Source: Peribacillus frigoritolerans (GTDB lineage Bacteria > Bacillota > Bacilli > Bacillales > DSM-1321). Taken from it: a stretch of 64,000 bases of DNA. A program made the position numbers and the translations under genes. Location of the stretch: the NCBI RefSeq assembly GCF_040250305.1, contig NZ_CP158190.1, positions 2,574,001 through 2,638,000 of the forward strand. The letters run 5' to 3'. Shown piece by piece: positions 1-64,000 of the stretch. Position 1 is the stretch's first letter; the number at the start of each line of letters is the position of its first letter. The notes beneath the pieces are model-generated. The model searched no databases. It was given only the letters and a program-made list of their open reading frames with translations, and was not told where the DNA came from.

Positions 1-120
1 GGCATGGATGGTATCTTTGGAAGCGGAACGGAAATAGCTGTGAAGGCATTTCAAAGGGCCAATGGATTATCTGCAGACGGCATCGCCGGTGAAAATACCT
101 TTGCAAAACTATTTGGATGA
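1..120 (+). CDS. Peptidoglycan-binding domain protein, C-terminal end (partial)
   Basis: The first 40 codons are open from the window edge to a TGA at 118-120. They encode the end of a PG_binding_1-type domain: GMDGIFGSGTEIAVKAFQ followed by NGLSADGIAGENTF, the usual tandem helical repeat that binds peptidoglycan. In Bacillus such a domain usually ends a spore-cortex or cell-wall hydrolase, so the missing upstream part is probably the catalytic domain. Only the domain family can be supported. A terminator follows at 171-199. Confidence 0.75.
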   Translation, partial: GMDGIFGSGTEIAVKAFQRANGLSADGIAGENTFAKLFG

Positions 121-170
121 TATTTGAATTTGAATAGAACTATAATGCTTAAAAGCAATCAGGTTAGCAA

Positions 171-199
171 AAAAGCCCTTAAAAATGAGGGCTTTTTTT
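171..199 (+). terminator. Rho-independent terminator
   Basis: AAAGCCCT (172-179) pairs with AGGGCTTT (188-195) around an 8-nt loop, followed by a T run. It ends the partial cell-wall gene upstream. Confidence 0.8.
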
Positions 200-250
200 G
201 GATGAATGAAAAAATATTTTATAATAGCAGTTATTTTAAAAGTAAATATC

Positions 251-544
251 TCAATCGTTTAAGAATCGAAGTATAAGAAACGTAAGAATACATATGGGGA
301 CAAGAAATGTAACCGCATTTACGAAATGAAAGTACTTTAATGCGGAATGATTTTTGACTTTAATTACTAAATAGAAGAATGATAAAGTTGCGATCAATGG
401 GCATAACAAGCCAAGATCAGTTAAAATGCTCGAAATTGGGTGGTTTATAACACTAAGTCCAATGAGGAATGAAGCAAGGCAGATAGCATTGATAACCGAC
501 AAAATGGTTGGTATTAACAACAAGTTCTTTTTTACTGTCTCCAT
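251..544 (-). CDS. Small three-helix membrane protein, function unknown
   Basis: An open frame of 97 codons reads from an ATG at 544, preceded by CTAGGAGGTG with 8 nt spacing. That site makes the ATG a better start than the in-frame GTG at 553, which lies inside the ribosome-binding site. The product is almost wholly hydrophobic, with three predicted membrane segments at roughly residues 8-30, 40-62 and 72-94 and a few basic residues between them. No known family is recognised. It stands alone between the terminator of the upstream gene and the divergent secreted glycosidase. Confidence 0.6.
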   Translation of the reverse strand: METVKKNLLLIPTILSVINAICLASFLIGLSVINHPISSILTDLGLLCPLIATLSFFYLVIKVKNHSALKYFHFVNAVTFLVPICILTFLILRFLND

Positions 545-828
545 AAATTTCACCTCCTAGGTGATAATCCCACACGATATATCTTATAATATTCACTGAT
601 TAGGCAGTAAAGCAAGATTAAGGCTTTGTTAAAGCAAAGGTTGATTAACTGTGTACAAATAGAAAATTTCAAAAATTGTCCATTCACTAAATGAATTGTA
701 ATATTTATCGAGTATTTATCCACATTTTTGTTCACTTAAAATTGACTGAAAAATAATAGTTTTTTTAATTTCCCATCATATTTAGACAATATAGTTAAAG
801 GAGGACATAACTTTATTGGAGGAAAAAA

Positions 829-2430
829 ATGAAAAAAATACGGAAAAAGCCAATTTTGCCTATAGTCTTTATTAGTCTGGCATCTGTGATGTTTCTAAGT
901 GCAATTCCTGAAACTCCAGTTCAAGCAGAATTGAATGTTTCACAGTTACAAATGAAAAATCATTTGCTTCCGCTTGGTACGCCAAATTTGCAGGAGAAAA
1001 GAACTTCCATGAATCTAGCACCAGGAGTGAAGTATACCAAAATCAATCGTGGTGAAACATCTTCTAAAGACTTTTACACAGTGGATGTGGCATTTGTAGC
1101 AACACAAAAGCAGGCAAAGAAATTGTTGGAAAATTTAAAGAGAGACGGTTTCAAAAATGCTCGTATCATAAAAGAACCGGATCGGGCCGTGGATGACCGG
1201 AAAAAGGGACCGCTTGGGTACATTGTTCGCATCGGTCAATATCAGCTGGAAGCGGATGCAGCCGAAATGAGAAACAAGTTATCGGATAAGGGATATTCGG
1301 GACTGCGGACTGTGTATACGGGTGAAGACGGAGAGAAAACAACAGGACCATGGGTAGTGAACGTCCTTGAAGTGGATCAGGATCGATTTCATGGGCATGT
1401 GATGCCTGAGTTAGCAAATGATGCAGTGGCAGGAAAAGAAACATTGACCCAAATCGCTGGTAGAAATGATGCCATTGCAGGAGTTAATGCCGGATACTTT
1501 GTTGTAGGAGAGAAGGATGGAACACCAGGAGATCTTGCCGGTATATTCGCCAGCAAAGGTCAACTTGTCAGTGAAGCTATAAATGGACGTTCAGCTCTGA
1601 TTTTATCTTCTGTTGAAGAGAAGGCAAACATTGCATCTGTGTCCACGTCAATTCAGGCTACTTCATCTGATGGTGCGGTCAGGGAAGTGGATGGATTAAA
1701 TCGAAAGCCAGGATTAATCCGCAATTGTGGCGGTGTTGGAGGAGATACGACCACAGAACGGGCAAAACATGATTTTACTTGTAAGGATGAAAGTGAACTT
1801 ATCCAATATACGTCCGTATTTGGAGATAAGACAGAATCGGGCGAAGGTATGGAAGTGGTAGTAAATCATGCCGGGGTAGTGGGGGAAATTCGTAACAAGC
1901 GTGGGGGAGACATTCCAAGCGGTGGTTCTGTTCTTGCGGGAACGGGGGAGGCGGCAGAGTGGCTTCGTGACCATGCCCGACAAGGAATGAAGATTCAAGT
2001 GAAAAGTAAAATCATCGGTGATGGAAAGCAATTGATATTAGACCAAACCACAAGTATGATTAATGGAGGTCCTCGATTATTGGAAAACGGAGAAATTTCC
2101 ATTAATGCCGTAGAGGAAGGCTTTCACTGGGAAGAAGATCCAGGGTTTTATTATCGTTTTGGGGAACGTCGCAATCCTAGAACGCTTGCAGGAATCAAAG
2201 AGAATGGCAATCTATTATTCGTCACCATTGATGGACGCGCACCCGGATGGAGCGTGGGAGCTAATTTTGAAGAAAGTGCGAAAGTGATGAAGTCATTAGG
2301 GGCCGTCGATGCCATCAATCTTGACGGCGGCGGATCGACGACCATGACAGTTGGGGATGACCGAGTCACAAGACCCTCTGATGCAGCAGGTGAACGCCCG
2401 ATTGCCGACGGTATAATGTTAGTAGAATAG
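829..2430 (+). CDS. Secreted SPOR plus phosphodiester glycosidase (NAGPA) domain protein
   Basis: The 533-residue product starts with a signal peptide (basic start, hydrophobic core, cleavage near residue 32 after PVQA). Residues about 85-165 resemble a SPOR repeat pair, with TVDVAFVATQKQAKKLLENL and later GYIVRIGQYQLEADAAEM, a fold that binds denuded peptidoglycan. From about residue 215 to the end it matches the NAGPA/phosphodiester glycosidase family, including the late motif AINLDGGGSTTM near residue 500. Proteins of this family hydrolyse sugar phosphodiesters or act on exopolysaccharide and teichoic-acid-like polymers. The ATG at 829 has GGAGG seven bases upstream. It likely acts in or on the cell wall; the substrate is unknown. 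Confidence 0.85.
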   Translation: MKKIRKKPILPIVFISLASVMFLSAIPETPVQAELNVSQLQMKNHLLPLGTPNLQEKRTSMNLAPGVKYTKINRGETSSKDFYTVDVAFVATQKQAKKLLENLKRDGFKNARIIKEPDRAVDDRKKGPLGYIVRIGQYQLEADAAEMRNKLSDKGYSGLRTVYTGEDGEKTTGPWVVNVLEVDQDRFHGHVMPELANDAVAGKETLTQIAGRNDAIAGVNAGYFVVGEKDGTPGDLAGIFASKGQLVSEAINGRSALILSSVEEKANIASVSTSIQATSSDGAVREVDGLNRKPGLIRNCGGVGGDTTTERAKHDFTCKDESELIQYTSVFGDKTESGEGMEVVVNHAGVVGEIRNKRGGDIPSGGSVLAGTGEAAEWLRDHARQGMKIQVKSKIIGDGKQLILDQTTSMINGGPRLLENGEISINAVEEGFHWEEDPGFYYRFGERRNPRTLAGIKENGNLLFVTIDGRAPGWSVGANFEESAKVMKSLGAVDAINLDGGGSTTMTVGDDRVTRPSDAAGERPIADGIMLVE

Positions 2431-2470
2431 ATGGGCAGAGATTAACGACTTCATTTATCAAATAAACTTA

Positions 2471-2507
2471 AAATCTCTTCAGATAGGTTTCTGAAGAGAT
2501 TTTTTTG
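2471..2507 (+). terminator. Rho-independent terminator
   Basis: A 12-bp stem, AAATCTCTTCAG (2471-2482) with its complement at 2491-2502, is followed by a T run. It lies between the glycosidase gene and the converging IclR gene. Confidence 0.85.
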
Positions 2508-2527
2508 TTGTGATATTTTGAAATAAT

Positions 2528-3259
2528 TTAATAAAAGGATTTTGAAATACTTTCAGCAGTTTTTAACAATAAAGGGATATGTTGTTCCATCGATTCCTTA
2601 TTCCAGCGAAAGACAGGCCCGGAAATGGAGATAGCTCCAATGACTTTTCCTTTAGCACCGAATACTGGTGCTGATAATGCAGCTACATTTTTCGTGATTT
2701 CCTCCTCATTAATGGAGTAACGGGTATTTACTATAATTTCTAATTGTTGTTGTAACATTTTTCTTTCTTCCTCTGGAAGGAGGTTTAATACTTGTGCCTG
2801 TAACCCTTCGCTAAGAAATGCCAATATTACCCGTCCGCTTGAGCCAAGTTGTAGCGGAATCCTATTGCCAACACCTGCTCTTCTGCTTATTTCCTGATTA
2901 CTTACATGTTCAATTACACACATCCTAACCATGTTTGTTAACATATAAAACCCTACAGTTTCCTGTGTTTCGTCTCTTAATTTAATTAGTTGTGGATCGA
3001 TTATCGAGACAAAAGGTACATCGGTTATAATTTTATTTGCATAATCGATAAACACCGTACCAAGTGAATATTTTTTAGAATCTACATCCTGGAATACCAA
3101 ACCGTCCATTTTCAAAGTAGTAAGCAGACGATGAGTGATAGGGGGAGAAATATTAAGGTTTTCGCTAATATTTTTAATTCCTTGTGGACCGGTTGTTTCA
3201 TTCAAATAATTGATGATTTTGATTGCACGCTGCACCGTAGACGAAATCTTTGTGTTCAT
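2528..3259 (-). CDS. IclR-family transcriptional regulator
   Basis: The 243-residue product has an N-terminal winged helix-turn-helix (SSTVQRAIKIINYLNE, then LNISPPITHRLLTTLKMDG) and a C-terminal IclR effector domain with the typical RAGVGNRIPLQLGSSGRVILA and SAPVFGAKGKVIGAISISGP segments. IclR proteins bind small organic acids and repress, or activate, nearby catabolic genes. The ATG at 3259 is chosen because GGAGG precedes it by 8 nt; an in-frame ATG 27 nt further upstream has no such site. The gene is divergent from the acyl-CoA dehydrogenase operon starting at 3717. A promoter with an adjacent palindrome lies between them, so this is the likely regulator of the catabolic cluster. Confidence 0.9.
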   Translation of the reverse strand: MNTKISSTVQRAIKIINYLNETTGPQGIKNISENLNISPPITHRLLTTLKMDGLVFQDVDSKKYSLGTVFIDYANKIITDVPFVSIIDPQLIKLRDETQETVGFYMLTNMVRMCVIEHVSNQEISRRAGVGNRIPLQLGSSGRVILAFLSEGLQAQVLNLLPEEERKMLQQQLEIIVNTRYSINEEEITKNVAALSAPVFGAKGKVIGAISISGPVFRWNKESMEQHIPLLLKTAESISKSFY

Positions 3260-3379
3260 GAATATATCCTCCAAATAAAATTCCAAATTAATTTAATTAT
3301 TTAAAATATTATATCATAGTAAGATAAGGGGCCAATCAGTACCTAGAATAGTTTTCTTTATCATTACTAAAATTTGAAC

Positions 3380-3426
3380 GGGGTGATTCAAAAAGTTCAC
3401 GAAAAGTGAACTTTTTGGGTCATCCC
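3380..3426. repeat. Long near-perfect hairpin in a divergent intergenic region
   Basis: The arms GGGGTGA-TTCAAAAAGTTCAC (about 3380-3400) and GTGAACTTTTTGGGTCATCCC (about 3406-3426) fold around a 4-5 nt loop. It resembles a strong terminator but does not follow the end of any gene, because both flanking genes start away from it. It may insulate the two promoters or be left over from a lost element. Confidence 0.6.
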
Positions 3427-3508
3427 TTCTTTTTTAGAAATTATATTTATATAAAATTTGGTGAAGAAAAACTCAATTTTTCTGCATGATGAGCTCCTGT
3501 TTAATAAA

Positions 3509-3537
3509 TTGACTTTTCTGAAAATTAACTTTATATT
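3509..3537 (+). promoter_or_regulatory. Sigma-A promoter of the catabolic cluster
   Basis: TTGACT (3509-3514) and TATATT (3532-3537) are separated by exactly 17 nt. The promoter points toward the acyl-CoA dehydrogenase gene, about 180 nt downstream. A perfect inverted repeat lies at the expected start site. Confidence 0.65.
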
Positions 3538-3545
3538 CATGATAT

Positions 3546-3588
3546 AGGAATTATGATTCCTGTATTATGAATAATAATTTCGTGAAAT
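3546..3588. promoter_or_regulatory. Candidate IclR operators
   Basis: AGGAAT-TATG-ATTCCT at 3546-3561 is a perfect 6-bp inverted repeat located at about +3 to +18 of the promoter at 3509-3537. A second short inverted repeat, ATTTC-GT-GAAAT, is at 3577-3588. Both resemble the short palindromes used by IclR-family repressors. Repression by the divergent IclR protein is inferred from position. Confidence 0.45.
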
Positions 3589-3716
3589 GTTGAAAGGAAG
3601 TGAAATAATAACCTGAAAAACGAATCACTTGTACAGATCCTGACTCGGAGAAAAGTATAAAAAATAAAAGTGGGGATAAGAGAATTAAAATGGAACATCA
3701 AACAAGGAGGAATAAT

Positions 3717-5516
3717 ATGTCCGTGAAATTAATGAATTCTCATCCTAGAAAAGCCTATCCTGGTGCGATGCCAGACACGAAAGGATTAAACTTTTTTGAT
3801 GAGGATCAAAATTTGACTTTTATACTTAAACATTATCTTTCCACTGAAATTTATGAACGTGCCCTTCCTATCCTAAAGGAGTTGGGGGAAATAGCCGGAA
3901 CAAGGCTTGATGAATTATCCCGCATGGCGGATAAGCATACTCCCGAGTTAATAAATTACGATGCAAAAGGGGAACGAGTGGACAAAGTTGAATATCATCC
4001 GTCCTATAAGGAGATGGAATCATTAGGATATGGAAAGTTCGCTCTGGTCGCTATGTCACATAAACCCGTACTGGGGTTTCCTACTAAACTACCGCACGTG
4101 TTAAAGTACGGATTTTGGTATTTGTTCGTCCAATCTGAGTTTGGTTTAGCTTGCCCGATGAGCATGACTGACTCTGCTGCAAGGGTCTTAAGAAAATTTG
4201 GTGATCAAGGTTTAAAAGAAACCTATTTGTCTCGTATGACGAGTACTGATATAAATACTTTTTGGACAGGTGCCCAATTTATGACCGAAAAACAAGGCGG
4301 GTCTGACGTAGGTGCTAATACGGTAACAGCAAAGAAAGTGGATGATCATTGGGAGATTTGGGGTGATAAATGGTTTTGTTCCAACGTTTCAGCAGATGTA
4401 GCATTAGTTTTGGCTCGACCTGAAGGGGCCCCCGAGGGTACTAAAGGTCTTGGAATGTTTTTAATGCCAAGAAGACTGCCAGATGGAACTCTTAATAAAT
4501 ACAAAGTTAATCGCCTAAAAGATAAATTAGGGACCCGCGATATGGCTTCTGGTGAGGTGACATTTGAAGGAGCCGTTGCTTATGTCGTAGGAGATTTAAC
4601 TAAAGGGTTTAAACAAATGATGTCGATGGTAAATTCTTCACGGTTATCGAACGCCGTACGTTCCAGCGCGATGATGCGAAGAAGCTTTTTAGAAGCACTC
4701 GTTTCAGCTCGCGGACGTGTCGCATTTGGCAGCTCCTTGTCTGAAAAGCCCCTTATGAAAGAAACACTTTTTGAACTATTACTAGATTGCGAAGCAGCTG
4801 CGTCAATCACATTTTACACAGCTTCCGTTTATGATAAATCCGAACAAGGGAACGTGGAAGCTGAAAGGCTATTACGAATTTTGACGCCATTGTTAAAAGG
4901 GTACATTTGTAAACGTGCTAGGAATTCTACCTCTGAAGGAATGGAATCCAGGGGAGGAAATGGATATATCGAGGATTGGATAGATTCAAAACTTGTACGG
5001 GATGCTCACGTGGGTTCCATTTGGGAAGGTACCACGAATATCGTTGCCTTAGACGTTGTAAGAGCGTTAGTGAAAGACGAAGCAGGAAAAATCTTTTTTA
5101 ACGACTTATACAATCGGTTGGATGCTATTACGAATTCTTTAACTAAACGGATTGGGAAAATCCTTCTGCAAATATCCAAAAAAGTCGAATCACAATCAAA
5201 CAGGATAATGAGTCTGAATGGACCAGAAAGGGAATTGCCTGCAAAACAATTAATGAACCGGATGTATCATATATTCACTGCAAGTCTTTTGCTAAATGAA
5301 GCAGAAGTACAAATTACAGCACAAGAAAACTATCGAAAATTATACATGACTTTGCAGTATATCCATCGTTATTTGCTTTCAAGTGGCTTGGATGAACTTA
5401 CTTATTTTGATTCATCATTATTACAATGGTTTGATGCTATTGTTGACTTTAACAAAGTATCAAAAGGGGCGGTAGAAGGTTTGCTGGAAAACGTGCAACA
5501 GGCCGTGAAAATCTAA
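3717..5516 (+). CDS. Acyl-CoA dehydrogenase, AidB/large FadE-like
   Basis: The 599-residue product belongs to the long acyl-CoA dehydrogenases, which have an N-terminal extension, the core fold and a C-terminal helical extension. Visible marks are the FAD/substrate segment TGAQFMTEKQGGSDVGAN, the middle beta domain ending in KDKLGTRDMASGEVTFEGA, and late motifs RGGNGYIEDW and IWEGTTNIVALDV, where the Glu matches the usual catalytic base. It would oxidise an acyl-CoA to the 2-enoyl-CoA and pass electrons to ETF. The ATG at 3717 is preceded by AAGGAGG with 6 nt spacing, better than an upstream in-frame ATG at 3690. It is the first gene after the promoter at 3509 and is followed 24 nt later by the CoA-transferase. 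Confidence 0.85.
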   Translation: MSVKLMNSHPRKAYPGAMPDTKGLNFFDEDQNLTFILKHYLSTEIYERALPILKELGEIAGTRLDELSRMADKHTPELINYDAKGERVDKVEYHPSYKEMESLGYGKFALVAMSHKPVLGFPTKLPHVLKYGFWYLFVQSEFGLACPMSMTDSAARVLRKFGDQGLKETYLSRMTSTDINTFWTGAQFMTEKQGGSDVGANTVTAKKVDDHWEIWGDKWFCSNVSADVALVLARPEGAPEGTKGLGMFLMPRRLPDGTLNKYKVNRLKDKLGTRDMASGEVTFEGAVAYVVGDLTKGFKQMMSMVNSSRLSNAVRSSAMMRRSFLEALVSARGRVAFGSSLSEKPLMKETLFELLLDCEAAASITFYTASVYDKSEQGNVEAERLLRILTPLLKGYICKRARNSTSEGMESRGGNGYIEDWIDSKLVRDAHVGSIWEGTTNIVALDVVRALVKDEAGKIFFNDLYNRLDAITNSLTKRIGKILLQISKKVESQSNRIMSLNGPERELPAKQLMNRMYHIFTASLLLNEAEVQITAQENYRKLYMTLQYIHRYLLSSGLDELTYFDSSLLQWFDAIVDFNKVSKGAVEGLLENVQQAVKI

Positions 5517-5540
5517 ACGTAAAGGATGGAGGTGAGAACA

Positions 5541-6728
5541 ATGACTAGGGCATTAAGCCGGATAAAGGTTCTTGATCTAAGCCGAGTGGTTGCTGGTCCT
5601 GTCTGCACAAGTATTTTAGGAGATTTGGGTGCAGATATTATTAAAGTGGAAGGGCCGGATTTCTTGGATGAAACACGAACATGGTTTCCTCCGGACATTG
5701 AAGATATTAGTTTGTATTATATGGCAGTTAATCGAAATAAACGTGCCATAACGGTGAATTTAAAGACGAAAGAAGGAATCCAAATCATAAAAAAACTCAT
5801 CCAGGAATCTGATGTTATCGTAGAAAATTTTAAGACAGGAACGATGGAGCGGTTAGGACTGGGATATGGAGACTTGAAAGCGTTAAAACCTAAAATAATT
5901 CACTGCTCCATTACAGGGTTTGGTCATACTGGACCGTATAAACAATTACCTGGATATGACTTTCTTGCTCAGGCAATGAGCGGTTTTATGAGTGTGAATG
6001 GCACATCCAATGGTGAACCTGTAAAAGCCGGGATTGCCATGGCCGATTTATATGCAGGTCTATATGCAACCATTAGCATATTAGCTGCTTTGGAGGCAAG
6101 GAACCATACCGGTCGTGGTCAGCATTGTGACATCTCTCTTATGGACTCAATGGTTGCTTCTTTGCTAAATATAGGAACAGGTTTCTTAAACACAGGAAAT
6201 CTGCCTAAGCGGTATGGAAATCAGCATCCAACCCTAGTACCCTATCAGAATTTCAAAACAAAAGATAAGGAGATAATCATAGCAGTAGGCAACGACAGGC
6301 AATTCCAGCGTTTTTGTACATTAATAAATGCAGATGAATTACCCAAGGATGAACGTTTTGCGACAGCTAATGCAAGAATCATATATAGGGAAGAATTAAT
6401 TCCTATATTACAAGAAGTGATATTTACAAAAACAGCAGATGAATGGCTAACAATCTTTCAAGAAAACAATATTCCTTGTGGTCCCATCAATACTTTAGAT
6501 AAAGTTTTTACAGATGAACAAGTACTTGAAAGGCAAATGATTCAGGAAGTTGAACATCCCACAGTTGGAATTGTTAAACTTTTGGGATCACCTATAAAGC
6601 TCTCGGATACACCAGTCACAATCGAGAGGCATCCTCCTTTACATGGGGAACATACCGTAGAAGTATTGTTGGAATTAGGGTACGATAAACAAGAAATTGA
6701 ATCGTTCATGGAAGATAAGGTTATTTAG
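5541..6728 (+). CDS. CaiB/BaiF family III CoA-transferase
   Basis: The 395-residue product has the family III CoA-transferase fold from its start: KVLDLSRVVAGPVCTSILGD and LGADIIKVEGP, then VIVENFKTGTMERLGLGY and the core GIAMADLYAGLYA, whose Asp corresponds to the catalytic Asp that forms an anhydride with the acid. The enzyme would move CoA from a donor thioester to the cluster's substrate acid. The start at 5541 has GGAGGTG 6 nt upstream; an in-frame ATG at 5526 has none. It is co-transcribed with the dehydrogenase before it. Because the cluster also carries an acyl-CoA ligase, two activation routes are present. Confidence 0.9.
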   Translation: MTRALSRIKVLDLSRVVAGPVCTSILGDLGADIIKVEGPDFLDETRTWFPPDIEDISLYYMAVNRNKRAITVNLKTKEGIQIIKKLIQESDVIVENFKTGTMERLGLGYGDLKALKPKIIHCSITGFGHTGPYKQLPGYDFLAQAMSGFMSVNGTSNGEPVKAGIAMADLYAGLYATISILAALEARNHTGRGQHCDISLMDSMVASLLNIGTGFLNTGNLPKRYGNQHPTLVPYQNFKTKDKEIIIAVGNDRQFQRFCTLINADELPKDERFATANARIIYREELIPILQEVIFTKTADEWLTIFQENNIPCGPINTLDKVFTDEQVLERQMIQEVEHPTVGIVKLLGSPIKLSDTPVTIERHPPLHGEHTVEVLLELGYDKQEIESFMEDKVI

Positions 6729-7243
6729 AAAGAAGTTTCGGGGTCAAGTTCTAGAGGGAATCAATGTATTATTGAATAGTAATGCCACTATTATTTCCTT
6801 TAGCAGTAGTTTATCTTAACAAAACTCTTAACATTAATGAGTTACTTACAATAATTAAATTTCTCCATGATAGGCTATACGTGGTCAAGTGTACCTACAC
6901 ATATTCCTGATAAAGCTATGTAGGGGGAAAATATCTTGTTGCAGATTTAGACGGAGACATCCTAATCAGGATTGTAAGCGTTATCATTATATAATGACAG
7001 TCAATCAGATTAGGCCAAGCAAATATAAGTATAACTATGTCTTAGAAGTAGGTATTTCTACATGGTTTATCTAAAAAAAATATAGTTTCTATTTGTGATT
7101 AAGAAAATGATACTACTCAACAAGAAACAATAGAAAACGATTTCGAAGCCGGGTCAAGTCAAGAATTCGATGACATTATCAAATAGGGTAAAAGATGAGC
7201 AAGCAAACTTAATAAACTTTTCCATTAAAAAAGGAGTGATTAT
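6729..7243. other. Intergenic gap with possible gene debris
   Basis: These 515 bases break an otherwise tight cluster. The only open stretch, 6889-7074, has no ribosome-binding site and matches no family that I recognise. A short reading GGKYLVADLDGDILIRIV at about 6918-6974 looks protein-like but lies between stops, so it may be debris of a lost gene. No terminator or promoter stands out. Confidence 0.35.
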
Positions 7244-8419
7244 ATGTATTTACGCTTAACAGATGAACAAAAAATGATCCAACAAACCATTCGGAAATTC
7301 GTGGAGAATGAATTAATCCCTCTTGAAAATGATGTATTAAAAAATGAGAGGGAAAGCAAACCGGGCATTTCTCCAGAAAAATTGATGGAGCTGCAGTTAA
7401 AGGCAAAGGAATTTGGATTTTGGGGAATCAATACACCGGAAGAGTATGGCGGAGCCGATATTGGGCAAGTGATGATGGCTATCGTAACAATTGAAGTAGC
7501 CAAAACATTTGTGCCGTTTAAGTTTGGTGGCTATGCCGATAACATTCTGTATTACGGGAATGAAGAACAAAAGAAAAAATATTTAATTCCAACCATTAAT
7601 GGTGATAAGAAATCATGTTTTGCTATAACGGAACCAAATGCCGGTTCGGATACTAGAAACATAAAAATGATAGCTGTCAAAGAGGGAGATGAATGGGTAT
7701 TAAACGGTGAAAAAACATTTATTACCGGAGGCAATGACGCCGACTTCGTTATGGTCATTGCGATTACCGATCAGGAAAAACACGAATCTACCGGCAGAGA
7801 TGGTGTCACTTGCTTTATCGTTGATAGGGAAATGGGATGGAAATCAGAGTATATTCATACGATGGGAGAATGGGGTCCGGCCGCTTTAGTATTTGACAAT
7901 GTACGTGTACCAGAAGAAAACATTTTAGGCGAGATTAACGGCGGCTATAATCTTGGCCTGGAATGGATTGGTTTTCAGAGATGGCTTGTGGGCGCACGCG
8001 CTGTCGGAATGGGTGAGCGATTGTTGCAAATGGCGATTGAGTATGCAAAGGAGCGGGAAACATTTGGTCGACCACTCGCGGATAGACAAGCCATTCAGTG
8101 GCAAATCGCCGATTCAGCGGTTGAAATAGAAGCGGCGAAATGGCTAGTGTTGAATGCTGCTTTTACCCTTGACCAAGGGGAAGATAACCGCTATTTAGCT
8201 TCCATGGCTAAATTGTATGGAGCAAACATCGGGAACAGGGTAGTGGATCGTGTTATGCAAATTCATGGAGGAATGGGTTATACGAGGGAACTGCCGATTG
8301 AACGTTGGTACCGCGAAGCCAGACTTTGGAGAATCTATGATGGAACAGATGAAATTCAGCGAATGATCATTTCCAGAAGCCTGCTGAAAGGTCATGCCAA
8401 ATTGGGGCAATTTGTTTAA
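7244..8419 (+). CDS. Acyl-CoA dehydrogenase
   Basis: The 391-residue product is a standard-length acyl-CoA dehydrogenase: N-terminal helical domain, AITEPNAGSDTRNIKM for FAD and substrate, beta domain with WVLNGEKTFITGG, and C-terminal helices with QAIQWQIADSAVEIEAAKW and QIHGGMGYTRELPIERW. It would form a 2-enoyl-CoA from a short or medium acyl-CoA. The start has AAGGAGTG at good spacing. At the position of the usual catalytic Glu (YEGT) it reads YDGTDEIQ, so the base is Asp or lies elsewhere, as in some bacterial subfamilies. It is the second such enzyme in the cluster, which suggests two different dehydrogenation steps. Confidence 0.9.
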   Translation: MYLRLTDEQKMIQQTIRKFVENELIPLENDVLKNERESKPGISPEKLMELQLKAKEFGFWGINTPEEYGGADIGQVMMAIVTIEVAKTFVPFKFGGYADNILYYGNEEQKKKYLIPTINGDKKSCFAITEPNAGSDTRNIKMIAVKEGDEWVLNGEKTFITGGNDADFVMVIAITDQEKHESTGRDGVTCFIVDREMGWKSEYIHTMGEWGPAALVFDNVRVPEENILGEINGGYNLGLEWIGFQRWLVGARAVGMGERLLQMAIEYAKERETFGRPLADRQAIQWQIADSAVEIEAAKWLVLNAAFTLDQGEDNRYLASMAKLYGANIGNRVVDRVMQIHGGMGYTRELPIERWYREARLWRIYDGTDEIQRMIISRSLLKGHAKLGQFV

Positions 8420-8647
8420 GAAAACGTATAGAAGAAAAAGTTCTGGAGAAATAGCTGTGAGTTTGAAAATACAAGAGCCAATCATGACCTTTAAGTATTA
8501 AAATCAGCCCTTTAGAAAACTGAAGGAGGAAGAGAGGAACTTCCCCTGTTTATAATTAAGTGAAAATTCAAAAAAATAAATGGTATTTTAAGATACATTT
8601 AAGAGAGAAATTAATATGAAAAATATAAATAGAAAAGGGGAATATAT

Positions 8648-9919
8648 ATGCGCTGGATTGTTCTTCTTCTGTTATTTCTCGGAATGATAATAAATTTTGC
8701 CGATAAATCAATCGTTGGACTTGCCGCTGTACCGATCATGAAGGAATTTAATCTCTCCTATGCCGATTGGGGGCTAGTAGGAAGCAGTTATTATTGGCTC
8801 TATCCAGTGACTGGAGTTGTTGGAGCAGCATGGGCTGATCGAGCCGGAGCAAAAAAAGTGCTTGGATTTTTAATGATAATGTGGACTGTTTTGCAATTTG
8901 GTGTTTTGGCCATTACGGCTTTGCCTCTTTTGATTCTCTATAGAATTTTATTAGGGGCATTTGAGGGGCCGTTTAGTCCAGTTGCTTATAGTCATGTAAA
9001 TAAGTGGTTTCCGCCGAAACAGAAGGCATTCGCCACTTCCGTCGTGGTGTCCGGAGGCACTGTGGGTGCCATGATTGTGGCGCCGCTCCTTGTCTTCTTA
9101 ATTACGACTATGGGATGGAAGATAGCTTTCGCCTGCCTTGGTGCAGCAAGTCTTGTATGGTTCTTCCTATTCCAATTCACTAAGGAAAATCCAAATGAAG
9201 TATATGTAGAAGAAAATAAGAAAAAGAAAGAAAAACTAGAGAAATTAAACTTGAAAGATTTTCTCGTTCTCCTCGCCTCGCGTTCTGCATTATTTACAAC
9301 CCTAGCATATTGTTCAACCTATCTTCTTGTCGTTTGGTTTTCGGTTTGGCTACCAATTTATTTGGTAGAGGCGGTGAACATGACATCAGCTCAAATGGGA
9401 TATAGTGTGGCTATCATTGGTGTAGCATCTATCGCTATTTATATGGGTGTGTCGGTGCTATCCGATCATTTATTCAAAAATAATCAAAATTGGCGTGTTT
9501 CACGAGTCTTTGTCGTCGCTGGAGCGATGATGATAGGTGCATTATTTATGGCATCCAACACGTTTTTTCAAAATCCAATTTGGGTAGTCCTGGCAATGTG
9601 TTTTGCAAAAGGTCTCACGTATGCAATTATTCCGATTGGACCCACGATAATGATAAATGAGCTCCCTGAACGCGGCGGTTTGATGACGAGCATATTAACA
9701 TCATCGGGGAATATAGCTGGCATTATAGCGCCACTTATAACGGGATACATCATCAGTTTAGCAGGAGGCGACAAAATTGTAGGCTATAATTTATCTATTT
9801 GGTTCATGGCTGTTCTAGTCTTTGCATTTGCAATACTATTTGCCATTTTTGTTAAACCTACCTCTTTGAAAGGGAATATTGATGCCCAGCAAAATGAACT
9901 ACCTGAAAATGTTAATTAA
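8648..9919 (+). CDS. MFS transporter, probable organic anion:cation symporter
   Basis: The 423-residue membrane protein has about 12 hydrophobic segments in two halves, with a charged central loop near residues 180-200 (KKKKEKLEKLNLKDF). The loop between helices 2 and 3 carries a degenerate form of the MFS signature (WADRAGAKKVLGF). The overall pattern (FADKSIVGLAAVPIMKEF, WGLVGSSYYWLYP) resembles the ACS family that carries hexuronates, phthalate and other carboxylates with H+ or Na+. Placed between acyl-CoA dehydrogenase and acyl-CoA ligase genes, it is the likely importer of the acid degraded by the cluster. The start ATG follows AAAGGGG. Confidence 0.85.
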   Translation: MRWIVLLLLFLGMIINFADKSIVGLAAVPIMKEFNLSYADWGLVGSSYYWLYPVTGVVGAAWADRAGAKKVLGFLMIMWTVLQFGVLAITALPLLILYRILLGAFEGPFSPVAYSHVNKWFPPKQKAFATSVVVSGGTVGAMIVAPLLVFLITTMGWKIAFACLGAASLVWFFLFQFTKENPNEVYVEENKKKKEKLEKLNLKDFLVLLASRSALFTTLAYCSTYLLVVWFSVWLPIYLVEAVNMTSAQMGYSVAIIGVASIAIYMGVSVLSDHLFKNNQNWRVSRVFVVAGAMMIGALFMASNTFFQNPIWVVLAMCFAKGLTYAIIPIGPTIMINELPERGGLMTSILTSSGNIAGIIAPLITGYIISLAGGDKIVGYNLSIWFMAVLVFAFAILFAIFVKPTSLKGNIDAQQNELPENVN

Positions 9920-10075
9920 TTTGTGGCGAAGTCAGCTGAAATAAATATTAAAGTCCACTATGAAATGCCATTCAATTTAGCATAAAAAATTATCAAATAG
10001 GTGATAAGCCAGGTTTTATTCATAGTTGAAGAAAACGTATTGTGAAAATTCGGAAGAGAAGGAAGAGGGATTTAT

Positions 10076-11701
10076 ATGAATCATTTAATAAATAGGCCGT
10101 GGTATAAATTTTATAGAGATCCAAAAGAACTGAAAGTGCCTGAAATTTCTCTGTATTCCATTCTGAAAGAAACGGTCAAACTATATGGAGAGCGGGTTGC
10201 AATCATTTATGAACATACAAATACAACTTACAGTGAGTTAAAAGATAAAGTTGACCGCTTAGCTGCTGCGTGGAAAGAATTAGGCTTCCAAAAAGATGAG
10301 CGAATTGGATTAATGGTTGCCAATCATCCTGACTATATTATTTCATATTATGCTGCCCAAGCGCTTGGATTGATAGTCGTACAAATTAATCCAATGTATA
10401 CACCCCGTGAGCTTTTATACATTTTAAGTGACTGTCAAGTTTCTTATCTTGTGGCAGATCCGGACGCATTAAAAACTGTACGTCAAGTATGTGATTCATA
10501 CAAATTCAAAAATATTTTCGTTTCGCAAATGAGAAGTGATGATTCAAGTAGCGAGTTTTTAGACTTGGATAAGCTAAAAAAACATTCGTATCATTTGGAA
10601 AAGCAAGCATCTATCTCAACTACTAATGATGTTGCAGTTATTCAGTATACAGGTGGAACTACAGGGAAAATGAAAGGTGCGATGTTGACTCACTACAATT
10701 TAATCGCCAATTTGATGCAAGGTTATAGCTTACTTAAGGAAAAAATGCTACCTGGACAGGAAGTGATCTTAACTGCTGTTCCTCTATACCACGTTTATGG
10801 GATGAATTCTATAATGAATTTAGGGGTGTATATCGGGGCAACGTTGCTATTATTCAAGAAGTTCCAGGTAGAAGATATATTGGAGCAAATTAAAGAATAT
10901 CGTCCCACTTTCCTCCCGGGTGTTCCAAAAATGTACAATGCTTTTGTTAACCATCCACATGTCGAGAGGTACGGGTTGGATTGCTTTAAATTATGTTCGT
11001 GCGGATCATCACCACTACCTGTCGAGGTTATTAAACGTTTTGAGCATTTAACCGGAGCTGAAATTTTAGAAGCGTTCGGACTATCTGAAGCCTCACCGTT
11101 AACACACCGAAATCCACTTATTGGAATGAGGAAGGTCGGAAGTATTGGGATACCGGTACCTGGTACAGATAGTATTATCGTCGATGATAACAACCAAGAA
11201 CTGCCATCGAAGTGCATTGGGGAATTATTAATAAAAGGGCCACAAGTAATGAAAGGTTATTGGAACAATGAGCAAGAAACAAATCGCTCTTTACAAAATG
11301 GATGGCTATATACCGGAGATTTAGCCATGATGGACGAGGACGGTTATTTTTACATTGTCGGACGAAAAAAAGAAATGATCATTGTGGGGGGCTTTAATAT
11401 TTATCCTCAGGAAGTCGAGGGTGTCTTATATGAGCATCCAGATGTGAAGGAGGCAGCAGTTGTTGGTATTCCAAACCTAGTGAACGGAGAAACAGTAAAA
11501 GCGTATGTTGTTCCAAAAGATGGATGTCAAATCGATCTAGAGGAATTAAGAGGTCAATGCTATCTTAAGCTAACCCGTTACAAAGTGCCAAAGGAGTTTG
11601 AAATACGAGAATCATTACCTCGGAATACAGTCGGGAAGTTACTTAAAAGATTACTAGTTCAAGAGGAACAAGAGAAGGGAGCAAGGGAGAATGCGAATTG
11701 A
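10076..11701 (+). CDS. Acyl-CoA ligase (AMP-forming)
   Basis: The 541-residue product has all ANL-superfamily marks: P-loop IQYTGGTTGKMKGAMLTH near residue 195, the adenylate-binding EAFGLSEASPLTH segment, GWLYTGDLAMMDEDGYFYI, the hinge GRKKEMIIVGGFNIYPQEVE and the late catalytic Lys in NTVGKLLKR. It would activate a carboxylic acid with ATP and CoA, giving the substrate for the dehydrogenases encoded nearby. The ATG at 10076 follows GGAAGAGGG. The last 11 nt overlap the 3-hydroxyacyl-CoA dehydrogenase gene, so the two are translationally coupled. Sequence alone does not show chain length or aromaticity of the substrate. Confidence 0.9.
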   Translation: MNHLINRPWYKFYRDPKELKVPEISLYSILKETVKLYGERVAIIYEHTNTTYSELKDKVDRLAAAWKELGFQKDERIGLMVANHPDYIISYYAAQALGLIVVQINPMYTPRELLYILSDCQVSYLVADPDALKTVRQVCDSYKFKNIFVSQMRSDDSSSEFLDLDKLKKHSYHLEKQASISTTNDVAVIQYTGGTTGKMKGAMLTHYNLIANLMQGYSLLKEKMLPGQEVILTAVPLYHVYGMNSIMNLGVYIGATLLLFKKFQVEDILEQIKEYRPTFLPGVPKMYNAFVNHPHVERYGLDCFKLCSCGSSPLPVEVIKRFEHLTGAEILEAFGLSEASPLTHRNPLIGMRKVGSIGIPVPGTDSIIVDDNNQELPSKCIGELLIKGPQVMKGYWNNEQETNRSLQNGWLYTGDLAMMDEDGYFYIVGRKKEMIIVGGFNIYPQEVEGVLYEHPDVKEAAVVGIPNLVNGETVKAYVVPKDGCQIDLEELRGQCYLKLTRYKVPKEFEIRESLPRNTVGKLLKRLLVQEEQEKGARENAN

Positions 11702-12554
11702 TGATATCTCTAAATTAGCGGTTATCGGCTCAGGAACGATGGGATCACAAATCGCCATGATTTGCGCATTGAGGGGATATTCGGTTGTTTTGTATGATAT
11801 CAGCGATGAGAACCTAATAAAGGCTAAGAAGTCACTCCAAGGCCATATGGATAGAAGAGTACAAAAAGGAAGATTAATAGAGGAGAAAGTAAGTGATGCA
11901 TTTAGCAAAATGACTTTTTCATCTAAGTTTGAAGAGATGAAGGATGTAGATTTCGTAATCGAAGCAATTGTGGAAAAACTTGATGCCAAACGTGAATTAT
12001 TTACAAAGTTAGATAAGGTGACTCCGGAACATGCGGTTCTGGCAACAAATAGTTCGACAATTGTAAGTTCGAAAATTGCAGATGCAACGAATCGCCCGGA
12101 TAAGGTTTGCAATGTTCACTTTTTTAATCCGCCACTTGTCATGGAGCTCGTAGAAGTTGTGTGCGGTCCGCATACTTCGGAGGAGACAACTCAAATAGCG
12201 CTAGAGCTTATAAAGAGCATTCAAAAGGTACCTGTCTTGCTGAAAAAAGAAATTTCCGGTTTTATTGCAAACCGAATTTTAGGGAAGTTAACGGACGAAG
12301 CGGTGTATTTACTAGAAAATGGGTATGCCGACCATGAAGAAATTGACCTTGTTTGTACGAAAGCGTTAAACCATCCGATCGGGCCTTTTGCACTTATGGA
12401 TTTGACAGGCATTGATGTCAACAATTTCGTTCGCATGCAACGTTACCAGGAAAGCGGTAATGAATCAGATATGCCGGCTAAAATTGTACAAGAAAAAGTG
12501 CGAAAAGGAGAACTTGGCCGAAAAACAGGAAAAGGGTTTTACACATACGATTAA
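11691..12554 (+). CDS. 3-hydroxyacyl-CoA (3-hydroxybutyryl-CoA) dehydrogenase
   Basis: The 287-residue product is a single-function short HBDH. It has the Rossmann motif AVIGSGTMGSQIAMICA near residue 9, the VIEAIVEKLDAKRELF segment, the catalytic core NVHFFNPPLVMELVEVV with its His, and the C-terminal domain ending in KTGKGFYTYD. It oxidises 3-hydroxyacyl-CoA to 3-oxoacyl-CoA with NAD+, between the hydratase and thiolase steps encoded downstream. The start overlaps the end of the ligase gene by 11 nt and has GGGAGCAAGGGAG just before it. A hairpin follows the stop (12581-12612). Confidence 0.92.
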   Translation: MRIDDISKLAVIGSGTMGSQIAMICALRGYSVVLYDISDENLIKAKKSLQGHMDRRVQKGRLIEEKVSDAFSKMTFSSKFEEMKDVDFVIEAIVEKLDAKRELFTKLDKVTPEHAVLATNSSTIVSSKIADATNRPDKVCNVHFFNPPLVMELVEVVCGPHTSEETTQIALELIKSIQKVPVLLKKEISGFIANRILGKLTDEAVYLLENGYADHEEIDLVCTKALNHPIGPFALMDLTGIDVNNFVRMQRYQESGNESDMPAKIVQEKVRKGELGRKTGKGFYTYD

Positions 12555-12903
12555 TCCAAAAGACGGATTAAAAAAACGTTCATCAGTGGGGGGCATTCAT
12601 TCTTCACTGATGAGATGAGAACTACTTATGCATGTTCAGCAGCCGGATTAATGGTTGCCATACAGAATATCCATTCCCGCGCTTTTCAAGGAAGTAAAAT
12701 GGATAGGCATTATTAAAAGGCAGACGAATAAAGAATTTATATATAACTGATTTAAAGGATTCACAAAACCACCTTCTAAACTTAATTATATAAAGATATT
12801 TCCAATTTTCTGAGGTACAGAGATTTATTTAAAAGTCTGAAGTCCATATTGTTTCGAATAGTTGAAAAAAGAATACAGCTAAATATAGAGAGGAGTAGAT
12901 GAG
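12555..12903. other. Intergenic gap with a hairpin
   Basis: An 8-bp perfect stem, CATCAGTG (12581-12588) with CACTGATG (12605-12612), lies just after the dehydrogenase stop but lacks a T run, so it could be an RNA-stabilising or processing structure. The remaining bases up to the thiolase show short open runs without ribosome-binding sites and nothing I can name. Confidence 0.4.
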
Positions 12904-14088
12904 ATGGGAGAAGATATTGTTATTGTTAGTGCAGTTCGAACTCCAATTGGGCGTTACGGCGGTAATTTTAAGGAAATCAGTTCTGGTCATTTGGCGAGTA
13001 TTGTAATCCAAGAAGCTATTAAAAAGGCCGGAATTACGCCTCAACAAGTTGATGAGGTTATTTTGGGCGAAGTCAGACAATCGACTGAATCATCCAATGT
13101 GGCGAGAGTTGCAGCATTAAGGGCCGGGATTCCGGATATTGCACCTGCTTTCACAGTCAACCGGTTATGTGCATCAGGGATGCAAGCCATTGCTTCGGCC
13201 GTACAGCAGCTAACCTCTAATCAAGCTAATATCATGGTTGCAGGCGGTACGGAAAATATGAGCCGAGGTCCAATCTATTTAAGAAATACACGTTTCGGTG
13301 GTGACCGAGTTATCTTAATGGACTCTAATATGGAAGCCGGGCAGCAGCCACAAGAAATATACGGAAAACAGTTAGGTATGGGAATCACAGCAGAGAATGT
13401 AGCGGAGCGCTACAATATTTCTAGGGAAGATCAGGACACTTTTTCGATAGAAAGTCAACGAAGAGCTGCAAAGGCTATAGAAGCTGGAAGGTTTAAGGAT
13501 GAAATCGTATCTGTAGGGGTCATGGTTGAAAAGAAAGCGCTTACTATTGGGACGGATGAGCATCCTCGTCCTGAAACAACAATGGATAAGCTTACGAACT
13601 TAAAACCAGCGTTCAAAGAAAATGGGACTGTCACCGCAGGTAATGCCTGCGGCCGGAATGATGGAGCGTCTGCATTAGTGTTAATGAAAGCAGGCGAGGC
13701 TTCACGTTTAGGCTTGAAGCCGCTCGCCAAGATTGTAGACTGGACCGCGGCAGGAGTTTCTCCTGAAATAATGGGAATCGGACCGGTACCAGCAGTAAAA
13801 AAATTGTTAAAGCGTACGGAAAAAAAACTGGAAGATATCGGGCTTATTGAACTAAATGAAGCTTTTGCTTCTCAAGCATTAGCGGTTATTAGAGAACTTC
13901 GTCTTGATATAAACAAAGTCAATGTGAATGGAGGAGCCATTGCTCTCGGTCATCCAGTAGGAGCGACCGGTGCCCGCATCGTAACAACATTAGTACATGA
14001 AATGATCCGAAGGCAAGAATTGTATGGAATAGCGGCACTCTGCGTAGGAGGTGGTCAAGGCATGGCCATTATGTTTGAAACAATATAA
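12904..14088 (+). CDS. Acetyl-CoA acyltransferase (thiolase)
   Basis: The 394-residue product carries all thiolase catalytic elements: the nucleophile Cys in [14 protein letters not shown] near residue 88, the [10 protein letters not shown] segment, the His in [16 protein letters not shown] near residue 350, and the second Cys in [11 protein letters not shown] close to the end. It performs the thiolytic cleavage of 3-oxoacyl-CoA or the reverse condensation. The ATG at 12904 is preceded by GAGAGGAG. The hydratase and thioesterase genes follow in the same direction, so this forms the last part of the beta-oxidation set. Confidence 0.93.
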
Positions 14089-14235
14089 CAAACAATTCGG
14101 TAGCATACGAGGATTGTATTTTATGGTAATGGTAATAAAACATTGGAGAACATCCCTAGTTTTTAATGGTTATATACCTTTTAAACGAGAAATCCTGAAT
14201 GCTTTATTAAAAATTAAAAAGGGTGTGTTATATAA

Positions 14236-15018
14236 ATGGGGACATTTACTAATATAGAGGTTTATAAAAAAGGACAGATTGCTTTTGTAATGATTAATCG
14301 TCCGAAGCAGAGGAATGCCTTAAATAAAGTAACTTTAGACGAGATAACAGGAGCTTTAGAAGCATTAAAACATGATGAAACTGTAGAGTGTATAGTGTTT
14401 ACTGGAAAGGGAGTTGAATCGTTCGCAGCAGGAGCAGATATTACTGAATTACGGGAAAAGACGGCGGGTGATGCACTAAAATCTGACGGTATGCAGGATG
14501 TTTATAATTTAATAGATGATTACGAGAAGCCTACAATTGCGATGATAAACGGTTTTGCTCTTGGAGGTGGATGTGAATTAGCAATGTCATGTGACATTCG
14601 AATTGCTTCTACAAACGCAAAAATTGGTCTCCCGGAACTAAACTTATCAATTATTCCAAGTGCTGGAGGAACACAGCGATTAGCTAGAATCGTAGGTAAG
14701 GGAAAAGCGCTGGAAATGATTATATTGGGGAAAATTATTGACGCAAATGAAGCGTTTCGTATTGGACTAATATCGGAAGTGACAAGTCCTGAGGACCTTC
14801 CCGCAAAGGTAGAAGAAGTAGCTTCTCAAATCCTTGCAAAAGGCCCATTGGCTGTTAAATTGGCTAAAATTGCTGTGAATTTTGGTGCTGATGTTGACCT
14901 GAAAACAGGATTGATATTCGAAAAATTGGCTCGAGCTGTTCTCTTTTCAACAGAAGATAAAATAGAAGGAACAACTGCATTTTTGGAAAAAAGAAAGCCA
15001 CAATTTCAAGGGAAATAA
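14236..15018 (+). CDS. Enoyl-CoA hydratase
   Basis: The 260-residue crotonase-fold protein has the oxyanion-hole segment SFAAGADITELR, the first catalytic Glu in ALGGGCELAMSCDIRIA and the second in GLPELNLSIIPSAGGTQRL, so both acid-base residues needed for hydration of 2-enoyl-CoA are kept. The start at 14236 lies after a weak purine-rich site (AAAAAGGGTG). It completes the dehydrogenation-hydration-oxidation-thiolysis cycle encoded across 3.7-15 kb. Confidence 0.92.
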   Translation: MGTFTNIEVYKKGQIAFVMINRPKQRNALNKVTLDEITGALEALKHDETVECIVFTGKGVESFAAGADITELREKTAGDALKSDGMQDVYNLIDDYEKPTIAMINGFALGGGCELAMSCDIRIASTNAKIGLPELNLSIIPSAGGTQRLARIVGKGKALEMIILGKIIDANEAFRIGLISEVTSPEDLPAKVEEVASQILAKGPLAVKLAKIAVNFGADVDLKTGLIFEKLARAVLFSTEDKIEGTTAFLEKRKPQFQGK

Positions 15019-15164
15019 GAAATATAATACTAAATAAACTGAGGATAAAATTATAAACTTATCATTGATACATAAAATTTGGGGTTGAAATGATAAAAGT
15101 AAAGTTTATAAATTTAAACCACTTAAAGAGAAAAATCGTGAAACAAGAAAGGATGGACTAGACC

Positions 15165-15569
15165 TTGCCAATAACATTGGAAGATATTCAGAAAGATTTT
15201 GAAAGCAATCCATTTCTTTCGCATATCGGATTTCAAATCATTTACTTTGAAGAAGGGAATGTCAAGGTGAAGTTAACAATTGAAGAATATTTGCTTAATA
15301 CAAATGGAACATTACACGGTGGTGTTTATGCTACGATGCTTGATTTTATCCTTGGAATGGTTCTTCGATCCGTCACAAAGACAAGATGTGTGACAACAAA
15401 CTTAACCATCCATTATCTAGCTAGTATGTCAGAAGGAGAATTATATGCTGAAGCAAAAGTGCTTCAGCAAGGATATAAACTTGCTTTTGCTGAGGGAGAA
15501 ATAAAGGACATGAAAGGAAATGTTATTACAAAGGGCATTGGAACATTTAAGCTTATTCGAGAAGAATAA
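15165..15569 (+). CDS. PaaI-family hotdog thioesterase
   Basis: The 134-residue product is a compact hotdog-fold protein. The pattern NGTLHGGVYATMLDFILGM holds the HGG turn and Asp expected for acyl-CoA thioesterases of the PaaI/YiiD type, followed by VTTNLTIHYLAS. It probably hydrolyses stalled acyl-CoA intermediates and frees CoA, a role such enzymes have in aromatic and branched-acid clusters. The start codon is TTG at 15165, with AAAGGATGG about 8 nt upstream; no ATG or GTG start fits better. Confidence 0.85.
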   Translation: MPITLEDIQKDFESNPFLSHIGFQIIYFEEGNVKVKLTIEEYLLNTNGTLHGGVYATMLDFILGMVLRSVTKTRCVTTNLTIHYLASMSEGELYAEAKVLQQGYKLAFAEGEIKDMKGNVITKGIGTFKLIREE

Positions 15570-15818
15570 AAAACGGTGATTAATTTGGGGAAACCTAAAA
15601 ACCATTAAGGGATAGTAATCTTTATACATCGAGTAATTCCATATATTATTACAGGTGCAGATAAAAGCTTAAAAGTCTAACAATTAGCATTTAAAAGTGT
15701 ATGGTTATAGATAAACATCAATTCGACGTACTACATTATAGATATAACGATATAAATAAGGCACTTGGCTACGAAAAAAATACACTCTTGATATTGATAA
15801 TAAAGAATTTTTTTTATG

Positions 15819-15842
15819 GGACAAATATTGTCCTGTTTTTTT
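15819..15842 (+). terminator. Short hairpin terminator candidate
   Basis: GGACAA-ATA-TTGTCC (15819-15833) is followed by GTTTTTTT. It sits about 250 nt after the thioesterase gene and could end the cluster transcript. Confidence 0.5.
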
Positions 15843-15920
15843 ATAATTTATCGCTAAAACTAGTGAGTTTTTTGTGGTTCTTGCTACCCGTAATACGCAC
15901 CATAGCTTGACCGTGATGGA

Positions 15921-15995
15921 GAAGTGAAATTAAAAGGCAAGAGTCCAGTAGGTTACCGGATTCATGCCCTCAAGATATATCCTATTAAACGGTAG
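15921..15995 (+). pseudogene. IS3-type transposase C-terminal remnant
   Basis: The frame from 15921 to the TAG at 15993 reads EVKLKGKSPVGYRIHAL and ends IYPIKR. This closely follows the end of IS3-family OrfB transposases, where a KLKG-SPV-YR stretch near the C-terminus is standard. No start codon and no upstream transposase coding survive, and no inverted repeats were found. I read it as a relic of an insertion at the end of the catabolic cluster; chance similarity cannot be excluded on so short a stretch. Confidence 0.45.
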
Positions 15996-15996
15996 A

Positions 15997-16581
15997 CTAG
16001 TTGCAAAACTCACTTATAACTTGCTTCTTTATTTCTTCAATCGGAAAACTTTGTTGATAGGTGGATATCATCAACATAATACCTTGTAGCACCGATGAAA
16101 AATATAACGATCGTTTCCTTGGTTCCTTTTCACCCATACTTTCAAATATTGTACATTGAAACTCAAATTGTTTAGCATTTTCTTCAATAATGCGATGACT
16201 GTATTTTATCAACTCTTCATCAGACTCCGGCTGAGTTTGCAGGTGCAGATAAAACCGATGGACTTCCGGTTTTTTGTGGATATTATCAATGGCACCATTT
16301 ACTATATGTTCAAGCTGTTCACGAGGTGTATTTGAGGTGAACGCTTCTTCCATGACTTCAACCACTTCCCTGATTCTGGCCTCGACCATTTCAGAAAGCA
16401 GTTCTTCTTTTCCTTTGTAATAATTATAGAGTAACCCTTTAGAAATACCCGCTTTCTTGGCTATATCGCTTATAGAAGTAGCGTAATATCCTTGTTTTAT
16501 AAATAACTCCATGGCAGCAGCGCGAATTTTTTCTTTGGAAGCTTGGCGAATGCGGTCATTTTCTTCAGGTGTACGTGGCAT
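15997..16581 (-). CDS. TetR/AcrR-family transcriptional regulator
   Basis: The 194-residue product has an N-terminal TetR helix-turn-helix (residues about 15-60: AAMELFIKQGYYATSISDIA, then KAGISKGLLYNYYKGKEELL) and a helical ligand domain with no clear effector. The ribosome-binding site GGAGGAT lies in the last codons of the upstream alpha/beta hydrolase gene, 7 nt between the frames, so the two are one operon. A palindrome upstream of that operon (17386-17407) is the natural candidate operator, implying autoregulation. Confidence 0.9.
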   Translation of the reverse strand: MPRTPEENDRIRQASKEKIRAAAMELFIKQGYYATSISDIAKKAGISKGLLYNYYKGKEELLSEMVEARIREVVEVMEEAFTSNTPREQLEHIVNGAIDNIHKKPEVHRFYLHLQTQPESDEELIKYSHRIIEENAKQFEFQCTIFESMGEKEPRKRSLYFSSVLQGIMLMISTYQQSFPIEEIKKQVISEFCN

Positions 16582-16588
16582 TTTTACT

Positions 16589-17341
16589 TCAATCCTCCAT
16601 AAAAGCAGTGAATTCTTGATATAAAATTTCAGAATGAGTGAGGGGCATCATATGATCGGCATCCTCTATTTCGATGAACCCGATGTTTGGAACCTTACGG
16701 AAACAATCGGCAACTCGAAAATTGTCTGCCAAGTCCTTTTTGCCGATAAAAAATAAAGTTTCGGTGTTCAATTCTTCTAATCGTTCCATTGCTGGCGGCT
16801 GAGGCCATTTCATGCAGAAATCAGCGGGCCACTTAAGAATGCGCCCGAAATGATGTCTGAGCATTTGAACAATGAGATCTTTGTGCGGACTATCGATAAT
16901 CACCTGATATGTTGGTGAATGAAGGGCAAGCTCTAACATCTTATCTATATTGGGTGCACTTTCCAATATTCTTTCATGATACTGTTCAAACTCCTTTGAA
17001 TAGGGAAAACCTGTTAAAGAAGGAGCAATTAACACAAGTTTTGATACTCTTTCAGGGTAATTAAGAGCGAAATCAGTTGCAATTTGCCCGCCCATGGAAT
17101 GGCCAATAATTGTTGCCTGATTAAGTTCAAGGTAATTCATTAGTGCCAGTACTTCGTCTACATAGTTTACATGTTTTATAGGGGATGGTGATTTACCGGC
17201 ACCACGGCCATCAAAAGCAATAACTTTGTAATCCTTAGATAAAAGAGATGCTAAAAATGTCCATTGCCTCAAATCAGTCCCACCACCATGAATAAGAACA
17301 ACAGGACGACCATTGCCAGTAATCTCGAAATGTAAATCCAA
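16589..17341 (-). CDS. Alpha/beta hydrolase
   Basis: The product is about 250 residues and has the alpha/beta hydrolase fold: oxyanion segment VVLIHGGGTDLRQW, nucleophile elbow GHSMGGQ near residue 95, a later Asp in FFIGKKDLADNF and the catalytic His in DADHMMPLTH. It acts on an ester or C-C bond of unknown identity. I place the start at TTG 17341, which has GGAGGGG 5 nt upstream and begins the conserved fold directly; a GTG at 17362 has no ribosome-binding site. It shares an operon with the TetR gene downstream and is divergent from the R2lox gene. Confidence 0.85.
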   Translation of the reverse strand: MDLHFEITGNGRPVVLIHGGGTDLRQWTFLASLLSKDYKVIAFDGRGAGKSPSPIKHVNYVDEVLALMNYLELNQATIIGHSMGGQIATDFALNYPERVSKLVLIAPSLTGFPYSKEFEQYHERILESAPNIDKMLELALHSPTYQVIIDSPHKDLIVQMLRHHFGRILKWPADFCMKWPQPPAMERLEELNTETLFFIGKKDLADNFRVADCFRKVPNIGFIEIEDADHMMPLTHSEILYQEFTAFMED

Positions 17342-17385
17342 TGCAACCCCTCCGTTTTTCACTGAATTTTCAGTTTTATTCTATT

Positions 17386-17407
17386 ATTGAATGAACGTTT
17401 AGTCAAT
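17386..17407. promoter_or_regulatory. Candidate TetR operator
   Basis: Bases 17386-17407 form a 22-bp imperfect palindrome: outer arms ATTGA and TCAAT around a centre of AACGTT, with 9 of 11 position pairs complementary. It lies 45 nt upstream of the hydrolase-tetR operon, in the right place for autorepression. The half-site TATTATTGAA that starts here recurs at 17488 and 17592. Confidence 0.5.
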
Positions 17408-17733
17408 AGAAAATGTAAATTAATTCCTAATGATCCATTCCGAATCATTGCGCTAACCAATAGAAAAAGCACAAATAATTATTGCCCTATTATTGAACAA
17501 GCAGGGAAGGAGAGCTTCGGAATCTCACCATTACCTTTGCAAAAGCCAATTCTAAACGGTTCCTAATTTGTTTCTTACCATTTCCATTACTTATTATTGA
17601 ATGCAATACCCAATAATGCAGAAAGCCTTTTATTCTTTTTTAAATTTAATTTTGCACCAGACCTGAATTTGTCCATACGTATAATTCCCTTTTTGCATAA
17701 ACTGGTAAATATATAATCGAAGGAGGAATATAC

Positions 17734-18618
17734 TTGAGAAAGAAACTCTTAACGACGAGCTCGGACGGTTTGATGGAGGATTCATATCCCTACCAGTTGT
17801 ATCAAAAGGCAAAAAAGTTTGGAATTTGGAATCCCCAAGATATCAATTTCTCACAGGATCAAGAGGACTGGAAAACACTATCTGTTAAAGATAAAGAATG
17901 GGTGCTGAAACTTCTCGCGCAATTTCAAGGAGGGGAAGAGGCGGTTACTCTCGACTTACTCCCATTGCTTAGGGTGATTGCGAGAGAAGGTAGATTGGAA
18001 GAGGAGATGTTCCTTACAACCTTTTTATGTGATGAAGCTAAACATACTGAATTCTTTCGGCTGGTGTTAAATGCTATTGGTGAAAAAGGCGATCTTGCTC
18101 ACTTGCATTCTGAATCCTATCGTAAGTTTTTTTATGAAATTCTCCCCGAAACAATGGAACGGCTTTGGCATGGACAAACCCCTGAGGTAATAGCTGACGC
18201 AGCTACAGTGTACAATATGTTTGCTGAAGGAGTTTTGGCGGAAACTGGATATAAATCATTTTACGATGGACTGAAAATTATGGATAAAATGCCCGGACTT
18301 TTAGAGGGCATTGACCACTTAAAGAAAGATGAATCAAGACATATTGCATATGGAACATTTCTTCTTCAGCGCTTGATTTGTGAACATCCTCATCTTTTTG
18401 ACAGGGTGGTTAAGAAGCTTGAGGAATTGGCACCACTTGCTATCTCCTTAAATGCAGAGGGCGTTATTGGAAATGGGGAAAAAGCAAAGGAATATCATTC
18501 TGATATTAAGAAATACTCAGAAAAACAGTTAATGGTAAGAATTGAAATCCTTGCACGGGCGAAGGGACAGACAATCGAAGAAATTTATCGATCTACTGGA
18601 GGAAACTCAAAACCATAA
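17734..18618 (+). CDS. R2-like ligand-binding oxidase (R2lox)
   Basis: The 294-residue ferritin-like protein resembles the ribonucleotide reductase beta chain but fits the R2lox group, which holds a Mn/Fe centre, a Tyr-Val crosslink and a buried fatty-acid-like ligand. Metal-ligand motifs are visible: GGEEAVTLDLLPL (Glu 69 with Val 71 close by), CDEAKHTEFF (Glu 101, His 104), AEGVLAETGYKSFY with a Tyr near residue 162, and KKDESRHIAYG. No alpha subunit gene is nearby, consistent with an oxidase. The start is TTG at 17734 with AAGGAGG 7 nt upstream. The divergent TetR-hydrolase operon suggests shared control. Confidence 0.88.
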   Translation: MRKKLLTTSSDGLMEDSYPYQLYQKAKKFGIWNPQDINFSQDQEDWKTLSVKDKEWVLKLLAQFQGGEEAVTLDLLPLLRVIAREGRLEEEMFLTTFLCDEAKHTEFFRLVLNAIGEKGDLAHLHSESYRKFFYEILPETMERLWHGQTPEVIADAATVYNMFAEGVLAETGYKSFYDGLKIMDKMPGLLEGIDHLKKDESRHIAYGTFLLQRLICEHPHLFDRVVKKLEELAPLAISLNAEGVIGNGEKAKEYHSDIKKYSEKQLMVRIEILARAKGQTIEEIYRSTGGNSKP

Positions 18619-18645
18619 AAAGGATTAGAATAACAGAGTTAGAAG

Positions 18646-18675
18646 TCACCAGTCACTATGATTGGTGATTTTTTT
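18646..18675 (+). terminator. Terminator with CACCAGTC core (copy 1)
   Basis: TCACCAGTC (18646-18654) pairs with GATTGGTGA (18660-18668), then a T run. It ends the R2lox gene. The same core recurs at 19460 and 29441. Confidence 0.85.
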
Positions 18676-18775
18676 AATAAAATTATCATTTTTTTACTTT
18701 TAATGAAAAAAATACAAAAACATTATTTTTTGTGCTATAATTTGTGTTTTTTCCCAATTAAAATTTGAAAGGGAG

Positions 18776-19183
18776 ATGGACAAATCTGTTAATCGTTTTT
18801 TAGTTTAACTATTATTAGTAGGAGTGTTCACGTTTAGTAGTATTAATATTTCTTTTGCAGAAGAAGCAGATTGGGCAGAGTTTGAGAGCTTGAAATCATT
18901 AGATACCATTGAATTTTATGGATTAATTCAAGGAGAAGCCGCATTCGAAAAGGGTACAACAAGTGAAGTTATATATAATCCCATGTATGAAGATGGAACA
19001 ACATTGGATGTAAAGTAGTGGACCACTAAAGACAAAGACTCTAATCAAGTTCAGGTTCATTATGCTAAGAGTTATGATTCAAATATTAGCACTAAGGATA
19101 CATCAACAAAAAACCATAGGGTTGTAATTAACAAAACTAAATCATCTAGGAGTACTCAATATCCCTTATCCTTTAAAAACTAG
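18776..19183 (+). pseudogene. Small secreted protein gene with two in-frame stops
   Basis: One reading frame runs from ATG 18776 (after AAAGGGAG) to TAG 19181, interrupted only by TAA at 18806 and TAG at 19016. Read through, it gives about 133 residues: MDKSVNRFLV, stop, LLLVGVFTFSSINISFAEEA as the rest of a signal peptide, a middle part (FESLKSLDTIEFYGLIQGEA), stop, and a tail starting WTTKDKDSNQVQVHYAKSYD. All three segments look like coding sequence and no frame change is needed, so this is probably a gene inactivated by two nonsense changes. The family is not recognised. Confidence 0.6.
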
Positions 19184-19194
19184 GAGTGAAGAAA

Positions 19195-19431
19195 ATGAAT
19201 ATAAAAAAAAACCAAAAGTTCGTACAGTTAGACGTAAGGAATTGGGATAATACTGAATTAGTAGAAAGTTTATATGAGATTTGCGAGACTAGTAAAGAGT
19301 ATGAAAATGATGAAGTAGAGGTTCATCAGGTTGTGGACTTAGGAAAACTTAAAAACGAGTGGAGATATTTAATCATTCTAAATATTTCACAAGACTTGGA
19401 TAACCTAGGTGCACCAGTAGACCATTATTAA
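19195..19431 (+). CDS. Small hypothetical protein
   Basis: The 78-residue product is mixed and acidic (LDVRNWDNTELVESLYEICE near the start, APVDHY at the end). The ATG at 19195 has AGGAG 8 nt upstream, overlapping the stop of the broken secreted-protein gene, so the two were once one transcript. No transmembrane segment or known motif is visible. It ends before a strong terminator. Confidence 0.55.
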   Translation: MNIKKNQKFVQLDVRNWDNTELVESLYEICETSKEYENDEVEVHQVVDLGKLKNEWRYLIILNISQDLDNLGAPVDHY

Positions 19432-19458
19432 AATTTAAATAGAAAATTATAGCTTAAG

Positions 19459-19486
19459 ACCACCAGTCAGTTAAGATTGGTGGTTT
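19459..19486 (+). terminator. Terminator with CACCAGTC core (copy 2)
   Basis: CCACCAGTC (19460-19468) pairs with GATTGGTGG (19475-19483), followed by TTTT. Confidence 0.8.
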
Positions 19487-19564
19487 TACTCTGTTTGAAC
19501 TAATTCAAATTACATCTTCAATATTCAAGGTATTCACAAATGTTGATCAATATTGCTATACCGG

Positions 19565-19663
19565 AGCGTGAAGGAGTTTAACAATCAAGCGGTTAGTGGT
19601 GCAGATCAAGTCTATTACAAACATAGTGCTGATCCGGTTGGAGGCCCAAGATACACAAGATAA
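19565..19663 (+). pseudogene. C-terminal remnant of an unknown protein
   Basis: A reading frame without a start codon runs to TAA 19661-19663 and reads SVKEFNNQAVSGADQVYY, then KHSADPVGGPRYTR. The composition looks like coding sequence, but the upstream frame is closed by a TGA at 19544. It is probably the tail of a gene lost next to the mobile element. I do not recognise the family. Confidence 0.35.
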
Positions 19664-19757
19664 CCTTAACTAGTATAAGAAAAATAAAAAATAGGCAGTC
19701 TCAAAGACCGCCATTTTCGGGATATTACACAAGTACAGTGTGACTCTATAGAGAGGT

Positions 19758-19795
19758 CCCGATTCACAAATGATCATATTTTCTTGTGACTCGGG
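19758..19795. terminator. Large inverted repeat, likely terminator of the DUF3900-like copy
   Basis: CCCGATTCACAA (19758-19769) pairs with TTGTGACTCGGG (19784-19795) with one mismatch. It lies immediately after the 3' end of the truncated minus-strand gene, so it may have been the original terminator of the host gene. Confidence 0.6.
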
Positions 19796-19798
19796 CTA

Positions 19799-20326
19799 TC
19801 ATCAACTTTTATTAATGATTTTATCAATTAGTACTTGTAAATCATCCGGCCTGTGAAACTCAATCGGCGAGACACCTTTATCGAATTCTATTGTATTGGA
19901 TTCTATCATCAATACATACTTCCCATTAATCTTTCCTAAATGGATGGTATCCCTGAAATCAGCAAGCCATCCTTTAACAGATGTACTGCCAAGCTTCATG
20001 CGCAGTTCAGCTTCAGGTGTATGCTCGACAATCTGGGCTGTGGCTTCGACGACTTGGTGGGTTTCAAGACTTTCCTGGATTTCGCGTTTATCGCTTGTTT
20101 CCCAGATTTCCAGGTCCTGTTCGAATTTTTGCAGTTCGTCACTGTTTTCTTGAATTGAGCGGATACATGTTCATGAACCATGTGGATGACTTGGTTTTTC
20201 ATGATTTCAGGCATCGATTCGCCATATTCGACGAATTTCAAGAAGTCCTCGAAGTAGCGGGCATGTGAAGCCTGGTGGATTTTCAGTTCGCCTTCTTCGA
20301 CCATACCTTCTTCGGGCATGTATGGG
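19799..20326 (-). pseudogene. Truncated, frameshifted 3' copy of the DUF3900-like gene
   Basis: This stretch closely matches bases 32385-32913 of the intact gene (about 90% by eye) and encodes its C-terminal half, from PYMPEEGMVEEGELKIHQ to IDKIINKS. It lacks the first half. One base is missing near 20150, where HEHVSAQF changes frame, so it cannot encode even the fragment intact. At the far end identity stops abruptly after TATGGG (20326). The copy lies next to an integrase remnant, as expected for the host half of a gene displaced by an integrating element. Confidence 0.8.
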
Positions 20327-20385
20327 AGAGAAGTCTTCATACCGTGATATTATTGAGTTTTATTTTTTGCTGGTCACGAAATTGG

Positions 20386-20697
20386 TCACAGATTGAGCAC
20401 TTTATCAATTTCAACTGCAACACTCTTCTGCATGTTAGAGGACGCATGACTGTATATGTCCAAAGTCGTTCCGATCTCAGCATGTCCGAGACGTTCGCTA
20501 ATTAGCTAAACGTTCACATTTTGCTGAATAAGTAATGTAGCATGAGAGTGTCTTGTAGCTGAATGAAATTTTGTTTTAGGTAAACCAACTTTTTCGGTCA
20601 AATTATAAAACTATTTTCTAAAATTACGTGGGATAATCGGTTTTCCATTTCGGGTACAAATTACTAAATCATTATCGTGATATTTCTCACCTAGCAA
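20386..20697 (-). pseudogene. Tyrosine recombinase (phage integrase) remnant
   Basis: On the minus strand one frame reads LGEKYHDNDLVICTRNGKP, then FHSATRHSHATLLIQQ, LISERLGHAEIGTTLDIYSH and a tail ending DKVLNL. This is the C-terminal catalytic half of a tyrosine recombinase, with the Arg/His region and the catalytic Tyr in DIYSH. Two TAG codons interrupt it in frame (after RNFRK and after QNVNV) and the N-terminal half is gone. Its 3' end lies about 60 nt from the edge of the DUF3900-like duplication, the normal place for an integrase beside an attachment site. Confidence 0.85.
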
Positions 20698-21112
20698 TCG
20701 AGCCGACGATGGACAATATGCGTTTCAATATGACACAACTGCATCGATGGCAAACCTGTTTAAATTAATTTCTTTTAATAAGGATATTTTCGGAATTAGT
20801 AAGGATAGCACGAAAGTTACATTGGAAGGAATGACGGATTTAGGTGTACAACTTAAATCCACAAATGGTTTTGCTTCCCTGTTTAGTGCAAATGGAAATG
20901 TGTCAATATTAGCACCAAATGGGAATGCAGATATATCTTCTAAAACTAGATTAACTGTTGATGCACCATACACGGAAATTAAAAATTGTATGAAACTCAT
21001 TCCTGCACCAGCAGCTAGCGCGGTGAATAATTCTTTATATATTGATAGCACGTCTGGTTTACTGAAGTTCAAGGATATAAATGGAGTTATTAAGACAATT
21101 AATTTATCATGA
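20698..21112 (+). pseudogene. Phage tail-fibre-like protein, 3' fragment
   Basis: A frame open from about 20690 to the TGA near 21112 encodes a repeat-rich, beta-type stretch (DGQYAFQYDTTASMANLFKL, TNGFASLFSANGNVSILAP, SLYIDSTSGLLKFKD). This is typical of the end of tail-fibre or baseplate proteins in Bacillus prophages. The coding sense continues upstream of the first ATG (20747) without a ribosome-binding site and then meets the integrase remnant head-on, so the 5' part was deleted. The next gene starts 14 nt later. Confidence 0.6.
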
Positions 21113-21125
21113 AAGGAGTAAAAGA

Positions 21126-21263
21126 ATGGTTAAAAAGAATAACAAAAATACCAAGGAAGTTGAAAAACTTTTACTTTTAAATGAAAAAATAAACCAAGAT
21201 AATAAAATAGAGAACCAAAAAATATTTGTTGGAGGAACATTGAATAAAATGAAAAACAAGTGA
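21126..21263 (+). CDS. Small basic phage-type protein
   Basis: The 45-residue, lysine- and asparagine-rich product starts at ATG 21126 after GAAAGGAG. It follows the tail-fibre fragment closely, where Bacillus phages often carry a tiny gene before the lysis cassette. No motif is recognised. Confidence 0.5.
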   Translation: MVKKNNKNTKEVEKLLLLNEKINQDNKIENQKIFVGGTLNKMKNK

Positions 21264-21325
21264 AATATTTCCTGGGTGGAGTTAAAATATGTTATGAGTA
21301 ATCACTTTGCCTAGGAGATGAATGA

Positions 21326-22120
21326 ATGGAAAAGAAAGAAGAACTTATATATATTGCTACTAATCCTGATGCCTATCTTAACACAACAGGAAAAACACTG
21401 GATTCCAGGTTAGAAAAAATCGAAATGAATGAAAGCCAAGAAAAAGAAATAAAGAAAGAACAAAGTTTAAGAGTAATTAGGGAAAAAGGATTATCTTTAT
21501 TTGGAGCTGTTGGAGATGTAGTATCTACTGTTCTAAATTGGAATGAAGAGGTCAATAAAAACTTAACTGAAGCAAAGCAAATGATTTTATTAGAGCAATA
21601 TTTTAATAAAATGGACGAACAAGAAAAAGCCGTAAATATGCTTAAAGATTTTTTGAAAAACTCGCAAGGAAATACACTTTTTAATAAGATTCTGAGAATA
21701 ATAGATGATTCTCCACCAGATCCAGAATTAACAGAGCATTTCTCAACAGTACTGAAACGAATTGTAGAAGAAGGCAATTTTGAGGAACTATTTGAGAAAC
21801 ATAGATATGCATTAGGACAACTAGAAAGATTAACTCCGCAAGCGATAACTATAATATCTGATTACGAAAATTGGCCACTATTACATTTAAGAACATCTAT
21901 ACAATTTGGTTCTAAAATTACATCAGATTTTTATTCAGAATTTACTCAGGCATATAGTCAATTAAGAGGGATTTCAGATGAAAATAAATTTAGAAGAATT
22001 CAACACTCAGTGATTGAAATACAAAGATTAGGTTTAATGGAAGCACATAGTATAGGGAATGAACAACATAAGTGTGAATTGACTATTATAGGAAGAGAAT
22101 TATTAGTTTATATTACCTAA
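21326..22120 (+). CDS. Unknown alpha-helical accessory protein
   Basis: The 264-residue product is mostly helical and charged. Residues 1-50 are rich in Glu and Lys, a short apolar stretch (LSLFGAVGDVVSTVLNW) follows near residue 60, and the C-terminal 60 residues (RRIQHSVIEIQRLGLMEAHS, then LTIIGRELLVYI) look like a winged-helix end. AGGAGATG precedes the ATG. It sits between tail and holin genes, the usual slot for added phage genes, together with several other unknowns. I do not recognise the family; resemblance to Abi-type proteins such as DUF4393 is only a guess. Confidence 0.55.
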   Translation: MEKKEELIYIATNPDAYLNTTGKTLDSRLEKIEMNESQEKEIKKEQSLRVIREKGLSLFGAVGDVVSTVLNWNEEVNKNLTEAKQMILLEQYFNKMDEQEKAVNMLKDFLKNSQGNTLFNKILRIIDDSPPDPELTEHFSTVLKRIVEEGNFEELFEKHRYALGQLERLTPQAITIISDYENWPLLHLRTSIQFGSKITSDFYSEFTQAYSQLRGISDENKFRRIQHSVIEIQRLGLMEAHSIGNEQHKCELTIIGRELLVYIT

Positions 22121-22293
22121 CAGGAACATACCTCGAGGTTAAAGAACTTCCAAATTAGTTTTCTTTAGGTTTAGATAAATTTTAAAAATATATCTTAATA
22201 AAAAAACTATCTGGGTTTTTATGGTATGATAATTAAGTCACTCCTCCTTAGTTTTGTATTACCTTATACAATATAAAATATGGAGGTTTTATT

Positions 22294-22518
22294 ATGAGTA
22301 ATAATCATTTTGATCAAACTGTGGATCGGTTGCTTGTTGATCTTAGTCAAATAATGACGGAATATGACCAAAAAAATTTACGAATATTGATTGGAAGCTA
22401 CATGAAATATATCAGTAAATTTCATGGTCAATCGTATAATTCTAGGTATTATTTTGACGCAATGAAAGTTGATCATATTAAGCATCGTATTCTAGCTGAT
22501 TATTATATAATGAAATGA
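22294..22518 (+). CDS. Small hypothetical protein
   Basis: The 74-residue product (DQTVDRLLVDLSQIMTEYDQ, then YDSRYYF-like aromatic stretches near the middle) begins at ATG 22294 with TGGAGG 8 nt upstream and its own terminator after the stop. It appears soluble and helical; no family is recognised. It lies in the accessory block of the element. Confidence 0.55.
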   Translation: MSNNHFDQTVDRLLVDLSQIMTEYDQKNLRILIGSYMKYISKFHGQSYNSRYYFDAMKVDHIKHRILADYYIMK

Positions 22519-22523
22519 GTGAC

Positions 22524-22557
22524 AAAGCTGACTATCTTTTAGGTAGTCAGCTTTTTT
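22524..22557 (+). terminator. Rho-independent terminator
   Basis: AAAGCTGACTA (22524-22534) pairs with TAGTCAGCTTT (22544-22554), followed by T residues. Confidence 0.85.
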
Positions 22558-22678
22558 AAAATGTTTTAATTGCTGTCTAGTTGGAACAAAATGTGCGGTA
22601 GGAACTTACTTAGAAAATTCTTATAACAGATAAAGGGGTATCCGTTATAATGAAAATAAACTGTCGGAGGTGATAAAA

Positions 22679-22918
22679 ATGATTGAAGTGATAGTTGATC
22701 ATTCCTATGAAGATGATTACCATAGTATTGCTCAGATAAATGTAAATTTAGCAGATGATAACGAAAACAAAAGGGTTTCTAAAGTTCTGGCTGATAATAA
22801 TAACTTTGGTAGAGAAATTTTCATCTCAGGTGGAGATGTAATGGGCTTTTTAAGTAATGCCTTAAACATTGACCAAAAATATATTGACATCGCGATCGAA
22901 GAAATAGATCTGTATTAA
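22679..22918 (+). CDS. Small acidic hypothetical protein
   Basis: The 79-residue, strongly acidic product (MIEVIVDHSYEDDYHSIAQI at the start, IDIAIEEIDLY at the end) starts at ATG 22679, 8 nt after GGAGG; an upstream GTG at 22670 lies in the ribosome-binding site. It is a single-gene unit between two terminators. Acidic small proteins of phage elements are sometimes inhibitors or immunity proteins, but nothing here proves it. Confidence 0.55.
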   Translation: MIEVIVDHSYEDDYHSIAQINVNLADDNENKRVSKVLADNNNFGREIFISGGDVMGFLSNALNIDQKYIDIAIEEIDLY

Positions 22919-22942
22919 AGCTATTTGGAACGAAATTTGCGG

Positions 22943-22973
22943 TTAGCACTTCTTAAATGAAGTGCTTTTTTTA
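22943..22973 (+). terminator. Rho-independent terminator
   Basis: AGCACTTC (22945-22952) pairs with GAAGTGCT (22959-22966), then a T run. Confidence 0.8.
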
Positions 22974-23030
22974 TGGATAAACAGGGAAAAGGGTTTAAAT
23001 GTAGAATATTAATTATAGTGAGGTGGAATT

Positions 23031-23741
23031 GTGGCAGAATTTTTGAGTACATTTGTATTTATTTTACCTGGTATTATGGCTTACTTCTGGTTGCAGGCAT
23101 TCGGGCTTACCCCTTCTGTAAAACATACTGCACCAGAGCTATCAGGGATAGCAGCTTTATTATGGCTTCCTGTGAGTTTTGGTACACTGTTAGTATTAAA
23201 TGTCTGGGGAGCGATATTTGAAAATGGTCCTTTATCAGTAAAAAGAGTATGGACAGTTGAAAATTTAAATACTGCAACATCAGATATTCAGTATTTAGTA
23301 TTATTTTTATTTTTAAGTTTTATAGTAAGCTTTTTAATTTGTTCGTTTTGGAGTTTATGGGGAAACAATATACTCCATTGGGTGATTAATAAAGTTAGAA
23401 AGTCCAGAAAGATAGCACCATTATCTTCAAGTACATCAGTTTGGGAAGAATTTTTCATTAAAGTTAATGAGAATGAAAAAGAGAAAGAAGCTGTCTATAT
23501 TGTTTATAAAATTGATAAACCTGAGGAAAAGATTATAGGTTCTATGGCGAAAGCTTCAAGACCCTTAGAAACCGATAAAGGACTTGTATTGGAGAAAACA
23601 AATGAATGGAAAGAATCAATTAACGAACATTATGATTATGAGGTTAAAAGAGTTTTTGTTGACACCAAATCAGGAATGGTTATTGAAGAGATAGATCATA
23701 GGAATCTAAAAGATAAAGCCATTCCTGAAGATAGTCAATGA
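23031..23741 (+). CDS. Membrane-anchored protein, DUF6338-like
   Basis: The 236-residue product has about three membrane segments in its first half (EFLSTFVFILPGIMAYFWLQ, ALLWLPVSFGTLLVLNVW, LVLFLFLSFIVSFLICSF) and a soluble C-terminal half of mixed strands and helices. The layout, with the PG near residue 13, resembles DUF6338 proteins; this is from memory and tentative. GAGGTGG precedes the GTG start. DUF6338 genes are often seen in phage and defence neighbourhoods, but no function is established. The two tiny peptide genes lie just downstream on the other strand. Confidence 0.6.
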   Translation: MAEFLSTFVFILPGIMAYFWLQAFGLTPSVKHTAPELSGIAALLWLPVSFGTLLVLNVWGAIFENGPLSVKRVWTVENLNTATSDIQYLVLFLFLSFIVSFLICSFWSLWGNNILHWVINKVRKSRKIAPLSSSTSVWEEFFIKVNENEKEKEAVYIVYKIDKPEEKIIGSMAKASRPLETDKGLVLEKTNEWKESINEHYDYEVKRVFVDTKSGMVIEEIDHRNLKDKAIPEDSQ

Positions 23742-23745
23742 AAGC

Positions 23746-23865
23746 CTATATCTTCTTAGGCGGTGGGGATACTATTTTGCCGTCTACAGATCCATTAATT
23801 CCTCCACCTGGAGCTTTTCCAGTTAGTTTAATTGGGGATGTAGATCCTACTTGTTTTTTACTCAT
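23746..23865 (-). CDS. Tiny peptide 1 (39 aa) ending in GKIVSPPPKKI
   Basis: The product is MSKKQVGSTSPIKLT, then GKAPGGGINGSVDGKIVSPP and PKKI. The ATG at 23865 has GGAAGGATG upstream. It is rich in Gly, Pro, Ser and Lys and has no membrane segment. Its last 15 residues match the end of a second small frame at 23938-24024: SVDGKIVSPPPKK against SIEGKIVSPPSPPTTKK. Conservation between two neighbouring frames is the main evidence that both are or were genes. The function is unknown; a ribosomally made peptide or a regulatory peptide are possibilities. Confidence 0.5.
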   Translation of the reverse strand: MSKKQVGSTSPIKLTGKAPGGGINGSVDGKIVSPPPKKI

Positions 23866-23937
23866 GTGATTCATCCTTCCTGATTTCTTTTAAAAAAGAA
23901 AATTGAACAATTAGTGCTCACTGAAAATAATCATTAA

Positions 23938-24024
23938 TTATTTTTTTGTTGTTGGAGGAGAAGGTGGGGATACAATCTTACCCTCTATAGATCTGGTTTC
24001 AGTAGATGATTTATTAATACCTAT
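23938..24024 (-). pseudogene. Tiny peptide 2 (28 aa) with ATA in place of a start codon
   Basis: A strong ribosome-binding site, AAAGGAGG, is followed 8 nt later by ATA (24024-24022) and then GINKSSTETRSIEGKIVSPP with SPPTTKK and a stop. The frame is a paralogue of the neighbouring 39-aa peptide. Either the ATG start mutated to ATA and the gene is dead, or translation begins at this rare codon. It lies 72 nt upstream of peptide 1 on the same strand, so the two were probably co-transcribed. Confidence 0.4.
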
Positions 24025-24386
24025 GATAATTTCCTCCTTTGAAAAAATTGATATGTAACCTTTATTTATAATTCGACAAAAGGAATGATTGTCCTTTTTT
24101 CTTTTTAGAAGGATACGAACAATGAGATAACTTGTGTGTTACTTAAAGCTAAATAGCAATACAATTCAAGTCGTCCCAAAAGGGCGGCTTTTTACTCTGG
24201 ATTTAAGATACTAGACATACAGTTAGGTATTAGTGAGAGCACCTGCAGAATAGGAGGACTTGGGAATGGAAAGTTAGCATACTAAATAAAAGGAGGCATT
24301 TTTTAGACAAGGTTCTTTAAAAAAATTATATTTTTTGAGATGCCATGTTATAGTAAATTATAACTATATGGTAAAAGAGGTAAAGT
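24025..24386. other. Intergenic stretch with two hairpins
   Basis: A short hairpin with a T run lies at 24075-24100 and a stronger one at 24168-24194 (AGTCGTCC paired with GGGCGGCT, then TTTTT). The second is nearly repeated after the next gene at 24996-25027. Two AGGAGG-like sites (24252 and 24290) are followed by no usable frame. Confidence 0.5.
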
Positions 24387-24979
24387 ATGAAAAATTGTCC
24401 ATTTTGCGGAGCTGAAAAAATTACCGAAAACGCAGTTTATTGTTCTCAATGTGAAATTAAATTAAGGATGATTTAAATAACGATAGTCATCCTGTAATTA
24501 AATTTATAAAAATTAAACCGGAAAAATTAGATGAAATAATTCCTGTTAATTTTAGTGATCCACTTTTTAAAACTATTGATGAGATTAATGATCTTGCACA
24601 AACTTTTGAATTATTAAATGAGGATATCAAAGAGATTTTTATCGAATTATTAGAATTAGAAATGAAAAAAACTGATAAAGAATTGGATAGAAAAGTTATT
24701 TTCAATATTGATGAATACTTTTTATTATTGGTAAGATACGATAACTTGCAATATATAAAATGGGCCTTGATGAACGTTGACATTGAGTTACAGATTTATA
24801 AACATTATCAAGGCAGGCGTAAAGAATTATATCCACAACTTAGAACTACAAAAAATAATAATGAGAAAAAAGATACTTTTTCAAACAATATTTTAGAAAT
24901 AGCAGATTTAGCTTTAAGTTTAACTTCACCTGTAGGAGCTATGAAATATATTGTGAAAAAAGCAAAAGAACGAAGTTAA
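24387..24979 (+). pseudogene. Zinc-ribbon protein gene with one frameshift
   Basis: ATG 24387 opens MKNCPFCGAEKITENAVYCS then QCEIKL, a classic double-CxxC zinc ribbon, and stops at 24474. In another frame, starting at about the same place, coding continues as KDDLNNDSHPVIKFIKIKPE through an acidic helical region to KKAKERS at 24979. Loss of one base near 24462, in a run of A and T, explains the break. The whole would be about 197 residues: an N-terminal zinc ribbon joined to an unknown helical domain. Either the gene is inactive or there is a sequencing error. Confidence 0.6.
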
Positions 24980-24995
24980 TAAGTAAGAAATTCCT

Positions 24996-25027
24996 AAGTC
25001 GTCCTATTTAAAGGGCGGCTTTTTATT
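24996..25027 (+). terminator. Rho-independent terminator
   Basis: AAGTCGTCC (24996-25004) pairs with GGGCGGCTTT (25013-25022), then T residues; it is very like the hairpin at 24168-24194. Confidence 0.75.
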
Positions 25028-25051
25028 ATGCGATGAAAGGGGTGTATTGGA

Positions 25052-25276
25052 TTGGAAACAGAAATATTTAATTTATTTTTAAAACAGGGTGGATACACAG
25101 TCTTATTCGTATGGTTACTATGGACAACGATGAAAACTAACAAAGAACGGGAAGCGAATTATCAATCTGTAATTGAAAAGAATCAGGACGTAATTGAAAC
25201 ACAAGCTCAAGCATTCTCAACATTGGCTCAAGATGTAAATGAAATTAAACAAATTATTGTACAGGATAATAAATAA
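25052..25276 (+). CDS. BhlA/UviB-family holin
   Basis: The 74-residue product has one N-terminal membrane segment (GGYTVLFVWLLWTTMKT) followed by a charged coiled-coil tail (IEKNQDVIETQAQAFSTLAQ). This is the plan of BhlA/UviB phage holin-like proteins that open the membrane for the endolysin. The start is TTG at 25052 with AAAGGGGTG upstream. The amidase gene follows 17 nt later, giving the standard lysis cassette. Confidence 0.85.
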   Translation: METEIFNLFLKQGGYTVLFVWLLWTTMKTNKEREANYQSVIEKNQDVIETQAQAFSTLAQDVNEIKQIIVQDNK

Positions 25277-25293
25277 CCAGGGAGGAATACAAA

Positions 25294-25956
25294 ATGAATG
25301 AATTCGTTATTTCAAGTGGACAAGCTAAAGTAGTCCGTGGTGCAAGTGGGTATCTAGACGAAGTATATGAAGCTAGGAAGGTAGTACCGAAAGTTGATGA
25401 ATATCTGAAAGACCTAGAATGTAAAGTACATACATTTAATGATGATACGTCAAAAACTCAACGAGATAATATAAATACAATAGTTAAATATCACAATGGC
25501 AAAAGTCGGGATTTAGATGTATCTGTACATTTTAATGCGGGTACAAAGGAAACAGGAGGTACTGAGGTACTTTATTATGGTGACGGAAATAAGGCATTTG
25601 CTGCAAAAGTTTCAAAAGCTATTGCAGATGCACTTGGAATTAAAGATCGTGGTGCTAAAAAGAGAACTGATTTAGGATTTTTAAAAGGGACAACTAAACC
25701 TGCAATTTTGATTGAAGTGTGCTTTGTTGATACTAAGTCTAATGCAGATGCTTACAAAAAGAATTTCGATAAGGTGTGTAGGGCGATTGCAGAGACGTTA
25801 TCAGGCAAGAAGTTGAATGAACAAGCTAAACCAGTTGAAAAGAAAAGTGTTTTACATAAGGTTCAAGTAGGTGCTTTTTCTGATGAGAAGAATTCTGCTA
25901 AGTTAGCCGCAGAGCTAAAGAAAAAAGGATATTCAGTAAATATCGTAAAAGGATAG
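25294..25956 (+). CDS. N-acetylmuramoyl-L-alanine amidase endolysin (Amidase_3 plus SPOR)
   Basis: The 220-residue product combines an Amidase_3 domain (residues 1-170) with a C-terminal SPOR-like repeat (HKVQVGAFSDEKNSAKLAAE), the layout of many Bacillus phage endolysins. Visible marks are RGASGYLDEVYEARKV, SVHFNAGTKETGGTE with a zinc-ligand His at 79, and AILIEVCFVDT with the late catalytic Glu. The first zinc ligand, normally the His of an SSGH motif, is Gln here (SSGQ, residue 10). This could abolish activity and fits a decaying lysis cassette. The ATG follows GGGAGG. The holin gene is just upstream. Confidence 0.9.
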   Translation: MNEFVISSGQAKVVRGASGYLDEVYEARKVVPKVDEYLKDLECKVHTFNDDTSKTQRDNINTIVKYHNGKSRDLDVSVHFNAGTKETGGTEVLYYGDGNKAFAAKVSKAIADALGIKDRGAKKRTDLGFLKGTTKPAILIEVCFVDTKSNADAYKKNFDKVCRAIAETLSGKKLNEQAKPVEKKSVLHKVQVGAFSDEKNSAKLAAELKKKGYSVNIVKG

Positions 25957-25962
25957 AATTAT

Positions 25963-25993
25963 AGCCCTTCTCATAATCGAGAGGGGCTTTTTG
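25963..25993 (+). terminator. Terminator of the lysis cassette
   Basis: AGCCCTTCTC pairs with GAGAGGGGCT with one mismatch and is followed by TTTTT. Confidence 0.8.
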
Positions 25994-26030
25994 TTTCTTT
26001 ATTAATAGGAAATTTAATACTAAGGTTCTA

Positions 26031-26345
26031 TTAGTCTTCAATTACATTAATACTTAATTTAACTTTCTTTCCTTTAAACTCGTCTAACAATTCACTTAAT
26101 ATGTTTGTTGGAGTAATTCCCTGGATTGCATCTTTTTTATTTTCATACACTCCAAAATCATCCCTTTCTCCTCCCAACCATCCTATTATTTCTAAACGTG
26201 GAGCATATCTTCTAACAAGTTCTTGATAAGTTCTATCATAATTCTCTTTAAACTGCTCCATAGTTATTTCTTTCCTATAAGCTTGATCAATGAAAGGCTG
26301 CATGTCTTCTCTAAATTCATCCCAACCATTTAAAGGTATTTTCAT
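26031..26345 (-). CDS. Unknown protein, partner of the HEPN-like gene
   Basis: The 104-residue product (DEFREDMQPFIDQAYRKEIT near the start, EIIGWLGGERDDFGVYENKK in the middle, KVKLSINVIED at the end) matches no family known to me. AAGGAGTG precedes the ATG. It follows the HEPN-like gene on the same strand after 33 nt, so they form one operon transcribed against the lysis genes. The pairing of a small protein with a HEPN-like one suggests a toxin-antitoxin or abortive-infection pair. It lacks the GSxxRG motif of MNT antitoxins, so any such role is a hypothesis. Confidence 0.6.
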   Translation of the reverse strand: MKIPLNGWDEFREDMQPFIDQAYRKEITMEQFKENYDRTYQELVRRYAPRLEIIGWLGGERDDFGVYENKKDAIQGITPTNILSELLDEFKGKKVKLSINVIED

Positions 26346-26378
26346 TTTAATTACCCACTCCTTTTTAAAGCAACCAAT

Positions 26379-27272
26379 TTATTTCTTTCTTTTCTGTTCA
26401 ACAGCCATCTGACATTCTAATATTCTTTCCGGAGTTAAATCTTCAATAACGTCTACTAGATAATCGAAAAGCAAAATGACTTTCAGCGATATAGGTAAAG
26501 TGCCAAAATTTGTGTGACCGCCATGTAATATAGCATGGCGACTAATATCGTTACCTAATTCTTCTCCATGTCGGAAAGATACTAAAATATTTGAGTTATA
26601 ATAATCAAATATTACCTTGTCAAAACCCAAACTGCTCATACTTTCATGTTTCAATAAATGCTCTAAAAGTATTTGTTGAATGTTTCCATTTACATACCCA
26701 GTAATTTTAAAAGCATCTACGATAAGTCCTTCATACTGAGAGATAATTCCCAGAACAGATAAATGATACATTCCTTGATTGTGAGATCTAACTACATTTC
26801 TTAAAATTTGAATTCTTTTATCAAGAAATGGTTTACCTTCCCACTTTATCAGCATTTCATAGACAGCAGTAGCATCATAATTCCATGCCATAAATTCATC
26901 AATATATTCCACTACTTGTTTCTTATCATCAATGAAATCTCTAATAATAATTCTCATCTGTCTAATATCAACATCATAGTGAGGGGGATATCCTAATTCA
27001 ACAATTGTAGCCTGAAATATTTCCATATCTTCCTCAGTTTGTTTAATCCCTTTGCGTATCTTTTCAAAAGTATCTTGAATTTTATACTGTGGAATTACAG
27101 ATTTCATAATTTGGTCAACATTTCCAACGGCTATTGCACTTTCTCGTATTTCTCTAAATACAGGAGGTATTATGTCTTTGGTTGAATACGCAAGATCTAT
27201 AGAATGTTTAATTAATTTATTTTGTTTTTCAATTGCTGCAATTAGTGGATTTTTATATGGTTTAATTTTCAC
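26379..27272 (-). CDS. HEPN-like protein with RHAILHG motif
   Basis: The 297-residue, mostly helical product begins at GTG 27272 with TAGGAG upstream. Near residues 245-251 it has RHAILHG followed by NFGTLPISLKVILLFDYL. An Arg, four residues and a His on a helix match the R-x4-6-H signature of HEPN RNases, and the RHxILHG-then-FGT arrangement resembles HEPN-type domains in uncharacterised defence proteins. The first 200 residues are helical and unrecognised. With the small downstream gene it forms a two-gene cassette inside the element, opposite in strand to its structural genes. Nuclease activity is inferred, not shown. Confidence 0.6.
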   Translation of the reverse strand: MKIKPYKNPLIAAIEKQNKLIKHSIDLAYSTKDIIPPVFREIRESAIAVGNVDQIMKSVIPQYKIQDTFEKIRKGIKQTEEDMEIFQATIVELGYPPHYDVDIRQMRIIIRDFIDDKKQVVEYIDEFMAWNYDATAVYEMLIKWEGKPFLDKRIQILRNVVRSHNQGMYHLSVLGIISQYEGLIVDAFKITGYVNGNIQQILLEHLLKHESMSSLGFDKVIFDYYNSNILVSFRHGEELGNDISRHAILHGGHTNFGTLPISLKVILLFDYLVDVIEDLTPERILECQMAVEQKRKK

Positions 27273-27428
27273 AATTTATCTCCTATTTTAATTTAGTTGA
27301 AATGAATTTAATTCCCTTTCTAGAATTTAAAGGTAAATAAATCTATACTTTTGAAGATTAACAGTTATAGATATGTTTTGTAAATCCATTTTATTTTTTC
27401 AGCTTCAACGATCCACCATTCGATTGAA

Positions 27429-28069
27429 TTACATTGTTAATAGGTTTAGGTTTGATTTGTAGTGTCGATTCACCTGACTACTTTCTATGAATTCAGATAT
27501 GGAAGGGGATTGATAAATTTCAAGCTTAGTACTTTTTACTGCATATCAAGTAGGGGTAATAATTAGGATAGAAGGGAATACCTTTTTATCTGGCTTTTGC
27601 CAAGGTTCATCTTTCCAATCGCCCGTATCATAATAATCTTCATAAAGATCAATTTTCTTTTGCATGACTTCTTTTGTATACACATTCCGTTGAACTTCGA
27701 TAAATATGGGATTAAACCAAATAGAAAAAATGTCGGGTTCAATTGTTCCTTTGTCACCATATTTAGGCTCTATCATGAGGTTTTTGGTTTCCCTATGTGC
27801 TTTCATTTCAATAACTGTATCTACAAGTTCAAGGAAGTGGGGGATTTTAGTTGAGTCTGGTTTAATATTGCAGTCGAGTTGAAGTAAACGTATGGAGAGT
27901 GAAGAGTGCTGCATTTGATAAAGTTATCCCTTGTTAAACGCTTTAAAACGCTATTACATGAATTTATAGGATTCTTAAGGTGCTTAAAGTGTAATTCAAC
28001 TATCTGGTTTCTGGACATCATTCTGAATTGTCTCAAGTCATTAATAATAGCTTTATCCCTTTGGTTCAC
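27429..28069 (-). pseudogene. Replication-relaxation protein, frameshift plus nonsense
   Basis: From GTG 28069 (GAGGTG upstream) the frame reads MNQRDKAIINDLRQFRMMSR, then QIVELHFKHLKNPINSCNSV, the winged-helix start of the replication-relaxation family. Coding changes frame near 27870 and continues IPHFLELVDTVIEMKAHRET, IEPKYGDKGTIEPDIFSIW and PDKKVFPSILIITPT, then meets a TGA at 27546. The same frame goes on as YAVKSTKLEIYQSPSISEFI to a TAA at 27429, matching the normal family end. One frameshift and one nonsense codon therefore disable it. The family is found on conjugative and phage-like elements. Confidence 0.75.
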
Positions 28070-28165
28070 TATCGAACACCTCATCTAATGAAAATTCATT
28101 TACCTTTCGATCTGCGACATCTTCAAGAGTGCTTGTACCTACGAGAAAGGGGAAATTTATTTACA

Positions 28166-28621
28166 ATGGTAGAATATGTCGTATTTTTTGGACTTGTCAT
28201 AACAGGGTTTGTCTTTCTAGGTTTGGACATGCGAAGAAGTAAAGGAGTTAAAGTGGATCATTACATCCCCCCATACTTTGTGGAATTAGATAAATGTCAA
28301 AGTCCAATTGAGAAGAGGGTATTAAAAGCTTTATGGATGAGGGATTATAAACCAACTACACAGTATCCAATAAGAAGATATAGAATTGATGTGGCATTTC
28401 CAGAATATCGATTAGCCATTGAATGTGATGGTAAAGAATTTCACTCAAGCAAAAAAGCTAAAGCACACGACAGGAAGCGAGATGCATACTTAAGATCAAT
28501 TGGATGGAAAACGCTGCGATTTAGTGGAAGTGCCATCAATGGTAATATGAGCAAGGTGATAACTCGAATTGAATCTGAAATCCAAAAGAAATGCTCAAGT
28601 GGATGCCATTCGGAGGAGTAA
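28166..28621 (+). CDS. Membrane-anchored DUF559/Vsr-like endonuclease domain protein
   Basis: From ATG 28166 the product has about 151 residues: one N-terminal membrane helix (VVFFGLVITGFVFLGLDMRR) and a PD-(D/E)XK-type fold. Key residues are in QSPIEKRVLKAL, PIRRYRIDVAFPEYRLAIEC and DGKEFHSSKKAKAHDRKRDA, the pattern of DUF559 proteins related to very-short-patch endonucleases. The longer frame to 28028 runs antisense through the start of the replication-relaxation gene, so the internal start is preferred, though its AAAGGGG site is far (about 12 nt). It overlaps nothing and is followed 1 nt later by the next gene. Confidence 0.7.
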   Translation: MVEYVVFFGLVITGFVFLGLDMRRSKGVKVDHYIPPYFVELDKCQSPIEKRVLKALWMRDYKPTTQYPIRRYRIDVAFPEYRLAIECDGKEFHSSKKAKAHDRKRDAYLRSIGWKTLRFSGSAINGNMSKVITRIESEIQKKCSSGCHSEE

Positions 28622-28622
28622 T

Positions 28623-28880
28623 ATGACAAAAAGTAAAGTAGAAACAATTGAATACGTCAACAAAAACGGTGAGTTAGTTAAAGCAAAGATAAGTGATTAT
28701 GATGAAATTGCATATTATAAAGACTTTAATGAAAAGGGTAAAATAGTTACTCGAAAGATTATTGATACTGAAGAATTCACATATATAGAAGGAATTGGAA
28801 TAGCAACGGAAGAAGGTAGCTTGGATATGGAGAAGTTAATTAAAACACTGTTACAGGAAAAATACCTACGTTATCTTTAA
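28623..28880 (+). CDS. Small hypothetical protein
   Basis: The 85-residue, charged product (KVETIEYVNKNGELVKAKIS near the start, MEKLIKTLLQEKYLRYL at the end) starts at ATG 28623 with GGAGG 6 nt upstream, overlapping the stop of the nuclease gene. The two are therefore one operon. The repeated beta-strand-like N-terminal part is followed by a C-terminal helix. No family is recognised. Confidence 0.55.
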   Translation: MTKSKVETIEYVNKNGELVKAKISDYDEIAYYKDFNEKGKIVTRKIIDTEEFTYIEGIGIATEEGSLDMEKLIKTLLQEKYLRYL

Positions 28881-28905
28881 AAGGGAAATTTTTCACTTCA
28901 TTTTT

Positions 28906-28936
28906 TTGACTAAAGTAAGAACAAATGTTCTGTAAT
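28906..28936 (+). promoter_or_regulatory. Promoter with LexA (SOS) box
   Basis: GAACAAATGTTC at 28919-28930 fits the Gram-positive LexA consensus GAAC-N4-GTTC exactly. It lies between TTGACT (28906-28911) and a weak TGTAAT (28931-28936), so bound LexA would block the promoter. The yolD-like gene starts at 28966. Confidence 0.75.
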
Positions 28937-28965
28937 GTATTTATAGAATGAATGGAGATGTTCTT

Positions 28966-29310
28966 ATGTCTATAAAAGATCGTGGAAAGCTTAAATGGCA
29001 ACCTGCTTTGATGCTGCCTGAATACGTTAAATTATTAATTGACGTAAATAAGGATTATTACCGTCAAGTAAAGCCAATATTAGATGAGTACCAGTTAGAG
29101 GAGTTTGAGAACAAGATACATACCGCAATGGAGTTTGCTTCACCTGTAAAGTTTACTGTTTGGGAAGATGGTTTTGATTGGGAGTATGTTGGGATGATAC
29201 ATAGGTTAGATCCATTCACAAAGGCGATATATTTGGAGCTGGAAAATGAGAAGGGACATATTATTAAGGTGAAGTTTGAAGACCTTGTTGCGGTAGAAGT
29301 AATGGAGTGA
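28966..29310 (+). CDS. YolD-like family protein
   Basis: The 114-residue product has the YolD-like pattern: DRGKLKWQPALMLPEYVKLL at the start and a later AIYLELENEKGHIIKVKFED with beta strands ending LVAVEVME. In Bacillus and its phages yolD-like genes sit before uvrX-type Y-family polymerase genes and are SOS-induced. Here the LexA box at 28919 supports that control. The ATG at 28966 follows GGAGATG, better than an in-frame ATG at 28948. No polymerase gene follows, only a 40-aa frame. Confidence 0.85.
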   Translation: MSIKDRGKLKWQPALMLPEYVKLLIDVNKDYYRQVKPILDEYQLEEFENKIHTAMEFASPVKFTVWEDGFDWEYVGMIHRLDPFTKAIYLELENEKGHIIKVKFEDLVAVEVME

Positions 29311-29314
29311 AAAA

Positions 29315-29437
29315 ATGGCTAAAGCAAAACCAAAAAGAAAACTGTGGATTAAGAGTAGAACATTCCTAAATGAATTTACAGTAGATGAATACTTGAAAAA
29401 AGAAGTGAAGTTAATCTTAGCTAAATATACAAAATGA
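29315..29437 (+). CDS. Small basic protein downstream of YolD
   Basis: The 40-residue product (MAKAKPKRKLWIKSRTFLNE, then a helical tail ending LILAKYTK) starts at ATG 29315 with GGAG overlapping the yolD stop. It is in the SOS-controlled operon where a polymerase gene would be expected. Its start resembles that of the broken frame at 29779-30038. The function is unknown. Confidence 0.5.
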   Translation: MAKAKPKRKLWIKSRTFLNEFTVDEYLKKEVKLILAKYTK

Positions 29438-29440
29438 ATA

Positions 29441-29474
29441 AAACTCACCAGTCTATAACGATTGGTGAGTTTTT
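29441..29474 (+). terminator. Terminator with CACCAGTC core (copy 3)
   Basis: AAACTCACCAGTC (29441-29453) pairs with GATTGGTGAGTTT (29460-29472), then T residues. It ends the yolD operon. Confidence 0.85.
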
Positions 29475-29581
29475 ATTTTCTATAATTTTACTCGTTGCTA
29501 TTTTCATAGAGAATTTAGTGAAATGTGAATAGAAGATGTTTGTTTGGAGATTATTATATAGGACGGGAGAGTGATAATTGG

Positions 29582-29749
29582 TTGGATAAAAAGTCAAAGA
29601 AAATAAATCTTAATGATGTTGATATGACCGATGTAGAAGTTGTCTCAACGGAGAATATCGATATCAATGAATATTTCAGAAAGAAGCTTCTCGAGTGTAT
29701 AGCCAAAGAAGAAAGTAGGCTGTTTTTGTATAAGGAAAAGAATAAATAA
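29582..29749 (+). CDS. Small acidic hypothetical protein, start uncertain
   Basis: The frame from TTG 29582 gives 55 residues (KKSKKINLNDVDMTDVEVVS, then ENIDINEYFRKKLLECIAKE). The nearest GGGAG is about 12 nt upstream, and the frame is also open back to GTG 29525, so the start is not settled. No family is recognised. It lies in the decayed right half of the element. Confidence 0.4.
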   Translation: MDKKSKKINLNDVDMTDVEVVSTENIDINEYFRKKLLECIAKEESRLFLYKEKNK

Positions 29750-29778
29750 AATAGTTTAATTGAAAGGACTATTCTAAT

Positions 29779-30038
29779 GTGAAAAAGAGTAAACCAAGAA
29801 AAGAACTGCGAGGAAATGGCTATTTGTAAATGAACTTAACTACGTATTAATGGCTAAGGCGTATACGGAACTATACTTTAGTTTTACTAAAGGTGGATCT
29901 GGAGATGTAGAATTCGACAAATTAGGCACGATAGCTTTATTTTCTGCATTGGCAAATGATGAAGAAGGGAAACAAAAGGAATTAGATAAAATGAGAGCTC
30001 ACGTTAAAAGACTTAAGAATGAAAAAAGAAATAGATAA
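29779..30038 (+). pseudogene. Frameshifted small protein gene
   Basis: GTG 29779 (after GAAAGG) starts MKKSKPRK, which closes early. One base away the frame ARKWLFVNELNYVLMAKAYT continues with ELYFSFTKGGSGDVEFDKLG and a basic tail to 30038. Joined, they give about 85 residues. The first part resembles the start of the 40-aa protein at 29315. No ribosome-binding site precedes the internal ATG at 29850. The break near 29800 lies in an A-rich run. Confidence 0.45.
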
Positions 30039-30065
30039 AGTCTTGTCGTGGTCATCTAGTTTACC

Positions 30066-30148
30066 CTCTGCATGCAGAGTACCGATAAAAAGGGAAGCAA
30101 ACAAAACATAGTCCCGAAATACACCATCCATGTAGTATTTGGGGACTA
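30066..30148. repeat. Palindrome and large inverted repeat
   Basis: CTCTGCATGCAGAG (30066-30079) is a perfect 14-bp palindrome. Just after it, TAGTCCCGAAATAC (30109-30122) pairs with GTATTTGGGGACTA (30135-30148) with one mismatch around a 12-nt loop. The second may terminate the minus-strand transporter gene ending at 30174. The palindrome is unexplained. Confidence 0.55.
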
Positions 30149-30173
30149 CTTGACGTTTACCTTTATAGCGAAT

Positions 30174-30713
30174 TTACTTAAAATAAGGAACCTTTTTCAA
30201 AGCCACACAAACTGGAACGGCAACGATAATTCCTAATATATTTTGAACGAGATCTCCAGGTATCGAAGCTAAAGGTGCAATCCAATTACCGTATAGAATC
30301 CCTTCACCAATATAATAAACAGCTATCATAAATGGAATGGAAACGATTGTTGCTATTACATTGAAAGCAATGCTAGTACCGTTGCGACCCTTTGACCAAG
30401 CGATTTTACCAACTATATATCCTTGCAAACCACGCGCCACAATGGTGATAGGAGCCCACAATGTCCACCCTCCAACTATATCAAATAACCCCATTCCTAT
30501 CGCACCAGCAAGAGCTGCTTTTTTAGGACCAAATAAAATAGATGCAATAAAAAGCATAGCTGTTCCTAGATGAACTAACCCTCCATTTGCGGCAATTGGC
30601 AGTTTAATATTCAAAAAGAAAGTAGATAGGAACACAAGTGCAATCAACATTGCGGTAATAATTAAATCCATAGTTTTTTGACTTGACCTTGAATAACTTT
30701 GTGTATTTTGCAT
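30174..30713 (-). CDS. ECF transporter S component, probable vitamin B6 type
   Basis: The 179-residue membrane protein has about six hydrophobic helices and the ECF S-component pattern, with an Ala/Gly-rich helix 1 region (MDLIITAMLIALVFLSTFF) and the loop GPKKAALAGAIGMGLFDIVG. Such proteins bind a vitamin and use shared EcfA/A'/T subunits encoded elsewhere. The gene is divergent from a pyridoxine/pyridoxamine kinase, so B6 vitamers are the likeliest substrate (PdxU2-like); this is inferred from context. It appears intact, unlike much of the surrounding phage-derived DNA. Confidence 0.8.
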   Translation of the reverse strand: MQNTQSYSRSSQKTMDLIITAMLIALVFLSTFFLNIKLPIAANGGLVHLGTAMLFIASILFGPKKAALAGAIGMGLFDIVGGWTLWAPITIVARGLQGYIVGKIAWSKGRNGTSIAFNVIATIVSIPFMIAVYYIGEGILYGNWIAPLASIPGDLVQNILGIIVAVPVCVALKKVPYFK

Positions 30714-30910
30714 ATCTGTAAACCTTCCTAACTAGAATTTTCCTATGATTTTAGCAAAAGACTGGTGTCTATAAAAGTGTCAATTTATTAAAAAACTATG
30801 AGGTCAGTTGATAAAAAATACAGATATTATACGTATTGAAAAGAGAGAGGAGATGACTGTTTTTAGCTGATTTATGATAAGATAAATAAAGTTTAAAGTG
30901 GATAGGCCAT

Positions 30911-31771
30911 ATGGAGGTTATTATGAAAAAAGTTGCTGTACTACAGGATTTATCATCTTTTGGAAAATGTTCATTAACAGCTGCAATTCCGGTTCTTTCG
31001 GTCATGGGCGTGCAGGCATGCCCTTTACCAACGGCCATATTGACTGCGCAAACCGGATATCCAAGTTTTTTTTGTGAAGATTTTACATCCAAAATGAAAT
31101 ACTTCATAGAAGAATGGAGCAAGCTTAATGTAACCTTTGATGGAATCTATACCGGCTTCGTTACTGGTGAAGAGCAAATTAATAATATTTTCCATTTTTT
31201 AGATAAATTTTATACAAAAGAAACCATTTTACTTGTTGATCCAGTAATGGGGGATATAGGAGAAGTCTATAAACTTTTTACCGATGAATTACTGGTACTT
31301 ATGAGAGAACTGGTGAAGCGTGCAGATGTCATTACACCAAATGTTACAGAGTGCTGTTTATTAACCGGATTGTCTTATGAAAAGCTGCATAGCTATTCAA
31401 ACAAAGAGGACTATATTAAAGCGATAGAAGAAGCAGGGAATATGTTGCAGCAAGAAACGGGAGCTCAGGTTATCATCACTGGAATGAATCCACCGTCAGC
31501 AGATTCAGAGAAGCAGTTTATCGGAAATATGTATTTGGACGGAAGTAGAACCTTTTATAGTGCGACGCAGTATAACGGTGAAAGCTATTCAGGTACTGGT
31601 GATTTATTTGCATCTGTGATTATGGGAAGCATGATGCGTGGAGAGAACCTAGAAAAATCCGTACAGCTCGCAGTGGCATTCCTGACAGAGGCTATCAATG
31701 ATTCCTCCTTGGAGCAAATTCCTAAAGTAGAAGGAGTTAACTTCGAAAAATATTTACGAATGTTATTATGA
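30911..31771 (+). CDS. Pyridoxine/pyridoxamine (pyridoxal) kinase
   Basis: The 286-residue ribokinase-fold protein begins VAVLQDLSSFGKCSLTAAIP, matching PdxK/PdxY enzymes that recognise the pyridoxal ring. Further marks are LLVDPVMGDIGEVYKLF, VITPNVTECCLLTG and the anion-hole/catalytic segment YSGTGDLFASVIMG with its Asp. It phosphorylates B6 vitamers after uptake, forming a salvage pair with the divergent ECF S component. The ATG has GGAGG 6-7 nt upstream (the annotated ATG is the second of two). A clear terminator follows at 31803. Confidence 0.88.
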   Translation: MEVIMKKVAVLQDLSSFGKCSLTAAIPVLSVMGVQACPLPTAILTAQTGYPSFFCEDFTSKMKYFIEEWSKLNVTFDGIYTGFVTGEEQINNIFHFLDKFYTKETILLVDPVMGDIGEVYKLFTDELLVLMRELVKRADVITPNVTECCLLTGLSYEKLHSYSNKEDYIKAIEEAGNMLQQETGAQVIITGMNPPSADSEKQFIGNMYLDGSRTFYSATQYNGESYSGTGDLFASVIMGSMMRGENLEKSVQLAVAFLTEAINDSSLEQIPKVEGVNFEKYLRMLL

Positions 31772-31802
31772 ATGCTTTAAAAAATGGAAAAAATAGAGTA
31801 AC

Positions 31803-31836
31803 AAAAGCTCGGCTTTTTGACTAACCGAGCTTTTTG
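31803..31836 (+). terminator. Rho-independent terminator
   Basis: AAAAGCTCGG (31803-31812) pairs with CCGAGCTTTT (31825-31834), then T residues. Confidence 0.85.
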
Positions 31837-31967
31837 TATAAATCAAATAGTACTTATATTTTGCCGAGTATTGTAAAAAATCACTTAAATAATAAGGAAA
31901 CTTTCTATTTACCTAACAACAGCCAGTATTTATGTTCGTTAAAGTTTGAAAATATTTAACTTCCATA

Positions 31968-32158
31968 GACCTTTACAAAGATGAAGAAAAATTACTTGAA
32001 GAAAAAACAATATTATCTACAATCGAGGAATTAGAAGCTCTATTTCCTGATAAGGATAGATCAGAAATAATAAAGAAAATGCGTCAAACAAATGCGAAAA
32101 TATCTCAGTTTTCGATGAAGCAGATGACTACATGGATTACAGTTCAATGTTTTTATAA
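31968..32158 (+). pseudogene. Remnant of a small acidic protein
   Basis: A frame without a start codon reads DLYKDEEKLLEEKTILSTIE, ELEALFPDKDRSEIIKKMRQ, then after a shift near 32105 SVFDEADDYMDYSSMFL and a stop. It is helical and acidic. A hairpin terminator follows at 32212. I do not recognise the family; it may be a phage-derived or immunity gene remnant at the right end of the element. Confidence 0.4.
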
Positions 32159-32211
32159 AAACATTGCGATCTCGTAACATTTAAAAGTAGGAGAAAAGAT
32201 GAAAAGTTAGG

Positions 32212-32237
32212 ACTCCATTCTAAACGAGTGGGGTTTT
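32212..32237 (+). terminator. Terminator after the remnant gene
   Basis: ACTCCATTC (32212-32220) pairs, with wobbles, with GAGTGGGGT (32226-32234), then T residues. Confidence 0.65.
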
Positions 32238-32290
32238 TATAATTTACAGAGAAAAAATAAACGCTTGCTTAAAATGAGAAAAAAATAAAA

Positions 32291-32310
32291 CTACTAACGT
32301 AAGTTAGTAG
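32291..32310. repeat. Perfect 8-bp inverted repeat near the element end
   Basis: CTACTAAC-GTAA-GTTAGTAG lies 75 nt from the end of the DUF3900-like gene. No T run follows on either strand. A repeated TGCTCACA-type octamer lies between it and the gene (about 32362-32382), which could be recombinase-binding sites. Confidence 0.4.
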
Positions 32311-32387
32311 CTAGATATAAGAGTATTAATAGTATTTTAAGGTCGAAAATTGATCACATAACTGCTCACATTTTTGCTCACAAATCA

Positions 32388-33467
32388 TCAACTTTTATTT
32401 ATGATTTTTTCAATTAGAACTTGCAAATCATCCGGCTTATGAAACTCAATCGGCGAGACACCTTTATCGAACTCTATCGTATCGGATTCTATCATCAATA
32501 CATACTTCCCATTAATCTTTCCTAAATGGATGCTATCGCCAAAATCGGCTAACAGTCCTTTGACGGATGTACTGCCTAGCTTCATTCGCATTTCGGCTTC
32601 AGGTGTATGCTCGACAATCTGGGCTGTGGCTTCGACGACCTGGTGGGTTTCAAGGCGTTCCTGAATTTCCCGTTTATCACTCGTTTCCCAGATTTCCAGG
32701 TCCTGTTCGAATTTGTGCAGTTCGTCACTGTTATCTTCGAATTGAGCGGATACATGTTCATGGACCATATGGATGACCTGATTTTTCATGATTTCCGGCA
32801 TCGATTCGCCATATTCGACGAACTTCAAGAAGTCCTCGAAGTAGCGGGCATGTGAGGCCTGATGGATTTTCAGTTCGCCTTCTTCGACCATTCCTTCTTC
32901 GGGCATGTATGGGTATTGAATGGATTTCATATTTTTAGTGGTGATTGCCATTTCAACGTGCCTAATCAAGGTCCGTTCATCCGAAATGGAAGCAACTTTC
33001 GGCTCGAAATCACATTTTAATAAGAAAACGAATGGTTCATCAAGATATTTCGTTAATTTTGCCGATGCGATTATGAAGACACCGCCACGGACAGCACTTG
33101 TATCAATATAAGAGCGCGTAAATTGTTCATTTTCCTCTTGGAATTCTTGTTTTGTTTTTGCATAACGAACACGGTTAAATACATTGTAATTAGGGTTGGA
33201 ATCAAGTGCATGTCCTTCTTCGACAATAAAAGAACCGATTTTCGTCGGTATTTGTTCAGTTTTTGGATGACGGTCGACTTTCCGTTTGGAAATCTTCATC
33301 AATTCCCCATCCAAAAAATCCTTTAGAGGACTTTCTTCGTATTCTTCAGTATCAAGAGTTTGGAAATGTTTAAAACGCTTATCAGCCTGATCGCCTTTTC
33401 CTTCGACTTGGATTAAATAAAAAGACAGATAGGTAATCGCAAAATCCATCAATGTCACCTTCTTCAA
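32388..33467 (-). CDS. DUF3900-like protein, intact copy
   Basis: The 359-residue soluble protein (MDFAITYLSFYLIQVEGKGD near the start, RGGVFIIASAKLTKYLDEPF in the middle, KIINKS at the end) matches, as I recall it, the DUF3900 family of Bacillus, whose function is not known. AAGAAGGTG-type sequence precedes the start. Its 3' half is repeated, broken, at 19799-20326, which places one edge of a mobile element inside this gene near 32913. The present gene is probably a hybrid: the host 5' part joined to a 3' part brought by the element, keeping the frame whole. Confidence 0.75.
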   Translation of the reverse strand: MKKVTLMDFAITYLSFYLIQVEGKGDQADKRFKHFQTLDTEEYEESPLKDFLDGELMKISKRKVDRHPKTEQIPTKIGSFIVEEGHALDSNPNYNVFNRVRYAKTKQEFQEENEQFTRSYIDTSAVRGGVFIIASAKLTKYLDEPFVFLLKCDFEPKVASISDERTLIRHVEMAITTKNMKSIQYPYMPEEGMVEEGELKIHQASHARYFEDFLKFVEYGESMPEIMKNQVIHMVHEHVSAQFEDNSDELHKFEQDLEIWETSDKREIQERLETHQVVEATAQIVEHTPEAEMRMKLGSTSVKGLLADFGDSIHLGKINGKYVLMIESDTIEFDKGVSPIEFHKPDDLQVLIEKIINKS

Positions 33468-33801
33468 TTATTAAGCATGATTCCCGTACTTTTTTTAAGA
33501 CTTAATAAGTATAGTTATGTACTTTGATTCCGTCAAACTATTGGTACATGAATGATTAGCATAATTTTGGTGTATTATTTCATAATAATACATAGAAGAA
33601 AATAAATAATGATTCTTTATAGAATTAAAAAATTAGAACGTTTACAAGATAAATTAATGGAATACTTCAGTAGCTCGCTTTATCAATATTAAAATAATGA
33701 ATTGTTAATTATATATTGTTAATAATGTATAATTCTGTTGGGTAATAGAGATTTAATTCTAAAAAAGATTAAAAAAAACAGAATTTTACAATAATAAATC
33801 A

Positions 33802-33830
33802 TTGACGATAAAAAGGTTAATACGTATAAT
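33802..33830 (+). promoter_or_regulatory. Sigma-A promoter of the amino-acid permease
   Basis: TTGACG (33802-33807) and TATAAT (33825-33830) are 17 nt apart and lie 120 nt upstream of the permease start. The rest of the 33468-33950 gap is AT-rich and holds nothing else that I can name. Confidence 0.7.
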
Positions 33831-33950
33831 TTAAAAATCAGATAATTCAGGAATTGCAGAAATTTGTCGAAATTTCTTCGATATAAATTGTAAGTGAAAT
33901 TATTTGTCTATAGTTTTCAGAATAGTTTATGTAATTACGGAGGAGAGAAC

Positions 33951-35363
33951 ATGAGTATTTTTAGAAAGAAGTCCATTGAGGACTTGTTGAAAAACGCAGG
34001 TTCCGGCGGTAGGGGATTGAAACGGGAACTGGGAGCATGGGATTTAACGATGCTAGGAATTGGAGCGATTATTGGGACAGGCATTTTTGTTCTAACAGGC
34101 ACTGGTGCAGTGAATGCTGGTCCTGCACTTTCATTATCGTTCGTCATTGCTGGTCTTGCCTGTTTATTCGCTGCACTTTCTTATGCAGAATTTGCAGCTT
34201 CCGTGCCGGTATCAGGTTCGACTTATACGTATGCTTATGCAACTTTAGGTGAATTCGCCGCTTGGATAATCGGCTGGGATTTAATCCTTGAATACTTATT
34301 GGCTGTCAGTGCCGTATCGGCGGGGTGGTCGGGCTATTTCCAATCATTTTTAAGTGGATTCGGAATTAACTTTCCGAAAGTATTGACGGCAGCACCGGGT
34401 TCGGTCGAAGGTATTACGACTTATATGAACTTACCAGCCTTTTTGATAGTCATGGCGATTACCTTTTTGATATCCATAGGTACGAAACAAACGACTAGAA
34501 TCAATAATATAATGGTCGTTATTAAAGTGTTGGTAGTCTTGTTGTTCATCGTTTCTTCTATATATTATGTGAAACCGGAAAACTGGCAGCCATTCATGCC
34601 ATTTGGAATCGATGGGGTATTTTCAACTGCCGCATTAATGTTCTTTGCCTTCATCGGCTTTGATGCAGTTGCATCAGCGGCTGAAGAAACAAGAAATCCA
34701 GGTAGGAATTTACCACGGGGAATTCTCGGTTCATTATTCATTTGTGTAGTGCTATATATGGCGGTAAGTTTGATCATGACAGGTGTGGTACCGTATGCAC
34801 AATTCAGTAAGGCTCTTGACCACCCGATTTCTTTGGTCTTGCAAAGCGCAGGACAAAATTGGGTTGCAGGTATCATCGATCTAGGTGCCTTCCTCGGAAT
34901 GACAACGGTAATCTTGGTTATGTTGTATGGACAAACCCGAATCATGTTTGCGATGTCACGAGATGGGCTGATGCCTAAATCCTTATCAAAACTTCATAAA
35001 AAATATAAAACACCATATGCGGCTTCATGGATATTCGGTTTGATAGCGGCCTTATTGGGGGCATTCATACCGCTTGGTGAATTGGCTGAGCTGGTCAACA
35101 TTGGAACATTGACTGCGTTTACGATGATTTCCATTGCGGTCATCGTGTTACGGAAAACAAGACCTGATATGAAACGTGCTTTTTATTGTCCGGCTGTACC
35201 GCTCGTTCCAGGTCTGGCAATCGTTTTTTGCGTATTCTTGATGGTTCAGCTAGGGAGTCATACATGGATAAGGTTTTTGATCTGGATGGCTATCGGAGTA
35301 GTCATTTACTTCACTTATTCCCGTAAGCACTCGAATCTTAACCAGCAGGAAAATGAACATTGA
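33951..35363 (+). CDS. APC-family amino acid permease, YfnA-like
   Basis: The 470-residue membrane protein has 12-13 hydrophobic segments and the APC motif LTMLGIGAIIGTGIFVLTGT near residue 35, followed by AALSYAEFAASVPVSGSTYT. This fits the cationic-amino-acid-transporter subgroup to which B. subtilis YfnA belongs. It moves an amino acid with protons. The start at 33951 has GGAGG 8 nt upstream; an in-frame ATG at 33894 lacks a site. A sigma-A promoter at 33802 and a terminator at 35363 make it a single-gene unit. Confidence 0.88.
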   Translation: MSIFRKKSIEDLLKNAGSGGRGLKRELGAWDLTMLGIGAIIGTGIFVLTGTGAVNAGPALSLSFVIAGLACLFAALSYAEFAASVPVSGSTYTYAYATLGEFAAWIIGWDLILEYLLAVSAVSAGWSGYFQSFLSGFGINFPKVLTAAPGSVEGITTYMNLPAFLIVMAITFLISIGTKQTTRINNIMVVIKVLVVLLFIVSSIYYVKPENWQPFMPFGIDGVFSTAALMFFAFIGFDAVASAAEETRNPGRNLPRGILGSLFICVVLYMAVSLIMTGVVPYAQFSKALDHPISLVLQSAGQNWVAGIIDLGAFLGMTTVILVMLYGQTRIMFAMSRDGLMPKSLSKLHKKYKTPYAASWIFGLIAALLGAFIPLGELAELVNIGTLTAFTMISIAVIVLRKTRPDMKRAFYCPAVPLVPGLAIVFCVFLMVQLGSHTWIRFLIWMAIGVVIYFTYSRKHSNLNQQENEH

Positions 35364-35393
35364 AAAAGACACTCTCTGGAGTGTCTTTTTTTA
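35363..35393 (+). terminator. Rho-independent terminator
   Basis: AAAGACACTC pairs with GAGTGTCTTT, followed by T residues. Confidence 0.85.
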
Positions 35394-35516
35394 TTTGGAC
35401 ATAAATAGTTCATAAGTCTTGTGTTTAAGAAGAAAATTTATCAAAGTGAATTAAGATTAACAGACTTTATGTCGAAATAGTATATATGGGTAGAAAAAAT
35501 TGGAGGCAATTCAATC

Positions 35517-36815
35517 ATGAAAAGAATATGGAGAAGTAAACAAAAGATAGATTCGATAGACTATATGCAATATAAGGAGCACGTCGGTATCAATATCAGC
35601 GAATATCCGAGCGTATTGAATCAAGTGGAAATGATTCATTTGACGATGGGGGATTTGTGCATAATTCGTTCTTTACAGGAAGAAGTGAAGAAACATTTGA
35701 CCCAAATAGTAGGGAATTTCTATAAAAATCTAGAAAATGAACCCTCATTAATGAAAATCATATCAGACAATAGTTCTGTTGATAGGTTGAAAAAGACACT
35801 GCATCGTCATATGTACGAAATGTTTAGCGGGAACATTGATGATACGTATATTAAACAACGTTATATTATCGCACAAGTACATGTGCGAATTGGATTGCAG
35901 CCAAAATGGTATATGAGTGCTTTTCAGGATTTATTGCAGTCATTAATCATTCATGTAATTTCGAATATAAAGAATATAGAGCAATATCAAGAAAACATTC
36001 TGGCTGTCACTAAAATTTTTAATCTGGAGCAGCAAATAGTTTTAGAGGCATATGAACTTGAAAATGAGAAGATTCGCCAAAAAAACCTAGCAGAAAAAGA
36101 AACGATTAAACTGCAGGTCAATCATAATGCAGAGGAATTGGCAGCAATCAGTGAAGAGACTAGTTCAGCAACTCAATTAATGGCAAATAAGGTAGTCGAA
36201 ATTCACGATTTCACTCAAAAGGGCTCAGAGATTGCGATACATGCAGAGGGAAAATCAAAAGAGGGAGTCGAACTGTTACAGGGATTAGAGAAAAGATTGG
36301 TAAAAACGCAGGAGCAAATGACGATCATCTCAAAAGATATGGAACAGCTATCCAATACTTCAAAGGAAATTGAACGAATTGTCACAATCATCACTTCAAT
36401 TGCAGAGCAAACGAATTTGTTGGCATTGAACGCAGCGATTGAAGCGGCAAGAGCTGGTGAAAATGGTAAAGGATTTGCGGTTGTGGCTGGTGAGGTAAGG
36501 AAGCTGTCGGAAAATACCAAGGACTCAGTTTCGGAAGTAGTGAAACTGGTTAATGGAATTGCTCATTTTACCAATGTCATGAACACGTCAATTTCCATGG
36601 TTAGCGGGGAAATTACTAAAGGAACGAAACAAGGAAAAGAAACTGGCATATTTTTTACTGATATAGCAAAGGCCATGCTTTCTGTTAAAGAGCAGAATAT
36701 TAAGATCACCAAGGAAATGACAGAGCTGAATGATATATTCGACGAAATTAATGAAGCATTCAATCAAGTGGCCGTTTCCTCGGATCAATTGACTCAAATG
36801 ACGATGAACTTGTAA
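35517..36815 (+). CDS. hemAT: HemAT-type aerotaxis transducer
   Basis: The 432-residue soluble protein joins an N-terminal globin-coupled sensor (residues about 30-190, with [19 protein letters not shown] around the proximal His) to a methyl-accepting domain. The signalling hairpin reads [40 protein letters not shown] and [14 protein letters not shown]. Haem-bound oxygen changes CheA activity, so the cell moves in oxygen gradients. There is no membrane segment, as in B. subtilis HemAT. TTGGAGG precedes the ATG. A SigD-like site (TTAA at 35451 and GTCGAAAT at 35471, 16 nt apart) is possible upstream. Confidence 0.92.
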
Positions 36816-37111
36816 TGAAGTTCAACATTTTTGTAAGAACGGCTTTATGGGGCTTATTCGTATTTTAATAAACAACTCGATAGAATATTTCTGAATAAAC
36901 CCCCAAGCGGTTTATAGAATAAGAACATGCTTTGAAAAGATTAGAATCAATTCCAAGGGATGCGGTTAATAGGCTGCTCAATAATTCACTTGATATAAAA
37001 TAAGTTTAATGTTATATTAATAAAGCGATGAGCTAATTTGTGTAAGTCGAAGAACATGCTTTTAGCTAAACGTCGGGATGTGGCCTGACGGTTCTGCGCC
37101 ACAAACGCATC
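36816..37111. other. Intergenic stretch, possible structured RNA
   Basis: No frame here is convincing. At 37078-37103 TGTGGC pairs with GCCACA, and a strong bidirectional terminator follows at 37112-37143, so a short transcript may end here. Nothing further can be named. Confidence 0.3.
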
Positions 37112-37143
37112 AAAGACGCCTGCTGCGTGCAGGCGTCTTTTTC
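37112..37143. terminator. Bidirectional terminator
   Basis: AAAGACGCCTGC (37112-37123) pairs with GCAGGCGTCTTT (37129-37140); a T run follows on the plus strand. It also ends the minus-strand tatA gene. Confidence 0.85.
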
Positions 37144-37348
37144 ATTTTATCGATTCTTTTCTTGCAGCTTGTACGTCATCCTTGAATTCCTCTTGTATTT
37201 CTTCTGTTATTCCCTTGGTTGCATCCTTAAACTCCCTAAGCGAAGTGCCGACTGCCCGTCCGATTTGAGGTAGCTTGTTCGGTCCAAAAACAATTAAAGC
37301 TAAAAGAAGGATTAAAATTAAACCGGGAAAGCCAATGTTTGAAAGCAT
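37142..37348 (-). CDS. tatA: Sec-independent translocase protein TatA
   Basis: The 68-residue product has the TatA layout: a short N-terminal membrane helix ([20 protein letters not shown]), the FGP hinge, an amphipathic helix ([20 protein letters not shown]) and a charged tail. TatA forms the pore through which folded twin-arginine substrates pass. No tatC gene is adjacent, so it works with a TatC encoded elsewhere, as one of several TatA copies usual in Bacillus. Upstream sequence has AGTGACTAGTT rather than a strong ribosome-binding site, but the family start is clear. Confidence 0.92.
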
Positions 37349-37720
37349 AACTAGTCACTCCAATCAATTCTATTATTTAATATTATAGACTCCTTCCATG
37401 TATTTGCAAATGTTATTTAGGATATATTATAGAGTTCAGCAACCGATGATTCGCACAAGACAACGCTTTCAATCCCGTCCAATTTTATCTTGCACATTCT
37501 ATCTAAAAATATTACTTACCCGAGTATGCTATTACTTAATAAGATACCAATGAAAGTGGGGGACGGTAACAGAGATCAGAGTGCAGCAGTTAATTTTGAC
37601 GTTTGGGCATGAATAATTTGGCTTCACCTGCTTAATGTGGAACATGAAATTTTTTTATTGTCCGGAATGATTAAACTTGCATGATTGAAGATATTTCGGT
37701 ATTATAACTATACAAGCTGC

Positions 37721-37942
37721 GTTGTTCGTAATGATAATTAAGTTTTAACCTTTAAGCTGTAATAGGGAGTTTTATATCGAAACAGGAATGTTATGCCTCG
37801 TCACTGACTTGGACAACAGGATTGCTTCTGCAAACACCCACTTTGAGGAGTGGTGGTTTAAAACTTTCTTACTTGAATACGGCAATGGCGGCTTCCTACT
37901 TTACTAATTAGAAACCAGTTCCGATAAGGGACTGGTTTTTTG
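37721..37942 (+). ncRNA. Candidate small RNA
   Basis: The 835-nt gap 37349-38183 has no plausible protein gene. Within it TTGAAG (37685-37690) and TATACA (37709-37714), 18 nt apart, could start a transcript near 37721. An internal hairpin (AAACACCCACT at 37831 with AGTGGTGGTTT) and a good terminator (AAACCAGT at 37912 with ACTGGTTT at 37931, then T residues) follow. The roughly 220-nt unit has the form of an sRNA gene. It matches no family I can recall, so this is a candidate only. Confidence 0.3.
37912..37942 (+). terminator. Rho-independent terminator
   Basis: AAACCAGT and ACTGGTTT form the stem, followed by TTTTT; no protein gene precedes it. Confidence 0.75.
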
Positions 37943-38126
37943 TTGTTTTTACGCATGTTCAAAACTTGTAATTAACGATAGCATTAGAAAACATATTAAG
38001 ACTTTATGATAAATATGTGAAAGTTTTTATTGAAATATCAGATAATTAGCATTTATAATAACAATTAGATAACTAAGTTCACTATTTGTATAAAAATATG
38101 TGAGTCGAATATTTTTTAAATGATTA

Positions 38127-38140
38127 CGTAAGCGCTATCA
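38127..38140. promoter_or_regulatory. CcpA cre site upstream of the AAHS transporter
   Basis: CGTAAGCGCTATCA matches the cre consensus TGWAANCGNTNWCA at all but the first base and lies 44 nt before the transporter start. This suggests catabolite repression by CcpA. Confidence 0.6.
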
Positions 38141-38183
38141 TTTGGATGGAATTACTGCAGTCACCTAGAGAGGAGAAAATTTT

Positions 38184-39551
38184 ATGGCTAAAATTAATAC
38201 GACCGAGGTAATTAGCAACAGTAAATTTAACCGCTTTCATTTTGGATTGCTGGCATGGTGTTTTATCATTATCCTTTTTGACGGCTATGACCTTGTCGTT
38301 TACGGTACGGTCGTCCCGTTATTGACGGAGGAATGGAACCTTACTTCCGTGGAAGCGGGGGCTATGGGCAGCTACGGTCTATTTGGAATGTTGTTCGGGG
38401 CGATCTTCTTTGGTACATTAGCAGATCGGATTGGCAGAAAAAACGTAATCGCGATTACACTCATTTTATTTAGTTTATTTACGCTTTTATGTGGATTTGC
38501 GGATACGCCTACGATGTTTTCAACTTTCCGATTTCTAGCGGGATTAGGGCTTGGGGGCATCATGCCGAACGTCATTGCCTTATTGACTGATTATGCACCG
38601 AAAACGATGCGGAGCATGGTCGTTTCAATCGTATTATGCGGTTACTCATTCGGAGGGATGCTTGCTCCGATACTGGGTATCCTGGTTATGCCGACACTAG
38701 GTTGGGAATCAATATTCTGGTTTGCAGGAATACCATTGTTATTTTTACCCTTCATGATGAAGCGTTTACCAGAGGCTTCGACGCATCTGATCAGAATTAA
38801 CAAAAAGGAAGAACTGATCAGAATATTATCCAAGGTAAGTCCGGAAAGTAAATTCGACATAAGGGACGAACTTGTGGAAGTGAAAAAAACAGAAGCCAAT
38901 ATGCCGATTATTGGATTGTTTAAGGATTCCCGTGCCCTAAGCACATTGATGTTCTGGATCGCCTTTTTCATGTGCCTATTGATGGTATATGGATTGAATA
39001 CATGGCTTCCAAAGCTAATGATCGAGGCAGGGTATGCGCTGAATTCAAGCTTAGGTTTCTTGATCGTCCTTCAAGGGGGCGCTATCGTAGGCACGCTTAT
39101 CATCGCTAAACTTTGTGATCGTTATGGATCCAAGAAAATGCTTGTACCGATGTATGCGCTTGGGGCTGTCAGTCTGACGCTATTGGGAATGGGCGGAAGC
39201 TCTTTTGTCATTTACACATTGGTAGCGATTGCAGGAGCCTGTACCATTGGTGCCCAAAACCTTGTACAAGCCTATGTTTCCCAGTACTATCCACCAAATA
39301 TTAGATCGACTGCACTAGGGGTGGCATCTGGAATCGGAAGGATTGGCGGTATGCTCGGTCCCATACTCGGCGGATTTTTATTATCCATCTCGCTACCCAT
39401 CCAATTGAATTTCATAGCCTTCGCCATTCCGGGTCTCATTGCTGCGGTTGCCTTATCATTCGTTCCAGTGAAAATGGCTTATTATAAACATGATCATTCC
39501 GAACCAACTGAAGAAATGACGGTAGAATCCAATAAAATGAACGTCTTGTGA
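38184..39551 (+). CDS. MFS transporter, aromatic acid:H+ symporter type (AAHS)
   Basis: The 455-residue membrane protein has 12 predicted segments and AAHS hallmarks: FDGYDLVVYGTVVPLL in helix 1, GTLADRIGRKNVIAITLILF with the MFS signature loop, and RFLAGLGLGGIMPNVIALLT. Members such as BenK and PcaK carry benzoate, protocatechuate and similar acids with protons, the Asp in helix 1 being essential. GAGAGGAG precedes the ATG. A cre site upstream suggests catabolite repression. A second, frameshifted paralogue begins at 40266. No aromatic ring-cleavage genes are in the window. Confidence 0.87.
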   Translation: MAKINTTEVISNSKFNRFHFGLLAWCFIIILFDGYDLVVYGTVVPLLTEEWNLTSVEAGAMGSYGLFGMLFGAIFFGTLADRIGRKNVIAITLILFSLFTLLCGFADTPTMFSTFRFLAGLGLGGIMPNVIALLTDYAPKTMRSMVVSIVLCGYSFGGMLAPILGILVMPTLGWESIFWFAGIPLLFLPFMMKRLPEASTHLIRINKKEELIRILSKVSPESKFDIRDELVEVKKTEANMPIIGLFKDSRALSTLMFWIAFFMCLLMVYGLNTWLPKLMIEAGYALNSSLGFLIVLQGGAIVGTLIIAKLCDRYGSKKMLVPMYALGAVSLTLLGMGGSSFVIYTLVAIAGACTIGAQNLVQAYVSQYYPPNIRSTALGVASGIGRIGGMLGPILGGFLLSISLPIQLNFIAFAIPGLIAAVALSFVPVKMAYYKHDHSEPTEEMTVESNKMNVL

Positions 39552-39843
39552 ACTAAATGCATGAAATGCAGTGCTGGGATACCAACGCTGTCATTTCATG
39601 CCTATTTGTTTTATTGGCCTTTTTTGTCATAGTAATGAAATTGCAAATTGACAAGAGATAGCGTAAAGATTTTCCAGGGCTTGACCTATTCTTGAGAAAA
39701 GTTGCTTAAATGTTCATAATTTCGCAATACGAGTCACTCTTAATATAAAGAATAAATGTTAGAATGATGATATGGATAATTAATTCCTCCTTGAAGTGGA
39801 GCGAACTATACATTAATCTCATCTTTTGTGAGGAGTCATTACT

Positions 39844-40032
39844 TTGAAAATTTTAAAACATGTAATTTTTTGGTTAAGCATTATAGGGACATTATTCTCT
39901 ATGATTTATTTCTTTGTAGCGGACATTCCGTTATACGTTAAATTGTTAGGCGGAGCCATCATCCTTTATCTCGGTTATGATCTTATAACAGAATCAAGGA
40001 AAAGAAAGCGTAAAGAAGCCTTGGACGCTTAA
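39844..40032 (+). CDS. Small two-helix membrane protein
   Basis: The 62-residue product has two hydrophobic segments (VIFWLSIIGTLFSMIYFFVA and VKLLGGAIILYLGYDL) and a basic tail. It starts at TTG 39844 with GAGGAG 8 nt upstream and has its own terminator. The family is unknown. Confidence 0.6.
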   Translation: MKILKHVIFWLSIIGTLFSMIYFFVADIPLYVKLLGGAIILYLGYDLITESRKRKRKEALDA

Positions 40033-40045
40033 TCCTTATACTCAT

Positions 40046-40078
40046 TAAAAGCCCTCTTTAATTAAGAGGTTTTTTTTG
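40046..40078 (+). terminator. Rho-independent terminator
   Basis: CCTCTTTAA and TTAAGAGG (40053-40069) form the stem, followed by a long T run. Confidence 0.75.
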
Positions 40079-40265
40079 TTGATTAAAACGGCTAATCGAC
40101 TTTGAATATTGACAATATTCTAAAAACTAAGTTAATATATAGTGAACTAAGTTCTATATACGTATAATTAGTATTTGTGATCTGTTGTCATTAAATGTTA
40201 GCTCGAACAAAAAAGAGAATTCCTTAAGACTATGTCAAAAGGAATAGCAGAAAGAGGGGAAGGAA

Positions 40266-41703
40266 ATGCGCACGATCCAAGTGTCTGAAATGATGGATGA
40301 ACAAAAATTTAACCGTTTTCATTTACAGATTTTATTATGCTGTATCTTTATCATCATCTGTGACGGGTATGATATGTTCATGCTTGGGACAATCCTGCCA
40401 TCTTTGATGGCGGAGTGGAGGGTAACTGCTGTAGAGGCAGGGTTATTCAGCAGCTATGCTTTGTTTGGAATGATGATAGGAGCGTTGGTCTTTTGGACCG
40501 CTTGCCGATAAATCCGGCAGAAAGAAAGTCATATTGATTTGTACGATCATTTTTTCCGTATTTACATTTACTTCAGGTTTCGCCGATAATCCAACATCTT
40601 TTGGAATACAGCGTTTTATTGCAGGACTAGGCTTGGGAGGAGTCATGCCTAATCTAATTGCAATCATTACTGAATATGCCCCTAAAAAACTTAGAAGTAC
40701 CCTGGTAGCAATCATGTTCAGCGGGCACGCTCTAGGGGGAGTTGTCGCATCACTGGGAGCGATGTACCTGATTCCGAACGTTGGTTGGCGGGCAGTGGTT
40801 TGGCTCGGTGCACTCCCATTAATAACCATGCCAATATTATATAAATTGTTGCCAGAGTCAATAAATTTTTTCATAACAAATAATAAAAAAAGCAAATTGG
40901 TGGACGTTCTGAATCAAGTGAATGTAGACGGGCAATACACGATGAAAGATCATTATGTCCTTCAGGAGCAACTCAAAAGTGAAATGAAAGGGTTTTCAGT
41001 TAAACAGTTATTCAAAAATGGGAGGACTTTAAGCACGCTCATGTTCTGGATCGCATTTTTCATGTGTTTGTTCGTAATGTATGGTTTGAGTACATGGCTT
41101 CCAAAGATCATGGGTGAGGCAGGATATGAATTAGGTTCAAGTCTGACATTCTTAGTCGTATTGAACCTTGGAGCGGTTTTGGGAGCGATCGTTGGAGGCA
41201 AGCTTGCAGACAGATATGGTTCCAAGAGGATTCTGGTTACTTTCTTGGTCATTGGATTCATTACCCTTACGATGCTGAGCTTCAAGCCAAGCATGATCAT
41301 GCTTTATATACTGATTGCTATTGCAGGAGGTACGACAACAGGAACACAAATCGTAACGAATGCATATGTATCCCAGTATTATCCGAATGAAATCCGTTCT
41401 ACAGGTGTCGGCTGGGCATTGGGTATCGGCAGAATTGGCGGAATACTCGCTCCTACTTTCTGTGGGGTTCTGCTAGATATGAAGTTGTCATTGCAAATCA
41501 ATTTTTTAGCTTTTGCCATACCATGCATCATTGCAGCAATGGCGATTTGGTTCATACAGAATAACTTCAGCAATATGACGGCAAACAGGCAGGAAAAGAA
41601 ATTGATAGAATGTAAATGTTCAAATAAAGACCCCAAACAACAAGTTGAGATCTTGGTAAAAGAATTAAAGGGCCTTATGCCCTTTAATTCTTTTACTGTC
41701 TAG
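40266..41703 (+). pseudogene. Frameshifted AAHS-type MFS transporter
   Basis: From ATG 40266 the frame encodes the first third of an AAHS transporter (CDGYDMFMLGTILPSLMAEW, then YALFGMMIGALVF) and stops at 40511. One base away it continues ADKSGRKKVILICTIIFSVF and runs intact to 41703. Removing one T from the run at 40492-40495 restores GPLADKSGRKK and the whole 479-residue protein. It is a close relative of the transporter at 38184, so the pair arose by duplication. Everything else is conserved, so the frameshift is recent, or it is a sequencing error. Confidence 0.75.
41658..41694. terminator. Bidirectional terminator inside the 3' end of the transporter
   Basis: A 16-bp perfect stem, AAAAGAATTAAAGGGC (41658-41673) with its complement at 41679-41694, lies within the last codons of the transporter and right after the end of the converging ynfA gene. 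Confidence 0.75.
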
Positions 41704-42019
41704 GGCCCCATATAATGACTGAAACCCCGACCAAACAGATTAAAGCTCCAATCCAATCATATAAATCGGGGGTTTTCTTATCGATGCCCCATCCCCATAA
41801 AACCGATAAAACGATGAAAATCCCGCCATATGCAGCATATACACGTCCAAAGGTAGGGAACGTTTGGAAAGTTGCAATGATGCCATATAACACCAACCCA
41901 AAACCTCCGGCTAAACCTAGATAAATGGATTTACCTTCTCTTAACCAAAGCCAAATAAGGTAACCGCCGCCAATTTCAGCTAGACCAGCCATAAGGAATA
42001 TTACGGTAGTAACTAACAT
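41693..42019 (-). CDS. YnfA-family (UPF0060) membrane protein
   Basis: The 108-residue product has four membrane helices and the family's sequence nearly throughout: [60 protein letters not shown]. It is a small-multidrug-resistance-like protein of uncertain substrate. Its 3' end overlaps the converging transporter by 11 nt. GGAAGAGAGG precedes the start. Confidence 0.92.
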
Positions 42020-42303
42020 ATATGTATACCTCTCTTCCTGGTTGAAATTTTATCATATATGAAACTGTAAATGACATACTTTACAGAGTTATTACTAATT
42101 GAAAGTTAACTGGAGCATCACCGTTAAGGCATGAAAATGATCTTTAAAAAGTTATTATTAAAAGGTTGTTTGTGCTGATAGTTAAACAGTTTAGCTTAAA
42201 AAATGCCAAATTTATTTTTTGACTCTAACTTGGATTGCAATACAGATGCAAAGGGTACTATACCTAAATAGGAATATAGTAATTTAGTTGAGGAGTTGCA
42301 GCC

Positions 42304-43251
42304 ATGAAAACCCGAACATTTGCATACATGTTAGCGCTATTTCATTCAAGTATTGTCGGCCTATCTTTCTTATTCACGAAAATGGCGATTGCAGAATCGA
42401 ATCCGCTGGATACTTTGGCGTTCCGATTTTCCGTTTCTTTCGTCATCATTTTATTCCTGGTTGCCGTTAAAGTCATTAAGGTGAATTATTCCTGGGAGTC
42501 GGTTAAACATCTTGTTCCGTTATCTTTGTTATTCCCAACTCTTTTCTTTGCCTTTCAAACTTTCGGACTTAAGTATTCACAATCCACTGATGCTGGAATT
42601 CTGTCTGCCGTCACCCCGATTCTAACATTGATGATAGCTGGATATTTCCTTAAGGAAAAAACATCTTTATATCAAAAACTTTCGATTGTCTTGTCGGTAG
42701 TTGGGGTCATATTTATTTTTGTGATGAAAGGGAGTACAATCAATTTTTCCGACATGCTAGGGATGGTGTTGATCCTGCTATCCTGTATTGCAACTGCATG
42801 TTATACCACGATGACCCGTTCCCTTGCCAATGACTATACACCAGGTGAAATGACCTTTTTCATGATGGGAACAGGCTTTGTCATTTTTAACGTGGCTGCG
42901 CTCTTCACCCACTTAAAACAAGGAACGATGCCGGAATTCTTTACACCATGGTCGAGCATTGAATTCATCAGCTCCATTTTGTATTTGGGAATATTGGCTT
43001 CATTGGTCACTTCGTTATTATCCAATACGATCTTATCAAAAATCAAAGCGTCCCAAATGAGTGTGTTTGCAAATCTTTCCACTATAGTAACGATTGCAGC
43101 AGGAGCTCTCATACTAAATGAAAAGATTACAATCTACGATATATTGGGTTCGATACTAATCATTTTAGGTGTGGTAGGCACGAATTATTTTGGAGTGAAG
43201 AAAGAGCATTCAATAAAAGTGAAACTTGAGTATAATGAAGGGAAAATGTGA
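42304..43251 (+). CDS. EamA-family (DMT) transporter
   Basis: The 315-residue membrane protein has ten predicted helices arranged as two EamA repeats: SIVGLSFLFTKMAIAESNPL with LDTLAFRFSV in the first, and the second starting near residue 155. Members export or import amino acids, nucleosides or other metabolites. The start has GAGGAG 8 nt upstream. It is a single-gene unit ending in a strong terminator. Confidence 0.88.
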   Translation: MKTRTFAYMLALFHSSIVGLSFLFTKMAIAESNPLDTLAFRFSVSFVIILFLVAVKVIKVNYSWESVKHLVPLSLLFPTLFFAFQTFGLKYSQSTDAGILSAVTPILTLMIAGYFLKEKTSLYQKLSIVLSVVGVIFIFVMKGSTINFSDMLGMVLILLSCIATACYTTMTRSLANDYTPGEMTFFMMGTGFVIFNVAALFTHLKQGTMPEFFTPWSSIEFISSILYLGILASLVTSLLSNTILSKIKASQMSVFANLSTIVTIAAGALILNEKITIYDILGSILIILGVVGTNYFGVKKEHSIKVKLEYNEGKM

Positions 43252-43258
43252 ATGTATG

Positions 43259-43294
43259 AAAATGGTCCATCCCATTAGGAATGGACCATTTAGT
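43259..43294 (+). terminator. Terminator, twin of the one at 43583
   Basis: AATGGTCCAT pairs with ATGGACCATT around CCCATTAGGA. The same stem sequence ends the converging gene at 43583-43613. Confidence 0.8.
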
Positions 43295-43343
43295 TAAACT
43301 GAAATGAGTTGTCTACAGTTTTTTAATGGCTGTACAATTTAGC

Positions 43344-43467
43344 CGTTGATTTCCGCTCCAGGCACTCGCTTTCCGCGGTCGGGGAGCCTCCTCGGCTTTC
43401 ACCTGCGGGGTCTCCCTTGGACGCGCTTTTTCCGCAGGAGTCTCGCACCTTCCTCTCCAATCAACTT
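43344..43467. repeat. GC-rich Bacillus-type intergenic repeat
   Basis: This stretch is much richer in G and C than its surroundings and starts GTTGATTTCCGCTCCAGG, passes through GCTTTCCGCGGTC and GAGCCTCCTCGGC, and ends CCAATCAAC. The outer GTTGATT and AATCAAC are inverted repeats and the inner blocks can fold extensively. From memory it resembles a structured repeat scattered between genes in many Bacillaceae. It lies between two near-identical terminators, one for each converging gene. No coding function is seen. Confidence 0.65.
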
Positions 43468-43582
43468 AGATATAACATTTAGATAGCAACCATTCCTGAG
43501 GAAAGGTATGGTTTTGGGTCAGTTGGTTAGGGAACATTATTTGAAAAGATACGTTTTCCGCACCCTTTTTTTCTACAAATGG

Positions 43583-43613
43583 AATGGTCCATCCCATTTG
43601 GGATGGACCATTT
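43583..43613. terminator. Terminator, twin of the one at 43259
   Basis: AATGGTCCATCCC (43583-43595) pairs with GGGATGGACCATT (43600-43612). It ends the minus-strand metallo-hydrolase gene. Confidence 0.8.
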
Positions 43614-44698
43614 CATTTCCACCATCTTGTTTGAGGGAAATCCGTTGAACCTATCACTACAGGTTCGCCTATTTGAGGTGTGCAGATCTCGACGCCAAGA
43701 TCATTGGCCGCTTTTGTTACCCGTTCTATCGGATCTGTCCAGTCATGAAAAGACAATGTGAAACCAGCCCAATGAATGGGGAGCATCCGTTTTCCTTGTA
43801 CATCGATATGTGCTTGAACAGTTTCTTCTGGAATCATATGGATGGTTGACCAGCGTTCATCATATTGGCCGCATTCCATTAAAGTCATATCAAAAGGCCC
43901 GAATTTTTCGCCGATTTCTTTAAAATGGCTGCCATATCCACTATCTCCGCTGAAAAATACCTTTTCTTGTTTGCCTTTAATTACCCAAGAACACCAAAGT
44001 GTCGTATTGCCATCTCGTAAACTTCTTCCAGAAAAATGCCTTGCAGGCGTACAGACAAATTGCAAATCCATGAATGAAACCTCATCCCACCAATTATGTT
44101 CCTGAATCAGCTCTTGTTTAACGCCCCATCTTTCTAGGTGTCCGCCGACACCGAGTGGGACAATGAACTGACTGACCTTATCTTTTAATTTCTTTATCGA
44201 GAAATAATCCAAATGATCGTAGTGATCATGTGAGAGCAGGACGGCATCGATAGGAGGCAGCATATCCATATCAATAGGCAGCTCCCCGCTAAAACGCTTG
44301 TTCCCGAACCATGGAAAGGGAGTGGGTGCTTTGCCAAACATGGGATCCACTAAAATGGTTTTCCCATCTATCTCCAACAGTAATGCAGAATGACCAAACC
44401 AGGTGATTTTATTGGAATTCATAGATCCAGGTTCTTTTGTTCCAATTACGATTGGCTGGTCTGGCCTCCTTTTTGGATTAGGTTTTATGAAATCACGTAA
44501 AATCGAACCAGTATGCTTAAGACTCATCGCTTGACTGGCTGGAATCTGATTTTGGAATTTACCCTTGGAAAAATTTTCTTTTGTAGTGAAACTTCTCACT
44601 TTTTCTTTGTTTGTCCGTCTTCCAAGTGGAGGATAGAGGTTTAGGAAAAGTAATAATATTATAAAAGAAGAAATGAGGATCTTAATAATTTTCATCAT
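43613..44698 (-). CDS. Membrane-anchored metallo-beta-lactamase-fold hydrolase, NAPE-PLD-like
   Basis: The 361-residue product has an N-terminal membrane anchor (IIKILISSFIILLLFLNLYP) and an MBL fold: ITWFGHSALLLEIDGKTILV, the zinc motif LLSHDHYDHLDYFSIKKL, TPARHFSGRSLRDGNTTLWC, FSGDSGYGSHFKEIG and the late LPIHWAGF His. The layout matches the family of NAPE-hydrolysing phospholipase D and bacterial UlaG-like lactonases. The GHSALLLEI start is typical. It probably acts at the membrane face on a phosphodiester or lactone. GGGAGG precedes the ATG with 8 nt spacing. Confidence 0.85.
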   Translation of the reverse strand: MMKIIKILISSFIILLLFLNLYPPLGRRTNKEKVRSFTTKENFSKGKFQNQIPASQAMSLKHTGSILRDFIKPNPKRRPDQPIVIGTKEPGSMNSNKITWFGHSALLLEIDGKTILVDPMFGKAPTPFPWFGNKRFSGELPIDMDMLPPIDAVLLSHDHYDHLDYFSIKKLKDKVSQFIVPLGVGGHLERWGVKQELIQEHNWWDEVSFMDLQFVCTPARHFSGRSLRDGNTTLWCSWVIKGKQEKVFFSGDSGYGSHFKEIGEKFGPFDMTLMECGQYDERWSTIHMIPEETVQAHIDVQGKRMLPIHWAGFTLSFHDWTDPIERVTKAANDLGVEICTPQIGEPVVIGSTDFPQTRWWK

Positions 44699-44915
44699 GA
44701 TAGCTTCCTCCCATATTAATCATGCCTTTTTGTTAGAACATATCATATCACAGAATATATAAAGTTATTTACTATGATGTCCCACAAGAAAAATGATTAA
44801 AATATACCTTTCTGAAAAAAAGGGCAATGGATGCTGAAACATATGATTCATTTACTGTAAACCCACATTGGGAGGAGTGTTTTTCAGCTAGTGAAAACTT
44901 CTGGCAAGTGTTTAA

Positions 44916-44940
44916 GTTTCACCCGTCTTAGGCAGGGAAT
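44916..44940 (+). promoter_or_regulatory. SigB-like promoter of the spoIIS operon
   Basis: GTTTCA (44916-44921), a 13-nt spacer and GGGAAT (44935-44940) fit the SigB consensus GTTTAA-N12/14-GGGWAW with one mismatch. It lies about 60 nt before the toxin start. The remaining bases between 44699 and 45002 show no gene. Confidence 0.55.
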
Positions 44941-45002
44941 AGAGGTATATATAATGAATAATATAGAGAGCGGGATATGGAATGTAGCAGCTGAAGGGTA
45001 GG

Positions 45003-45767
45003 GTGATAAATCGATTGTTAATGTTTTTCAGAGTCTTTGTATGGGTAGTATTTATTGCTTTATTAGCTTATGTCATACTTTCTTGGAAATATAAGGACAA
45101 GGTAAGTAAAAGGATTGAAGCGATTCGAAAAACCTGGTATATCATTTTTATACTGGGAGCTTTGATTTACTGGAATTTCTATCCGATGAGCATTTTTAAT
45201 GAGTGGAAAAATTTCTTGATTATGGCTATCGTATTCATCCTGATTGATATGTTTGTGTTCTTGAGCATGTATATATCGAAGATTGGCGATAACGAGCTGT
45301 CCTATGCAACAAAAGCGGTTGCGGAGAGTGACAAACTTTTAACGGATAATAGGGAAAAGGTCAAAAATATGTTTCATCTCCTAAAGAAAGAAGGAATACC
45401 TGAGTATTATCAATCAAATAAGGAATACTTGGCTTATTTGAGCATACTCCTTCAAGCGTATGCAGCTAAGGAAGGGATGAACGTGAAAATCCTTCCTTTC
45501 AAAACGGAACAGGACAAGCAATTGGTGATAAATGGGCATCCGAACTTGAATGGCAGTACCATCCGTGCTACATTGGAAAGAGAAGATACGTATTATAATG
45601 ATGAAGAAAAAATGGCTTTGCAGCCTGTAAGCATTTTGATGGAACCCTATATCCTTGACGTTAAATCGGAAAGCTTCGTTTCAGAAGTCGATTGTTTATT
45701 AATAGCATTATTAATCATGATGTTCGATATGGTCATAAAACAAAAACCAGGTGGTGAGGATAAATGA
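45003..45767 (+). CDS. spoIISA: SpoIISA-type toxin
   Basis: The 254-residue product has three N-terminal membrane helices (VFVWVVFIALLAYVILSWKY, WYIIFILGALIYWNFYPMSI, FLIMAIVFILIDMFVFLSMY) and a cytosolic GAF-like domain from about residue 95. The stretch ending IRKTWYIIFILGALIYW aligns closely with B. subtilis SpoIISA as I recall it. The toxin damages the membrane and kills cells unless bound by SpoIISB. The start is GTG 45003. The antitoxin gene overlaps the toxin end by 4 nt. A SigB-like promoter upstream suggests stress induction. Confidence 0.88.
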   Translation: MINRLLMFFRVFVWVVFIALLAYVILSWKYKDKVSKRIEAIRKTWYIIFILGALIYWNFYPMSIFNEWKNFLIMAIVFILIDMFVFLSMYISKIGDNELSYATKAVAESDKLLTDNREKVKNMFHLLKKEGIPEYYQSNKEYLAYLSILLQAYAAKEGMNVKILPFKTEQDKQLVINGHPNLNGSTIRATLEREDTYYNDEEKMALQPVSILMEPYILDVKSESFVSEVDCLLIALLIMMFDMVIKQKPGGEDK

Positions 45768-45943
45768 GCATTTATGATAAAGCCGGCAATGATGTGTCAG
45801 TTGCTGTAATCAAACCACAGGTAAAAATACCCGATGTAGGTTTAAGTCCCCACACTAAAAAAGTGATGAAACAGAACGAACGCATTATCCTGAAACAAAA
45901 AGAAAAAGCTGCACGCTTCAGCCGGTTAAAAAATGTTTTATAA
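45764..45943 (+). CDS. spoIISB: SpoIISB-type antitoxin
   Basis: The 59-residue basic product (MSIYDKAGNDVSVAVIKPQV, then GLSPHTKKVMKQNERIILKQ) keeps the SPHT and KENER-like core of B. subtilis SpoIISB, which binds the cytosolic domain of SpoIISA. Its ATG overlaps the toxin stop (ATGA), so toxin and antitoxin are translationally coupled. GGTGAGGA upstream serves as ribosome-binding site. It is small and disordered, as expected for this antitoxin. Confidence 0.85.
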   Translation: MSIYDKAGNDVSVAVIKPQVKIPDVGLSPHTKKVMKQNERIILKQKEKAARFSRLKNVL

Positions 45944-46034
45944 GAGGGAAGGGGTTTTTCCTTTCCTTATGATATTTAATGGAAAACCCGCATATACTAT
46001 TCAAAATCAAAGTATAGGAAGGGTCTTTCAGAAA

Positions 46035-46172
46035 ATGAACAAAAAACCCGAGAGAGTTAACATCCCGAACCCCTCCGCTTCACCATCCGAAAAACGGATA
46101 CATAAGGGAAATGCTGATCTGCTCAAGCTTTTGCAAAGGCTGAAAGCTAAACGTTGGATTTTTTTAAGGTAA
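46035..46172 (+). CDS. Candidate third gene of the spoIIS operon (SpoIISC-like)
   Basis: The 45-residue, strongly basic product (MNKKPERVNIPNPSASPSEK, then HKGNADLLKLLQRLKAKRW) starts at ATG 46035 with GGAAGGG about 10 nt upstream and ends just before the operon terminator. B. cereus has a three-part spoIISABC system in which a small third protein also neutralises the toxin, and size and position fit. Sequence similarity to SpoIISC cannot be checked here. A longer frame to 45933 runs through the antitoxin end and is not preferred. Confidence 0.5.
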   Translation: MNKKPERVNIPNPSASPSEKRIHKGNADLLKLLQRLKAKRWIFLR

Positions 46173-46175
46173 AAG

Positions 46176-46208
46176 AAAGCCAGTCTCTAAGGAGAACTGG
46201 TTTTTTTA
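46176..46208 (+). terminator. Terminator of the spoIIS operon
   Basis: CCAGTCTC pairs with GAGAACTGG with one bulge, followed by a T run. The converging cyclase gene ends just after it. Confidence 0.75.
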
Positions 46209-46220
46209 TTTTTAAGATAA

Positions 46221-47180
46221 TCACTGCGGGTGGAAGTATTGAATATTCTTACGGCCGGATTTCTTAGCCATATACATGGAACGGTCCGCTTTTTTCAAAA
46301 GTGAGTCCATTTCCGTACCATGATGAGGATAAAAGCTTATCCCTATGCTGGCTGATACAAAATGATCAATTCCATTAATGGTAATCGGCATGGTGGATAA
46401 ACGGTTCAATATTAATTCCGCGTTTTGCTGAGTGCTTTTCATTAAATCCTCACAATGAGCTGTATGTAACAATACAATGAATTCATCACCACCAATTCGA
46501 GCCACATGACTGCCTTCGGGAACGGTTTGCAAAAAACATTCGGCTGCCTTTTTAATAACGTCATCACCAGTATCATGACCATAGGAATCATTAAAAATTT
46601 TAAAATGATCAAGATCGATGTAAAGAAGGGCCATTTCATCGTTTGATTTATCTATATGATAATCAAAATAATTATAAATGAAGTTCCGATTATAAAGACC
46701 TGACAATGGATCCCTGATAATCCCTTTTTCAAGATTGATGGTATGACTAATCAAAGCTGCCAAAGACTTAATGAGGATCAGATCATATTCTTTAAATTCA
46801 TGAGGTTTAATGTCGAATGCACATAATGTTCCAATGATTTCACCCTCATTAATAAGGGGAGCTCCCATAAAACACCCATTCCCTATAAACTTCGTTGCGG
46901 GGTGGACACTAGTCAATTCATGGTCCACTAAATTAGGAATAACGAGTGGTTCCAATCCATTCTCAGCAACTAATTTGCAATAAACCATATTATAAGGAAG
47001 GATGTCACCTTCACAAATTAACTTTGCATTTCTATTGAAGGATTTGATCATGAAACTATGTATGGGATTCAATATAGAAACGAAGAATGTATTGACCTCA
47101 ATGGTTTGACCTAATAGAGCTAATACTTCTTTAGCGATGGAATCGAAATTCTTATAATAGTTGATATCTTGCTGAATCAT
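46221..47180 (-). CDS. GAF-GGDEF diguanylate cyclase
   Basis: The 319-residue soluble protein has a GAF sensor (residues about 15-150, with KFIGNGCFMGAPLINEGEII) and a C-terminal GGDEF domain (DPLSGLYNRNFIYNYFD, LLYIDLDHFKIFNDSYGHDT, HVARIGGDEFIVLL). GGDEF is intact, so it should make c-di-GMP in response to an unknown ligand. The ATG at 47180 has GAGGAG 8 nt upstream; an in-frame ATG at 47195 overlaps that site and is unlikely. The 563-nt gap beyond has no visible gene. Confidence 0.9.
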   Translation of the reverse strand: MIQQDINYYKNFDSIAKEVLALLGQTIEVNTFFVSILNPIHSFMIKSFNRNAKLICEGDILPYNMVYCKLVAENGLEPLVIPNLVDHELTSVHPATKFIGNGCFMGAPLINEGEIIGTLCAFDIKPHEFKEYDLILIKSLAALISHTINLEKGIIRDPLSGLYNRNFIYNYFDYHIDKSNDEMALLYIDLDHFKIFNDSYGHDTGDDVIKKAAECFLQTVPEGSHVARIGGDEFIVLLHTAHCEDLMKSTQQNAELILNRLSTMPITINGIDHFVSASIGISFYPHHGTEMDSLLKKADRSMYMAKKSGRKNIQYFHPQ

Positions 47181-47743
47181 TCTCAGGCTCCTCATTTATT
47201 AATAGTCTTTTTAGATTTCCGGATTAATTCTCATATTGAACGCCTAGGACACAAAAGCGGAATCTCAATACCGTGACAGTTGTCCGAATTTCCACTAAAC
47301 TTAATTTAGGGGATGGATTCGTTTTATGGATGAATAATGTTATCGAGAAAGTTTAAAAATTGACCTTTACTTTATTTTCGGCTTTTTTTTAATATCATTA
47401 AATTTTTATTTGCCTGATTACAAAATAGCTAAACCTATGTATCCATTTCTGGATTACCGGGATGGGCATAAACCATAAAGTCCAAGTCAATGATCAGTCT
47501 ATTCTTCATGGATTATACTGTAAATGAAATGGTAAGAGTAACTCTCGATGTACATATTTGATAGCTTTTTCATATTTACCTTGGAAGTAAAGCATCTTGG
47601 CATTTCTTCACCTTCTCATGATAACAGAACACTTGAATTTAAATAGATAAAACGAATGTACCCGCGCTCATTTTAAACAAAAATTTGGGGAGGATAAAAG
47701 GAAGTAATAAAGTACATATTGGATAATTCAAAAGGGGATCATT

Positions 47744-50314
47744 ATGGGAAAATTAGAAAGTATATATCCTATTGCGATTGAGAATACAAAGGAAAAAATA
47801 ATCCAGGATATGGATTTTTATTTAGAGAATCAAGAGACAATGCCTTCTTATTCAGCATATATATCAGACAGGACGACCTTTATTGAGCAAATTTGGATAA
47901 ATGTTTGGATAAATAAAGCGTCAAATGATGTGCCAAGAAAGGAAAAAAAGGCGTTTTTAAGCGAAAGGGGTTTTGTAACGGAAGGTTCAGATCATAAGCT
48001 GATCAATAGCATGTTCCGGAACGAATTAAAGAAGTATCGCCCGTTTGATGGCTTAACATGGATTAAAAAAACCTTTGCTGACAATCAAGAAGAGTGGGAA
48101 AAGAGATATAAAAATGCAAGGGAAAAATTCTTTAGGCGACAAGAAGAACAGCGGCTTGCCAAGCAGCGTTGGAAGATACGCGCGAGGCTTCAAGAAGAGG
48201 CCAATACATTTTTCGAAAATAACTCCCTTTTATTATATTTACATGTCAGGTATTATATTGCCGGTATATTGACAAAAGATCTTAAGAATAAGCCTAAATT
48301 CCAATATGTCGATCCATACTTACTTGAAGAACAATTGGTGGAAGAGGGGGGCTTTCAAGCAGCCGAATACCTAATGGTCACTGATTTTTTTGAAGAGCTT
48401 ACAGGAGATATTCACTCGTTAGTCGGTTGGGGAAGGAACCGTTATGAATATGAAAATTACTTCTTCAGGTATGAAAGATTAGTTTCGGATTTCATAATGA
48501 AATTAGCCCCTGACAAATACTTGAACCATCTATCTGCTGCACTGCATCATGATTTTTTGGAGTCATATGGGGAAAGGCTGACGGTTGATGCCCTTCAAGG
48601 TATACTAAGCGATGAATTGGCCGATTTGTCTCAGTCCTGTTTTGATGAACTTCAGGAAGAATACCTTTCTGATTTACTGAAGCTTGAAGGAATTCCTTTT
48701 AATGAAACATTGCACGAAGAAATATACGAAAAAGACGTGGAGAACAGAGAGAGAAGAAAAGCTGAAGTATTGGCAGAGCAAGCCAGGAAGCGGGCAGAAG
48801 AGCAAAGGATGATCGATGATATCATCGGTAAGGCGTATACTCCATCATTAGGGAAAAAAGTTCGATATGTTTTGCATATAGGAGAGACAAATACCGGGAA
48901 AACGCATAAGGCCCTGGAAAAAATGAAAGAAGCGGAAAGCGGTTTGTATTTAGCTCCCCTTAGACTGCTGGCCCTTGAAGTGTTTGATAAATTAAATGCT
49001 GACGGTGTACCTTGCTCATTAAAAACCGGTGAAGAAGAAAAGGCAGTGGTGGGTGCTAAACATGTCTCCAGCACCGTTGAAATGTTTCATGAAAAAGACT
49101 ACCATGAAGTAATCGTCATAGATGAAGCCCAAATGATTGCCGATAAAGATCGAGGCTTTTCATGGTTTAGGGCAATCACGCAAGCTAATGCGAAAGAAGT
49201 ACACATAATCGGGAGCAATAATATCAAAATGATGCTTCTGAACCTTCTGAATGAAGCTGATTTGGAACTCCACGAATACAGACGGGAAATACCGCTTGAG
49301 GTAGAACAAAAGGAGTTTGGACTGAAGTATACGAAAAAAGGGGATGCGCTTATTTGTTTTTCGAGAAGGCAGGTACTCGAAACCGCTTCCCGGCTAAAAG
49401 AGAGTGGACATAATGTCAGCATGATATACGGAAGTATGCCTCCTGAAAATAGGAAACGGCAAATAGAGCTATTCAATCGCGGTGAAACATCAGTTGTCGT
49501 TGCCACCGATGCAATTGGAATGGGATTGAACTTGCCAATACGCCGTATCGTCTTTCTTGAAAATGAAAAATTCGACGGGACACGAAGAAGAAGGTTGACT
49601 TCTCAAGAAATCAAACAAATCGCAGGCCGGGCGGGTAGAAAGGGTATTTATGACACTGGAAAGGTAGCATTTACAGCAGATATCAAAATCATGAATAAGT
49701 TGCTGGAACAAGTAGATGAGCCAGTTCAAACCTTCACAATCGCCCCAACCTCTGCTGTATTTGAACGTTTTCAAAAATATTACCGGAACCTAGGGACATT
49801 TTTCGAAATGTGGGAGAGGTTTGAGCCCCCTAAAGGCACGAAAAAGGCATCGCTATCCGAAGAAAGGGAGCTTTACGAACTAATACGGGATACTGAAATC
49901 GAAGCGCGTTTTTCTTTAATGGATTTATATGGTTTCCTGCATATTCCTTTTTCGGCAAAAGAACCAAGTCTTATCAGACAGTGGCTGGAAACGGTCGAAG
50001 CGATTGCCGAGAACAGTGACCTTCCTGAACCGGTCATCAAGACAAGGAATCTGGAGGAATTGGAGTTATCTTATAAAGCGATAGGTCTTCATCTATTATT
50101 TTTATATCGGATGGGTAAACGGACCGAAGCTGTTTATTGGGAGCGTATCCGTGAAGAAATCAGTGATGGCGTTCATGATCAGTTAAAAGACGAAATGTTG
50201 AATTATCAAAAAAAATGCAAGCGCTGTGGAAAAAGGCTGCCGGATGACTCGCGTTTTCAAATATGTGACGCTTGTTATCATAGAGGGCTTAGGAAGACGC
50301 ACAGATTCAATTAA
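47744..50314 (+). CDS. Suv3-like RNA helicase with zinc-binding C-terminus
   Basis: The 856-residue product has an unrecognised helical N-terminal third (residues 1-350, with a coiled stretch near 325-365) and a helicase core. The P-loop GETNTGKT is at residues 380-387, DEAQ at 460-463, and motif VI reads QIAGRAGRKG near 630. GETNTGKT and the DEAQ box are typical of Suv3, the degradosome helicase, rather than of DEAD-box enzymes. The last 35 residues hold CKRCGKRL and CDACYHRG, a probable zinc finger. The start follows AAAAGGGG. It likely unwinds structured RNA in decay; a partner nuclease is not visible nearby. Confidence 0.85.
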   Translation: MGKLESIYPIAIENTKEKIIQDMDFYLENQETMPSYSAYISDRTTFIEQIWINVWINKASNDVPRKEKKAFLSERGFVTEGSDHKLINSMFRNELKKYRPFDGLTWIKKTFADNQEEWEKRYKNAREKFFRRQEEQRLAKQRWKIRARLQEEANTFFENNSLLLYLHVRYYIAGILTKDLKNKPKFQYVDPYLLEEQLVEEGGFQAAEYLMVTDFFEELTGDIHSLVGWGRNRYEYENYFFRYERLVSDFIMKLAPDKYLNHLSAALHHDFLESYGERLTVDALQGILSDELADLSQSCFDELQEEYLSDLLKLEGIPFNETLHEEIYEKDVENRERRKAEVLAEQARKRAEEQRMIDDIIGKAYTPSLGKKVRYVLHIGETNTGKTHKALEKMKEAESGLYLAPLRLLALEVFDKLNADGVPCSLKTGEEEKAVVGAKHVSSTVEMFHEKDYHEVIVIDEAQMIADKDRGFSWFRAITQANAKEVHIIGSNNIKMMLLNLLNEADLELHEYRREIPLEVEQKEFGLKYTKKGDALICFSRRQVLETASRLKESGHNVSMIYGSMPPENRKRQIELFNRGETSVVVATDAIGMGLNLPIRRIVFLENEKFDGTRRRRLTSQEIKQIAGRAGRKGIYDTGKVAFTADIKIMNKLLEQVDEPVQTFTIAPTSAVFERFQKYYRNLGTFFEMWERFEPPKGTKKASLSEERELYELIRDTEIEARFSLMDLYGFLHIPFSAKEPSLIRQWLETVEAIAENSDLPEPVIKTRNLEELELSYKAIGLHLLFLYRMGKRTEAVYWERIREEISDGVHDQLKDEMLNYQKKCKRCGKRLPDDSRFQICDACYHRGLRKTHRFN

Positions 50315-50332
50315 ACGAATTCTTTCGATAGT

Positions 50333-50376
50333 AATAACCCGAATAAAATGCACCTTGGTGCTTCATTCGGGTTATT
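50333..50376. terminator. Bidirectional terminator
   Basis: AATAACCCGAAT pairs with ATTCGGGTTATT, with CACC and GGTG as an inner stem. It serves the helicase gene and the converging pmp3 gene. Confidence 0.8.
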
Positions 50377-50390
50377 AGTGGTTGTCTAAA

Positions 50391-50600
50391 TCACTTAGTC
50401 GTTTGTTTCGATTTAGAAATAATTGCTGTTTGCTGCTTCATTCGTTTATCAGCTTTCTTATCATGCACCACTAAGAGTGCATGAATTAAACCAGGGACAT
50501 AAAAAAATAGTGTGAGGACCAAATTAAGCACAGACTGAACGGGTTTACCGGCTAATAATACGGCTAATGGAGGGAAAATAATCGCAATTAAATAAAGAAT
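50391..50600 (-). CDS. YqaE/Pmp3-family membrane protein
   Basis: The product of about 69 residues has two membrane helices and the Pmp3 pattern: LYLIAIIFPPLAVLLAGKP, LNLVLTLFFYVPGLIHALLV, then a charged tail. Family members usually begin MLYLLAI, which aligns with ATT CTT TAT here. GGAGAG lies 8 nt before that ATT (50600), whereas the next upstream GTG (50609) is inside the ribosome-binding site. The likely start is thus ATT, rare in bacteria, or a mutated ATG. These proteins are linked to membrane stress. Confidence 0.75.
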   Translation of the reverse strand: MLYLIAIIFPPLAVLLAGKPVQSVLNLVLTLFFYVPGLIHALLVVHDKKADKRMKQQTAIISKSKQTTK

Positions 50601-50887
50601 GGTGAACACTCTCCAATATATTGATTTTTATCTACTATTACGGTTTGACTTTTATTCTAAAACAAATGCTTGTTTTACTGATGATACCTCTTGCTATCGC
50701 CTTGATAAATATATGCTTGAAAGCCGGATTCATACCAACTGAGCCTTCCTCAAAGAAGCAGTCTTTTACCCCTCATAATGGCAGGAGAGGGCTATGGCTA
50801 ATGATCGTTTTTCCCTGCAGCGGTCAATGTACCGCCACTTTTTGTGTTAGAATAATCAGAATACTAACTGATGAAGGCGGGAGATTT

Positions 50888-51559
50888 ATGAAAAAAAAGA
50901 TAGGCTGTTTGCATGCTCACTATACAAATATAGAATACATAGAAGCCGCATTCTCGAAATACGATATTGAATGGCTTCATTTTGTTGATCCGGGATTGAT
51001 GCATCGGGTGTCATCTGATGCAACTTTTAACAATTCGGATGCTCAAAAAAGGGTAAAAGAACAGGTCGAATGGATTGCCGAATGTAAAGTGGATGCCATT
51101 CTTATAACTTGTACAAACTACATCGCCTTTTTAAACGAAGAACAACTATCCTTACCTATGCCTATCATTAAAATCGATGAACCATATTTTGAGCAAATTT
51201 GCCAATTACAGCAACCGCAAATGATTTTATTCACGAACCCAGCAACTGTTGAAGGAACAGTCAAACGATTAAAAGCCCATGCTGAAAAATATGGGGCTGT
51301 GGATTATGAAGTTATCATTATCGATAATGCCTTTGAATTGATTATGCAGGGATTGGGAGAGAGATATAACCAGGAAATCATGAACTGCCTATACCAGTTT
51401 AATAACGAAGAAAGACCGCTGTCGGTGGCTCAATTATCAATGGTCGAAGCAGCTATGAGATATGAGCTTGAGACAGGAAAGACAGTTTTAAATCCATTGC
51501 ATGCATTAGTGGATTACATGATCGATCAACTGGAACTAAGGTCATTGAAAGTTGAATAA
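50888..51559 (+). CDS. Aspartate/glutamate racemase-family protein
   Basis: From ATG 50888 (GGCGGGAG upstream) the product has 223 residues in an Asp/Glu/hydantoin racemase-like fold: MKKKIGCLHAHYTNIEYIEA, AILITCTNYIAFLNEEQ with the first Cys of the pair, and a late region without an obvious second Cys (LSVAQLSMVEAAMRYELETG). One active-site Cys may be missing, so racemase activity is uncertain. The frame is open upstream to 50621, but that stretch lacks similarity to the family. It is a single gene between the pmp3 gene and a bidirectional terminator. Confidence 0.7.
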   Translation: MKKKIGCLHAHYTNIEYIEAAFSKYDIEWLHFVDPGLMHRVSSDATFNNSDAQKRVKEQVEWIAECKVDAILITCTNYIAFLNEEQLSLPMPIIKIDEPYFEQICQLQQPQMILFTNPATVEGTVKRLKAHAEKYGAVDYEVIIIDNAFELIMQGLGERYNQEIMNCLYQFNNEERPLSVAQLSMVEAAMRYELETGKTVLNPLHALVDYMIDQLELRSLKVE

Positions 51560-51623
51560 AGGATTTCTGGTATCACATATAACGTAAATTCAAAAATATG
51601 TGTTTGTATATAATAGGAAAGAA

Positions 51624-51670
51624 AAATTCCCTGCATGATCAGGTTAAATCCCGATGCAGGGATTTTTTTT
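51624..51670. terminator. Bidirectional terminator
   Basis: TCCCTGCAT (51628-51636) pairs with ATGCAGGGA (51654-51662), with A and T runs outside. It is shared by the racemase-family gene and the converging acidic-protein gene. Confidence 0.8.
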
Positions 51671-51671
51671 A

Positions 51672-51983
51672 TTATGCCTTTGTACGGATTTGTTCACGGA
51701 TGTTTTCAAGCTCTTCAAGGGATAGATCCGTCAGGGAATTTTTTATTTCTTCTTCGACCCGTTTTCGATCAAGCTCCCTATATTCGCTCCACCAATCCCG
51801 AAGCCCTTCGGTGTTTTCGAGAAGATACTCTATATCAATTTCTTCTTGCTCATCATCTGATAAATATCGCATGACCGCACCTAATAATCGATTGAGTTTG
51901 TCTATTTCGCTTTCCTTATCAGGTGAAGCCGGGGTATCTTTCACTTCTAAATCATCTTTAGCAGGAACATTCCGAGGTGTCAT
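51672..51983 (-). CDS. Acidic coiled hypothetical protein
   Basis: The 103-residue, very acidic product has a disordered start (PRNVPAKDDLEVKDTPASPD) and a helical rest with EEIDIEYLLENTEGLRDWWS. An AGGAGG site 8 nt before the ATG supports it. It is probably a Bacillus-specific cytosolic protein; the function is unknown. Confidence 0.65.
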   Translation of the reverse strand: MTPRNVPAKDDLEVKDTPASPDKESEIDKLNRLLGAVMRYLSDDEQEEIDIEYLLENTEGLRDWWSEYRELDRKRVEEEIKNSLTDLSLEELENIREQIRTKA

Positions 51984-52214
51984 AATATCCTCCTGTTTTT
52001 AATACTAGTGTGCCTAAAAAAAGGGGTTTCAATATATGCTTTTGGTATTTTAAAAATTTTATCTTTTAAAATATTTATTGCCATTAAAAAAATTTCAACA
52101 TATACCTCGCTAGAATATATTTAATATATCATCATCCCTTAATAGATTTAATAGAAGAATGGGTAGGTAAGAGGGAAGATTAATCAAAGGAATAGCTTAT
52201 TGCTATTCCCTACA

Positions 52215-52544
52215 TCAAGCGACTAATTTTCTGCATTCTTCTGCGCATCTCAAGCATGCCTCAGCACATTTTTGACAATGTTCATGATCGTGTTTTTTAC
52301 ATTCGTTTCCGCAGCTTTCACAAATCTTGGCACACACTTCAGCCAACTCTGAAATAAACGGTGTTCCTCTTGCTATCGCCTGTTCTAAATAAGAGCAAAT
52401 ATCCGCACATTCCCGATCCAAGCGAATGCATTCCACCATCATGTTTACATGATCTTCTTTTAAGCATGCGTCGTAGCAATGATTACACGCGGACATACAA
52501 TCATTTAAAGTTTGGATAACAGATGAATAATTCTCATGTGGCAT
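52215..52544 (-). CDS. Four-helix-bundle copper-binding protein
   Basis: The 109-residue product is cysteine- and histidine-rich in a helical frame: LNDCMSACNHCYDACLKED, CIRLDRECADICSYLEQAIA, VCAKICESCGNECKKHDHEH, CQKCAEACLRCAEECRK. The repeated C-x2/3-C pattern on helices matches the Csp-like copper-storage family (formerly DUF326), which binds many Cu(I) ions. The ATG at 52544 has GGAGGG upstream with 9 nt spacing. A SigB-like promoter lies 27 nt upstream (52571-52595). Confidence 0.88.
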   Translation of the reverse strand: MPHENYSSVIQTLNDCMSACNHCYDACLKEDHVNMMVECIRLDRECADICSYLEQAIARGTPFISELAEVCAKICESCGNECKKHDHEHCQKCAEACLRCAEECRKLVA

Positions 52545-52570
52545 GAACAAATTCCCTCCTAAATATGGTC

Positions 52571-52595
52571 TCTCCCTTACTATTAACCTTTAAAC
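52571..52595 (-). promoter_or_regulatory. SigB-like promoter of the copper-protein gene
   Basis: On the minus strand GTTTAA (52595-52590), 13 nt and GGGAGA (52576-52571) fit SigB spacing. GGGAGA differs from GGGWAW at one position. Confidence 0.45.
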
Positions 52596-52696
52596 TTCTA
52601 GGAAAAAGGTTCTTTAAAACCGACCGGACAGAGTGATGTACTTTAGGGAATGATTGGAAGGGACAGTGCATAAATTTAAATGAAGGGAGTGGATAT

Positions 52697-53086
52697 ATGA
52701 AAATGTTTATTAAATTAAGTGTGGCCAGTGTCTCCGGAGCTGTCGTGTATTTGATATATAATGTCAACCAAACGCTGCGTAAAGGAATGGGAACACTTGA
52801 AGAAACAAATAAAACACTGGAAGAGGTAAGGAATGCAGTACATGGATTGACGCAAGAGTCCAAACAATTGATCCACTTTGCCAATCAAATTACTGCGGAT
52901 GTAAAAGGGAAGATGGAAAATGTCGATCCATTGCTAGAATCCGCTCAAGATGTTGGGGAAATGATTCATAATGTAACCAATTCCATGAAAGAAGCCAGTT
53001 TGGAAGGCCGCCACAAGGAATTATCCGCTCCGACAGCTCCTTTGATTCGAACTGAAGCTGAGGGGGTTCAAATCAAAATCAAGTAG
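52697..53086 (+). CDS. DUF948-like membrane-anchored protein (copy 1)
   Basis: The 129-residue product has an N-terminal membrane helix (FIKLSVASVSGAVVYLIYNV) and a long amphipathic helix (TLRKGMGTLEETNKTLEEVR, LTQESKQLIHFANQITADVK), the plan of DUF948/YtxG-type stress proteins. GAAGGGAG precedes the ATG. The next gene is a paralogue with the same TNKTLEEVRNA-like block. No enzymatic function is implied; such proteins are thought to act at the membrane under stress. Confidence 0.75.
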   Translation: MKMFIKLSVASVSGAVVYLIYNVNQTLRKGMGTLEETNKTLEEVRNAVHGLTQESKQLIHFANQITADVKGKMENVDPLLESAQDVGEMIHNVTNSMKEASLEGRHKELSAPTAPLIRTEAEGVQIKIK

Positions 53087-53178
53087 TACCATTTAACTTT
53101 AAAAACAGGCACCCCGGGATCCACTAACATATTTGAAGCAATTGATTCTACTATTTAATTTAGAGGGGGAGCTTTATC

Positions 53179-53544
53179 TTGATTATTGAATATAGTGTAG
53201 CTGCGATCGCCTTAGCCTTCATTTGGTTGGTCGTATTTTTAATCAGTACCCTTCAAAAGGGAATGGTCACGATAGGAGAAGCCAATCAAACCTTGGCTGA
53301 AGTGAGAAATGCCATCCACGATCTATCCGGCGAATCGAAACAACTATTGCAAACTGCAAATGAAATCACCGACGATGTAAAAACTAAAATGAAAACGGTT
53401 GAACCATTATTGGATTCTGCCCAGGATGTTGGTGAAGCGATACATTCAGTTACAGACTCTGTTAAAAAAGCCACTAACGGTTTTCGTACAGAGTTTTCCC
53501 CGAAAAAAATCAATGCCATCAAACCCAAAAGCCAATTTAGATAA
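53179..53544 (+). CDS. DUF948-like membrane-anchored protein (copy 2)
   Basis: The 121-residue product is a tandem paralogue of the gene just upstream: membrane helix (SVAAIALAFIWLVVFLISTL), then TIGEANQTLAEVRNAIHDLS and SKQLLQTANEITDDVKTKMK, with a shorter basic end. It starts at TTG 53179 with GAGGGGGAG upstream. A terminator follows at 53564. The two presumably act together, perhaps as a hetero-oligomer. Confidence 0.75.
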   Translation: MIIEYSVAAIALAFIWLVVFLISTLQKGMVTIGEANQTLAEVRNAIHDLSGESKQLLQTANEITDDVKTKMKTVEPLLDSAQDVGEAIHSVTDSVKKATNGFRTEFSPKKINAIKPKSQFR

Positions 53545-53563
53545 AAAGAAAATATTAAAAATG

Positions 53564-53598
53564 CGAAAGACACTACCGGGAATTGGAGTGTCTTTTTT
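53564..53598 (+). terminator. Rho-independent terminator
   Basis: AAAGACACT (53566-53574) pairs with AGTGTCTTT (53587-53595), then T residues. Confidence 0.8.
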
Positions 53599-53753
53599 GA
53601 TGGTATGTAAATGAGCCGTACTTCTTAAGCTTCATATGGATATCGTGCGTGGTTTATATCTATAACACCCATTTATCTCATACAGATATCTTAACACCCT
53701 GTATGAGAATATGGAACAAACATAAAATTTTTTGTGGGTTTTAGGACAAGCAC

Positions 53754-53945
53754 TTATTTATCTGTCTTGTCGCCTGCAGCATGACCGGATGCTTTTGAGT
53801 CATTGGAATGTTTGACGCCTTTACTTACATATGGTTTGGCGCTTTTTTTCTTATTGGCACTTGTTTTCCAACGATTCCAGCCCTTCTTGCCCGTTCCTGT
53901 GCCGGTACCTTTACCAGTTCCGCTCTTAGCCTTAGCTTTACTCAT
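53754..53945 (-). CDS. Small basic low-complexity protein, DUF3934-like
   Basis: The 63-residue product is Lys-, Gly-, Thr- and Ser-rich (KAKAKSGTGKGTGTGTGKKG, then WNRWKTSANKKKSAKPYVSK), resembling DUF3934 proteins of Bacillus, whose role is unknown. A GGAGTG-type site precedes the ATG. The composition suggests nucleic-acid or wall-polymer binding, which is only an inference. Confidence 0.6.
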   Translation of the reverse strand: MSKAKAKSGTGKGTGTGTGKKGWNRWKTSANKKKSAKPYVSKGVKHSNDSKASGHAAGDKTDK

Positions 53946-54116
53946 GAAATCACTCCATTACTATTGTATGGTTAGTTTAAACCATTTTACTTGATTATTA
54001 CCCAAGTATGTTGAAATATACAGTAACGAAGATGATATGTACAGGGAAAGGCTCAATTTTTTTAAACTAAATCTTTATATACTAATAACAGCAAGAGATT
54101 TTGCTTTGGTTTTGCC

Positions 54117-55448
54117 TCACTTTATCGATATCGATCTTGATTTCGTCAGTAAGATGCTTATGCCGATTTTTTTGCAAATGGTCAAGTAGTGCATGAAAGT
54201 TAATAATACAGCGCCTGTATTCATTCCTAAAATGATTCCTCCCATATTAAGAGAAGCCTGAGACCCTAGGATATACATCATTAAAAACGCAACAATATGG
54301 GACCATACGGTATGGATGAAAGCATCCTTCACTAAACCAAGGCCGATGAGATAGGCTTGCATGGGAATGACAAAAAAATGAAAAAGGAAATAAGGACATA
54401 ATAACTTTAAATAGTATGCGGCAGATGTTGAAGAAAAAAAGAGGGAGGTCAAAGGTTCCGCAAAGAAATATATGAAGATCACAGCCGGAACTCCATACAG
54501 TACGGTGAAAGACATCGATTTTTGCAATAAAACCCTCAATTTTTCCTTATCCTGCCTCTTGTAAGCATTCGAAACATTCGGAATGAGCATGATCATTAAG
54601 GAATGTGCGATAAAGGCTGGGAAGAAGCCGATCGTCATCGCTACTCCAGTGAGCATTCCAAAATGCTCTGTAGCCACTACCGCACCGAATCCTGCAGATA
54701 GAAGGGCGGTGTGGATCAAAAAAGGTTGGATCGCATTTGTTATCGCATGAAAGATCCTTAACCCCATGGTGGGCAGCGAAACCGCCAATAACTTTTGCCG
54801 GGCATGTTTACCGGTTGTCCGTGAGTTTGTACCGCGCCTCATGATTCGCATTTGAAGAACCAAAAGGTTGATCAAGTATAGAAAAACGAGGAACTCACTG
54901 CCAATCAAAACAAAAAAGGCCATCAACAATGACTTTTCCTGGTTAAAATGAAATAAGTCAAAGATGAGGAAAAGCAAGCCGAATTGAATGATATCCTTTA
55001 AAAAGTTGGAAAAGGCAATTTTCCCCATTTGCTGAACACCCATGAAATAGCCTCTTGCAATCGACGAAAAGGCAACTATTGGGATCAATGTGATGAGCAG
55101 CCATTTAATATAGGGATGGTATTTGTCCATTATGGATGAGAAGGAAAGTATGAAAGGCATGACTACACACATTACCAATACGACGACTGCAGCCATTTTA
55201 AGTGCATGAATGATAAGATTATAATGCATTGCCTGTTTATTTTCCGCAACGAATTTTGAAATAGAAATATGTAATTCAAGGCTGGCGATCACATATATCA
55301 AAAAGAAAATTGGCAATATCGACATATAAAGCCCCATGCCCTCTTCGTGTAATTCCCTGGCTAGGAGCATGTTCACTAAAAATTCGATACATTCACCAAA
55401 AAACGCTGCAACAATCAAAATGAGCGTTCCTTTATAAAAAGACTTCAT
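54117..55448 (-). CDS. Polysaccharide/lipid flippase, SpoVB-like (MOP superfamily)
   Basis: The 443-residue membrane protein has 12-14 helices and the MOP/MVF pattern: GTLILIVAAFFGECIEFLVN at the start, SFSSIMDKYHPYIKWLLITL, and GYFMGVQQMGKIAFSNFLKD. It is closest in plan to SpoVB and other stage V-type flippases that move lipid-linked wall precursors in sporulating cells. TTAGGAG precedes the ATG. A frame overlapping its start (55432-55689) has no ribosome-binding site and is not counted as a gene. Confidence 0.82.
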   Translation of the reverse strand: MKSFYKGTLILIVAAFFGECIEFLVNMLLARELHEEGMGLYMSILPIFFLIYVIASLELHISISKFVAENKQAMHYNLIIHALKMAAVVVLVMCVVMPFILSFSSIMDKYHPYIKWLLITLIPIVAFSSIARGYFMGVQQMGKIAFSNFLKDIIQFGLLFLIFDLFHFNQEKSLLMAFFVLIGSEFLVFLYLINLLVLQMRIMRRGTNSRTTGKHARQKLLAVSLPTMGLRIFHAITNAIQPFLIHTALLSAGFGAVVATEHFGMLTGVAMTIGFFPAFIAHSLMIMLIPNVSNAYKRQDKEKLRVLLQKSMSFTVLYGVPAVIFIYFFAEPLTSLFFSSTSAAYYLKLLCPYFLFHFFVIPMQAYLIGLGLVKDAFIHTVWSHIVAFLMMYILGSQASLNMGGIILGMNTGAVLLTFMHYLTICKKIGISILLTKSRSISIK

Positions 55449-55837
55449 GTTGGTCCACTCCTAACAAGGTGTTTGTATAAAGATATGAGACATGCCATGG
55501 AATATTCATGAGGAACTGCATATCCTGGCGATACAAAATGCGGTTATGCCTAGGGCAATCCTTATTAATCGCTGTTGAAAGATAAAAAATTAAATCATGG
55601 TAAAGGTGGGAAAGTGGATGAAATCGATTGGTTACACTCATTTCTAATGGGGGATCCTTACCCAAACAATCTTCATCAAAAGGCTTCATACGGGTGATAT
55701 TCCAAACAAGGGCAATTTTTTATGTCATTTTCCTCTTCAAAAGTGTCATATGAATCATGAATATATGAATGGGACATGAATTTCGCTTTGAAATTCATGC
55801 TTTATTTTGCTATCCTTTAGCAGAGGGGATGATCAAT

Positions 55838-56116
55838 ATGAAATTCACATCTATTAGTCAATCAAATATAGATGAATTGTGCATTGCGTTTGAAAGTTGT
55901 CTTACGAAACATGACATTGCATTTAAATATGTAGATATGAAGGAAGATAACGGAATCATATCGTTTATTTTTTGTGATGACCCGGAAAATGCGAGATCGG
56001 TCGACATGGAAAGTGAACGCTTCATTGGATTGGATACCGATTACATAGCCAAGGAAATTTTAGAGCCAATCCTGCCTAAATTAAAAGAATTTGCACAATA
56101 TAAAATCATCGATTAA
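55838..56116 (+). CDS. Small hypothetical protein
   Basis: The 92-residue acidic product (MKFTSISQSNIDELCIAFES, then DENGIISF-type strands and a helical tail ending QYKIID) starts at ATG 55838 with AGAGGGG upstream. The frame is open further back but without support. No family is recognised. A gap of about 290 nt with a strong terminator (56301-56338) follows. Confidence 0.55.
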   Translation: MKFTSISQSNIDELCIAFESCLTKHDIAFKYVDMKEDNGIISFIFCDDPENARSVDMESERFIGLDTDYIAKEILEPILPKLKEFAQYKIID

Positions 56117-56300
56117 GATGATTTTTTTGTTTTGATATTTGTTTTTATTGCCTAGATGGAGCTGAAAATTTAGCTTCCTATTATATGCGTAATTTTACAG
56201 GGAATAGTTTGGGGAACTAAAAAGCTGGAAGGGAAAAGGAAGGTTTCTTACAGTGGATTACCATTACCTAGCTATTTAAGGAAATGGTGATTAAATAAAA

Positions 56301-56338
56301 GAAATACCCTGGGTGTGATAACATCCAGGGTATTTCTT
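56301..56338. terminator. Bidirectional terminator
   Basis: AAATACCCTGG (56302-56312) pairs with CCAGGGTATTT (56325-56335). It lies between the small gene and the end of the converging permease gene. Confidence 0.8.
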
Positions 56339-56409
56339 CTTTGAAAAGCAATCTTAATGGATTGTAAAGATTGCTTTTCACCACTTACTCTACTCCGCGG
56401 AATTCTGGA

Positions 56410-57846
56410 TCAAATGACCATTTTTTTACCGGCATTTAATTCAACTTCCTGCTTGGGAGTTTCTATTTTCTTGATTTTCTTCACTCTAAAGTGATAAACC
56501 GCATAACATCCAAGGAAGAATGCTCCCCCGCAATAAAGAGCCATTCGCTGCTCAGGAACAAATGCTAAACTGATCATGACGATGCAGTTTGTTATTAATG
56601 CAAGTATAGGGATGAATGGGTATAGCGGAACTTTAAATTTCAGATCTTCTATCTTTCCGCCTTGGCGGGTATAGGATCTTCTAAAAGCAAGAAGACTAGC
56701 CGATATGGCAATCCAGCCAATTTGTGCACCTAACCCTGCAAGGGAGAGAAGAAAGACAAATATTGTGTCTGCAGCTACTACACTTGAAAGTAATGATAAA
56801 CCGGCAATCGCCAGGGTGATGAGCAGGGCATTGAGCGGAATCCCTCTCTTATTCACCAAACCGAGCTTCGGACTTGCCATACCTTCCCTTGAAAGCGAGT
56901 AGAGCATACGTGTCGCAGCATAAAGACCGGAGTTCGCCACTGACAATAGTGCTGTAAGAATGATGAAGTTCATGATGTCAGCTGCATACGGAACTCCGAT
57001 ACTATCAAGTACAACAACGAATGGACTTTCTGAGATACCGGCTTTTTCCCTTGGGATCATCGCCGAAAGTACAGTGACAGAAAGAACAAAGAAGAAAAGG
57101 GTTCTCCAAACGGTTTGTTTGATGGATTTTGGTATGACCTTTTCCGGGTTTTCACTTTCTCCAGCGGCTATTCCGATTAATTCAGTGCCCTGGAAGGAAA
57201 AGTTTACTGTAATCATTGTGATTAGCAGGGCCGATATCCCATTGGGGAAAAGACCCTCAGCGAAAAAGTTAGAGAAAAATGGAGCTTCTTGTCCACCTTT
57301 CATATCAATCATACCAAACATAGCAGCACCGCCAACGATGATGAAAAGAATGATGGCCAATACTTTTATGCTGGAAAAAACAAACTCCGATTCGCCAAAT
57401 GCCTTTGCTGATAAGGCGTTCAGTGAAAAGATGAGAAAAGCAAAGATTGCGCACCACATCCAAACGGGTGATTCAGGAAACCATCTTTGCATTAGCTGTC
57501 CTGCTGCCAGAAACTCTAAGGCAACTGTAACGGCCCAACCTAACCAGTATAGCCATCCGATGGCAAATCCGGTTCCAGGACCGATGAACTTAGTCGCATA
57601 TGTCTGAAACGAACCGGATACAGGCATGGCAACTGATAGTTCACCAAGGCAAAGCATCGTTAAATACATGATGAAGCCGCCGACTATGTAAGAGAGGATA
57701 GCACCGAAGGCTCCTGCTTCATGAATGGTATAGCCTGAACCGATGAAAAAGCCCGTACCAATACATCCCCCTATTGAAATCATAAATAAATGTCTTGCTT
57801 TCATGCTCCGTTTTAATTCATTTGGTTGATTTTCTGCTGTTTTCAT
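56410..57846 (-). CDS. Arginine/ornithine-type amino acid permease, RocE-like
   Basis: The 478-residue APC-family protein has 12 helices and follows B. subtilis RocE/RocC closely from MKARHLFMISIGGCIGTGFF through LCLGELSVAMPVSGSFQTYA, LQRWFP-type loop and KIEDLKFKVPLYPFIPILAL. It would import arginine or related amino acids. AAAGGAG precedes the ATG. A near-consensus cre site at 57871-57884 lies between promoter and start. The arginase gene is the next large gene upstream on the same strand, so both belong to arginine catabolism. Confidence 0.85.
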   Translation of the reverse strand: MKTAENQPNELKRSMKARHLFMISIGGCIGTGFFIGSGYTIHEAGAFGAILSYIVGGFIMYLTMLCLGELSVAMPVSGSFQTYATKFIGPGTGFAIGWLYWLGWAVTVALEFLAAGQLMQRWFPESPVWMWCAIFAFLIFSLNALSAKAFGESEFVFSSIKVLAIILFIIVGGAAMFGMIDMKGGQEAPFFSNFFAEGLFPNGISALLITMITVNFSFQGTELIGIAAGESENPEKVIPKSIKQTVWRTLFFFVLSVTVLSAMIPREKAGISESPFVVVLDSIGVPYAADIMNFIILTALLSVANSGLYAATRMLYSLSREGMASPKLGLVNKRGIPLNALLITLAIAGLSLLSSVVAADTIFVFLLSLAGLGAQIGWIAISASLLAFRRSYTRQGGKIEDLKFKVPLYPFIPILALITNCIVMISLAFVPEQRMALYCGGAFFLGCYAVYHFRVKKIKKIETPKQEVELNAGKKMVI

Positions 57847-57870
57847 TGAAAAACTCCTTTACCTGATGGG

Positions 57871-57884
57871 TGCAAACGGTTTCA
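57871..57884 (-). promoter_or_regulatory. CcpA cre site of the RocE-like permease
   Basis: On the minus strand TGAAACCGTTTGCA matches TGWAANCGNTNWCA at 13 of 14 positions. It is 25 nt before the permease start, where bound CcpA would block elongation. Confidence 0.65.
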
Positions 57885-57955
57885 TTTATGTTGGGACGTT
57901 ATTAGGGAATTTGTGTTTTTACAAGTCTAATAGCTTTGATTCTGATTCTTAGATG

Positions 57956-58102
57956 ATGTCGAATTCCCTCCGAAAAGAGATTACTTCTGCATTAAAGAAG
58001 CATGAGTCAATGAACATAGGTACCTATGCAGAATTAATTTCGAAAGCGCCGCTTAATAAAGAAAGAGAAGCCAAGCGTCAGGAAACTAGGGATGTAAATT
58101 GA
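57956..58102 (+). CDS. Small hypothetical protein
   Basis: The 48-residue product (MSNSLRKEITSALKKHESMN, then IGTYAELISKAPLNKEREAK) reads like a real basic helical protein and is out of keeping with random AT-rich sequence. No ribosome-binding site is evident before ATG 57956 or the ATG before it. It may be a fragment or a weakly translated gene; the family is unknown. Confidence 0.35.
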   Translation: MSNSLRKEITSALKKHESMNIGTYAELISKAPLNKEREAKRQETRDVN

Positions 58103-58215
58103 TTCATGTCGATCATCCGCTAATGGGAAGAAGCTCATAAAAGAAGTATGGGCTTTTCCCATGGAGCATCACTTTAACGAACTCTCTATATTTCTATCAA
58201 AAACATAGAGTCCGA

Positions 58216-59166
58216 TTATTTAACATGAGCCAATAAATCAGGAGAGATATGATCTTCCGCTCCATATAGTAATTTTTCCCCAAGCAATGAGCCCATTAAT
58301 GCGACAGCAACTTCAGCCGTTTTATTATGCTCGTCCAATATTGGGTTTATCTCAACAAACTCTGCTGATGTAATGATATTAGCTTCAGCTAGCATTTCCA
58401 TGGCAAGATGGCTTTCACGGTAACTAATGCCTCCCATTACAGGCGTTCCGACCCCTGGTGCATCATCTGGATCAAGACCATCAAGATCAAGTGATAAATG
58501 GACAAGGTCCGTACGTTCTTTCAGGTAGGCAATCGATTCTTCCATCACTTTTGTCATACCCATTCTATCAATCTCATGCATAGTATAGACTTTAATTCCT
58601 TTTTCCCTGATTAACTCTTTTTCACCTTGGTCTAAAGAACGGGCACCAATGATGACAATATTCTCTGGTTTGACTTTTGGAGAATATCCGCCAATTTTAG
58701 TCAGTGCAGGGTGGCCAAGGCCCAAACTTACTGCTAAGGACATACCATGTATGTTTCCTGATGGTGATGTTTCGGCAGTATTTAAATCTCCATGTGCATC
58801 ATACCATATTACTCCTAAGTTTTCAGTATGCTTCGCTAAACCGGCTAATGTCCCGATAGCAATGCTGTGATCTCCCCCTAAAACTAAAGGAAAACGATTT
58901 GCTTGGATGACTTCATCCACTTTTTGACTCAATTTTTCATTACCTTCTGCTACGTCCTGCAGATTCTTCAAATTTGTGTCACTATCACTTTGTGCTCTTT
59001 CCTGTATTTCTACTTTAATATCACCTTCATCACGGACAGTATAGCCAATGTTTTCAAGTCTTTCACTCAATCCTGCATATCTGATGGCACTAGGCCCCAT
59101 ATCCACTCCTCTTCTAGTTTGACCAAGATCCATTGGCACACCAATGATTGAAATTTCCTTTTTCAT
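58216..59166 (-). CDS. rocF: Arginase
   Basis: The 316-residue product is a ureohydrolase with all manganese motifs: PLVLGGDHSIAIGTLAGLAK, GVIWYDAHGDLNTAETSPSG, and the late SLDLDGLDPDDAPGVGTPV. It splits arginine into ornithine and urea, the first step of the Roc pathway, and pairs with the RocE-like permease downstream. The ATG at 59166 follows GAAGGAGG with 8 nt spacing; the frame is open a further 59 codons but that part is not similar to arginases. An inverted repeat (TACCCT-AGTATA-AGGGTA, 59191-59208) lies just upstream. Confidence 0.92.
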   Translation of the reverse strand: MKKEISIIGVPMDLGQTRRGVDMGPSAIRYAGLSERLENIGYTVRDEGDIKVEIQERAQSDSDTNLKNLQDVAEGNEKLSQKVDEVIQANRFPLVLGGDHSIAIGTLAGLAKHTENLGVIWYDAHGDLNTAETSPSGNIHGMSLAVSLGLGHPALTKIGGYSPKVKPENIVIIGARSLDQGEKELIREKGIKVYTMHEIDRMGMTKVMEESIAYLKERTDLVHLSLDLDGLDPDDAPGVGTPVMGGISYRESHLAMEMLAEANIITSAEFVEINPILDEHNKTAEVAVALMGSLLGEKLLYGAEDHISPDLLAHVK

Positions 59167-59190
59167 ATGTAATTCCTCCTTCGATTTTTC

Positions 59191-59413
59191 TACCCTAGTA
59201 TAAGGGTAAAAGGAGTGATGACTCAACTCGACATTTTTTTGAATATTTATACGATTGAGAAAAGGGTGAAAGTCCTGGGGTAAAATTCCTATTATTGATT
59301 TTTTATGAACATAATATATTACCTTAAGGGGTATTAGTGACAATGGATGAATCCTTGTAAAAACTGCAATTGTTGAGATTTTTATCCCAGGAATGGAAGT
59401 GATAGCGCTACCA
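59191..59413. promoter_or_regulatory. Putative control region of arginase
   Basis: The inverted repeat TACCCT-AGTATA-AGGGTA (59191-59208) sits 25 nt before the arginase start. A weak cre-like palindrome, TGATAGCGCTACCA (59400-59413, 12 of 14), lies further up between arginase and the next divergent gene. The 480-nt gap shows no gene. Confidence 0.35.
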
Positions 59414-59648
59414 ATCAGAATCTTTCGCTAAGGATGATTCAGAAGATATTGAATATAATTTACTAGATACATTTATTCAGGAAATGGGGCAGTTACACCT
59501 ATAATGCATGGAAGGATTTTTCATTTTTATATGGAATATATAAAAAAAAACTAAAAATATTTAGTTGCATTTAAAATATCATGACTTTTTTTCATCTAAA
59601 ACACTGAGTACTTTGTATTTAGACGCAGTTTTGAACTAGGAGGTATTC

Positions 59649-61715
59649 ATGTTGAATAGCAATGAGAGACAGAGTGGAAAAATGGAATCGAACCAAAAAA
59701 ATGAGAGCCTTAAGTATTTATCGTACCGCTGGTCAAGCAAAATTAATAATTTTTTGGTTCTTTGCATATATGAGCAAAACAATCAATATCATGATTTCAA
59801 TAATAAATTCAAAACACACAAATTAAAAAATTCAAAGGGGTTTCTAACCTTTAAAGATGGATTGAACAATAAAAGTTTTGTTATTTGGGAACAAGCATAT
59901 AAAGAGAATGAAGAGCTATTTGCCAAGCTGAGGTTAACGGCGAGAAACGAAACATTGTCACATATTGCCCAACATGTCGTATTCTATCTATTAAGTGAAT
60001 ATGAAAGGGTTTCTACAAAAAAACATGCTATTTTAAAAGATAAACATTTAATGGAAGATTCAATTTACCAAATGGAAAAAAAATTAAAAAATGAAACTTT
60101 TTTGGCTGAGAGATCGGTTTGGGAGGAATTTTACAGCTGGTTTAGACTGCTAGTAAAAGAATGGGTCCTTGAAGAAATAGCCTTATCAATAGGTGTTAAT
60201 GAAATGGAAAGACTTGATGATCAAGCATTAAATAAGTTATTTTACGATCATCTCACAAAACATTTTACTGAAAACACTGGATTTTTATCGAGAGTAACAG
60301 ATATCGTTAATGAATATATTAAAGAGTGGATCGATAAAATCATGATTGAATTTAATATTGAAAACAATACCATCGAAAAGATAGAAAACCTGCTATGTTT
60401 TAAGAGGGATTTTCAAACATCAGATTTATTATTATCCACAATGAGGGATTTCGCTTTCAACTTTACCGTCCAAGATCATTTGCTTGTTATGAATAGTGCT
60501 CCATATCAGTCGGTTAGAGATGCAATTTATAAAAAAAATTTCGAAATCATTGGAAACATTCCTTGGCCTGCAACACCAATATTAAAGGGGAATACAGAAG
60601 GTTTCATACAAATAATCCCTTTTGGTAACGATCATAAAACCTATGGGCAGACGAATGTGAAAGAAGCTTGGAACCGAGTCCACTCTTTATCTGATGTGGA
60701 TGTAGATGTTTTTGATGCTCTTTGCAGCCTTTTCCTGTCAAAGGCTGCTCATAATGAGGAAACAGTGGAAATTTATTTAAATGACCTCCTTTCAATTCGA
60801 GGATTAAAGCCAAAACTTGGTGGGTTTGGGCGTCGGGGTGGTTACGAGGCCAAACAGCGTGCTCAAATTTTGAAATCGCTTACAAATATACAAAGCATAT
60901 GGATTAACATTAACAAAGCTACCATCTATGATAAAGGTAAGCCTGTTCAGACAAAGCTACAAGGGAGGACGTTTATCTTTAAAGATCGTAATGGCGTGGA
61001 ATATGATATATCAGAAGAAGCATGCAGGAAAAAGATAACGTTCACGATCGATAAGGTTTTCGCCAAATATCTTAATGGTTCTGCAAGACAAGTTGCCTTA
61101 CTTTCAATAAAAGCACTTCAATATAATCCATATAGGCAAATTCGGGAAAAACGGCTTACAAGATATTTAAGCTGGCGTTGGAGGACCCAAGCAAGAAAAG
61201 GAGACTTTTTACAACCGAATAAAACCAGTACCCTATTGGAATCGATCGGTGAAAAATTAAATGACCGAACACCATCGCGTACTAGGGAACGTTTCGAGAA
61301 AGCTTTGGATGTTCTACTAGATGACGGCGTAATTGCATCATGGCATTATGAAAAGTGGGATGAATCCATAGCCGATTATAAAGGATGGGCCAGTATTTGG
61401 CTGAATTCGATGATATTAATAGAACCGCCTGATATCATAAAAGAGCAATATCGCTCCATAGAAAAAAAACAAAGATCTCACACTGACAATCGTCTTGCAA
61501 AGCAAGACCCAGCTAACCTGAAGAACAGTAATCATATTGGTGAGCAAATAAGAATCACAAGAAAAAAACTTAGCCTCTCCTTATATCAATTAGCAGAAGA
61601 GCTGGAGATATCAGCCCCATATGTCAGTAACATTGAGAGAGGGATGAAAATTCCATCCTCTAAAATTCAAACGAAAATGAAGAAATGGCTGGAAAAACAG
61701 AAACATATTAATTGA
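59649..61715 (+). CDS. Large protein with C-terminal XRE-type helix-turn-helix
   Basis: The 688-residue product ends in a Cro/CI-type DNA-binding domain: IGEQIRITRKKLSLSLYQLA, EELEISAPYVSNIERGMKIP. The rest is unrecognised; a central block (SIRGLKPKLGGFGRRGGYEA, then QRAQILKSLTNIQSIWI, and later KALQYNPYRQIREKRLTRYL) looks like the winged-helix part of plasmid replication initiators. AGGAGG precedes the ATG with 5 nt spacing and a terminator follows. It stands alone, with no partition or mobility genes nearby. A replication-like or regulatory role is inferred. Confidence 0.65.
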   Translation: MLNSNERQSGKMESNQKNESLKYLSYRWSSKINNFLVLCIYEQNNQYHDFNNKFKTHKLKNSKGFLTFKDGLNNKSFVIWEQAYKENEELFAKLRLTARNETLSHIAQHVVFYLLSEYERVSTKKHAILKDKHLMEDSIYQMEKKLKNETFLAERSVWEEFYSWFRLLVKEWVLEEIALSIGVNEMERLDDQALNKLFYDHLTKHFTENTGFLSRVTDIVNEYIKEWIDKIMIEFNIENNTIEKIENLLCFKRDFQTSDLLLSTMRDFAFNFTVQDHLLVMNSAPYQSVRDAIYKKNFEIIGNIPWPATPILKGNTEGFIQIIPFGNDHKTYGQTNVKEAWNRVHSLSDVDVDVFDALCSLFLSKAAHNEETVEIYLNDLLSIRGLKPKLGGFGRRGGYEAKQRAQILKSLTNIQSIWININKATIYDKGKPVQTKLQGRTFIFKDRNGVEYDISEEACRKKITFTIDKVFAKYLNGSARQVALLSIKALQYNPYRQIREKRLTRYLSWRWRTQARKGDFLQPNKTSTLLESIGEKLNDRTPSRTRERFEKALDVLLDDGVIASWHYEKWDESIADYKGWASIWLNSMILIEPPDIIKEQYRSIEKKQRSHTDNRLAKQDPANLKNSNHIGEQIRITRKKLSLSLYQLAEELEISAPYVSNIERGMKIPSSKIQTKMKKWLEKQKHIN

Positions 61716-61728
61716 TCATGAACAAATT

Positions 61729-61757
61729 AACCCTATTCCTTTATCAGGAAGAGGGTT
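61729..61757 (+). terminator. Rho-independent terminator
   Basis: AACCCTATTCCT (61729-61740) pairs with AGGAAGAGGGTT (61746-61757) with one mismatch. The remaining bases to 62023 hold nothing else that I can name. Confidence 0.7.
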
Positions 61758-62023
61758 GTTTGTGTTGCCATATACATAAAAAGCAGTGGCGTTTATCTTG
61801 TTCCAATGTCGGGGCTATCAATGTAAGAAGTCGGGGTCATCCAGAACACATATTTTTCATACTATTCTTTTGACCCTGCTGTATAAGAGAATTTTCGTCT
61901 ATTAAAAATAATTAACTGCCTAATGTTTTAAATGAATTTAACAAACTATGATTTTTCAGGATATTAACGCCCTCCATGTAAGATTAGTTCAAAGATATCT
62001 TTTTAATGTAGGAGGGAAGATTC

Positions 62024-64000
62024 ATGATAGAAAACCAACATTTAAACAATTCCCATGAAACTCTTGAGCCGTTATTCAATCCAAGATCCATCGCAATCCT
62101 AGGTGCCTCCAAGAGTGAATACAAAATCGGGAATTTACAGGTCAAAGCTCTTTTGGAGGGTCATTTTAAGGGAGAGATTTACCCGATCAATCGCAATGCA
62201 AAAGAGATTGAAGGGATAAAGTGCTATGAATCATTGTCAGATGTTCCGTATGAAATTGATTTAGCCATTTTTTGCCTTGGGGCGGAGCAAGTGCAGCAAG
62301 GTTTAGAGGAATGTGCTCAAAAGAAAGTGAAGGCAGCCATCATTTTTGCTGCTGGTTTTTCGGAAACAGGAAAAGAAGGCATTAAGCAACAGGAATTGCT
62401 AACCGATATTGCAAGAAAGAATGGAATACGGATAGTGGGCCCCAACTGTGTTGGATTAGTGAATTTGTCGAATGGTTTGATTGGCACTTTTTCCCCTGCC
62501 ATTCTATCAGTGCCCTTTAATGACCAAAGAGGGGTAGGATATGTCTCCCAAAGCGGTGCATTTGGTGTTTTGACCTATATGGCAGCAGCTCAGAATGGAT
62601 TGAGCTTCAACTACTTCGTGAGTGTAGGAAATGAAATGGAAACTGAATTCTCGGATGTAATTGAATATATGATCCATGATTCCAAAACAAGTGTGATAAG
62701 CGGCTACTTGGAAGGAGCAAAAAATCCGGATAAATTACGAAGCCTGGCAAAAGAGGCATTGGATAGTAATAAACCCATAATTGTAATGAAAACCGGGAGG
62801 AGTTTGGCCGGAAGCAGAGCTGCTGCTTCTCATACAGGATCACTTGCGGGATCGGATAAAGTATATGATGCCTTTTTTAAACAAGCTGGCATCGTAAGGG
62901 CCGACGATTATGAGGATATCATATCTTTTTCAAAGCTATTCCTATCAAAGAAGCTTCCAAATGGACGCAATACGGTAATCATCACTAGTTCTGGCGGGAG
63001 GGGGATAAATGAAGCGGATCGCTGTGAATCATACGGACTTACCATCAACCCACTCAGCTTAAAGACAACAACAGAAATCAAACGTAATATACCTGCATAT
63101 GCAAGCGCTTCCAACCCTGTGGATTTAACAGCGGCCGCCTCTGTTTCCAATCCTGAGTTATTCCTTGCGCCATTGCGGGCACTTGTGGAAGATCCGGATG
63201 TCGATAACATCATTTTTACGGAATTTCCTTTTAATTGGACTGCCGAGCACCCTTTGCTTCAAGAGTTTATTGAAATTTGCAGAAGCTCAGATAAATTTGT
63301 ATTCATTACAACTTTTCCATTAGATGGCATGACACTCCCGCCTGCTACCGCTGAGCTCGTGAAAAATGGCATACCAGTCATTCCAGGAAACCTTAATCCG
63401 ATAAGAGGGTTGGCGAAACTAGTTGAATACAGTGAATTTTATCGAAAAAATCTTGAATCTCAAGTTTCTGATAGTACAAAGAAAATAGAGAAACAAAGCT
63501 TACAGGACATGCTGAAGCCCGGTGCTACATTAAGTGAATCAGAAGCCAGTCTGGTTTTGGAACGATACGGGATTGCTGCCACGAAGCGTTTTATAACTGA
63601 AAATGAAAACGATGCAGTACAATTCGCTAACAGTATCGGTTATCCGGTTGTGTTAAAGGTCGATTCGCCGGATATCCCACATAAGACGGAAGCGGATGCG
63701 ATTCGATTGAATGTAAGGACTGAACTTGAGGTCAGGAAAGCTTTCACAGATATTAAGCGCAATGCACTAAATTATAAACCTGAGGCTACAATAAACGGCG
63801 TTTCCGTTCAGGAAATGTTACCTGATGGAGTGGAAATCATTGTTGGAGCAAGTGATGATCCCGTATTTGGACCGGTTATCATGTTTGGTCTTGGGGGAAT
63901 ATTTGTTGAGATTTACAAAGATATTTCGTTTAGAATTGCTCCGCTGTCAAGACAAGATGCACTTGAAATGATTGAAGAAATCAAGGGGAAGGACATTTTA
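62024..64000 (+). CDS. ADP-forming acyl-CoA (acetate-CoA ligase family) synthetase, partial
   Basis: The frame from ATG 62024 (AGGAGGG upstream) is open to the window end, giving at least 659 residues. It shows the ADP-forming acyl-CoA synthetase order: CoA-binding domain (FNPRSIAILGASKSEYKIGN), ligase-CoA domain (VGPNCVGLVNLSNGL, SQSGAFGVLTYMA), the phospho-His region AASHTGSLAGSDKVYDAFFK and the start of the ATP-grasp domain (IGYPVVLKVDSPDIPHKTEA, DPVFGPVIMFGLGGIFVE). It interconverts an acyl-CoA with ADP and phosphate to acid, ATP and CoA. About 40-60 residues are missing at the end. Confidence 0.9.
   Translation, partial: MIENQHLNNSHETLEPLFNPRSIAILGASKSEYKIGNLQVKALLEGHFKGEIYPINRNAKEIEGIKCYESLSDVPYEIDLAIFCLGAEQVQQGLEECAQKKVKAAIIFAAGFSETGKEGIKQQELLTDIARKNGIRIVGPNCVGLVNLSNGLIGTFSPAILSVPFNDQRGVGYVSQSGAFGVLTYMAAAQNGLSFNYFVSVGNEMETEFSDVIEYMIHDSKTSVISGYLEGAKNPDKLRSLAKEALDSNKPIIVMKTGRSLAGSRAAASHTGSLAGSDKVYDAFFKQAGIVRADDYEDIISFSKLFLSKKLPNGRNTVIITSSGGRGINEADRCESYGLTINPLSLKTTTEIKRNIPAYASASNPVDLTAAASVSNPELFLAPLRALVEDPDVDNIIFTEFPFNWTAEHPLLQEFIEICRSSDKFVFITTFPLDGMTLPPATAELVKNGIPVIPGNLNPIRGLAKLVEYSEFYRKNLESQVSDSTKKIEKQSLQDMLKPGATLSESEASLVLERYGIAATKRFITENENDAVQFANSIGYPVVLKVDSPDIPHKTEADAIRLNVRTELEVRKAFTDIKRNALNYKPEATINGVSVQEMLPDGVEIIVGASDDPVFGPVIMFGLGGIFVEIYKDISFRIAPLSRQDALEMIEEIKGKDIL

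Follow-up and report, generated by a model that had tools for sequence, protein, structure and literature searches.

A prophage-borne gene for a predicted HEPN protein of an unnamed family, probably serving phage defence, in Peribacillus frigoritolerans

Two open reading frames in a phage remnant

The window, by which we mean the whole 64,000-nucleotide stretch of P. frigoritolerans DNA that was analysed, is part of a 5.6-Mb genome. Two open reading frames, encoding proteins of 297 and 104 residues, lie on its reverse strand and face a BhlA-type holin gene and an amidase gene (Table 1). This arrangement, including the sequence RHAILHG in the larger product, agrees with the first-pass annotation. 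An antisense frame for 62 residues (26808-26996, forward strand) overlies the 297-residue protein gene.

Table 1. Features of the locus, in window coordinates
Feature	Position	Strand	Basis or remark
BhlA-family holin-like protein gene	25052..25276	+	profile match
Phage amidase (endolysin) gene	25294..25956	+	convergent with both open reading frames
Terminator-like hairpin between the amidase gene and both open reading frames	25963-25988	+	
Swappable cargo slot, from the lysis genes to the replication-relaxation gene	25997..27330		alignment to G024
104-residue open reading frame, near-orphan	26031..26345	-	residues 52-103 62% identical to Geobacillus virus E3 gp130
297-residue HEPN-type protein gene	26379..27272	-	GTG start, AGGAG upstream
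Predicted HEPN domain, residues 147-281	26430..26834	-	predicted fold and profile match to DUF4209
Predicted catalytic motif R245-HAIL-H250-G	26520..26540	-	Arg and His invariant in family alignments
E181, conserved acidic residue in the QxEG helix	26730..26732	-	alignment conservation
G94-Y-P-P97, family-specific N-terminal signature	26982..26993	-	alignment conservation
Replication-relaxation gene, broken into two frames	27546..28084	-	intact 231-residue copies in relatives

The phage element that carries the larger gene is partly decayed, as had been noted earlier. The two frames of the replication-relaxation gene (27821-28084 and 27546-27914) match successive parts of phrog_2190, and the 28127/28130 junction lacks an FtsK gene that adjoins the replication-relaxation gene in a relative. 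An intact open reading frame with an MTES_1575/DUF559 nuclease fold (28028-28621; Pfam E 6e-19) lies beside the broken gene, and its upstream part spans the junction that lacks FtsK. The remnant is flanked by two copies, in the same orientation, of the 3' part of a gene for a 359-residue protein (19798-20326 and 32384-32913), which align in two blocks with 90% and 95% identity. In comparison with the genome G024 of the same species, the prophage matches have the host genes of about 29183-32087 on their opposite side, and this difference suggests a rearrangement at the site of the phage remnant.

The survival of both frames within a decaying element had been taken as a sign of selection. For the 297-residue protein, the dN/dS value of 0.135 over 294 codons, computed between the window gene and a P. 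frigoritolerans copy, indicates that selection has maintained the protein, and the survival of its frame is consistent with this. An in-frame stop codon in the copy of genome G001 counts against it.

The predicted HEPN domain

The C-terminal half of the 297-residue protein is predicted, from its modelled fold and from profile comparison, to be a HEPN domain, which upholds the HEPN-like character that the first-pass annotation had read from the R-x4-H motif. The motif alone is weak evidence, for 37% of 5000 shuffled versions of the protein contain R-x4-H and 0.3% the more restrictive R-[NDH]-xxx-HG; what lends weight to the assignment is conservation together with fold and profile. Neither Arg245 nor His250 is ever replaced in the two family alignments (44 of 44 sequences in A3 and 33 of 33 in A5). 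The residue that follows the Arg is His in 41 and Asn in 3 sequences of A3, and His in 28, Asn in 4 and Tyr in 1 of A5. The position of E181 holds Glu throughout A3 (44/44), and 31 Glu and 2 Asp among the 33 sequences of A5. The N-terminal half has a signature of its own, with P96 and P97 present in 44 of 44 sequences and G94 in 38 of 44.

The predicted structure of the domain displays the four-helix up-and-down arrangement of HEPN proteins, and the best eight structural rows obtained with a second-look aligner for the confident model of the C-terminal half are all HEPN proteins. Foldseek returned no match in the PDB at E ≤ 0.001 for either model, and a profile search of solved structures matched the N-terminal half mostly to coiled coils (best E 0.0017). 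No significant family was found for the protein in Pfam, PADLOC, PHROGs or NCBIfam (best E 0.017), nor any Pfam match at E ≤ 1. In a Pfam scan of 44 family members the hits were scattered over 35 families, none of which recurred in more than two members, with a best E of 0.0003 among the best 25 of these 35.

The profile search against HEPN families proposed earlier was carried out, and a match to DUF4209 stood clearly above the controls. Profile-profile comparison of the C-terminal part with 11 DUF4209 proteins gave a score of 39.3 (E 4.5e-5, probability 69%; reversed controls 11.7-14.6), and the whole protein scored 38.4 (probability 49%) against the same set. With three DUF4209 proteins the score was 37.9 (E 1.2e-4, probability 55%; reversed controls 13.9-19.3), each of these E-values being that of one single comparison. 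Twenty column-shuffled controls scored 19.3 at most, the unrelated all-helical AimR family scored 13.5, and masking the RNxxxHG block left the match at 37.2. DUF4145 gave no match to the 297-residue protein family in profile-profile comparison. C6orf70, which overlaps DUF4209, is named among the HEPN families in the available text of a survey (PMC3710099); DUF4209 is mentioned by one paper only within the literature searched.

The HEPN cores of DUF4209/C6orf70 (PF13910) and of the 297-residue protein family are collinear across 112 columns and have the same order of elements, namely a helix with A-x-x-x-L-x-PQ-x-E, the R[NH]xxxHG motif and a hydrophobic helix. The two differ in their overall build. 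The 11 DUF4209 proteins compared have about 600 residues with a long N-terminal part, and carry RN in nine cases and RH in two, whereas members of the 297-residue protein family mostly have about 300 residues, mostly RH, and an N-terminal helical GYPP module of their own. Membership in DUF4209 as curated was considered and rejected: the 297-residue protein gave no match, and among ten distant family members scanned at E ≤ 10 only P0044 responded, and its 14.6 bits fall short of the curated cut-off of 22.3.

Family distribution, gene neighbours and the cargo slot

A protein search retrieved 38 relatives, including the query, and a profile search 48. The nearest named relatives are from Peribacillus, and the gene occurs in 4 of 36 genomes of the genus, its own included. 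Homologues were found in 10 phage records (phi3T, SPbetaL, phi3T-SPbeta hybrids and BUCT082; those fetched belong to Spbetavirus), 7 plasmid records, 27 species-genome loci and 11 viral contigs. Their range extends from Bacillaceae and Paenibacillaceae to Clostridia, Chloroflexi, Armatimonadetes and others, several of the records being metagenome bins. Where the source names them at all, family members are called 'hypothetical' or 'uncharacterized' proteins, and no publication on the family was found in the literature searched. In two long homologues, P0045 (414 residues) and P0049 (422 residues), a C-terminal stretch weakly resembles the Ada zinc-binding domain (E 0.03 and 0.0066, respectively) and is perhaps a nucleic-acid or sensor module.

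The first-pass annotation treated the two open reading frames as one cassette, possibly a toxin-antitoxin pair. They are indeed adjacent and co-directional, separated by 33 bases, with a sequence resembling a ribosome-binding site before each, and HEPN toxins with MNT antitoxins are on record in the available text of PMC3710099. Against this, the gene for the 104-residue protein is confined to the window's own genome (1 of 36 genomes in the genus and 1 of 299 in the order) and is absent among the neighbours of every other homologue compared. The DNA shared with the related strains G001 (94% identity) and G007 (81%) starts at position 26364, between the two genes, and in those genomes other genes take over past the end of the shared block. 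For the 104-residue protein, the protein collection contains no relative over the full length, and viral contigs and plasmids contain none; the phage search returned only Geobacillus virus E3, in two records of one genome. The protein matches neither a nucleotidyltransferase nor any other antitoxin in Pfam, PADLOC, PHROGs or NCBIfam.

Nor was a recurring partner gene found across lineages when the predicted genes flanking the homologues, three to either side, were compared by BLAST at E ≤ 1e-4; a more sensitive phmmer comparison of the same neighbours gave at least 150 rows. Neighbours common to more than three loci occur in SPbeta-type phages only, with AimR also in L025 and L042, apparently a single locus, and phage genes are shared within a few groups of two or three related phages (for example, L039 and L040). 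Loci L011, L050, L079 and L085, whose contigs all have the length 130873, likewise appear to be one locus and were not treated as independent. The conserved operon partner expected of a type II toxin-antitoxin system was not found in these comparisons. A module of a 297-residue HEPN toxin and a 104-residue antitoxin is very unlikely, the two-gene cassette is not supported, and the smaller gene is probably an unrelated hitchhiker outside the HEPN system.

A HEPN toxin might also stand alone, checked by an RNA or a host factor, with addiction to a plasmid or prophage as its main role. AbiF is reportedly restrained by an RNA, and the homologues on the seven plasmid records would suit an addiction role. 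The region 24500-29000 of the window gave no Rfam match at E ≤ 1, which argues against an RNA-restrained toxin, and we regard this explanation as quite improbable.

Comparison with G024 reveals a variable segment at the locus. G024 lacks the 297-residue protein gene, and its matches to the element extend across about 43 kb in the same chromosomal neighbourhood, as for a larger prophage. The alignment between the two genomes runs to position 25996, at the end of the lysis module, and resumes at 27331, on the side of the replication-relaxation gene. Between these points the window carries the genes for the 297- and 104-residue proteins, and G024 encodes five other proteins. One belongs to DUF4238 (Pfam E 7e-47, PADLOC 1.5e-15), one is the superinfection-exclusion protein SieB (1.4e-33) and one a surface lipoprotein of the Ltp-like kind (1.4e-50); the remaining two, of 96 and 215 residues, have no clear match. 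SieB, as its Pfam name also states, and Ltp exclude superinfecting phages. For DUF4238, the available text of PMC9122126 describes strong resistance to T7 conferred by a single protein of this family. In a PADLOC scan of ten slot proteins from G024, G001 and G007, the DUF4238 protein alone matched strongly, three matched weakly and six gave no match. Taken together, the genes in the G024 slot (L090:1559-5268) look like a compact island of exclusion genes carried by a conspecific prophage.

Because the segment 25997-27330 is exchanged with exclusion and defence genes, its position is that of a cargo slot for such genes, and this is the strongest argument for placing the 297-residue protein in defence. 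Defence-like genes also lie one or two positions away from homologues elsewhere; among their products PADLOC recognizes bSEFIR, RhuM-type and FRG-type proteins and two HNH proteins, and Pfam an Mrr-type nuclease. These neighbours were chosen by eye, and of ten scanned with PADLOC four gave no match and a fifth a weak one, so that the defence neighbourhood is a hint rather than a statistic. The gene for one bSEFIR defence protein (L030:357-1811; PADLOC E 5e-112) lies directly upstream of a HEPN homologue in a metagenome bin of Clostridium. The defence role proposed at the outset is thus probable, on the indirect grounds of the slot and of some neighbours elsewhere.

The same gene might instead serve the phage's own life cycle, in RNA processing or in the control of lysis and lysogeny. 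In the SPbeta-type phages L001, L002, L003 and L009, the HEPN relative precedes aimR, the arbitrium receptor gene, by two to three genes, and a relative of AimR is found near the Priestia koreensis homologue (L025). In SPbetaL5 (L009), the HEPN gene and the aimR relative each appear as two open reading frames. On the other side, the homologues are sporadic and occur on plasmids as well, most of the loci compared have no AimR relative nearby, and in Peribacillus exclusion genes can occupy the slot instead. A life-cycle role is considered unlikely.

Proposed mode of action and relation to known systems

We consider it probable that the 297-residue protein gene is a 'moron' of the prophage, a solitary gene for a HEPN endoribonuclease acting by abortive infection. 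The analysis supports the fold family, the conserved catalytic residues, selection and the slot; RNase activity, dimer formation, an infection trigger and growth arrest are steps that we infer. The protein would be made from the prophage and kept inactive until an incoming phage supplies an activating product, which would probably act through the N-terminal GYPP module. Two HEPN domains would then form one metal-independent active site that cuts cellular RNA, and growth would halt before phage release. The 104-residue neighbour would be dispensable for this action.

The closest functional parallel is Tha, which is described in the available text of PMC11087260 as a solitary 301-residue prophage protein of Staphylococcus aureus with a C-terminal HEPN domain and non-specific RNase activity, triggered by phage tail proteins and requiring the motif His for protection. 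Like the 297-residue protein, Tha-1 and Tha-2 are, in that description, products of solitary prophage genes, of about 300 residues, with a poorly defined N-terminal part and a C-terminal R-x4-H HEPN domain. By this analogy the 297-residue protein likely works as Tha does, the infection-triggered RNase activity reported for Tha being predicted here. The two proteins are set apart by their families, for Tha is nearer to DUF4145 (E 0.0027) and the 297-residue protein family matches DUF4209, and by their location, since the same source places tha in the lysogeny region, where the antisense gene ith overlaps it and encodes its inhibitor, whereas the gene of the window follows the lysis genes. Comparison of Tha-1 and Tha-2 with the 297-residue protein family revealed no sequence homology (hhalign E 0.17 over 7 columns), and classification of the protein as a Tha is unsupported by the tests run. 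AbiV differs from the 297-residue protein in being listed in Table 1 of PMC3710099 without a canonical HEPN motif. The DUF4238 anti-phage protein, which PMC9122126 places in P2-like hotspots, belongs to another family and has only the prophage slot in common with it.

The protein might alternatively represent a separate class of infection sensor, in which the N-terminal GYPP helical module binds a product of the incoming phage and switches on a DUF4209-type HEPN RNase, and in which the carrier prophage is spared as convergent late transcription opposes expression of the gene. The 297-residue protein gene is convergent with lysis genes in the window, in G001, in G007/L011 and in Cytobacillus spongiae (L004), so that late transcription could oppose it during the lytic cycle of the carrier. 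The hairpin that follows the amidase gene speaks against strong read-through in the window, and a class of this kind seems improbable.

Read as an abortive-infection protein, the 297-residue protein belongs to a widespread, unnamed HEPN branch that is new within a known sort of prophage defence; its RNase and anti-phage activities are what we infer for the branch. The analysis provides a function hypothesis for an unnamed family present in Bacillota and, judging from metagenome bins, in several other phyla. The slot between the lysis and replication-relaxation genes is a place to seek further defence genes. Because family members occur in arbitrium phages such as phi3T, which are in standard laboratory use, the hypothesis is testable at once, with gene 86 of phi3T and gene 127 of SPbetaL1 in Bacillus subtilis as ready test systems. 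If it is true, another branch of HEPN proteins would take part in abortive infection by prophages.
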